Origin: an uncultured Pirellulaceae bacterium
Lineage (GTDB): Bacteria; Planctomycetota; Planctomycetia; Pirellulales; Pirellulaceae
Length of the DNA stretch: 35,385 nucleotides
NCBI GenBank assembly: GCA_937967505.1
Contig: CALCJM010000082.1
Span: forward strand, 1-35,385
Direction of reading: 5' to 3'
Positions within the stretch are counted from its first letter, which is position 1. Each line of letters opens with the position of its first letter. Below the pieces are notes generated by a model that saw only the letters and a program-made list of their open reading frames with translations, made no database searches and was not told the DNA's origin. This document shows, piece after piece, positions 1-35,385 of the stretch. A program made the translations under genes and the position numbers.

Positions 1-150
1 AAAAATGCAAGTAAGCCAAAGCGAGAGAGTTGCGATCAACACTCAGATCAAGCGGAACAAGGCATTGCCGTGCTGGAATTACACGATGTTTCCAAAACAA
101 GCTTGATTCGAAACAGACAACTTATTCTTGAACACCTCCTAAGAGACTAA
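1..150 (+). CDS. 3' end of an unidentified gene (partial)
   Basis: A reading frame is open from the first base of the window and stops at TAA 148-150, giving 49 codons. Its end contains a plausible hydrophobic/charged alternation (GIAVLELHDVSKTSLI, then LILEHLLRD). I do not recognise the family, and the frame is short enough to be open by chance. It is followed three bases later by the 98-bp palindromic repeat. The real start, if any, lies outside the window. Confidence 0.3.
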   Translation, partial: KNASKPKRESCDQHSDQAEQGIAVLELHDVSKTSLIRNRQLILEHLLRD

Positions 151-153
151 AGC

Positions 154-251
154 GATTGGTAGTTGAAAGCTTACCGTTGACGACGCTGCCAGCTTCGCTC
201 CGACGCTGGCAGCATCGCCAACGGATGATAAATTCCTAACTGCCAGTCGCC
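154..251. repeat. 98-bp palindromic dispersed repeat, copy 1
   Basis: This segment is the reverse complement of 5013-5110; I count 86 of 98 identical positions with no gaps. The core folds as a hairpin with 19-bp arms (two of the pairs G-U wobbles) around an 11-nt loop, with arms reading CGTTGACGACGCTGCCAGC and its partner. The outer ends are also imperfectly complementary (ACTGGCAGTTAGGAA versus ATTGGCAGTTGAGAG), so the element is a nested palindrome. There is no coding capacity. Size and structure resemble REP/BIME or MITE-type elements. Confidence 0.85.
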
Positions 252-254
252 TAA

Positions 255-350
255 TTAGCCGGGTTCCAGATAGTCGCGATATCCGTAGTCATCAGCACCA
301 GGACGCAATAGTTTGTCGTCCCACACTTCTCTTTCAGCATCGCTGGTTCG
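255..350 (-). pseudogene. Short coding-like remnant, C-terminal end of an unidentified gene
   Basis: Between a TGA at 351-353 and a TAA at 255-257 the minus strand encodes 31 residues with a protein-like composition, rich in Asp, Tyr and Arg and ending in DDYGYRDYLEPG. The frame has no ATG. The stop lies 3 bp from repeat copy 1. It may be the surviving tail of a gene cut off by rearrangement, or chance. I cannot name a family. Confidence 0.25.
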
Positions 351-389
351 TCAGGGCGTGACTGTCTTCGCATGGGGAGTGGGGCGAAT

Positions 390-818
390 CTAAATCGAGA
401 TCTGCCGCATTTCCTTTCCCATCATTTCACGGAGAGAATCGCTGCGTCCTGATATTTTGACTGCAAGCGCCTCAAGATCTGTGAAGTCTATCTTTCCATT
501 AATGAATTGATTACGTAGTTGGCGAAAATTCTCAAGTAGCTTTTCCGTTTCGGGATCGTACCACTGCTTTACTCCAAGAACGTCTTCGACGGCGTCCAGA
601 TAGGTATCGCCCTTACTGCAAGGGAATGGTGTTTCAGCTACCACCTTGCCGTCAACTTCTTTCAAAACGTGAATGAACCCGCTGTTTACCGAGGAAATAA
701 TGAAGGGGGAGTGTGTCGAGACAAAGAACTGGGAGTTGGGCAGAAGTTTCTGCGCCGCCGTGATGACGAATCTCAAGGCAGAATTTCCGGCAGATTTGCC
801 AAGAGCCGCGCGATTCAC
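390..818 (-). pseudogene. C-terminal remnant of an AAA/OLD-type ATPase
   Basis: The 142-residue product contains FFVSTHSPFIISSV, the motif that follows Walker B in RecF/SMC-like AAA ATPases of the OLD/AAA_15/AAA_21 type. The preceding helix (SALRFVITAAQKLLPNSQ) also fits the family. The P-loop, the signature region and the Walker B acidic pair are absent. The only start is a GTG at 816-818, and an in-frame TAA lies four codons upstream (828-830). Full-length members are usually several hundred residues, so this is best read as the 3' end of a disrupted gene. Intact relatives often act in DNA repair or phage defence, but nothing here shows what this one did. The neighbouring repeat and scrap ORF support a decayed island. 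Confidence 0.6.
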
Positions 819-849
819 CCAACCAATTTAAACGCCATCTAACTTGAGT

Positions 850-2391
850 CTAGTTCATCCCCAAGCTGTCGATGAACATCTTCATCAGTCCACTGTTGAC
901 GACTTGGTCCTTGGGCAGCCACAGGTTTTGCGCGGTTCCGTACGCCACGATCGTTCCCATCAGTAATGCAAACGTGGTCAATGCCAACCCGCCGATCTGC
1001 CATTTGCTGTAACTGACCTCTTCGGCGGCGATGCCACCGGCCGCTCCAGCGGCAGCTATTCCCGCTGCTCCGACGCCAACCATCCCGGCAGCTGCCGGAT
1101 CGTACAGGTCACCGCCTTCAAATGACTGATCACCAAAGCTGTCGCCCCCCAAAACGGTCGCGGCTGAATCGTCGGCGTAAATTTCAGATTCGGCCAGTGC
1201 AATTACCTGAGACCCGCTGGAGTCGTCATCATCATCCAGTGACATCTCGTGTGGTGTCAGATTGAAGTCGTCTTCCTGCATCAGCGTCGCAGAATCAGAA
1301 TCTGCTGCGTCATCCACCAAGATAATGTCGTCGTCTTCCGGTAGCTCCAATTCATCAATGTCAGAACCACCCAGCTCCAGTGGCTCGTCCCCCAATGCAA
1401 TTCCGCTTTCGTTGGCGCTTAGCGCGATCCCGCTCTCGTTGGCCTCCAATGTTAATTCGCCGCTAGAATCACCATCTTCCAATACCAGATCGCCCGACTC
1501 TTCGAAATCGCTGCTGATCTCGCTGCTTTCGAATGAAGCGCTGTCCGCCAGATCCAGATCGTCATCGAACAGGCTATCGTCACCACCCAAGGATAAATCG
1601 TCATCGTCACCAACGAGTAGTTTACCGGTGCTGGGGGAACTGGATGCCGATTCTTCGCCAAGTAAATCATCGCCGGTCGCGCTGGGTGAATCGGATTTCT
1701 TGCTTTCCGATGCCAATTCCAAGCTGCTGCTGCCGAAGGACAGGTCATCAGCGCCATCAAGCACCGAATCATCGGACAACTTAAGCGAGTCTTCCCCTTC
1801 GAGCTGGAGATCTTTCACAGAATCCTGTAGCTTGAGATCGGCCGAAGAATCCTCCAGTTTCAAATCCGCTGAAGAATCCATCAGTGAAAACTCATCCTCA
1901 TCGTCGCCGCTGCTGTCCAGCAACATGTCTTTCGAGCTGTTTTTCACCAACAGGCCACTTTCTGCCAGGTCAATCATGTCGTCATCGTCGTCGTCTCCAC
2001 CGGCGAGAATATCCGAGGAAGTTCCGCCTTCTGCACCGCCCAGCGGAGTCTGGAACAGTTCAACGGAGGAGTCGCCCATCGCGATTGAATCCGAATCTGG
2101 TTCGAGGAACATGTCCTGCGAGGATTCGTCCAACCCCAAATCCAGTTCAGAGGAATCATTGTCATTGCTTAACCCCAGTCCACCGGAAATCGCATCAACG
2201 GCCGGACCTTCGAGGGCGGATATCGACAGCCCCATGTCATCGGCAACCCGTTCCAGTTCGGACATCTTGAACTTCCACGTGGAACCGTCCCGGTAACCAA
2301 ACACTTCGTTATTGCTGCGAAGTTCGTTTAGTTTCTCAACGGACATGCCAAGGATTTTGGCGGCTTCTTCCATTGGAATAAGTTTTGACAT
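850..2391 (-). CDS. HTH-domain protein with long acidic linker and C-terminal membrane anchor
   Basis: The 513-residue product, counted from the ATG at 2389-2391, has three parts. Residues 1-50 (MSKLIPMEEAAKILGMSVEKL and on) look like a MerR/excisionase-type helix-turn-helix fold with a wing-like GYRDGSTWKFKMSELER segment. Residues about 60-440 are an acidic Asp/Ser/Glu/Leu spacer with degenerate repeats (SADLKLEDS, SADLKLQDS, ESGIALSANESGIAL). Residues about 440-462 are Ala/Gly rich, followed by one clear membrane helix at 466-489. The frame is open 48 codons further upstream, but that part is Pro/Arg rich and lies over the promoter region, so I chose the internal ATG. An HTH on a membrane-anchored acidic chain suggests a membrane-tethered DNA- or protein-binding adaptor. 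The fold assignment is moderately secure; the role is unknown. Confidence 0.8.
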   Translation of the reverse strand: MSKLIPMEEAAKILGMSVEKLNELRSNNEVFGYRDGSTWKFKMSELERVADDMGLSISALEGPAVDAISGGLGLSNDNDSSELDLGLDESSQDMFLEPDSDSIAMGDSSVELFQTPLGGAEGGTSSDILAGGDDDDDDMIDLAESGLLVKNSSKDMLLDSSGDDEDEFSLMDSSADLKLEDSSADLKLQDSVKDLQLEGEDSLKLSDDSVLDGADDLSFGSSSLELASESKKSDSPSATGDDLLGEESASSSPSTGKLLVGDDDDLSLGGDDSLFDDDLDLADSASFESSEISSDFEESGDLVLEDGDSSGELTLEANESGIALSANESGIALGDEPLELGGSDIDELELPEDDDIILVDDAADSDSATLMQEDDFNLTPHEMSLDDDDDSSGSQVIALAESEIYADDSAATVLGGDSFGDQSFEGGDLYDPAAAGMVGVGAAGIAAAGAAGGIAAEEVSYSKWQIGGLALTTFALLMGTIVAYGTAQNLWLPKDQVVNSGLMKMFIDSLGMN

Positions 2392-2829
2392 CTGGGGTGA
2401 CTCCGGTTGACGGTTGTTCTCTGGCGATAAATGGCGGGGAAACGGTGTGCGTAAGTATAACTCGACAAACCCCAAAGGGTTTAAAGGATTATGGCTGCGC
2501 AAACAATTCCGGCTATTTTGCCCGGTTCGCGGCATACCAAGGATGATTTTTCCGGGCGTTTTACAGGCCGGGTTACAACCTTATTTTAAAAACGCAACCT
2601 AACAGATCAAGTAAGTCCGGACCTCGGTTTCTTCCGTTTTCGGCCAAATGTACCTGCGGGCATTGGGAATTGCCGCGACATCGTTGCAAGCGTAAAAACG
2701 CGGTAGAACAGGCCGGACAATCGCTACAGCCGGGCTTCCCCACCCATCGATCAGGCTGCTACGGAAAAATTCCCTTTCAATGTTGGGCGGCCCCACGCCG
2801 GGCTTGTCAGCCTGTCAACGTCCGGCCGC
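2392..2829. other. Intergenic region between HTH protein and ABC permease
   Basis: The 438 bp hold the presumed promoter of the HTH gene (see 2454-2482). A 65-codon minus-strand frame at 2599-2796 has no recognisable motif and no good ribosome-binding site, so I do not annotate it as a gene. No terminator with a U-run is visible after the ABC permease. Confidence 0.4.
2454..2482 (-). promoter_or_regulatory. Possible -10 element and 16-bp palindromic operator upstream of the HTH gene
   Basis: On the minus strand a TATACT hexamer (2454-2459) lies about 60 bp before the chosen ATG of the HTH gene. A perfect 6-4-6 inverted repeat, AAACCCCAAAGGGTTT (2467-2482), sits just upstream where a -35 box would be. 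No consensus -35 is present. An operator placed here could allow autoregulation, but the evidence is only position and symmetry. Confidence 0.25.
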
Positions 2830-3690
2830 TTACGAACTGGCACTGCGGTAGCTCCGCAGGGACCAGTGAAACACCTGGCGACTGCCATACAGGCAGACCA
2901 GTGCCGCCACCACCGCGTATCCCGCCTCCCAGTTCATCCACGGACGGCCCATCGGTTGGGCCAATACTCGTGCCGGGACATTGGACACCACCAGAATCGG
3001 CACCACAAAAGTGAACGTCCCCCACAACGCCATGCCGATCCCGTTGCGTTGATAGATCTCCATCGGATAGCGATAGAAATTGGTAATGTAAAACCAGAAC
3101 GTGTACAGATTCTGGTTTCTCCCCAGCCAGATCGAAGTGGACGCCAGCACAATCATCACGCTGTACATCACTGCCGCGCCGCATAACACATAAAACACGA
3201 ACGGGAAAATGTTCCATGCCGAAATTAACAGCGGTGCCTTGCGGTCACCATCAAGTGCCAGATTCTGTAGCGAAACCAGAATCAACAGCGCTCCCAGAAT
3301 CCCGTTGGGCAGTTGAGCCCAATTGATCCTTGGAAATGAGATCAAGAATTGAGTGTCGATCGGTTTGAGCAAAGCAAAATCCAGCCCGCCGGTACGAATC
3401 ATTTCGCTGAACTCTTCCGCGTTGGCCATGAAGAAGGTCTGGATGATGCAATTGATGATCCAGATGGTTCCTAAGAAAATGAAGAATTCATCTTCGTGCC
3501 AGCCAGTCCCGCGTCCGATTGAGCCGGTGAACTGGTAGATGATCTTGAACAGGCCGAAATTCATCGCAGCCCATGACATGGTGGAACAGCACTGCAGAAT
3601 GAAGTTCATCCGAAACGACATGTCCCTAACCAGCGAATTTCTGGCGAAGGTCATAAACACTTTGAAATAGGACGGATGCACGGTCACCAA
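2830..3690 (-). CDS. ABC-2 type transporter permease (DUF990/ABC2_membrane_6-like)
   Basis: The 286-residue protein has about six hydrophobic segments, an N-terminus typical of the ABC-2 family (YFKVFMTFARNSLVRDMSFR) and conserved-looking stretches such as EEFSEMIRTGGLDFALLKPID, which fit the DUF990/ABC2_membrane_6 permeases. These pair with a cytoplasmic ATPase to export small molecules or polymers through the inner membrane. No ATPase gene is adjacent, so the partner must be encoded elsewhere. The start is uncertain: TTG (3688-3690), GTG (3685-3687) and GTG (3679-3681) lie in a row and none has a good Shine-Dalgarno. Substrate unknown. Confidence 0.8.
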   Translation of the reverse strand: MVTVHPSYFKVFMTFARNSLVRDMSFRMNFILQCCSTMSWAAMNFGLFKIIYQFTGSIGRGTGWHEDEFFIFLGTIWIINCIIQTFFMANAEEFSEMIRTGGLDFALLKPIDTQFLISFPRINWAQLPNGILGALLILVSLQNLALDGDRKAPLLISAWNIFPFVFYVLCGAAVMYSVMIVLASTSIWLGRNQNLYTFWFYITNFYRYPMEIYQRNGIGMALWGTFTFVVPILVVSNVPARVLAQPMGRPWMNWEAGYAVVAALVCLYGSRQVFHWSLRSYRSASS

Positions 3691-4017
3691 CAGTTAAAAT
3701 AACAAAAAAAGTTCTTCCGGAAATTATGTGCCCCGACGCGCATGGGGGTAAGTTACGTTCGTTTCCCCGCCGAAGCCTTAAATCTGATAGTCGCTTCTCT
3801 CCAAGGAAGCGTGTTGCCGCAGAGAGGACGCCACCCATCACCGCCTACCATCGCGTTTCAGCCAATAAATTCGTTGAAGAACTACAAAAACAGGGCGCTT
3901 TCGGTCAGCAGCGTTCGAAAACTACGAACGACGCGATTGACCAGTTTACTTTTGCATTCTCCTGACCGGAAGGACGCTGCCCCTTCCAAAATCTGCTGAC
4001 GCTGCCAAAATCGCGCC
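3691..4017. other. Intergenic region between divergent transporter genes
   Basis: The 327 bp separate the minus-strand ABC permease from the plus-strand symporter and should hold both promoters. I see no convincing -35/-10 pair. Plus-strand frames at 3726-3965 and 3742-3999 have no recognisable motif. A short stretch near 3993-4004 (CTGACGCTGCCA) matches 12 bases of the 98-bp repeat core and may be a fragment or chance. Confidence 0.35.
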
Positions 4018-4974
4018 ATGAAATTTTTTGCAAGACACTGGTTTTTGATCGCGCTGGCCACTGTCGTGACCGTGGGGATGCTGGCTGCTTCGCCGCTGGC
4101 GATCCTGGCCAACGCTGCATGGCTGAAATGGACGATTGTGGCGATCACCATGTTCCTGATGGCCTGGCCGCTAAAACTGGCCCAATTCCGCTCGCACGTT
4201 GGCAATCCTGCCGCCCCGCTGACCGCGACCGCTATCAACACACTGTTGGCACCCCTCCTACTATGGCCGTTGGCGATGCTCATGCCGGACGACATTGCCG
4301 CCAGTATGGTGCTGGTGTTCGCCGCGCCCTGCACCCTGGCCTCCGCCGCCGTCTGGACCGCCCGCGCCGGTGGCGACGACAGTGTGGCCATCATGGTCAC
4401 AATCATCACCAGTTGCTTTTGCTTTCTGACCACTCCGGCGACCATCTATCTCTTCATTGGCCAATCGGTCGCGCCCTCGATCTTGGCCGGCATGATCTGG
4501 AAACTGCTGATCTGCATCGTGCTGCCGATCGGTATCGCACAAACCCTCCGGATCCACCGGTCTTCCGCCGTGTGGGCGACGGAGAACAAATCCCTAGTCA
4601 ACAAAGGGGCGCAATGCGGGATTCTCATGGTGGTTTTCATTGGTTCGATCGCATCGGCGTTGAAAATTGATGATAGTGTCACCGCCGGTTTCGGAGTACA
4701 GGTCGCAGTCGCCGTCGGCATGATGTTGGGTGTGCATGCCTTGGTTCTGGTGATCGCCGCCCAGATTGCCAACGCAATGGGCATGAGCAAAGCCGAGCAA
4801 ATTGCGGTGGCATTTTCAGGCAGTCAAAAAACTTTGATGGTGGCGCTGTCGGTCGCCGCGTCTCTGGGTGTGACGGTGATCCCTCTGGTTGCCTATCACA
4901 GCATGCAACTGTTCATTGACACCCTGGTCGCTGACCTCTGGTTTAAAGAAACCGCCTCGCCCCACCAAGGGTAG
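4018..4974 (+). CDS. Bile acid:sodium symporter-like transporter (SBF family)
   Basis: The 318-residue protein is almost entirely hydrophobic, with about nine or ten membrane helices, matching the SBF/SBF-like fold (about 300-330 residues). Typical segments are AAPCTLASAAVWTARAGGD in the middle and VAFSGSQKTLMVALSVAAS near the end; the latter resembles the SBF-like signature with GSQK. Members carry organic anions with Na+ across the inner membrane; the real substrate in bacteria is mostly unknown. Translation begins at ATG 4018 directly before a membrane-helix-like N-terminus (MKFFARHWFLIALATVV); no Shine-Dalgarno is visible. The gene stands alone and is followed 38 bp later by repeat copy 2. 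Confidence 0.85.
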   Translation: MKFFARHWFLIALATVVTVGMLAASPLAILANAAWLKWTIVAITMFLMAWPLKLAQFRSHVGNPAAPLTATAINTLLAPLLLWPLAMLMPDDIAASMVLVFAAPCTLASAAVWTARAGGDDSVAIMVTIITSCFCFLTTPATIYLFIGQSVAPSILAGMIWKLLICIVLPIGIAQTLRIHRSSAVWATENKSLVNKGAQCGILMVVFIGSIASALKIDDSVTAGFGVQVAVAVGMMLGVHALVLVIAAQIANAMGMSKAEQIAVAFSGSQKTLMVALSVAASLGVTVIPLVAYHSMQLFIDTLVADLWFKETASPHQG

Positions 4975-5012
4975 CACTGCGAAACTGCAGCGATCGTGGT
5001 TCTCGTTACCTG

Positions 5013-5110
5013 GGCGACTGGCAGTTAGGAATTTACCGCCCGTTGCTGACGCTGCCAGCGTCGGAGCGAAGCTGCCAGCATCGCCAACGGTAAACTCTCA
5101 ACTGCCAATC
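5013..5110. repeat. 98-bp palindromic dispersed repeat, copy 2 (inverted relative to copy 1)
   Basis: This is an ungapped inverted copy of 154-251, differing at 12 of 98 positions. The central 20 bases, including the loop GTCGGAGCGAA, are identical, while the arm following the loop carries changes that weaken the hairpin. It lies between the ends of the symporter gene and of flhB, both of which point towards it, 59 bp beyond the flhB stop. Confidence 0.85.
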
Positions 5111-5168
5111 AACCTTACTCAACATTTGACCGGTTGGAGTGCGGGTGTCGGAGCGATAAACCTGCGGT

Positions 5169-5918
5169 CTACCTGCGGTACAGTAATTTGCGTTGGCCAT
5201 TGACGACCGGGTCGCCATCCTGCGCCCGCGACTCCTCCCGCATTTCCGCGTCAGTCATACGGATGCGGTGCCGGAAACTGACCCATCGCACCCAGTAGTC
5301 TGCTGCCGAACTGACCAGCAACAGCAACCCTACGTGAAACGTCACCTGAATCAAAACCTGAAACAGCACGCCAGTCATCTGGTCGGTGGGGAGATTCGGT
5401 AAACCCAGAATTAACTCGCGCTGCCCCCAGCAGCTGCCCGCCGCTGCAGCAATGGCCAACAGAAATTTTGGTACTCCGATAAAGAGGCACGACAGTGTCT
5501 GTAGTGTAAACAGCTGCCGCAGCATCTGACCCATACTGATTCGTGTGGTATCCGGAGCTACCTTTCCGGGCAACCAGACCAAACCCGTTTGTGACCAATG
5601 TGACGCCAGCACGGTTAACCAGCAACAAACCATCAGCGGCACCAGCGCCCAAACGCATCCCCACAGGATCATTTGAAAACGCTCTAAAACCAACGTCGGC
5701 GACAGCGAAACCGTCTCGTTAAAAATCAGGCTTTGTGTTGCCACGTGTCTGACAGTACCGCCAATCCCCGAAGCGAACAGGTATGCTGCCAACGCACAAC
5801 CCAGCACCTGTATCGCGATCGCCACTTCAAGACTTTTCGCAAAATCACCCTCCTGTGCCGCCCTCGTCCGCCGCAGCGGTGTGGCCTCGTGCTGTCGTTC
5901 TCCGGCTGATTCGCTCAT
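5169..5918 (-). CDS. flhB: Flagellar export gate protein FlhB, lacking the autocleavage domain
   Basis: FlhB is the substrate-specificity switch of the flagellar type III export gate in the inner membrane. The 249-residue product has the family layout: a charged N-terminus (EATPLRRTRAAQEGDFAKS), four membrane segments, then the cytoplasmic linker EMREESRAQDGDPVVNGQ, equivalent to the GDPxxKGR motif. It then stops at TAG (5169-5171), roughly 20 residues before the place of the NPTH autocleavage site. Normal FlhB is about 350-380 residues, so the whole C-terminal cytoplasmic domain is missing, and no NPTH coding sequence follows in any minus-strand frame I could see. The ATG at 5916-5918 overlaps the fliR stop (ATGA), which fixes the start and shows translational coupling. 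It is last in the operon. Either it is truncated or the C-terminal domain is encoded elsewhere. Confidence 0.85.
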   Translation of the reverse strand: MSESAGERQHEATPLRRTRAAQEGDFAKSLEVAIAIQVLGCALAAYLFASGIGGTVRHVATQSLIFNETVSLSPTLVLERFQMILWGCVWALVPLMVCCWLTVLASHWSQTGLVWLPGKVAPDTTRISMGQMLRQLFTLQTLSCLFIGVPKFLLAIAAAAGSCWGQRELILGLPNLPTDQMTGVLFQVLIQVTFHVGLLLLVSSAADYWVRWVSFRHRIRMTDAEMREESRAQDGDPVVNGQRKLLYRR

Positions 5919-6802
5919 CGCAGCCCACCTCCGGGAGTATTCTGATTCCACACCGTTTGCTGTACCGGGAGAGGGTTGTTTGGATTGCTTGAGTTGGTGG
6001 TTATTTCGGGGGCCACCGCCGCATCTTTTAAATGTTGCTGCGTCCAGTCAAGCGTCGGTTTGACATCATCGACAAACAGCCATACGGTTCCCCCAACGGT
6101 CAGGAACACCGCTCCCAGCATGACGACCATGTTTGATGTCAGCCCCATGCCCAGCAAATTCATTTGTGGATAGGTGCGACTGATGATACCGATCACGATA
6201 TTGGCAACCAGCAGGCAGAGTACCACCGGACCGACAGCGCGCAAGGTCAGCATAAAGCTTTGCTGTAGCAGTTCGCCCATCAGCCCCGGCAATGCTCCCG
6301 CCGCCAACTGCGTTCCCAACGGAAGCTGGATAAAGGTGTCGGCCACAGCCGTCATCACCAGTGCAGGCCCGCCAATGACAGCAAACGCCGCCAGCGACAG
6401 AATGGAAAACAGCCGTGCCAAAGGACCCGACCCTCCATCGGCTTGATCACCGAGCCCTTGGTCTCCAAGATTCATGCCGGCCATCTGGCTGATCACTGTG
6501 CCTGCGGCCGCCGCAGCGTTAAACATGATCGAAACGCTCAGCCCCAACGCCAGTCCGATCGTTACCTCCCCCAGCGCCAGCTGAAACAGCCCGCCTCCGC
6601 CAAACCGCGCGTGTCCAGACGCGGTGATATGGTCCATCACCACTTCAGGCACCTGCACCAGCGGCAACACCAACAGCAACATCGTCACCGCAACGGCCAG
6701 CCGCGCCCGAAATGTCACGGCGTTACTGCCCAAGATCGGCGCAGTGATCGTCACGGCGAGGATCCGGAAAAAGACCAATAAGCAAACGGTCAACAGCTCC
6801 AC
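5915..6802 (-). CDS. fliR: Flagellar biosynthesis protein FliR
   Basis: FliR is part of the FliPQR export channel at the base of the flagellum. The 295 residues (family about 260) contain the expected hydrophobic segments, the N-terminal FRILAVTITAPILGSNAV, and the conserved PQMNLLGMGLTSNM region near residue 210-225, equivalent to PQMN in other FliR proteins. The last 35-40 residues are an Asn/Pro-rich hydrophilic tail. The start is GTG (6800-6802), three bases after the fliQ stop. It overlaps flhB by four bases at its end. Confidence 0.93.
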   Translation of the reverse strand: MELLTVCLLVFFRILAVTITAPILGSNAVTFRARLAVAVTMLLLVLPLVQVPEVVMDHITASGHARFGGGGLFQLALGEVTIGLALGLSVSIMFNAAAAAGTVISQMAGMNLGDQGLGDQADGGSGPLARLFSILSLAAFAVIGGPALVMTAVADTFIQLPLGTQLAAGALPGLMGELLQQSFMLTLRAVGPVVLCLLVANIVIGIISRTYPQMNLLGMGLTSNMVVMLGAVFLTVGGTVWLFVDDVKPTLDWTQQHLKDAAVAPEITTNSSNPNNPLPVQQTVWNQNTPGGGLR

Positions 6803-6805
6803 AGA

Positions 6806-7405
6806 TTATCCCCCAATGTTCAGGGGGGCGTGTTGTGGATTGCTGCGATGGAATGTGGGCAGGCGAAACGGAGTCCCCCCCGATTTCCCGGCAGGTGTTG
6901 CCGGCAACGTCATTTGCGGCATCGAACTGCCCTGAAACCGCAGTGCCGGCATGGAAGGTCCCGGCCCTTGATAACGGTTAACTCCTGAAGATGCACTGAC
7001 TTGGGGAGAGGCACTAACTGACAGCAAGCGTGGTGCAACCGGCAATCGCGGCGCTGCTGCGACGCGGATCGAACCCTCGCGCGGTGTCGCGAACGTTGCT
7101 GCTGACGAAGCGGGATCAATCGGTGGACCGGAGGCCTTCACGCCCCCCACCAGCGGTCGGCTGAATGACTCGCGCGTAAAATCAACCATCCGTTCGCTCA
7201 TCCACGGCAGTGCCAATAGCGCCACCAGCGCCATGCCAATTATCTTTGGAACGGCAGAAACGGTCTGGTCCTGAATTTGGGTCATAGCCTGAAGCACACC
7301 CAACACCAACCCGATCAGAAGCCCTGCAGCGAGGATCGGTCCGCCTATGATCGCCGCCATCGTGATGGCTTCGCGACTGAGATCGATAGTGTCTTGAGGG
7401 CTCAT
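6806..7405 (-). CDS. fliQ: Flagellar biosynthesis protein FliQ with an unusual C-terminal tail
   Basis: FliQ is a two-helix subunit of the FliPQR export channel. Residues 1-88 (SPQDTIDLSREAITMAAIIG, then QAMTQIQDQTVSAVPKI and MALVALLALPWM) match the whole of a normal FliQ, which is about 89 residues. The protein then runs on for about 110 residues rich in Pro, Ser, Ala and Arg with no recognisable domain. The frame between the core and the stop is uninterrupted, and the stop abuts fliR, so the tail appears to be translated. It begins at ATG 7403-7405, 54 bp after the fliP stop. Confidence 0.92.
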   Translation of the reverse strand: MSPQDTIDLSREAITMAAIIGGPILAAGLLIGLVLGVLQAMTQIQDQTVSAVPKIIGMALVALLALPWMSERMVDFTRESFSRPLVGGVKASGPPIDPASSAATFATPREGSIRVAAAPRLPVAPRLLSVSASPQVSASSGVNRYQGPGPSMPALRFQGSSMPQMTLPATPAGKSGGTPFRLPTFHRSNPQHAPLNIGG

Positions 7406-7459
7406 GGCAAAAACTAAAATAGAAAACTAAAACTGGAAAACCGGACGACCACTCGCGCG

Positions 7460-8671
7460 TCACCCATACGAGGAACCAAAGCTTTGCAGCAACATCGAAA
7501 TCACTAGGTTCCAGCCATCAACCAGCACAAACAAAATCAGTTTCATGGGAAAACTGACCATCGTCGGCGGCAGCATCACCATGCCCATTGACACCGTGAC
7601 GGCCGACACGACCAAGTCCACAATCAGAAACGGCAGGTAAATCTGGAACCCCAATAAAAACGCGACCTTCAATTCACTGACCAGATAGGCTGGCAACAAC
7701 ACGTTGATCGGCACCTCCTGAAGTGAATCCGGCCTAGCACCCGTCTGATGAGGCAAATAGCGATAGAACAGTATGACGGCGTCCTCATTTTTCGCGATTT
7801 CAATCTGGCGGCTCATAAACTGTTTGACCGGCAGCAGTCCCCGCTGCCAGGCTTCCTGCCACTGAATCTGACCACCGGAATAGGGATCGACGGCTTCGGT
7901 TTTAATCTGGTTCCATGTCGGGGCCATCACTAGGAAGGTGACAAACAACGACAGCGCGGTCAGAATCTGCGTGGACGGCAATTGCTGGCTGCCAAAGGCT
8001 TGCCGGAGCAACGTCAGCACGACGATGATCCGCACATAGGAGGTGGTCATCAACACAATCGCGGGAGCCAAGGATAGCGTGGCCAGCAGGATCGCAATCT
8101 TGACCGACGAACCGGTCCCCTCGCGCGTCATCAGTTGTTCCGCCTGGTCAGAAACCAGATCCGAAAACGGCACGTTGTCAACGTCGTGCGGTTCCGGGGC
8201 TCCCTTCAGTTCTCCGGCCGATGCAAGATCGTGTGTTGTTGAATGACTTGTGGCCGCTTCAGCAAACCGGGCCGGTGCGTCGCGCCCCCTCTTACCCGGC
8301 GCGGTGTAAGGAGCGGCGGCGGTAGGGACGATCCGCTGATTGTGAAACATTCGCAATGTTGCCGGCAACGGTGGCACAGGAGACGACGTTACAGGAGACA
8401 TGATCTTCGGTGTCGGTGCGGCCACTGCCCCAACCGTTGGTCCAACGCGTTCCAACCGCGCTTCCAGCTGCGAATCAATGTCAGCACTCCCCGCTGGCTC
8501 CGCTGGTGCAAATGTCGCAAATGGCGCTGAAACCACATCGACGGGCTGCTGATTAAACTGAACTTGCTGCGCTTGAGTATTGCTGCCAATCCACATGATC
8601 GCCCCGCCCGTCCAGGCACACAGTACCACTGGAAGCAACAGCGCGATTCGACCGGACAGTAGATTCAACAT
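7460..8671 (-). CDS. fliP: Flagellar biosynthesis protein FliP with a long N-terminal spacer
   Basis: FliP forms the core of the flagellar export channel with FliQ and FliR. The conserved part is residues about 188-403 and includes TTSYVRIIVVLTLLRQAFG, LPSTQILTALSLFVTFLVMA and the C-terminal MVMLPPTMVSFPMKLILFVL, all typical of FliP. A normal FliP is about 245 residues with a cleaved signal peptide. Here a signal-like hydrophobic segment (residues 8-29) is followed by about 150 residues of Pro/Ala/Ser-rich spacer before the core, giving 403 residues. The ATG is at 8669-8671, 57 bp after fliO. Confidence 0.93.
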   Translation of the reverse strand: MLNLLSGRIALLLPVVLCAWTGGAIMWIGSNTQAQQVQFNQQPVDVVSAPFATFAPAEPAGSADIDSQLEARLERVGPTVGAVAAPTPKIMSPVTSSPVPPLPATLRMFHNQRIVPTAAAPYTAPGKRGRDAPARFAEAATSHSTTHDLASAGELKGAPEPHDVDNVPFSDLVSDQAEQLMTREGTGSSVKIAILLATLSLAPAIVLMTTSYVRIIVVLTLLRQAFGSQQLPSTQILTALSLFVTFLVMAPTWNQIKTEAVDPYSGGQIQWQEAWQRGLLPVKQFMSRQIEIAKNEDAVILFYRYLPHQTGARPDSLQEVPINVLLPAYLVSELKVAFLLGFQIYLPFLIVDLVVSAVTVSMGMVMLPPTMVSFPMKLILFVLVDGWNLVISMLLQSFGSSYG

Positions 8672-8728
8672 AAACCTTCAACACATGACAGAACTGGAAC
8701 AGTAACGGTGGTAATTCGTGCGATGCGG

Positions 8729-9925
8729 TTAAGCTTCGAACAAATGGTTCTTCCCCTGGTATTTCTCAAGGGCTCGCAGCAACTGGTTGAGATTACCGGC
8801 ATCCCCTTGACCTTCGGGAACCGCTGGTGCCGGCTGTGGGCTGTTTTGCCGCCAGTCGGAACTTTCTATTGCCGCACGTACCGCCGGCGATGCCTGACGC
8901 GCCCGTCCGCCGCACATCGCCAGCAGCTGTTCGACTTCTACAGGATCGTTGACCTCACCGATCGGCTGGGTTCCCTCCGGGCCGTGCATCATCAACAGCA
9001 GCTTGCTGCCCAGTCGAATCAATTGCAGGTTTTGTTTACTGTTCAAAGGTGCACTGCCAACAACTTCCAACACCTCACGCGGGATCGCCCCCGATCCTCC
9101 CGGGTTAATCATTCGCAACAGCCACACAAGGCCTAGGTACCCACCGATCACGACCGCCAGTCCGCCAACGATTTTCTTGATGTCGGCACCGCCGAATATT
9201 TGAGAAATCCGCTCCTGCCAACCAGCGCTTTTCAAACCGCCCAACATTGCATCCGTTTTTTCACCAACCCAATCTTTGACATCACCCAGTTTCGATGTCG
9301 CACCGGATGCCAAGGCATCGAAATCGCTGCGCGCGAGGGTGTCTGTCTCCAGATTCGCGCGCACGAACTTTGGCTGGTCTGATTCCGTGAGAGAGTTGAT
9401 GGCACTGAACAATCCCCCGCCGGAATCCGCGCTTGTCCTGTCTGTGGCGCGTGGATTGAGCGCGCGTGCGCGGTTAAATTGCTGATCAGGCTCGAACCTT
9501 GCCGGAGCTGTGGTAGCGCTGGTGTTTTGAGGCACGCTAACACCGGGAGATATTCGATCGTTGGTTTGGGCTGCCGCGGTGCGGAAGGGAGGGTGTGTAG
9601 GAGGTTGTGTCGCTGATCGAGTTTGGGTTTGTGCAACAGGTGCGGCAACGCGTGTGTTGGCGGAAGGGTATGTAAAGATATCACGCGGTGGATTCAGCGG
9701 AGCCAGATTTGTGGCTTGCCGGACAATCGATGAGGGAGCTGTCCGCGCAGGCTGGGGGGGCGGCGGTTGCCAAGTGGAAGTGTTGGCATCAGCCGAGCGG
9801 CTGTCATTGGAACGCTGCGCGCTCTGATAGAAGGATTGCCCCTTTAGATCCGGGCACATGATCGCCGCAGTGAGGAGCACAATCACTGCCAGCAACGATC
9901 GCAATAAATTTTGAGGATCATTCAT
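8729..9925 (-). CDS. fliO: Flagellar biosynthesis protein FliO, extended
   Basis: FliO is a membrane protein that helps assemble the FliP ring. The diagnostic part is a membrane helix at about 249-273 (IVGGLAVVIGGYLGLVWLL) followed by the FliO domain, with REVLEVVGSAPLNSKQNLQL and IRLGSKLLLM. Residues 1-30 look like a signal peptide, and 30-245 are a Ser/Thr/Ala/Gln-rich periplasmic stretch far longer than in enterobacterial FliO (about 120 residues in total). The start ATG (9923-9925) is preceded by an AAGGAAGG Shine-Dalgarno. It is the first gene of fliO-fliP-fliQ-fliR-flhB; fliM/fliN and flhA are not next to it. Confidence 0.85.
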   Translation of the reverse strand: MNDPQNLLRSLLAVIVLLTAAIMCPDLKGQSFYQSAQRSNDSRSADANTSTWQPPPPQPARTAPSSIVRQATNLAPLNPPRDIFTYPSANTRVAAPVAQTQTRSATQPPTHPPFRTAAAQTNDRISPGVSVPQNTSATTAPARFEPDQQFNRARALNPRATDRTSADSGGGLFSAINSLTESDQPKFVRANLETDTLARSDFDALASGATSKLGDVKDWVGEKTDAMLGGLKSAGWQERISQIFGGADIKKIVGGLAVVIGGYLGLVWLLRMINPGGSGAIPREVLEVVGSAPLNSKQNLQLIRLGSKLLLMMHGPEGTQPIGEVNDPVEVEQLLAMCGGRARQASPAVRAAIESSDWRQNSPQPAPAVPEGQGDAGNLNQLLRALEKYQGKNHLFEA

Positions 9926-10166
9926 CTCGCACGCCTTCCTTGACGATAACGATGATGGTTAATTAGTAAGCCGGCTGCCGATTGACGATGAATCGTTCCG
10001 TCGATCCAACACATGTCCTCAAGACAGTCTTTTGTCTAGGGCAACCGCTACCATTATTCACTGAAATGGCAAACGGGGACAAGACCAATCTTTCCCGGCA
10101 GCACCTCCAGAATCTCCCCATCTATGCCTTGCTGTGATGCTAGCAATGTAGGGCTTGTCCTGATGC

Positions 10167-10880
10167 GTGGATATCTTCAAACTCCTGTCGTCCATTCTCG
10201 GGAGCACCATTATCGAAGTACTGCGGAAACAACTTTTGAGCGGCAGGCAGTTTTTACTCCGCCGTCTTCTACTTTCTCTTCTTGTACTGGTTATTGTTCT
10301 GGGGGAGAGCGTGGGTTGCCGCGCGATTCGAAGTATTGAAACCCGGGGGCCTGTTCCAACAATTGAAACGACTGCCAATCCCCTGATTGTTCCCCTGATG
10401 GATCGCTGGTTCATCATGGATGAAATCAGCGATGAGATTGATGACTATTTTCGGGTCAAACGCGATGTGCGGATTCGCGTGGTTGATGGCGTGATGTCCG
10501 AAGGCTGGATCGAGACCTGGCCGCGTCTGGGGTCTACGTTGCTGGAGCCGTGGCATCACGATTCCACCCGCGGGTACGAAAAGTTGCACGCGACCCTGCA
10601 GACCGTTCGCCGACACGCCAAAATTCGGGTAATTCCAACCGGGGATAGCTACGCCATTGATGCTAAAGTCTTCAAGGAACTGGAAGACAATGACCGTCCA
10701 ATCGGTTCGCCGATCGGCGGTAAAGCAATTCGATCGGACAACTCGCTGGATGTGGATCGCACCGATGACTTCAGCACGTCGTCAGATACGACCGGCTGGA
10801 TTCCGATGGGCCGTGATATTTCACTGGAGCAGCGCATCCTCCGCAATATCCAGCAACGGCTGTCACAGACGCCGCAGTAG
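10167..10880 (+). CDS. Putative lipoprotein or membrane-anchored protein, unknown function
   Basis: The 237-residue frame starts at GTG 10167 and carries a basic stretch (LLRRLLL) and a hydrophobic helix at about 33-48, followed by LGESVGC, a near-lipobox with Cys51. The remaining residues (about 52-237) are hydrophilic and probably periplasmic, with no motif that I recognise. The ribosome-binding site is not convincing and translation may begin further in, nearer the signal sequence. The gene is divergent from fliO with about 240 bp between the starts. Function unknown. Confidence 0.6.
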   Translation: MDIFKLLSSILGSTIIEVLRKQLLSGRQFLLRRLLLSLLVLVIVLGESVGCRAIRSIETRGPVPTIETTANPLIVPLMDRWFIMDEISDEIDDYFRVKRDVRIRVVDGVMSEGWIETWPRLGSTLLEPWHHDSTRGYEKLHATLQTVRRHAKIRVIPTGDSYAIDAKVFKELEDNDRPIGSPIGGKAIRSDNSLDVDRTDDFSTSSDTTGWIPMGRDISLEQRILRNIQQRLSQTPQ

Positions 10881-11018
10881 CTTCGGCGGACTAAAGTTGC
10901 GCTTTACTAAAACCGCGCAGCCCCTTTCCACAGCATGAGAAGGCGGATCCGGCCATGCAACGCGCGACCAAGCGGAGTGGTGTCACCGTGTTGAACAAGC
11001 GTGGATTTGGAACGAGCT

Positions 11019-11366
11019 CTATGATTCGTTCGTTAAAATTAATTCGATCTGGCGAACCGATTCGACCAGTGATGCAGCGGCCATTTTGAAGTTCGTGTGC
11101 GAGGAAATTTCAGGCTGGATCTCCTCAAAGAGCTCTTTGGCGGCGATCAGTTTCTTCAGTTTCTTGCGGGCCTGCTTCAGGTATTTGGCATGATCACTTG
11201 CGGCCAATGGCGCTCCTAGGGCCAGCATGTAATCGTACAGAGTACGTTGAACATCGTTCAGTTCGTCGTCCTCTTCGGCCTCTTCACAATGCTTGAGAAA
11301 CGCGCGTACCATCCACACGTGGCTCAACAGCAGGTCAAGTTTTTCGACTTTATCGGCATCAGACAT
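11019..11366 (-). CDS. Small helical protein, unknown function
   Basis: The 115-residue product is predicted to be nearly all alpha-helix, rich in Leu, Glu, Lys and Ala, with coiled-coil-like stretches (KYLKQARKKLKKLIAAKELF). It has no signal peptide or membrane segment. The ATG is at 11364-11366. It lies 36 bp downstream of the duplicated membrane transporter on the same strand and may be co-transcribed with it. I do not recognise the family; conservation of the pair in relatives would support it as a real gene. Confidence 0.6.
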   Translation of the reverse strand: MSDADKVEKLDLLLSHVWMVRAFLKHCEEAEEDDELNDVQRTLYDYMLALGAPLAASDHAKYLKQARKKLKKLIAAKELFEEIQPEISSHTNFKMAAASLVESVRQIELILTNES

Positions 11367-11402
11367 TGGAACGTGAATTACTCTTTAACAGGAATCAGAC
11401 CA

Positions 11403-12452
11403 TCAGGTCGCCGCGGCGACGGCCGGCTTTTTACGCGGGGCCAATACCAATACCATCACGGCTCCCAAGATTACCATCGCCAGCGAAATGAAAAATAACT
11501 GCGGCACTTGCCCATAGAGGTTCTTGGTGGCGATTTCGTAGAATGTATTGACCACCGGAGCGAACCCGAACACCAGTGGCATCACATACAGGGGTTTACC
11601 GCCGAAATTAAATGCGTAAATGATTCCCAGCGCCCCGATCGCACCAGTAGCCCCGGCAGCAAAAGACCATGCGATTCCTGAGAGGTTGTCAAAACTACCC
11701 GGGTCTTCCAGCACGCCCAGCATCAATAGCGGCGCGATCACCGCGATTACGAAATAGGCCAGCCCAACGCATAGAAAAGGACGCAAGCGACTGCCATTCA
11801 TTTTGGCCTGCCCTTTATGCAATACGGGACCGTAGGCGCCCCAACATAGTGCGGTCAGGGCAATACTTAGTCCCACCAACCACGGGCTGGATCCGTCCGG
11901 GGTTTGCGGTGAGGAAATTTCAACGCCTGCTGATGCGGCGATGTCGGTGGCAATGATATCGATATTTTTCGATACTGCGGGTTTGGGCTTGTTGTAAAGG
12001 ACTCCTGCGGCACCAATGGCAACGATCAGGATACCAATATAAAACGGCACGGAGGCTTGTTTGAAGGTTCTGCCCATGGCCATGGTCACCAGCGTATTGA
12101 TGATTGGAGCCAATCCAAACACCAGCGGCATCACATAAAATGGCTTGCCACCAAATTTGAACGCCAGCACAATTCCCAGTGCACCGATGGCTCCGACAGC
12201 ACCCGCGACGAACGACCAGAGAAAACCGCTGAACGACCACGCTCCTTTTTCACCCTTGGTTTTCAATACCACGACCGGGAACAGAACCGCGATCAGAAAA
12301 TAGGCGAATCCGACGCAGATCAGCGGGCGCAGCAGGCTTTTCTGGCCATGGCCGCCCCCCAGCGTTTCCTGACCGACATGCAACACGGGCCCGTATAGTC
12401 CCCAGCAAAGAAATGTCATCACCACAAAAATAAGAAAGTAGAAACTGCGCAT
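11403..12452 (-). CDS. DMT/EamA-like membrane transporter made of two highly similar halves
   Basis: The 349-residue protein has about ten membrane helices in two repeated halves (residues about 5-150 and about 190-340). CWGLYGPVLHVGQ pairs with CWGAYGPVLHKGQ, LLRPLICVGFAYFLIAV with RLRPFLCVGLAYFVIAV, and GAIGALGIVLAFKFGGKPFY with GAIGALGIIYAFNFGGKPLY. Each is followed by VMPLVFGLAPIINT or VMPLVFGFAPVVNT. Drug/metabolite transporters arose by such duplication, but the halves usually differ far more. A Pro/Lys linker joins them. The frame extends to a TTG at 12506, but the ATG at 12450-12452 is preferred because it directly precedes the first membrane helix. Substrate unknown. Confidence 0.8.
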   Translation of the reverse strand: MRSFYFLIFVVMTFLCWGLYGPVLHVGQETLGGGHGQKSLLRPLICVGFAYFLIAVLFPVVVLKTKGEKGAWSFSGFLWSFVAGAVGAIGALGIVLAFKFGGKPFYVMPLVFGLAPIINTLVTMAMGRTFKQASVPFYIGILIVAIGAAGVLYNKPKPAVSKNIDIIATDIAASAGVEISSPQTPDGSSPWLVGLSIALTALCWGAYGPVLHKGQAKMNGSRLRPFLCVGLAYFVIAVIAPLLMLGVLEDPGSFDNLSGIAWSFAAGATGAIGALGIIYAFNFGGKPLYVMPLVFGFAPVVNTFYEIATKNLYGQVPQLFFISLAMVILGAVMVLVLAPRKKPAVAAAT

Positions 12453-12568
12453 GTTGGTGAGGCTTTCGAAAGTGTTGTCGGGGTAAAATATATCTATCGG
12501 GGCCAAGCAAGGGGCTTGTGCCCGAGGCCGTCAGGATCGGAAACGGGCCGAAATGAGCCAAAAATGGA

Positions 12569-13270
12569 TCAGGTTCCGCGCTGGTTACCGTACCAGAAAA
12601 TATGCTGGCGTTGGCAGAACCCAAAACCGTGTTGGTCGCAGATTTCCTCAAGCCAGAGAGCCTTCTCCCGCAGGCCTTCCTGTGTAACTCCTTCGGGCAT
12701 CAAAAGGACCTTGTCGTTTTTAATGGTGGGAACATCTTTGAGAAATTCAACTACTTCTTCAAGGTCTTCGGGAGATTTAACGACGAACTTCAATTGGTAG
12801 TCACTGCGACTGATTAACGCAGTCACCACTTCCGGTCGGCGACGAGTGTCTTCATGCTTTGCGGTCCAGCGCCCTGCCCTGCTGACCGCAGGCGTGGAGT
12901 TGGACATTTTTGGGCTGACCGACATCAAATCGCATGCGACCTTGCGGTCGATGGTGCCCGCCGTTTCGATGGTGACATGAAAATCGTGTTGCTTCAGACC
13001 GTCACACAGCAGCACAATATCGGTCGGCAACATGGGCTCTCCACCGGTGACGACAACGTGCTGTAGATTGGGATCGGCGGAGGAAAAATGCCGCACCTGC
13101 ATGATAATTTCCTCAATCGTTAACTGTGGCCCTTCCGGTGCCCAAGAGGCGAACGGCGTGTCACAGAATCCGCAACGCAAGTTGCATCCGCTGGTGCGCA
13201 CGAAAATACTGGGCGTGCCGGTAAGCATCCCTTCCCCCTGGTCCGAGCGATATATTTCTGAAATTCGCAT
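12569..13270 (-). CDS. queE: 7-carboxy-7-deazaguanine synthase QueE
   Basis: QueE is a radical-SAM enzyme that converts 6-carboxytetrahydropterin to 7-carboxy-7-deazaguanine in queuosine synthesis. The 233 residues include RSDQGEGMLTGTPSIFVRTS, the cluster motif CNLRCGFCDTPFASW (CxxxCxxC, residues about 30-37), the SAM-binding VVVTGGEP (about 72-79) and the C-terminal QHIFWYGNQRGT, all typical. The length agrees with the family. The ATG is at 13268-13270. It is divergent from queF, which acts later in the same pathway. Confidence 0.95.
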   Translation of the reverse strand: MRISEIYRSDQGEGMLTGTPSIFVRTSGCNLRCGFCDTPFASWAPEGPQLTIEEIIMQVRHFSSADPNLQHVVVTGGEPMLPTDIVLLCDGLKQHDFHVTIETAGTIDRKVACDLMSVSPKMSNSTPAVSRAGRWTAKHEDTRRRPEVVTALISRSDYQLKFVVKSPEDLEEVVEFLKDVPTIKNDKVLLMPEGVTQEGLREKALWLEEICDQHGFGFCQRQHIFWYGNQRGT

Positions 13271-13370
13271 TTGGGGTTTTTCAGTGGCGTCAGGAGACTG
13301 CTTCAGGGGTGGTCAGAGGATAATCATCGAGTATCTTTTGAAGCTTTCCTATTTCCTGAAACGGCGTTAG

Positions 13371-13392
13371 CCACAATCACTTGGGATTGTGG
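13371..13392. promoter_or_regulatory. 8-bp inverted repeat in the queF leader
   Basis: CCACAATC (13371-13378) and GATTGTGG (13385-13392) are perfect inverted arms around a 6-base loop, ending 34 bp before the queF ATG in the 156-bp queE/queF divergent intergenic region. No U-run follows, so it is not a typical terminator, and the sequence does not show a preQ1 aptamer that I recognise. It could be an operator or an RNA hairpin near the ribosome-binding region. Confidence 0.4.
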
Positions 13393-13426
13393 TTCCATTT
13401 AGAAAACAAGATTTGCGAGCATTGTA

Positions 13427-13807
13427 ATGAGCAGTGACAGTTTCCGCGACAAGCTGGAGTCATTTGAGAACCAGTTTCCCGATCGCGACTATAAGATTGA
13501 GATCGTTTGTCCTGAATTTACGTCGGTTTGTCCGAAAACAGGCCAACCCGATTTTGGAACTCTGGTGTTCGAATATACGCCAGGCAAGCTTTGTGTGGAG
13601 CTTAAGTCACTGAAAATGTACTTGCAAGCGTTTCGCAACGAGGGGATTTTCTACGAGAATGTCTCCAACCGGATTTTGGACGATTTTGTCGCCGTCGTGC
13701 AGCCCAAATGGGCTTTGCTGACGGCAAAATTCACTCCACGCGGCGGAATCTCTTCAATTATCAAGGTTGAACACACTACAGAGGCAATTGGCATCACGCA
13801 ATCTTGA
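13427..13807 (+). CDS. queF: NADPH-dependent 7-cyano-7-deazaguanine reductase QueF (YkvM type)
   Basis: QueF reduces preQ0 to preQ1 in queuosine biosynthesis. The 126-residue protein is the short, single-domain type. It has the catalytic Cys in FTSVCPKTGQPDFGTL (residues about 31-46) with the catalytic Asp just after, the VELKSLKMYLQAFRNEGIF segment, and a Glu in the FYENVSNRI motif that should bind the base. The His often found beside that Glu is Tyr here. The ATG is at 13427. Together with queE this indicates queuosine or preQ1 synthesis. Confidence 0.95.
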   Translation: MSSDSFRDKLESFENQFPDRDYKIEIVCPEFTSVCPKTGQPDFGTLVFEYTPGKLCVELKSLKMYLQAFRNEGIFYENVSNRILDDFVAVVQPKWALLTAKFTPRGGISSIIKVEHTTEAIGITQS

Positions 13808-13882
13808 GCACCACATCCTTGCACGCCGCCTCGCGAAGCCTGGTCCCGACAACGCCGATCATAATTTTTGACGAAGTATCCC

Positions 13883-14887
13883 ATGAGTACGATTTTACTT
13901 TCCGGTTTCGCCGACGAAGCAGCCAACCAGAAGACCATCGATCAACAGTTTGCAGCGCTCGCGGCGTTAGGGATGCGATATTTTTCCATCCGCTTTATTG
14001 ATGCCGGCAATGGTGTCAAAAACGTCATGGGGCTCGACCAGCGCGAGATCGCAACGGTCAAGGAGAAACTTGACGAGTACGGGTTGTCGGTGTCCTCGAT
14101 AGGCTCGCCGATTGGAAAAGTGAAGCTGTGCGATATCGATGATGGTACGTCTACCAGCTACCGCCCCTTCGACCAGTATCTGAAAGAAGAGGTAATGCGC
14201 GCTTGTGAACTGGCGGAGACCTTTGATACCAAACTGATTCGCGGTTTCTCGTTTTATCATCCCAAGGGATCTTCCATCGACGAACACTTCGCGCAGGCGG
14301 TCGATCAGGTTGGGCAGATTGCGGACGCTTGCGATTCTCACGGTCTGACTTACGGATTGGAGGTGGAGGCCAATCTCGTTGGGCAGAATGGTCAGACGCT
14401 GGCCAAAATGCACAAGCATATCGCCAACGATGCGCTGGTAACGATCTTCGACGGTGGAAATCTGGTCATGCAAGGATTTAGTGAAGAGGAGATCTTTGAG
14501 CAATACATGGCAATGAAGCCGGGCATGGGCTGGATCCATATCAAGGATTTTAAAGATCCATCCGGGTCGGCTCGAGTGGAACATGTTGATGAAGAGTCGA
14601 TCAAGCATTTTGTACCCGCCGATGTTGGACAGTCGGGGCATCTGCGAATCATGCAGGATTTTGCGAGCTTCCTTCCCGAACTGGAAACCCGCATGAAAGC
14701 GCGCGGTGTGCCGGGGGTTTTTGCCGACATGGAACCGCACGTCAAAGGAGGTGGGCAGTTTGGTGGATTCAGCGGCCCTGATGGTTTTGGCGTGGCGCTG
14801 CGGGCGTTCTGTGGCGTCTGCGATCAGGCCGGTATTGGTTACCACTTGAGAGACTTCGACGACATCCGGGCCGATCGAGGGTTTTAA
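13883..14887 (+). CDS. Sugar phosphate isomerase/epimerase-like TIM barrel (AP_endonuc_2 family)
   Basis: The 334-residue protein has the layout of xylose isomerase-like TIM barrels: GFADEAANQKTIDQQFAALA at the N-terminus, SVSSIGSPIGKV, then GLEVEANLVG, VTIFDGGNLVMQG and GWIHIKDFKDP, which supply the usual metal-binding Glu, Asp, His and Glu/Asp residues. The family includes sugar and inositol isomerases/epimerases; the substrate cannot be told from sequence alone. I prefer ATG 13883 over the TTG at 13868 because it directly precedes the first beta strand (MSTILLSGF). It follows queF by 75 bp, perhaps by chance. Confidence 0.88.
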   Translation: MSTILLSGFADEAANQKTIDQQFAALAALGMRYFSIRFIDAGNGVKNVMGLDQREIATVKEKLDEYGLSVSSIGSPIGKVKLCDIDDGTSTSYRPFDQYLKEEVMRACELAETFDTKLIRGFSFYHPKGSSIDEHFAQAVDQVGQIADACDSHGLTYGLEVEANLVGQNGQTLAKMHKHIANDALVTIFDGGNLVMQGFSEEEIFEQYMAMKPGMGWIHIKDFKDPSGSARVEHVDEESIKHFVPADVGQSGHLRIMQDFASFLPELETRMKARGVPGVFADMEPHVKGGGQFGGFSGPDGFGVALRAFCGVCDQAGIGYHLRDFDDIRADRGF

Positions 14888-14992
14888 AAAAAGTTCTGCC
14901 CGGATTCTTATTGGTTGGCGGGAATTCCACTACACTCATTGGAAGTGGTAAACCAGCGGCCAACCTTGAGCCACAAAATTCCAGGAAGAACC

Positions 14993-15020
14993 AAAAAATG
15001 ACAGGCCCCTGGAGGGCCTG
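14993..15020 (-). terminator. Intrinsic terminator of the FHA-like gene
   Basis: On the minus strand CAGGCCC (15014-15020) pairs with GGGCCTG (15002-15008) around a 5-base loop, followed by TCATTTTTT (14993-15001). It lies 22 bp after the stop of the gene at 15042-17210. Confidence 0.8.
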
Positions 15021-15041
15021 CCAATGGGGATGCGATCCGGA

Positions 15042-17210
15042 TCAGGATTTGTCACCCTGCTCGTTGATAATGCTCTCGTCGAGCTTCTTTTCATCGCGGT
15101 AGTACTTGGCAAACACCACGCCGCAGATCAGGAATGCAATTCCACAGACTACCCCTCCTGTGCTGACCTGTTGTGAAAACATGAATGACATCACGAAAAA
15201 CAATACACCGAATCCAAGACTGATCAAAGCCAGTTGAAGCTTGGTCTGTGTGGATACTTTGCGCTGATTGGCTAGGTGGTCCTGAATCGCCAGACGATTG
15301 CTGTTGTTGGCAATCTCGCGGAGTGAATCAAACGACTTCATGCGAACAGCTTTCTGTCGCGGAATAAATTCTTCCGGTTTGAGAGTCTCCACGGGGGGTG
15401 CCGGTTCACTGGACGCGGCCCTTTCCGTGACAACCTCTTCTATTTTCTTTTCGGTCTTTTTGGATTCAGGCTTCTTCTCTTCGGCGACTTCCGAATCCTC
15501 TCCGCCACGCATACGATTTAGCAACTGGCTCATGTAGTCTTCGACAGAGCTGTCCTCATCGTCCGATGATTTGCTTTCTTGTGCCTCGGTAACCGGTTCA
15601 GATGTCACTGGTGCAGGCGTCGCTGCTGGTTCAGGTACGCTGACAGACTCTGGCGTTGTCTCTTCCGGTCCATCCATGCTGAAACTGTCCAGCGAGCCGG
15701 CATTCTGCATTCGCGCCAAAACGTCGGCAACGCTTTCTGTTTTCACAGGTTCAGCGACCGGCTCTTCAACCGGCGCGACAGCGGCTTCGGCCAATACTTC
15801 ACCAGGGGCGGCAGGGATGGCGGATGCGGCGGCAATGATTTCTTCTGCACTCGGTAGCGCGGCCGCCGAGGGGGTTTCCACTCGTAGGGCTTCCACCGAA
15901 GGTGTTGCCGGTGGAGTCTGAGGAGTATCATCAAGCCCAAGTCCTGCGGCGTCGATGCCGAGAGACTTCAGGAATTCCAGCGATTGAGCTTTGGGAACGC
16001 TTGCTTCCGCAACAACATTTTCTGTGATGGACGGTGTGGCCGCCGGTGCTGTTATCGGTGCTGGTGCGGGAACTGACATTGGAGGCGCTACAGGAGTTGA
16101 GCCAAATGTTGAAGCATTTGACTGGTCAACGATTGTGATCTCATTCAACGACGGTTGCTCCGGCGCGGTACCAACCTGTGAATCGGTTCCGGCCAGCAAT
16201 CGGTTAAGGCTGCTGGTGACCTCCTCTTTCCGCAATTTCGCGGCGATCTCGGGTGAGATTTTGGGGGCCTCTGGAGCTGGTGGCGTTGCAGGGACCGGTG
16301 CGGATGCAGGGGCCGGTGCCGGGGCGACCGATGCAATGGGTAATTCCTGGGTGGCTTCCGGGTGACGCACTGGCGTAGGAAGGGGCGTTGCTGGCGATGC
16401 AACCGCTCCGGCACCTGTTGAAGCGAGCGCGTTGTCTAGGAAGTCCTGAATGCTGGCCGATGCATCTGGCAGCTGCTTTTCGTTCGATGGTGTTGGAGCA
16501 TTGGCTGGTGCTGGTGCTGGAGCGACAGGGGCAGTGGAACCAGCAGGAGTCGCACCTGAAGCTTCGTCCACCAGTGTCGAAAGCCGGTTGGTTAAACTAT
16601 TCAGCCGCTGGTCAACATTCTGGCCTGGTGTCTCAGGTGTGCCCGGCATGGAAGCAACCGGGGCACCGGGCTCGGGTAGGGGAGTTTGGGTGACCGGGGC
16701 AACGGGTTGTACGGGAGCCATTGCAGCAAGAGTAACTGGATCCACATCGACGGCCTGTGTCATGGCAGGCGCACGTACTGGAACCACAGGCGGCGAGGCC
16801 AAATTTTCTCCGGGCAACGTTTGGGAAGCGGCGACCTGATTTGCAATCTGGTTTGCCGGTGTCGCAGTTGTTGAGGCGACTGGTGTTGCAGCCGGAGCGA
16901 ATGTCCCCAGTTGTTTCACCACTACCATCATTTGAGGTGTCAGTTGTATCGTGTCATTTTCTTTCAGCCATTGGACGGATGTCCTTGCGCCGTTGACTAG
17001 GACATGCTCGCTGTAGCTGCGGAACGCGACTCCTTTCTCGCCACGAAAGATTGCACAACGGTGCTTTTCCGCTTCGACACTGTCTGTGATCAGGCTGCTC
17101 AGCAGGCATTTGGCTGTTCGAACAGGGAGAAGTTGACCATCCCGATCGCCGCCAGTGATCTGTAGAACGAGGTCAGTTGAGTTGGGAATTGCCGGGGATG
17201 AATTGTTCAT
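15042..17210 (-). CDS. FHA-like domain protein with long Pro/Ala linker and two C-terminal membrane helices
   Basis: The 722-residue protein has an N-terminal domain (about 13-103) resembling an FHA fold: a GDRDGQLLPVRTA strand pair, a central HRCAIFRGEKGVAFRSYS region and an HVLVNGARTSVQWLKENDTI stretch like the conserved VNG turn, ending in MMVVVKQLG. FHA domains bind phosphothreonine, but the usual Gly-Arg and Ser-x-x-His residues are not clearly kept, so binding is unsure. Residues about 105-640 are an Ala/Pro/Val/Thr/Glu-rich linker. Two membrane helices follow at about 659-679 and 684-703, then a charged tail. ATG 17208-17210. Possibly a membrane scaffold linked to Ser/Thr kinase signalling, which is inference. 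Confidence 0.8.
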   Translation of the reverse strand: MNNSSPAIPNSTDLVLQITGGDRDGQLLPVRTAKCLLSSLITDSVEAEKHRCAIFRGEKGVAFRSYSEHVLVNGARTSVQWLKENDTIQLTPQMMVVVKQLGTFAPAATPVASTTATPANQIANQVAASQTLPGENLASPPVVPVRAPAMTQAVDVDPVTLAAMAPVQPVAPVTQTPLPEPGAPVASMPGTPETPGQNVDQRLNSLTNRLSTLVDEASGATPAGSTAPVAPAPAPANAPTPSNEKQLPDASASIQDFLDNALASTGAGAVASPATPLPTPVRHPEATQELPIASVAPAPAPASAPVPATPPAPEAPKISPEIAAKLRKEEVTSSLNRLLAGTDSQVGTAPEQPSLNEITIVDQSNASTFGSTPVAPPMSVPAPAPITAPAATPSITENVVAEASVPKAQSLEFLKSLGIDAAGLGLDDTPQTPPATPSVEALRVETPSAAALPSAEEIIAAASAIPAAPGEVLAEAAVAPVEEPVAEPVKTESVADVLARMQNAGSLDSFSMDGPEETTPESVSVPEPAATPAPVTSEPVTEAQESKSSDDEDSSVEDYMSQLLNRMRGGEDSEVAEEKKPESKKTEKKIEEVVTERAASSEPAPPVETLKPEEFIPRQKAVRMKSFDSLREIANNSNRLAIQDHLANQRKVSTQTKLQLALISLGFGVLFFVMSFMFSQQVSTGGVVCGIAFLICGVVFAKYYRDEKKLDESIINEQGDKS

Positions 17211-17886
17211 GGGGAAACTTTTAACGAAGGGAATTCGAACAGCCGGTCCCTAGCCAACATCCTGGTAGGTTTCCGGTAGGAAGGTTTAGCTTTCGTTAAC
17301 GCGCCCGTCAAATTAACGGGCTGGAATTTAAGGTTCACCACCTCGTGACTGCCTTTTGGGACTGTGGTCGCCCGCATAACCGTTACAGACCGGTTTATGG
17401 GTCGCCAATCCCAGAAGCAGCCGACCGGCAGCTACGTTTAAGGTTGGAGAAAGTTCATTTTTGGGTGGTTAAACTTTCCCCAGTCGATTGAATCACAAAA
17501 ACAGGAAAAACTTTTTCATCCGCTTAATGCGTACTATAGTTCGATGCCTTTGGCGAGGGCTTGCTCCAGCGAATCACCAATGCAGCATATTTTTCGATCC
17601 CCAGTTTCAACCTGAAAACTTCTTGATAAGCATGCCCGTAAGCAACATGGCCGGCCCCAAAGTTTCCTGATTCGCTCCAACCGGAGTTCGAATTTTCATC
17701 ACGGGCCACTTTTGTTGAATTAAAATGCAGTGCGACGTTCCAATTGCTATCATGAGTTCTCAATTAGGCAATCCCCAGCGAATTATGTCCAATACTTCCC
17801 CAGAAAAATTAACAAGTCTTGCCTCCTCAATACGACACCGGGGCTTTGCAGGTGCGGATTTGCTGCACAGTGGTGGGGAGGCCGTT
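17211..17886. other. Divergent intergenic region between FHA-like and HtrA genes
   Basis: The 676 bp contain no frame that I accept. The HtrA frame is open back to 17725, with ATGs at 17725, 17752 and 17785, but that stretch lacks a signal peptide and I place the HtrA start at 17887. A 7-bp inverted repeat, CCCGTCAAATTAACGGG, lies near 17306-17322, and a TATAGT with poor -35 lies near 17534. No riboswitch is recognised. Confidence 0.4.
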
Positions 17887-19155
17887 GTGAGGAAGAAGGG
17901 TGAGATCAAATTCACATTTGCCAAATTGACATCGGCGCTGTTTGCACTTTGCGTGATGTGGATGGTTTGCGGCGGAGGCCCTGCGGTCGGTTTTGCCCAA
18001 CAATTTTCCAACGACACCAATCACAACTTCCGGCAGCCCGGCAGTTTTCAGGTTCAATCGTCTCGGACGCCCGAGCAACTTCAACGCGACCAGATGTATG
18101 AAGACCTTGAAAAAAATGCATCCTTGATCGAGCAACATTACCGCCACATCAAACGCATTGTCAGGGTTGTTCAGCCCACCATCGTCCACGTTGAAGCCAA
18201 GAAACAGCAGAAGTCTTCGGCCTCAATCTCAGACACCAATTCCGGGGAACTACGCCCGGCGGTCGTCGAAGAGACGGGAGCCGGAGTCGTGTTCAAAAAA
18301 GGGGCGCGGTATTACGTTTTGACGAATTTTCATGTGGTGGAAAATTCCAGTGTCAACGATATTCGTCTGGAAGCGGATGGGCGCGTGTTCTATCCCACGC
18401 GTCTGTTGCACGACCGCGAAACGGATTTGTCCGTGTTGGAAGTCAACGAACCAGGGCTGGTGGCCGCGCGAATCGGTGACAGTGACCTGATGGGGGTTGG
18501 TGATTTTGTAGTCGCCGTTGGCAGCCCATTCGGATTGAGTCACTCCGTTAGCTATGGCATCATCAGTGCGATGGGCCGGCACGATCTGGAACTGGGGCCT
18601 CAAGGGGTCAAGTTTCAGAATTTTTTCCAGACTGACGCCGCCATCAATCCGGGCAACAGCGGTGGCCCATTGATCAATCTGCGTGGTGAGGTGATTGGAA
18701 TCAATACCGCCATCGCCAGCAACAGTGGGGGCAGCGACGGGATCGGTTTTTCCATCCCCGTCAACATGGCAATGCGAATTGCGGATGATCTGGCGGAACG
18801 CGGATTTGTCCGCCGAGGCTTCTTGGGAGTGGCGCTCGATGCTCGCTATACGCCGGAAAAAGCCCGTGCATTGGGACTGCGACGTGCCAAAGGGGCGCTG
18901 ATTTCGTCAATCACCAACAATTCGCCCGCTGCAGCCAGTGATCTTAAAATCGGTGATGTGATTATCGAATTTGACCGTACACCGGTTGTCGATGATTCGC
19001 AGCTGGTGACCACGGTCAGCCTGACTCCAATCAACCAGTCGGTTCCGGTGAAAGTGTACCGCAGCGGTGAAATCAGGACGGTCTATGTCAAGATTGGGCA
19101 GCGCGACTCTCTGCGCGCTATCCCCACCAGATCTACCCGATCCGGCCAGCGTTAA
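17887..19155 (+). CDS. HtrA/DegP-type periplasmic serine protease with one PDZ domain
   Basis: HtrA proteases degrade or refold damaged envelope proteins. From the GTG at 17887 the product is 422 residues. It has a basic start and hydrophobic signal segment (LTSALFALCVMWMVCGGG) ending in VGFAQQ, a trypsin-like domain with the triad His149 (TNFHVVEN), Asp180 (ETDLSVLEV) and Ser258 (NPGNSGGPL), and one PDZ domain at about 310-405. DegP has two PDZ domains, so this is closer to the DegS/HtrA type, although the signal appears cleavable. I chose the GTG because it follows a strong GGGGAGG Shine-Dalgarno and starts a proper signal peptide. The longer frame to 17725 would bury the signal 60 residues in. 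Confidence 0.9.
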   Translation: MRKKGEIKFTFAKLTSALFALCVMWMVCGGGPAVGFAQQFSNDTNHNFRQPGSFQVQSSRTPEQLQRDQMYEDLEKNASLIEQHYRHIKRIVRVVQPTIVHVEAKKQQKSSASISDTNSGELRPAVVEETGAGVVFKKGARYYVLTNFHVVENSSVNDIRLEADGRVFYPTRLLHDRETDLSVLEVNEPGLVAARIGDSDLMGVGDFVVAVGSPFGLSHSVSYGIISAMGRHDLELGPQGVKFQNFFQTDAAINPGNSGGPLINLRGEVIGINTAIASNSGGSDGIGFSIPVNMAMRIADDLAERGFVRRGFLGVALDARYTPEKARALGLRRAKGALISSITNNSPAAASDLKIGDVIIEFDRTPVVDDSQLVTTVSLTPINQSVPVKVYRSGEIRTVYVKIGQRDSLRAIPTRSTRSGQR

Positions 19156-19230
19156 GTCCGGTCGGCCACGTTGCAGAGTTAATGGGCGACATTTGACGAT
19201 TCATACAAAGTGTTTCGTTTCAGGTGACTG

Positions 19231-20229
19231 CTACGCCTGACGGGAGGCCGTCACCAGTTGGTCTACCAGGTATTGGTAGGCGTCTTCCGAACGAACGCTG
19301 GTGGCCACATTAACATTGGGGCGCGATTCAGGTTGAGCGCGACGGTCAAGCACCAGTGTGCCACGCGTTAGTTCTCCCTGCGTCTCGACATCGCCGGCCA
19401 TCATTTCAAACCCGAATAGTTGCGGCTCCAATAGGGCTAACGCCCCGATCGCATCATTCAGGTTGATCGTCTCACGCCCCAGTTGCTGTCGGTAGGCGCG
19501 AAAGACAAACGGGAGAATCTGTCGAAGAAAGTGGCCCAGACGTGACGACTGCTCCGGTAGCTCGTCCAACACTCCCAAACCAAAACTGACTTGTTCCGTG
19601 ACATCCAACGGCAGCAGCATTTTGGTCGCTCGGCAGTTCAGCACTTCCCGGGCACTTTGCGGGTCAAAGTAGAAATTGAATTCGGCGGCCGCACTGATGT
19701 TCCCTTTTCCAGAAGTGCTGCCACCGGTCATCGCGATCTGGTCAACGCTACCGACCAACGACGGGTCGCGCTTAAATGCTTTGGCCACATTGGTTAGCGG
19801 ACCAAGGCACAGAATTGTGACTTCGTCCGGATGAGCGCGAATAATATCGCCGATCAGTTTTTCCGAAGTCAGCGCGTGTTGCCGCTGAGAGACTTCAAAT
19901 CCCGTATTGCCCAAACCATCCTCTCCGAACAGATAGCTGGTATTGACTGCCGGCGCGTTGTCGCAGTTGCCGGCCATGCCAAGTCTGGGATAGCGGATCG
20001 GGTCAAGTTCCGAAATGATGGCCTGAAGGTTGTGGTTGGCCTGATCGGCAGCAACACAGCCCTCAGTGGCGGTGATGGCAAGAACTTCGAGGCGGGGATC
20101 GAACAAGGTCATGCAAATGGCAATTGCATCGTCAATTCCCATGTCGCAGTCGATAATGACTTTGCGGCCCATTGGGGTTTGTTTCTGGTTGGAAGGATTG
20201 AGCTGCCCGACGTGGTCAAAAGCGGCCAT
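19231..20229 (-). CDS. Inosine/uridine-preferring nucleoside hydrolase family protein
   Basis: The 332-residue protein carries the N-terminal metal-binding signature KVIIDCDMGIDDAIAI (DxDxGxDD) at about residues 23-38, ILCLGPLTNVAKAF and QIAMTGGSTSGKGN in the middle, and EFNFYFDPQSARE, which hold the other Ca2+ and ribose contacts. The family hydrolyses ribonucleosides to base and ribose for salvage. Two ATG starts are possible, 20227-20229 and 20170-20172. The shorter (MGRKVIID) begins right at the first beta strand and gives 313 residues, nearer the family norm; no Shine-Dalgarno decides between them. Substrate preference is unknown. Confidence 0.92.
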   Translation of the reverse strand: MAAFDHVGQLNPSNQKQTPMGRKVIIDCDMGIDDAIAICMTLFDPRLEVLAITATEGCVAADQANHNLQAIISELDPIRYPRLGMAGNCDNAPAVNTSYLFGEDGLGNTGFEVSQRQHALTSEKLIGDIIRAHPDEVTILCLGPLTNVAKAFKRDPSLVGSVDQIAMTGGSTSGKGNISAAAEFNFYFDPQSAREVLNCRATKMLLPLDVTEQVSFGLGVLDELPEQSSRLGHFLRQILPFVFRAYRQQLGRETINLNDAIGALALLEPQLFGFEMMAGDVETQGELTRGTLVLDRRAQPESRPNVNVATSVRSEDAYQYLVDQLVTASRQA

Positions 20230-20617
20230 GGTAGCGGTCTACCATGCACGAGGGCCTGAAAAAGCCGAATTTTAGTGCTCACCGGCGCGGCAAACAAGAG
20301 AAAAACGAAACGATGTGGCTCAAAGCCATACACCAATCAGGCCTGATTTTGCTAAACTGTTACGGCTAAATCCTCTTTGACGTACGTTCGACAAGCCCAA
20401 TTTTTGGTCCATCCTTCCGGATGTCACTAAAAGCAGCCGGGATAAAAGCAGCCGGGATAAAAGCTGCGGGGATATAACCTGCCAACCTACCCGGAATAAA
20501 ACCTGCCGGAACCTGGCTGAGGTCCAACGGATGTCTACTATTTCGGTTGTAGCCACCAGCCGCCACCAGCCTTGACCGCGACCAACCAACTTAATTAAGA
20601 AAAATACGGAGTCAAAA
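20230..20617. other. Divergent intergenic region between nucleoside hydrolase and trpD
   Basis: The 388 bp hold a short tandem repeat (20429-20473) and presumably two promoters that I cannot place. A minus-strand frame at 20366-20566 translates the tandem repeat as IPAAF units but has no other support. No trp leader peptide or attenuator is evident before trpD. Confidence 0.4.
20429..20473. repeat. 15-bp tandem repeat, three copies
   Basis: AAAAGCAGCCGGGAT occurs twice exactly (20429-20443, 20444-20458) and a third time with two changes (20459-20473). A more diverged echo (GGAATAAAACCTGCCGG) follows about 20 bp later. It looks like a slippage-type microsatellite in intergenic DNA about 145 bp before trpD. 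Confidence 0.8.
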
Positions 20618-21631
20618 TTGATCCGCGAAGTGACCAAAACAATTACCTCGGGAGTGTCTCTCGAATCCGCCGAGATGATTGAGGCGATGGACTTCATTAT
20701 GGAAGGACAGGCCAAGGACGCCGAAATCAAATCCTTCTTGGTTGCCCTGTACGAGAAAGGGGAAACCGCAGACGAATTGACCGGTGCTGCGCTGTCCCTG
20801 CGTAAGCACATGGCCTCCATTGAATCCAAACGCAGCAGTATCGTCGATACCTGCGGAACCGGAGGAGGAAAAACGGGCACCTTCAACATCAGCACCGCCG
20901 CAGCAATCGTGGCCGCTTCAGCTGGTGCTTCGGTTGCCAAACATGGTAACCGCAAATCGACCAGTTTAACCGGTTCGGCCGATGTCCTAGATGTGCTTGG
21001 CGTGAACGTTGATTGCTCGATCGAAACCGTGCAAAAATGCCTAAATCAACTGGGTATCTGTTTTTGTTATGCCCCTTTGTTCCACCCGTCGGTCAAGAAT
21101 GTTTCCAACGTCCGTAAGAAACTGAAGCATCGAACGATTTTCAATTTGATTGGTCCGCTTTGTAATCCGGCCAACGCAAGGTTTCAGGTGTTGGGCGCCG
21201 GAGTTGGTGCTATGCGACCGCTGCTGGCACAGGCACTTGCAAAACTGGGCACCGAACGTTCGATCGTCGTGCACGCGCGCGACGGCCTGGGTGAGATCTC
21301 GACTTCCGACACGACAGACGTTTCTGAAGTTCTGGGGACTCAAGTGCGCGAGGGACAACTTTCGCCGTCAGATTTTGGTTTGGAACACAGCAGTGCGAAA
21401 TTGCTTCGCGCAAACAGCCCCACCGAAAGTGCGGACGTGATCAAACGCGTAATGGAAGGTCAGCTTGGCCCACAGCGTGACATTGTGGTGGCCAACGCGG
21501 CTGCCGCCCTGTGGATTTCGGGAATTTGTGATGGCTTGCTGGCAGGAGCAGAACGATGTGCCAGAGCAATCGATAATGGACAAGCACGTGAGATCCTTGA
21601 CGAATTGATCGACATGACCAACAAGAATTAA
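20618..21631 (+). CDS. trpD: Anthranilate phosphoribosyltransferase TrpD
   Basis: TrpD joins anthranilate to PRPP in tryptophan synthesis. The 337 residues match the family length. Motifs are DTCGTGGGKTGTFNISTAA (PRPP loop, about 76-94), KHGNRKSTSLTGSADVL (anthranilate/PRPP site; many members have KHGNRSVSS), FHPSVKNVSNVRKKL, RTIFNLIGPLCNPA, and HARDGLGEIS (usually DGLDE). The start is TTG (20618) with a CGGAG Shine-Dalgarno about 8 bases upstream, and MIREV fits the usual N-terminus. No other trp gene is adjacent, as is common in planctomycetes, so regulation is probably separate. Confidence 0.95.
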   Translation: MIREVTKTITSGVSLESAEMIEAMDFIMEGQAKDAEIKSFLVALYEKGETADELTGAALSLRKHMASIESKRSSIVDTCGTGGGKTGTFNISTAAAIVAASAGASVAKHGNRKSTSLTGSADVLDVLGVNVDCSIETVQKCLNQLGICFCYAPLFHPSVKNVSNVRKKLKHRTIFNLIGPLCNPANARFQVLGAGVGAMRPLLAQALAKLGTERSIVVHARDGLGEISTSDTTDVSEVLGTQVREGQLSPSDFGLEHSSAKLLRANSPTESADVIKRVMEGQLGPQRDIVVANAAAALWISGICDGLLAGAERCARAIDNGQAREILDELIDMTNKN

Positions 21632-21750
21632 GGAAACGCCCGTAAACCACCGAAAATCACCCTTTGAGGATGGTTTTTCAGCTGGTATCTTTACACACCC
21701 TGAAGCCGTTAGTTTCTCGCCGAATCATACATATTTTGAGGATCAGTCTC

Positions 21751-21852
21751 ATGGCCAAACCAAGCCACAAAGTTAAAAAAGCCAATCACGGAAAACGTCC
21801 TGCCAACAACCGTGGACGGAAGATCAAAAACAAAAAGATCAAAACTCCTTAA
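21751..21852 (+). CDS. 33-residue highly basic protein
   Basis: The ATG at 21751 is preceded by a GAGG Shine-Dalgarno about 8 bases upstream, and the frame ends at TAA 21850-21852. About 40 percent of the residues are Lys or Arg (MAKPSHKVKKANHGKRPANN, then RGRKIKNKKIKTP). Composition and size resemble tiny ribosome- or RNA-binding proteins, and I recall similar small basic proteins in planctomycetes and other PVC bacteria. A good terminator follows at 21963-21985. A longer in-frame start at 21664 would add an unconvincing N-terminus. Function unknown; RNA binding is inference from charge. Confidence 0.65.
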   Translation: MAKPSHKVKKANHGKRPANNRGRKIKNKKIKTP

Positions 21853-21962
21853 TTGCTGGAGTTTTACGCGCCTGGCTGCTGCCCTGCCCTGCCTCGTTGT
21901 GATGGCTGTCGGGTCGGGAAGTTATCTTGGTCCGTTTAATCGATTTTTAGAAGAGTTCAAGA

Positions 21963-21985
21963 AACGGCTTACGGGCCGTTTTTTT
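21963..21985 (+). terminator. Intrinsic terminator after the small basic gene
   Basis: AACGGC (21963-21968) pairs with GCCGTT (21975-21980), followed by a T-run to 21985. It should end the trpD/small-protein transcript and separates it from trmB, whose ATG is 50 bp further on. Confidence 0.8.
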
Positions 21986-22034
21986 CGTTGTCGCACCCTA
22001 CTATCCATCAAAGTATCGCAAGGCCAACACCTCC

Positions 22035-22679
22035 ATGGGACGCCGTTCTCTACCCAAAATTGACCCGACCGTCAACTTTCAGCCCTGGATCGGAGACGTT
22101 GAGGATCTGGAAAGCCCGTTTTGCCCACAAAGCCTGTTTCCGCAGACGGCTGATCTTGAGATCGAAGTCGGCAGCGGAAAAGGCTTGTTCTTGCTATCCG
22201 AATCCGGGAAAAATCCACAACGGAATTACCTTGGTAACGAACTGGCCCGAAAATATGCGCGGTACGCTGCCTATCGACTGGCCCAGAGCGGTCGTGACAA
22301 TGGCCGGGTTTTGGCTGGGGACGGGCTGAGGCTATTTCGTGAACTGCTGCCCGACTCTTGTGCGGTTGCTGTTCATGTTTACTTCCCTGATCCATGGTGG
22401 AAAGATCGTCATCGCCAGCGACGCGTCATGCAACCGGAATTCATTCGCGACATCCAACGAGTGCTGGTTCCCGGCGGAGTCTTTCATTTTTGGACCGATG
22501 TGAAGCAATATTTCGATGAAACAATGGCTTTAATGCAGGAGCATTCGTCGCTCGATGGGCCACGCACTGTCGAAGTACAGCGCGCGGAACATGATATGGA
22601 CTATCGAACGCATTTCGAACGCAGAATGAGAATTCAACAGAAGGATGTCTTTCGCAGCCAATTTCAAAAACCTGAATGA
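22035..22679 (+). CDS. trmB: tRNA (guanine-N7)-methyltransferase TrmB
   Basis: TrmB makes m7G46 in the variable loop of tRNA using SAM. The 214-residue product has the SAM motif LEIEVGSGKGLFLL (about 41-54), NYLGNELARKYA for the ribose contact, the family signature VYFPDPWWKDRHRQRR (about 115-130) and the C-terminal YRTHFERRMR. The length is typical. The ATG at 22035 gives MGRRSLPKIDP, a normal N-terminus. It sits between two terminators and so is probably transcribed alone. Confidence 0.95.
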   Translation: MGRRSLPKIDPTVNFQPWIGDVEDLESPFCPQSLFPQTADLEIEVGSGKGLFLLSESGKNPQRNYLGNELARKYARYAAYRLAQSGRDNGRVLAGDGLRLFRELLPDSCAVAVHVYFPDPWWKDRHRQRRVMQPEFIRDIQRVLVPGGVFHFWTDVKQYFDETMALMQEHSSLDGPRTVEVQRAEHDMDYRTHFERRMRIQQKDVFRSQFQKPE

Positions 22680-22716
22680 GGAATGAGATGGCGGATCCGC
22701 CGGAGTTAATGAATTA

Positions 22717-22765
22717 GTGGGATTCCCCGGAATTCCTTGGGCGAAGGAGTTCTGGCGAATCCCAC
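22717..22765. repeat. 49-bp near-perfect palindrome (REP-like) downstream of trmB
   Basis: GTGGGATTC (22717-22725) and GAATCCCAC (22757-22765) are perfect outer arms. Inside them CCGGAATTCCTT pairs with AAGGAGTTCTGG through two G-U wobbles, around a GGGCG loop. Together they form a stem of about 21 bp with one C-C mismatch. A second small hairpin (CCCCACTGTGGGG) follows directly. The outer structure has no U-run, so it is not an ordinary terminator. Confidence 0.75.
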
Positions 22766-22811
22766 GGAACCCCACTGTGGGGTATTCTCAACCGCCACTC
22801 ACCTTAAACAT

Positions 22812-22848
22812 AAAAAACGCCCCTGTCTCGAAAGACGGGAGCGTTTTT
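22812..22848. terminator. Bidirectional terminator between trmB and rpsT
   Basis: AACGCCCCTGTCT and AGACGGGAGCGTT form a stem around a CGAA tetraloop, flanked by an A-run on the left and a T-run on the right, so it works on both strands. It serves trmB on plus and the convergent rpsT on minus. Confidence 0.85.
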
Positions 22849-22964
22849 CATGTATGATGTTTTGTGCTGCGGTGGCAAATTAGAAACTTGGCCAGATGAA
22901 TTGGCGAAGGATAATTTGCATTTCGCGTGGCCGGTCGATAAGGTAGTCGGCGCTTTTCGGTGCT

Positions 22965-23237
22965 TTAGGCCGTCGCTTTGGCTTTGCGGATTGCCGCAGA
23001 TAGCCGAGACTTTTTACGGCTGGCGGTGTTGCGGTGGATGATGCCTTTGGCTCCGGCACGATCGAGTTTCTTGGCAGCCGAGCGGAATTCGGTTTCGGCT
23101 TTTTCCAGGTCGCCAGCAGCGACGGCCGTCATCACAGTTTTGATCTGGGTTTTCATCGCCGACTTTGTCGCTTTATTGCGTTGTTGGCGAACGGCGTTTT
23201 GCCGGAGTCTCTTGGCGGCGCTGCGTGTGTTTGGCAT
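22965..23237 (-). CDS. rpsT: 30S ribosomal protein S20 (bS20)
   Basis: The 90-residue, Lys/Arg/Ala-rich, all-helical protein has the S20 pattern: MPNTRSAAKRLRQNAVRQQR at the start, then KSAMKTQIKTVMTAV, and GIIHRNTASRKKSRLSAAI at the end. bS20 binds 16S rRNA during 30S assembly. The length is normal (about 87 residues). The ATG is at 23235-23237. Single gene, convergent with trmB. Confidence 0.95.
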   Translation of the reverse strand: MPNTRSAAKRLRQNAVRQQRNKATKSAMKTQIKTVMTAVAAGDLEKAETEFRSAAKKLDRAGAKGIIHRNTASRKKSRLSAAIRKAKATA

Positions 23238-23403
23238 TAGTCTTTGCTGGAAAATTCAGATATAATCAGATCGTGTTTCGAATCGACCAATATCGCAATC
23301 GAACTTGATTTTGTCCACCGCTATTTTCAAAAAATTGGCCAATCTGTTCCGGGAACGGGCCGGAAGTTCGGTGTGAAACCCTCAAAAAACCTCTGGATTG
23401 TCG

Positions 23404-24198
23404 ATGAAACCTCAAGCGACCCGTCAAAAACCACTTGCGGGGGTCACCGTGATGGTTACCCGGCCCAAACAGCAGGCTGCCAGATTAGCCGATCTGCTGG
23501 TCCTGGAGGGGGCGTCGGTGGTCTTGCAACCAGTGATCGAGATCGTGGAAACCGGGAACTGGGCCCCATTTGATCAGGCGATCGCCAGTTTTGACAGGTA
23601 CTCCAGAGTGGTGTTGGTGAGTGCCAACGCAGCCCGATTCTTCTTTTCCCGAATCGCTCACATTGCCCGGGCAAACCATGCTGGCATCGATCTTGCCCAG
23701 GTCCAATTCGCAGCCATTGGAGCGGCGACTGCAACCGAGTGCATGTTGCATGGCGTTCAGGTTGACCTAGTGCCGAAGTGTTCTGACAGTGCGTCGCTGG
23801 CAGCGTTGCTGTTAGACCATCCAACTGCCGGCCAAACGATGGTGATCAGGGCGGATCGGGGCAGCGCCGTGTTGGGCGACTGTCTACGGCAGTCCGGTTA
23901 CCCGTTTGAGCAATTCGCCCTCTACCACAGTCGCGATGCGACCGAAGTGGCCCCGGAAGTATTGGTAAAAATGCACAGCGGCATGATTGACTGGACCACC
24001 GTTACGAGTTCTGCCATCGGAGCATCACTGTTGAAGTTGTTTGGGGCCGATCGTTTGGCGAACACCCGTCTGGCGTCGATCAGCCCGACGACCACCGCCG
24101 CGTTGGAAGCGATCGGCTTGACGGCTTCCGCAGAAGCAAGCCTCTACAACATGCAAGGGCTGGTCGATGCGATCGTTACTCAAACGCACCGAAAATAG
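23404..24198 (+). CDS. hemD: Uroporphyrinogen-III synthase HemD
   Basis: HemD cyclises hydroxymethylbilane to uroporphyrinogen III in haem and cobamide synthesis. The 264-residue protein has the two-lobed family layout: GVTVMVTRPKQQAARLADLL at the start, VVLVSANAARFFFSRI in lobe one, then AIGAATATECMLHGVQVDLV, MVIRADRGSAVLGDCLRQSG, and the C-terminal WTTVTSSAIGASLLKLFG and SISPTTTAALEAIGLT. HemD is poorly conserved in sequence, but these motifs are typical. The ATG at 23404 is preferred to a TTG two codons upstream. No other hem gene is adjacent. Confidence 0.9.
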   Translation: MKPQATRQKPLAGVTVMVTRPKQQAARLADLLVLEGASVVLQPVIEIVETGNWAPFDQAIASFDRYSRVVLVSANAARFFFSRIAHIARANHAGIDLAQVQFAAIGAATATECMLHGVQVDLVPKCSDSASLAALLLDHPTAGQTMVIRADRGSAVLGDCLRQSGYPFEQFALYHSRDATEVAPEVLVKMHSGMIDWTTVTSSAIGASLLKLFGADRLANTRLASISPTTTAALEAIGLTASAEASLYNMQGLVDAIVTQTHRK

Positions 24199-24258
24199 GA
24201 GTTGCTTCTTCGCAAACGCGCCTTGTTTAAATTCAACTGGGCAGCGGCATTGCGATAC

Positions 24259-24293
24259 AAAAAAACGGATCCGCCGGTTGGCAGATCCGTTTT
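24259..24293 (-). terminator. Intrinsic terminator of nrdB, also facing hemD
   Basis: AAAACGGATC (24262-24271) pairs with GATCCGTTTT (24284-24293) around a 12-base loop. On the minus strand the stem is followed by a run of seven T, making a good terminator 32 bp after nrdB. In the plus direction the U-tract is shorter, but it may also end hemD transcription. Confidence 0.8.
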
Positions 24294-24324
24294 GTCGGGT
24301 TGTTATGAAATCGCCACGATCCAA

Positions 24325-25407
<1,083 letters not shown>

Positions 25408-25712
25408 GCAAATTAAAAACGGTTTGAGAGGGTTGTGGCGCTCAGTTCACAAGGTTCAAAAATTGAACCCGAGGGTTGCCAACCGGACATGGGGATGGCC
25501 GGTATAAGGCTGGTGTTGATCGACTTTGGTAAAATCTGGTCAACTTGAGTTTGGTGTTTGCCTACTATCCGAATCTGTGTTGGTCAGTTAACGGATTGTT
25601 TGGGCGGATTGTCTGGACGTGTATGTTTCGACGTCTGTGTTTGTAAAATATTGAAATTGCCCCGGCAACTTGCGTTGGCAAATTGCCGGAGACAAATGTT
25701 CAGTACTATCGA
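25408..25712. other. nrdA-nrdB intergenic region
   Basis: The 305 bp between nrdA and nrdB contain no frame that I accept. AATTGCC/GGCAA segments near 25658-25694 can pair and might form a processing or pausing structure after nrdA, but no U-run follows. I see no second NrdR-box pair and no consensus promoter, so nrdB may depend on read-through from nrdA. Confidence 0.35.
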
Positions 25713-28547
25713 CTACTGACAGGCTTCGCAGTCAGGGTCGTCGATACTACAGGCTTTCACTTCCGGTTGGCGATCGACAAGGATGTCCGACGAGGAACTG
25801 GCGTTCTTCATCCAACGAGGCTGGACCCCGAACTTGTTGATGTCAACCGTCGATTTTTCAACCTGTGTCGCACCAAGTGAACGTAGGTAGTAGGTCGTTT
25901 TCAGACCCGTTGTCCACGCAAGTTTGTACATGTCGTCGAGTTTGCGACCACTGGGTTGACCAAGGTACAGGTTCAGTGACTGCCCCATATCGATCCATTT
26001 TTGACGACGACTGGCACATTCAATCAACCATTTAGGCTCAATCTCAAATGCCGTTGCGTAACGTGCCTTGATGTCTTCAGGCAGCCCGGGGATCTCTCCC
26101 AAAGCGCCGTCAAAGTACTTGATCGCTTCCAGCATGTTGTCGTTCCACAGTGCGCGTGCTTTCAGTTCGTTGACCAATCGTACGTTGACCTGGACGAATT
26201 CTCCCGACAGGTTGCTCTTTACAAACAAGTGCTTGTAAGTCGGTTCAATGGACTGGGTGACGCCGATGATTGTGGAGATCGTGGCGGTAGGGGCGATCGC
26301 CATCACGTTGCTGTTACGCATGCCGTGTTTGGCCACTTGCTCTCGAACCGGGGTCCAGTCCATTGATGCATTGTCATCCATCTGGATGTCCATGCCACGC
26401 TCTTCCTGAAGGATTTTGACAGTGTCAATCGGCAGCAATCCGCGATCCCACTTCGATCCCTCGTAAGATGAGTAGGTTCCACGCTCTTCGGCCAGCCGGC
26501 TGGAGGCCATAATCGCGTAATACGAGATCGCTTCCATACTCTGGTCGGCGAATTCAACACCTTCATCGCTCGCGTAACTGATCCCGCACGCCGAAAGTGC
26601 ATCCTGAAAACCCATCAGTCCCATGCCGACCGGGCGGTGACGGCTGTTGGCGTTTTTGGCCTCCGGAGTTGGGTAGAAGTTGATGTCAATCACATTGTCC
26701 AGCATGCGGACGGCCGTATTGATGGTCTCTTCAAGTTTTTCCAGATCCAGTTTGCCGTCGGCGACATGATTGAGCATGTTGATCGAACCAAGATTACAAA
26801 CGGCAATCTCGTCGGCTGATGTGTTCAGCAAAATCTCGGTGCAAAGGTTGCTGCTGTGAACCACCCCTGTGTGGTCCTGTGGTGAACGAACGTTCGATGG
26901 ATCCTTGAAGGTGATCCACGGGTGGCCGGTTTCAAATACGCGTGTCAGCATCTTCCGCCACAAATCGACAGCCGGAACCGACCGGTGCAGCTTGATGTTG
27001 CCTGCGGCGGCCTGTGCCTCGTAGTGCTCGTAACGCTCTTCGAATGCCTTACCATAAAGATCATGCAGGTCTGGCGTCTCTTCCGGGCTGAACAGTGTCC
27101 AGTCCTGCTTTTGAAAGACGCGTTTCATAAACAGGTCCGGAATCCAGTTTGCGGTGTGCATGTCGTGCGTTCGGCGACGCTCGTCACCGGTGTTCTTTCG
27201 CAAATCCAGAAACTCTTCAATGTCCAAGTGCCAGCTTTCCAGGTAAGAGCAAACGGCTCCCTTACGCTTCCCGCCCTGATTGACGGCAACCGCTGTGTCG
27301 CTAACAACTTTCAGGAACGGGATGACTCCCTGGCTTTGGCCGTTGGTGCCCTTGATATGCGAATTGGTCGCCCGGATATTGGTCCAGTCATTACCCAGTC
27401 CACCTGCCCACTTGGAGAGTTTGGCATTGTCGGCGATGGCTTTGAAAATGCCGTCCAAGTCGTCCGCCACCGTACTCAGATAGCACGAGCTCAATTGCGG
27501 GTGCAGTGTGCCCGCGTTGAACAGCGTCGGAGTCGCCGAAGTGAAGCGGAAGGTGGACAGAATGTTGTAAAACTCGATCGCTCGCGCGTTTTTGTCGGCC
27601 TCGTTCATTGCCAGCCCCATCGCGACTCGCATCCAGAAGTACTGAGGTGCTTCAAAACGACGGCCATCGATGTGCAGCAAATACCGGTCGTAGATGGTTT
27701 GCAGACCAAGGTACGGAAACAGGCCGTCACGCTCCGGGGCAATCGTTTCTGCCAGCCGGTCCAGATCATAGGAGGCCATGTTTTCGGCCAAACGTTCCGC
27801 AGCAATCCCTTCCTGCACATAGGACGAAAACTGATCGCGATACAACTGTTTCAGGTCGTCGCTGGCTGCCGATTTGCCCAAGGACTCGCGGTAGATGATA
27901 TTCAGCACCAGACGACCGGCAACGGTGTCGTAGTCCGGGTCATTTTCGATGCGTGCGCGGGCCGCCAATACCATCGATCGGCCGATCTCTTTGGGGGTGA
28001 TCCCGTTGAAGAACTGCTTCTGCACTTCCTCAATCAATTCTTCAGAAGAACAGGTGCTGTTCAATCCTTCACAGGCCGCATCGACTTGGTCCCGCAAACG
28101 ACCAAAATCAAGGTTCTCCAGCTGGCCGTTACGCGTGACCATCATGCTCGGAAAAGCCTCATCGCTTTCCATGTTCTCTTCAGCGCGAAGCTGGCGGATC
28201 TTGTTGTGCTCGGCACGGTACAGGATGTAACGACGGGCAACTCCAAAATGCTCGCCTCGCATCAACTCTTTTTCCACGGTGTCCTGAATTGCTTCGACGG
28301 TAACGCCCGTTGATGTCGCGGCCAGTTCCTGGACGTCTTCGACAACGCTGTCGGTCATCACCGAAATTTCGGCACGCAAACCAGCGTCCAACCGGGTGAC
28401 GTCCTCAAGGCCGCGTTCGGCACAAAAAGCCTTCTCGATCGCTTTTACAATAAGAGATGAATCGAACGAAACCACCCGGCCGTCACGCTTCTTGGCGTTC
28501 AGTTCAGTGGCTGTTTTTTTGCTTATTGAATCGGATGTGTTTAACAT
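25713..28547 (-). CDS. nrdA: Ribonucleoside-diphosphate reductase large subunit NrdA (class I)
   Basis: NrdA reduces ribonucleoside diphosphates to deoxy forms. The 944-residue protein has an N-terminal ATP-cone (about 19-108, [20 protein letters not shown] and on) that senses ATP/dATP. A second region at about 135-230 ([20 protein letters not shown]) may be another cone-like module. The barrel shows LSSCYLSTV and [10 protein letters not shown] for the redox Cys pair, and SNLCTEIL, the Asn-x-Cys-x-Glu motif with the thiyl radical Cys. The tail ends in [12 protein letters not shown], which supplies the Cys pair reduced by thioredoxin or glutaredoxin. GGGAG about 12 bases upstream marks the ATG at 28545-28547. 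The NrdR-type promoter is about 540 bp upstream. Confidence 0.97.
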
Positions 28548-28693
28548 TCCATCGTACTCCCGTAAATATTTGCCATAACGCCGGAGCCTTGGGAGGGCTC
28601 AAAACGCTAATCTGTTTGCCAAATGTTTCAGCCGGTAGGTGCAGAAGTAGCGGGTGTGGGAAGGGAACTGATCGAGGGTTCGTGTCGAATTGG

Positions 28694-28724
28694 TGTGCGA
28701 TAGACCCCAAAGGGATATCGCACA
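28694..28724 (-). promoter_or_regulatory. Hairpin in the nrdA leader
   Basis: TGTGCGATA (28694-28702) and TATCGCACA (28716-28724) are perfect 9-bp inverted arms, and inside them CCC and GGG can add further pairs. It lies 19 bp after the stop of the possible leader ORF and about 147 bp before the nrdA ATG. There is no U-run on the minus strand, so it is not a terminator. It may protect or process the mRNA, or bind a regulator. Confidence 0.5.
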
Positions 28725-28743
28725 GGGTCGAGCTATAAAGAAA

Positions 28744-28980
28744 TCAGGTTCCGTCCCAAATAATTCCGTCTATTGTCTGTCCGAAAAACATTCCATTAAT
28801 AAAGCCTGCCATGACCTCATGACACCTTTGGTCCGGCGGACCGACAGTGATCAGAAAAAAAGCCAGACTTCGTCTCATCCGATTGATCAGGAACAGTCTC
28901 GGCGAAGGCAGCTTGCGAGCCCTCAGCTGTCTGTCCCGGGATTGGCCATCCAAGATGACGTCACCCTCCAACTCCAACAT
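28744..28980 (-). CDS. Possible 78-codon ORF in the nrdA leader
   Basis: The frame runs from ATG 28978-28980 to TGA 28744-28746 inside the transcript expected from the NrdR-type promoter. The first half is hydrophilic. The second half (INRMRRSLAFFLITVGPPDQ, then MAGFINGMFFGQTIDGIIW) is hydrophobic and protein-like. There is no good Shine-Dalgarno before the first ATG, and an internal ATG (MRRSLAFF) could be used instead. I do not recognise the family. It could be a small membrane protein of the nrd operon, a leader peptide, or chance. Confidence 0.3.
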   Translation of the reverse strand: MLELEGDVILDGQSRDRQLRARKLPSPRLFLINRMRRSLAFFLITVGPPDQRCHEVMAGFINGMFFGQTIDGIIWDGT

Positions 28981-29087
28981 GAATCATTCAATTTGAAAAT
29001 CGAGGCCGCTTAGGTTGGCTTGGGGGCCTTTAAGCTGGCTGGTGGTGTTGTAGGACACCTTCAAATCTCTGTTTACTGATGAAGCAA

Positions 29088-29134
29088 TGTCAATATATCG
29101 GTGTCATGGGGTGTGTCAACACAAAATGTTGTGT
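29088..29134 (-). promoter_or_regulatory. nrd promoter with two NrdR boxes
   Basis: On the minus strand TTGACA (29114-29119) and TATATT (29092-29097) are separated by 16 bp, a near-consensus sigma-70 promoter. Two NrdR-box-like sequences overlap it. ACACAAAATGTTGTGT at 29119-29134 is a 6-4-6 palindrome agreeing at 14 of 16 positions with the box consensus acaCwAtATaTwGtgt as I recall it. CAATATATCG at 29091-29100, within 29088-29103, agrees at 9 of the 10 core positions. The boxes are 31 bp apart, three helical turns, as known for NrdR pairs. They point at nrdA, whose ATG lies about 540 bp downstream. NrdR represses when dATP is plentiful; no nrdR gene is in this window. Confidence 0.8.
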
Positions 29135-29672
29135 CTGTGGTGCTGGCAAGCCGCTATTTGGTGGTGCCGGAACCCGGTTTCCCCAAATAATGGGCCATTT
29201 CCCTAGGGTTTGGATTCTGGCTTCGCAAGAAATTTTTTTTCAACGGTTTGAGCACTCTCAGAACAGCCCTTTGCCAATCTGCGCAGTTTAACATTTTAGG
29301 TGCTTTGTGTTGTTCTGTTGAAGGGGAGAGGAAGCTGTTTGCGCCGCGTTTTTCGAAACTGATGAGGCTGTGTTTACCGCACGCAGGTTTCTCCCGGAAT
29401 CTACAAGCGATCGCGCGAATCGGTGGCGCGATCGATGGGAAGGATCAGAGCTTCCGTGCGCGACTTCAGTGTCCCGGCGAACGTTCTAAAGCTCGGTGAT
29501 TGTTGGTCTGTTTGCATGCTCACGCACGCACTGCACTTGCACACGCTCGTGAACGACCGTTTGAATGGCGGTTGCGCGGTGTTGGATCGCCAAAATTTCA
29601 TTCCAACAAGTGGGGCCAAGGATTCTTGGCGAAATCCGCTACCCCGGCAGGTAGCATTGACGAACCACCCGT
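29135..29672. other. Non-coding region upstream of the nrd promoter
   Basis: About 540 bp without an acceptable gene. Near the right end GCCAAGGATTCTTGGC (29614-29629) and GCTACCCCGGCAGGTAGC (29637-29654) are two adjacent hairpins just after the stop of the SprT-like gene. They may end that transcript, although no U-run follows. A plus-strand frame at 29423-29785 overlaps the SprT-like gene and is rejected. Confidence 0.4.
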
Positions 29673-30443
29673 TTAACCTGCCGGTCTTAGCATCGTCAGC
29701 GGCACGTAAAACTTGGAGTACGTTTTTCCATCGTTGTAGCGTACTCCTTGCGGATCGCGTACCAGCACCGTTGCACGTTTGGTGATACGGTTAACGAAGC
29801 CTTGGTAGTCTTGGCCATCGACAGAAAACTTGACCTCGTCACCGCAGCCAATCCCCAGTTTTTTCCTTGCGATATCCTTAGGGGTCAGCAGGCGGTGGTT
29901 GGACTCTGTATGGCCAAAGAGTTGACGTGCTGAATTTTTGAATGGGGCTGCGGAGCAATTCGAGTCGCGAAAAATCAACAGTTCCGCGAGGTGAAGCATT
30001 TCGTGTTCCATGATGCGTTGGAGGGCCTCAAGGCGATTGTGGCAAACCAGCCCGCCAACTTTGGCGTTGCCATCAACCCGGAACGTGTCGAATAACGGCG
30101 TCGTCGCGATTGCTATCTCGAACTCGGGAAGAGACTTCAGATGACGGGCCTGCTGCATGGTCGTCATGCCGCCGGTGGAGGTCATGCGGGTTGATAGCCG
30201 AAATGCCAATGGTCGGCAGGACGCTTGTTCGCAAACGCTTCCCAACATCCCGTCAAAGAATTGCTCGTCGGTGATCTGAAAGAGCAGTCCGAGATCCGCG
30301 TTGGAAATCGTTCTGAAATGTCCATCGCGGATATTGGGCGAATTCTGCAGGACAAACTGATGGACGGCCAGCTGCTTCTTCCGTTGTGCATCGGGGGCCA
30401 GCTGTCGTTGGTGAATTAGCTTCTGAAGTTTTTTGACAATCAT
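29673..30443 (-). CDS. SprT-like zinc metallopeptidase domain protein
   Basis: The 256-residue protein has an N-terminal helix, then the SprT-like core: QFFDGMLGSVCEQ, RPLAFRLSTRMTSTGGMTTM (conserved in the family) and the zinc motif MEHEMLHLAELLIF (HExxH, about residues 146-150). FKNSARQLFGHTESNHRL follows, probably giving a third ligand. The last 70 residues (KKLGIGCGDEVKFSVDGQDY and on) look like a small beta domain. The SprT-like group includes SPRTN, which cleaves DNA-protein crosslinks, but bacterial members are little studied. No signal peptide, so cytoplasmic. ATG 30441-30443. It stands alone. Confidence 0.82.
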   Translation of the reverse strand: MIVKKLQKLIHQRQLAPDAQRKKQLAVHQFVLQNSPNIRDGHFRTISNADLGLLFQITDEQFFDGMLGSVCEQASCRPLAFRLSTRMTSTGGMTTMQQARHLKSLPEFEIAIATTPLFDTFRVDGNAKVGGLVCHNRLEALQRIMEHEMLHLAELLIFRDSNCSAAPFKNSARQLFGHTESNHRLLTPKDIARKKLGIGCGDEVKFSVDGQDYQGFVNRITKRATVLVRDPQGVRYNDGKTYSKFYVPLTMLRPAG

Positions 30444-30670
30444 TGGCCAGGCACCAAAGGAAAGTTCGGCTGAATTAAAGGCTGACAGGGAAGATCTTCA
30501 AATGTGATTGTGACAGCGATCGCCAACGTGACCTAGTTGAATGGTTACTTTTGGCCGTCCGCCTTATCCGGTCGCTTGGCGGCTGGTATTGATGATATCT
30601 CCATTGTGCCTGCATTGGCAATACATGTCTGCTTTCCAGCAGGCTCAGGGGGCAGGCAGAATCAGCGCAT

Positions 30671-30703
30671 AAAAAAGCCCGTGCGGTAATTTACCGAACG
30701 GGC
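30671..30703 (-). terminator. Intrinsic terminator of the Gly-rich secreted protein gene
   Basis: On the minus strand AGCCCGTTCGGTAA and TTACCGCACGGGCT form a long stem with one mismatch, followed by TTTTTT (30671-30676). It lies 27 bp after the stop of the gene at 30731-32050. Confidence 0.88.
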
Positions 30704-30730
30704 TGCTATGTCTAGCTTTCCTTGGTCAGC

Positions 30731-32050
30731 CTAGTTACTGGCCGAAGAAGGTGAACTCTCGTCATCGTCGATTGCGATTGCTGCAGCAACACCACCCAGC
30801 AGTGCCAAGCGGGCGAAGCGACCGCCAAGCAGTCCACCGCCACCACCAGCGAACAGTCCGCGACCACCGCCACCAAACAGTCCACCGCCGCTACCTCCAC
30901 CACCGAACAGTCCGCGACGACCGCCACCGCAGGAATTGCATGTGTTGAATCCGCTGAAGTTTCCGGCTGCACCACAGCTGCCGCCGGATGCACATCCGCA
31001 TCCAACCGACTCACCAGCGTACTCGATGGGGGCTGAGTCGCCGTAATAAGTTGAGTCAGCGACATACTCGTCGCCGCCGTAGGAAATTTGGTCGGTTACC
31101 ATTCCACTGTCGCCCTGGCATGTTGTGCACACGTCAAGAGAACCAGCAGCATCGTAAGGGATGTCAGCAGGAATATCCTGATAGGAGACCAGCGAAACTG
31201 GAATCTCATCAGTATCAGCTGCAACAGCCGCAGTCTCAGCTGTTTCAGGAACTGCTTCGAAACTAACGGCTGCGAAACCGGTTGGGCCAGCTGCGACGAA
31301 ATCGTAAACGCCTGGCTCAAGGTCTTCGACGCTGAAGCTGCCGGAAGCGTCTGTGACTGCTTCGGCGACTTGCTGGTTGTCTTTGATAATGTAAACCGAA
31401 GTTCCATTGGCGGCAGAAACGTCGCCCAACATCGGGATCACGTGACCCAGCAACTTGCCATTTTTGATGGTCACTTTGTTGGAACCAACAACCTGCGAAG
31501 CAACCTCAGAAACCGTTGCATTTTCAAGAACAGCAGTCGCAACTTTGGTCGGCAGTTCACCACCAAGCAGTTGCTTGACAACCGCTGTCTGTGGAGAAAC
31601 GGCTGCCGCTTCGATCAGGTTCAACGACTCATCACCAGCATTTTCGACAACACGCACGCCGTATGCAGCGAAACCATTCTCACCAGTCGCAACGAACGAG
31701 TAAACGCCCGACTCAACAGCTGACAACGAGAACAAACCATCGGCGTCGGTTTGGGCTTCGTGCTGGACCTTGCCATCACGAATCAGGAAAACCTGTAGTC
31801 CAGACAAACCATTGGCTTTTGAACCGGCTTCGATAGTCGCCAAGCGACCTTCGACATTGCCACTCTCGTTCAAAGAGATGGTGTGGTTACGCTTGGCATT
31901 GATTGAATCGAAAGTTGCCGCAACATCAGTCGCAATCGCGATTGGTGCGTTCTCGATCATCCACTGATTCGCTGACGCTGCTGCTGTCGCAACAACAGGC
32001 AGGGCGAATAGCATGGCCCCCAAGCGAATTGATTTCCATTTATTTTTCAT
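30731..32050 (-). CDS. Secreted protein with two repeated beta-sandwich-like domains and a Cys/Gly-rich tail
   Basis: The 439-residue protein has a clear signal peptide (1-27, LFALPVVATAAASA). Two related domains follow, about 62-136 and 196-267, each with a core like TDADGLFSLSAVESGVYSFV or TDASGSFSVEDLEPGVYDFV and then GENGFAAYG or GPTGFAAVS. These resemble carboxypeptidase regulatory-like (CarboxypepD_reg/SdrD B-like) folds. After an acidic Tyr-containing stretch comes a Cys-rich segment (VCTTCQGD, CGCASGGSC, NTCNSCGGG) and GLFGGGG-type repeats, then a short hydrophobic helix and an acidic end. It has its own consensus promoter and a strong terminator, suggesting strong single-gene expression. 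Perhaps an envelope or surface protein; function unknown. Confidence 0.8.
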   Translation of the reverse strand: MKNKWKSIRLGAMLFALPVVATAAASANQWMIENAPIAIATDVAATFDSINAKRNHTISLNESGNVEGRLATIEAGSKANGLSGLQVFLIRDGKVQHEAQTDADGLFSLSAVESGVYSFVATGENGFAAYGVRVVENAGDESLNLIEAAAVSPQTAVVKQLLGGELPTKVATAVLENATVSEVASQVVGSNKVTIKNGKLLGHVIPMLGDVSAANGTSVYIIKDNQQVAEAVTDASGSFSVEDLEPGVYDFVAAGPTGFAAVSFEAVPETAETAAVAADTDEIPVSLVSYQDIPADIPYDAAGSLDVCTTCQGDSGMVTDQISYGGDEYVADSTYYGDSAPIEYAGESVGCGCASGGSCGAAGNFSGFNTCNSCGGGRRGLFGGGGSGGGLFGGGGRGLFAGGGGGLLGGRFARLALLGGVAAAIAIDDDESSPSSASN

Positions 32051-32152
32051 GTTTAGGTACCGCTTCTTTATACAAGGCTGCTGAACTTTAGGTTGCTAAC
32101 TAGACATTTACAGTTGTCGCCTGAACGGAGTTTCGACGCAACTTGACCCCTA

Positions 32153-32181
32153 TATATACATAACAACTGGCAATCCGTCAA
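32153..32181 (-). promoter_or_regulatory. Consensus sigma-70 promoter of the Gly-rich secreted protein gene
   Basis: On the minus strand TTGACG (32176-32181) and TATATA (32153-32158) are separated by 17 bp, about 105 bp before the ATG at 32048-32050. This is one of the two best promoters in the window. Confidence 0.75.
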
Positions 32182-32209
32182 GAAAATTGGTCATTAAACT
32201 CCAGATTTG

Positions 32210-32257
32210 CCAAAAGCCTCCTGAATTGCCTGTCTTCCCCAGATGGAGGCGTTTTGG
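32210..32257. terminator. Possible bidirectional terminator after thiG
   Basis: CCAAAAGCCTCC (32210-32221) and GGAGGCGTTTTGG (32245-32257) are inverted arms around a 23-base loop, with a short T-tract on each side. It lies about 30 bp after thiG. The large loop and the T-run of only four make it a weak call. Confidence 0.4.
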
Positions 32258-32288
32258 CTCAAAAAACCACTAAAACCGCTATTTGTGG

Positions 32289-33182
32289 CTATTTCTGGCG
32301 GTCTGAGATGACGCCAATCTCCGGGCTACTGGCGGAACCGTACCTTGATTTACCGATTCTACCGCTTTTTCGAGCCATCCAGCCCGCCTGCACCGCCAAA
32401 TTCATCGCACTGGCCATCACAATTGGGTCTTTGGCATGTGCGACAGCGGTGTTCAAAAGCACTCCATCATAGCCCAATTCCATTGCAATCGCAGCATCGC
32501 TAGCAGTACCAACTCCCGCATCGACGATCAGTGGAAAATCGGGATCGTCCCGTTTCAGGTCGTCACGGATAATGGACAGGTGGTTTGGGTTGGCGATGCC
32601 CAGACCCGATCCGATCGGGCTGCCGGCGGGCATCACGGCCGCAGCGCCGGCATCTTTCAATCGCCGCGCAACAATCGGGTCGTCGCTGGTGTAGCACAGG
32701 ACTTCAAACCCGTCTGCCGCCAGACGCTCGGTTGCCTTGAGGGATTCAATTGGATCAGGCAGCAGCGAACGGCTGTCTCCCAGCACTTCCAGTTTGACCC
32801 AGTTGGCTCCCGGGTTTTCCAGACGCTTGAGGATCTCACGGCCCATTTTTGCACATCGCACGGCGGTGGCTGCGTCGTAGCAACCGGCGGTGTTGGGCAG
32901 CAGCGTGAACCGATCAAGATTGATAAAATCGATAATGTTGCGACCGGATCCGTCGTGCAGTTTTTCCTGCCGAACGGCAATCGTGACGCAGTCCGATCCT
33001 GATGTTTGGAGGGATCGCTGCATCGTTTCGAATGAGTCGTAGCGACCGGTGCCAAGGATCAGTCGGTTGCTCAGCGTGTGGCTGCCAATCTTCAGCGGTG
33101 GAGTTCGTATTGCCTGTGTCGGTTGCACCGCACCCTCGTTTTCTGCGACAACCGCAGGTAGCTGTGATTGCTCGATGGTCAT
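32289..33182 (-). CDS. thiG: Thiazole synthase ThiG
   Basis: ThiG forms the thiazole ring of thiamine from deoxyxylulose phosphate, dehydroglycine and sulfur carried by ThiS. The 297-residue TIM barrel shows [54 protein letters not shown] with the catalytic Lys of [22 protein letters not shown] and [18 protein letters not shown]. The core is of normal length (about 260); the first 28 residues and the last 20 are extra. ATG 33180-33182, two bases after the thiS stop. Confidence 0.95.
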
Positions 33183-33184
33183 GT

Positions 33185-33457
33185 TTATCCACCTCCAACC
33201 AACGTGACGACTTCCAGTTGGTCTCCGGGGGCTACTCTGGTGTCGTTGTGCTGATCTGCCGGAACAATTTCCTGATTTAGCTCCACCGCAATGGCACGTG
33301 TTTTAATTTCCAGCGTGTTCAGCAATTCGCCGACGGTGCCGCCGGCAAATGACACCGAGCGACCATTGACGACAACGGTGGGGCCGCCCGGGGTGGCTGT
33401 GGTTGGCGTGCCCGGAAGGCTGGATGAATCCGGCGAATGGCTCATTGAGGAATCCAT
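33185..33457 (-). CDS. thiS: Sulfur carrier protein ThiS
   Basis: ThiS carries sulfur as a C-terminal thiocarboxylate to ThiG. The 90-residue frame contains the usual 65-residue ubiquitin-like fold ([20 protein letters not shown], then [16 protein letters not shown] and [13 protein letters not shown]) ending in the required Gly-Gly. The first 25 residues are a Ser/Pro/Thr-rich extension from ATG 33455-33457; a second ATG lies four codons in. thiS and thiG are adjacent and probably co-transcribed. No TPP riboswitch is visible upstream. Confidence 0.92.
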
Positions 33458-33593
33458 GGATGGCGTGTTGGGGCATTGGGAGACCGGTTTTGGCCCTCTC
33501 CGCAGCCAGTCGATAATTTATATAACAGGGACATTGTCGAGCTGCCTTCCGGGAAAAGACGCTTCGATTTTGAGTGCAATATGGGGAAGACCG

Positions 33594-34595
33594 TTACCCG
33601 GTTTCCGCCATGTCCCGGGCGTGATAACTACTGCGCACAAACGGTCCGCTGGCCACTTTTTTGAATCCCAGCTTCCGCGCCGAATTCCCCAGCCATTCGA
33701 ATTCTTCCGGTGTCACAAACCTGACAACCGGAAGGTAGCGGTCGGTAGAGGGTTTCAAATACTGTCCCAGCGTTAAAAAGTCGCAACCCACGTCCCTCAA
33801 GTCGGCCAGCACTTCAAAGATCTCTTCGTGGGTCTCGCCCAATCCCAGCATCAATCCGCTTTTGGTTTTGATGTCAGGATCTTTTTCCTTGATTCGTCGC
33901 AGCAATTCCAGCGTCCATTTATAGTCTGATTTGGGGCCGCGCACGCGTCGGTAAAGCCGTGGCACCGTTTCGGTATTGTGGTTGAACACTTCGGGTTTGG
34001 CCTCGATCACCCGGTCCAGCCCTGCTGGGGCGTGAATGAAGTCGGGTGTCAGGACTTCGACTGAAGCCCCCGTCTTCTCCCGGACCGCTTTAATACATTG
34101 GAAGAAATGCTCTGCGCCACCGTCGGGCAAATCGTCGCGTGTGACCGAAGTAATCACGACATGTTTCAGCCCCAGGCGAAGCGACGCTTCAGCCAGCCTT
34201 TGGGGTTCATCCAGTTCCAGGGCTTCCGGTTTGCCCCGGCTGACTGCACAGAACCCGCAGGGGCGGGTGCAAACATTGCCCAGCACCATGAATGTCGCGG
34301 TATTTTGTGAGTAACATTCCATACGGTTGGGGCAGCGCGCATTGTCGCAGACGGTTTCCAGATTCAGTTCTTCCAGTAATTCGGTCGTGTGACCAACATT
34401 ATTGCCTTTGGGGATGTTCCGTTTGAGCCACTTGGGCAGTCGCTCGGTGGCTTCGGCCTCGAGGGCAACGACATTAAATCCGCCCCCTGCACCACAAGCC
34501 CCACCGCTGCCACATGATCCGGATGCCGGGCCAGACGCGTTGGAGGTGCCGATGACCGGCAGTGAAGTCGAAGAGCGTGAAGAAGTCTGACTCAT
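33594..34595 (-). CDS. lipA: Lipoyl synthase LipA
   Basis: LipA inserts two sulfur atoms into octanoyl groups on lipoate-dependent enzymes. The 333-residue protein has the auxiliary cluster motif CDNARCPNRMEC (CX4CX5C) followed by the radical-SAM motif CTRPCGFC (CX3CX2C), then VVITSVTRDDLPDGGAEHF, VFNHNTETVPRLYRRVR and LMLGLGETHEEI. The N-terminus (about 1-45) is a low-complexity Ser/Gly stretch with two extra Cys (SGSCGSGGACGAGGG) not found in most LipA. ATG 34593-34595. lipB is not adjacent. Confidence 0.96.
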   Translation of the reverse strand: MSQTSSRSSTSLPVIGTSNASGPASGSCGSGGACGAGGGFNVVALEAEATERLPKWLKRNIPKGNNVGHTTELLEELNLETVCDNARCPNRMECYSQNTATFMVLGNVCTRPCGFCAVSRGKPEALELDEPQRLAEASLRLGLKHVVITSVTRDDLPDGGAEHFFQCIKAVREKTGASVEVLTPDFIHAPAGLDRVIEAKPEVFNHNTETVPRLYRRVRGPKSDYKWTLELLRRIKEKDPDIKTKSGLMLGLGETHEEIFEVLADLRDVGCDFLTLGQYLKPSTDRYLPVVRFVTPEEFEWLGNSARKLGFKKVASGPFVRSSYHARDMAETG

Positions 34596-34891
34596 GAAGT
34601 TGCGTTTTTTAATTGGTGACAGGGCCGGTATCTGCTTTGCCCAGCGTAATGCATTTGAAGAATCATTGTAAAGTTCGCCTATAAAAGGGACTAGACCTTA
34701 AATAAGCGATCTGCGCATGGTCTATGGCCCTGATTGGCACGCATATTCAGCAAAAAGCAACCACTGGCAACACCTCGAAATCGTTCGGGAAACCTGGCAG
34801 TCCGATAACCGGTTCAGCAGCGTCTCTAAATTCAGACGCGTGTCGAATTTCCAACGTTCGATTTGACCAGTCTTCTCTTTTAGGAGTATCC
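34596..34891. other. Region between lipA and the remnant ORF
   Basis: About 296 bp with the presumed lipA promoter. A plus-strand TATAAA at 34680-34685 has a TTGAAG 19 bp upstream, a weak promoter candidate for the remnant gene starting at 34892. Nothing else is seen. Confidence 0.3.
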
Positions 34892-34945
34892 ATGGAACGT
34901 CCTTCGATCTACGTCAAAATAAAAGTCTTGGGCGCGATCTACACA
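34892..34945 (+). pseudogene. First 18 codons of a disrupted gene, possibly transposase/integrase
   Basis: ATG 34892 is preceded by AGGAG (34882-34886) at ideal spacing. The first residues read MERPSIYVKIKVLGAIYT, which I recall as similar to the start of integrase-core (IS481-like) transposases in planctomycetes. From 34947 the sequence is tandem repeat and the frame loses any protein character. This looks like a gene whose body was replaced or deleted at the repeat boundary. The family link is from memory and unproven. Confidence 0.4.
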
Positions 34946-34946
34946 G

Positions 34947-35220
34947 GCGTCAGCCCCAAAAAACGTAGCTACCGTCGCCAGACGGTGGAGCACCAGAGAC
35001 AACGACACTTCAGATGGCCACCAGCCCGCAAACCCATCCACGCTCTGGCGAGCGTAGCCACGCACCCACACAAGCGTCAGCCCCCAAAAAACGTAGCCAC
35101 CGTCGCCAGACGGTGGAGCATCAGAGACAACGGCACTTCAGATGGCCACCAGCCCACAAACCCACCCACGCTTTGGCGAGCGTAGCCACGTACCCACACA
35201 AGCGTCAGCCCCAAAAAAAC
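34947..35220. repeat. 127/128-bp tandem repeat, two full copies and a partial third
   Basis: Copy 1 is 34947-35073, copy 2 is 35074-35201, and a partial third (GCGTCAGCCCCAAAAAAAC) follows from 35202. The two full copies are nearly identical, with about a dozen differences. Each contains a hairpin, ACCGTCGCCAGACGGT, and a related inverted motif (TGGCGAGCGTAGCCACG). Short matching sequence (ACACA then GCGTCAG) lies at each junction. Too few units, too long and without spacers to be CRISPR. Confidence 0.85.
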
Positions 35221-35385
35221 AACCACTTCATTAGGTACAGTGACAATTCAGATCGCTGAAAACAATATCATAAAAAAATTCCCCAATGTCGAAGAATTTT
35301 CTTGCATGTGGATTTCAGATTGCTACAACCGATCGTAATACCGGATTTCGAACCGTTTGTTGAATCAACGCTGTTCAAGCCGTTA
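35221..35385. other. Right end of window, no feature seen
   Basis: The last 165 bp are AT-richer than the rest and have no accepted frame, terminator or promoter. A gene could begin beyond the window edge. Confidence 0.3.

Follow-up and report, generated by a model that had tools for sequence, protein, structure and literature searches.

An NrdR box pair and a putative DriD-type damage promoter upstream of nrdA in a Mariniblastus genome

The nrdAB locus and its leader

The window analyzed here, i.e., the whole stretch of 35,385 nucleotides from a genome of the planctomycete genus Mariniblastus, encodes a class I ribonucleotide reductase on the minus strand. The gene nrdA (25713..28547, minus strand) encodes the α-subunit of 944 amino acids with ATP cones, and nrdB (24325..25407, minus strand) encodes the β-subunit of 360 amino acids. 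The start of the promoter P1 is predicted at position 29085, which places it 538 nt ahead of the nrdA ATG at 28547. In the resulting leader (28548..29085, minus strand, 538 nt) neither a gene nor an Rfam match was found. A previous sequence-only reading of this DNA had judged the distance of about 540 bp to be unusual and had proposed either a long leader or an extra gene in the operon. On the nrdA strand the leader contains no open reading frame longer than 78 amino acids, and besides this a frame of 68 amino acids overlaps the nrdA start. The 78-amino-acid frame has no Pfam match, and when 27 relatives were searched by tblastn, the two nearest ones alone showed similarity, in their leaders. 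The extra gene was rejected on the basis of the small size of the frames, the missing Pfam match and this narrow distribution. The distance itself proved to be ordinary: of 80 named nrdA loci, the 77 with 600 bp or more of sequence ahead of the gene were used for the count, and all of these but L284 (76/77) have a box pair scoring at least 22 at 31 or 32 bp, situated 218 to 891 bp ahead of nrdA, compared to 15 of 770 shuffles. A long nrdA leader is not unusual in the phylum. As a separate observation, the nrdA match of genome G026 (L025) carries a single in-frame TAA.

The NrdR box pair and the promoter P1

Two NrdR-type boxes are located directly ahead of the leader. Box 1 (29119..29134, minus strand; ACACAACATTTTGTGT) and box 2 (29088..29103, minus strand; CACCGATATATTGACA) lie 31 bp apart from start to start, i.e., they are separated by a spacer of 15 bp. 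The boxes are placed on the promoter P1, which is composed of the -35 hexamer TTGACA (29114..29119, minus strand) and the -10 hexamer TATATT (29092..29097, minus strand), the start near 29085 being predicted from the spacing. With 11 of 12 matching positions TTGACA-N16-TATATT is the top one of four sigma-70-like sites in the region 28000-30000, the other three reaching 9/12, and shuffles of this region contain on average 1.4 such sites. The pair had been described as textbook-like, with one box overlapping the -35 and the other the -10. This holds for the spacing of 31 bp and for box 2, which contains the whole -10 hexamer, while box 1 merely abuts the -35 hexamer with one base in common. Box 2 is moreover degenerate and matches 9 of the 16 positions of the NrdR box consensus ACACWAWATWTWGTGT.

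The statistics for single boxes are weak. Allowing up to two mismatches, the box pattern has 24 matches in the 5.03-Mb genome and 31 for the reversed control, and with up to three mismatches three matches were found within the window vs. 2.08 expected, even if the box site of the window is the sole match without mismatch in the genome. As the single-box counts do not exceed the reversed control, the case for an NrdR operator rests on the pair and on its conservation. The pair score of 24 found in the window was reached by one out of 560 dinucleotide shuffles of the same-genus upstream regions. Conservation was the decisive test: all 28 Mariniblastus genomes contain the exact TTGACA-N16-TATATT with the best box pair lying on it at 31 bp, and box 1 is kept in 28/28 leaders, and this in leaders that align poorly apart from the conserved elements. 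Two things that the sequence-only reading had proposed to look for were found, namely this pair ahead of nrdA in relatives and an nrdR gene in the genome (G000:C66; TIGR00244 above cut-off, 193.5 bits). The NrdR box pair on a consensus promoter of nrdAB is thus confirmed as real.

The arrangement resembles the NrdR-regulated nrd promoters of E. coli, Streptomyces and Listeria, in which two boxes three helical turns apart lie on the promoter, and it shares with these systems the presence of nrdR in the genome and a spacer within the published range. NrdRs were described to bind best to spacers of 14-17 bp (PMC12051234), a range that includes the 15 bp found here. In contrast to these systems, box 2 is degenerate, the promoter is situated 538 bp from nrdA and a second promoter-like element lies between promoter and gene. 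From the sequence, P1 is very probably an NrdR-repressed promoter, for which repression at high dATP is predicted.

A second promoter-like element within the leader

This second conserved promoter-like element, here termed P2, had been missed by the sequence-only reading. It consists of GACCAAAGGTGTC (28821..28833, minus strand), which contains a GAC-N7-GTC core of the DriD type, and of a -10-like hexamer, CAGGCT (28803..28808, minus strand), which starts after 12 nt, is weak and retains only the conserved A and T. The predicted start at about 28796 lies 249 nt ahead of the nrdA ATG. Because of this second element a start nearer to nrdA may exist without refuting the NrdR promoter. GACC-N6-GTC is present in 28/28 Mariniblastus nrdA leaders, compared to 133 of 5600 shuffles, and the strict 13-mer GACCnnAnGTGTC in 24/28. 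The full form, GACCnnAnGTGTC-N12-nAnnnT, was found in 21 leaders and is missing from the remaining seven; nAnnnT at N12 as such occurs in 23/28 nrdA leaders. In the seven leaders from outside the genus that were compared initially GACC-N6-GTC was not found (0/7); forms of the motif recur in other named nrdA loci of the Pirellulaceae, such as L229 and L239.

An initial assignment as PafBC/RecA-NDp site was given up since the printed DriD promoters matched the core and the spacing instead. In Caulobacter crescentus DriD is a WYL activator that is activated by single-stranded DNA and acts independently of the SOS response. Its consensus ATACGAC(X)7GTCGTAT overlaps the -35, and the spacing between it and the -10 is fixed (PMC12340889). 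Of the promoters printed there two were compared, with bapE left out: the DriD-bound CCNA_03891 promoter reads GACCGTTTCTGTC-N12-CAATCT and the didA promoter GTCCGTTTCTGGC-N12-CAAGGT, whereby the Caulobacter -10 hexamers were placed by spacing in this analysis and nAnnnT has a chance of 1 in 16 in each case. The element at nrdA shares with the Caulobacter DriD regulon the GAC-N7-GTC core, in CCNA_03891 even as GACC, and the 12 nt to an nAnnnT-type -10, while the flanking ATAC/GTAT half-sites of the DriD consensus are not conserved among 89 sites compared here. Like the mycobacterial PafBC/RecA-NDp promoters, the element is predicted to place recA and repair genes under a WYL-based control that does not depend on LexA. 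PafBC is described in PMC11804915 and PMC12340889 as a heterodimer that acts at a non-palindromic site near -26 with sigma adaptation; in contrast, a single candidate WYL protein and a dyad centered near -31 are found here. Judged by its sequence and its company, P2 is probably a damage-type promoter.

P2-type sites at recA and other genes

Of the 16 same-genus recA loci, 15 likewise carry the 13-mer ahead of the gene, 13 of them together with the -10 behind the core; the flank of the sixteenth locus (L124) is truncated. In the 11 recA loci sampled outside the genus the strict form is absent (0/11). An earlier loose pattern, GACCRDANGNGTC, had given 25 matches in the own genome vs. 13 for its reversed form, many of the matches being within open reading frames, and it was replaced by the form including the -10. 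The full pattern gave seven sites in the own genome vs. none reversed, and 183 sites vs. five reversed across the 28 Mariniblastus genomes. The own set includes a site at an IS1-type transposase gene.

A total of 84 sites was examined, made up of 80 chosen regions less three from outside the genus plus the seven own sites. Recurring gene classes follow 64 of these, and 20 precede no recognized class, two of which (L348, L143) resemble by eye the addB-like class and the first small-protein family. The classes include priA (6), recA (5), imuA-like (5), addB-like (5), ssb (4), SMC-like ATPase (3) and nrdA (1) from repair and replication, furthermore csrA (5), ECF sigma factors (4), small WYL proteins (4) and an ABC ATPase (1), as well as two families of small proteins (13 and 8); these counts are not frequencies, as the regions were chosen among the sites listed and mostly lack the known nrdA and recA sites. 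Classes were assigned by self-written short sequence signatures and only some were checked against Pfam or NCBIfam, whereby the PriA representative scored over the cut-off and the imuA-like, the addB-like and one small WYL protein stayed under the curated cut-offs. The targets named for DriD in PMC12340889 are didA, bapE, recJ, dnaG and a two-gene operon; here the predicted targets include recA, nrdAB, ssb, priA and imuA-like genes. Among the papers listed by the literature searches, none deals with a regulon of this kind in Planctomycetota.

Across the 89 sites, positions outside the search pattern are conserved as well, namely T at -1 (55/89), A at +13 (65/89) and T at +27. A purine occupies +37 in 68/89 sites, which corresponds to the transcription start position if the -10 is set at +25 to +30, a post hoc observation.

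The first small-protein family comprises proteins of about 67-91 amino acids with a LIPRLIRQYEL-like stretch, encoded directly behind the element in many of the genomes (L296, L302, L311, L314, L320, L326 and others); the one member tested has no Pfam or NCBIfam match. A second family (VEPxxxFxPxxW... RWAI) is found behind the element at L147, L317, L322, L333, L350, L352, L354 and L367, again without family match for the one member tested. Stand-alone WYL-domain proteins of about 86-118 amino acids follow the element at L306, L313, L323 and L337.

LexA and a WYL protein as candidate regulators

Of the 19 same-genus genomes searched for lexA, 15 encode it, which favors a reading in which P2 is a damage promoter controlled by LexA or by another factor, perhaps together with one of the small stand-alone WYL proteins. 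The lexA promoters argue against LexA itself. A ACATTTGTATA-like box of the type (A/G/T)ACA(A/T)(A/T)TGTATA is conserved in 12/14 of these promoters in Mariniblastus, e.g., at L105, and in its searched form it occurs once in the own genome, at lexA. This box may bind LexA and is a candidate operator for the genus. Upstream of recA and nrdA nothing exceeds 10/13 matches to GAACATTTGTATA. The P2 motif was rejected as LexA box because lexA carries a different one.

The candidate regulator favored here is a WYL protein of about 338 amino acids. Orthologs of at least 61% identity are encoded by 26 of the 28 Mariniblastus genomes, the two genomes that lack one being G021 (83% complete) and G023 (71% complete). 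WYL and WCX domains score over the cut-off, and HTH_11 reaches 18.5 bits vs. a cut-off of 25. Its best matches among solved structures are DriD-like chains including 8tp8 (E 7.6e-11), followed by PafC (1.8e-5), the DriD match covering WYL and WCX and not the DNA-binding domain. The structure 8tp8 is named as DriD in PMC11804915. On the contig that encodes the WYL protein in the own genome no P2-type site was found.

Outside the genus 32 genomes were compared. Eight with an ortholog of at least 47% identity carry 19 full sites, the other 24 carry six, and the reversed pattern has three matches across all 32. Sites precede recA in G028, G031, G032 and G033, whose RecA proteins are 75-77% identical to the own one, and csrA in G041. 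The link is not perfect: G032 carries the site at recA but shows no match to the WYL protein, G030 and G035 have an ortholog of 56% identity and no full site, and several sites of G033 and G036 fall in or near unrelated open reading frames. These mismatches, and the fact that the connection of WYL protein and site is a prediction, speak for a regulator other than this WYL protein, whereas the core and the spacing fit a DriD-bound promoter. Taken together, control of P2 by LexA or another factor is unlikely, and the WYL protein is the somewhat favored candidate for the regulator of P2.

A two-promoter model for nrdAB

The best explanation, with a probability of roughly 0.62, combines a distal promoter repressed by NrdR with a second promoter nearer to nrdA, which would respond to DNA damage through a WYL activator of the DriD type. 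The nrdAB genes of this Mariniblastus genome would thus be transcribed from two promoters, P1 with a start near 29085 and P2 with a start near 28796 within the leader. P1 would be a sigma-70-type promoter that NrdR, bound to the boxes beside the -35 and over the -10, shuts when dATP is plentiful. At P2, GAC-N7-GTC would replace the -35, with the -10-like hexamer 12 nt after it, and the promoter would join a regulon of recA, ssb, priA, imuA-like, addB-like and other genes. Loaded with single-stranded DNA, the DriD-like WYL activator may bind GAC-N7-GTC and recruit RNA polymerase, so that P2 would be switched on upon damage. Nucleotide feedback and damage induction would act through separate promoters.

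It is rather improbable that P1 alone counts, with GAC-N7-GTC being incidental in a long and passive leader. The exactness of P1 in 28/28 genomes and the generality of long leaders with NrdR pairs in the phylum would agree with such a reading; against it stand the conservation of the motif core in 28/28 leaders whose remaining sequence aligns poorly, and the recurrence of the same element at recA and other repair genes.

The nrdA leader in other lineages

An NrdR-type promoter followed by a long leader is also known from nrd operons with a cobalamin riboswitch. Among 34 scanned loci outside Mariniblastus, one of them without leader sequence (L282), an Rfam cobalamin riboswitch was found in nine (3/9, 4/13 and 2/12 in three batches), where it separates the NrdR-type promoter region from nrdA (L259, L276, L277, L278, L280, L283, L284, L031, L036). 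The four riboswitch genomes checked (G039, G041, G047, G048) all encode a B12-dependent reductase as well, whereby the gene of G047 is broken by the contig end and scores slightly below the cut-off. That the Mariniblastus leader descends from such an RNA regulator as a relic, or continues to act as one, would fit these nine leaders and four genomes, but as a present function it is already disfavored and highly improbable, given that none of the 21 Mariniblastus loci scanned has an Rfam match in the leader, that the own leader shows nothing of note at a relaxed Rfam threshold, and that the 28 Mariniblastus genomes contain no second reductase locus (an extra match in G005 stems from a fragment of the gene already counted).

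About 110-200 nt downstream of the NrdR pair, the leaders of L244-L285 (Fuerstiella, Gimesia and relatives) share a further conserved block. It comprises a second promoter-like site, TTGACA...TAT-CTGC, and a hairpin of the TCGACAGGAGGTCGA type; no consistent open reading frame was seen after it.

The leader is apparently an ancient region in which different lineages accommodate different regulators, and we infer that it is one homologous nrdA leader across them. More tentatively, at slightly less than even odds, the main DNA-damage regulator of Mariniblastus and of some other Pirellulaceae may be a DriD-type WYL protein activated by single-stranded DNA, and not LexA. This WYL protein would activate recA and genes of replication restart, translesion synthesis and end resection and, by means of an inserted second promoter, ribonucleotide reductase, in the same leader that contains a cobalamin riboswitch in those relatives that possess a B12-dependent reductase.

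Implications

If the model is true, the supply of DNA precursors would be tied to DNA damage in a marine planctomycete genus, and the nucleotide feedback and the damage induction of one operon would be split over two promoters. DriD-type damage control would extend from Caulobacter to the Planctomycetota and to core genes such as recA and nrdAB. A regulon would thereby be offered for a phylum whose LexA reportedly does not use the E. coli motif (PMC3108266), and the nrdA leader would hold different regulators in different families.
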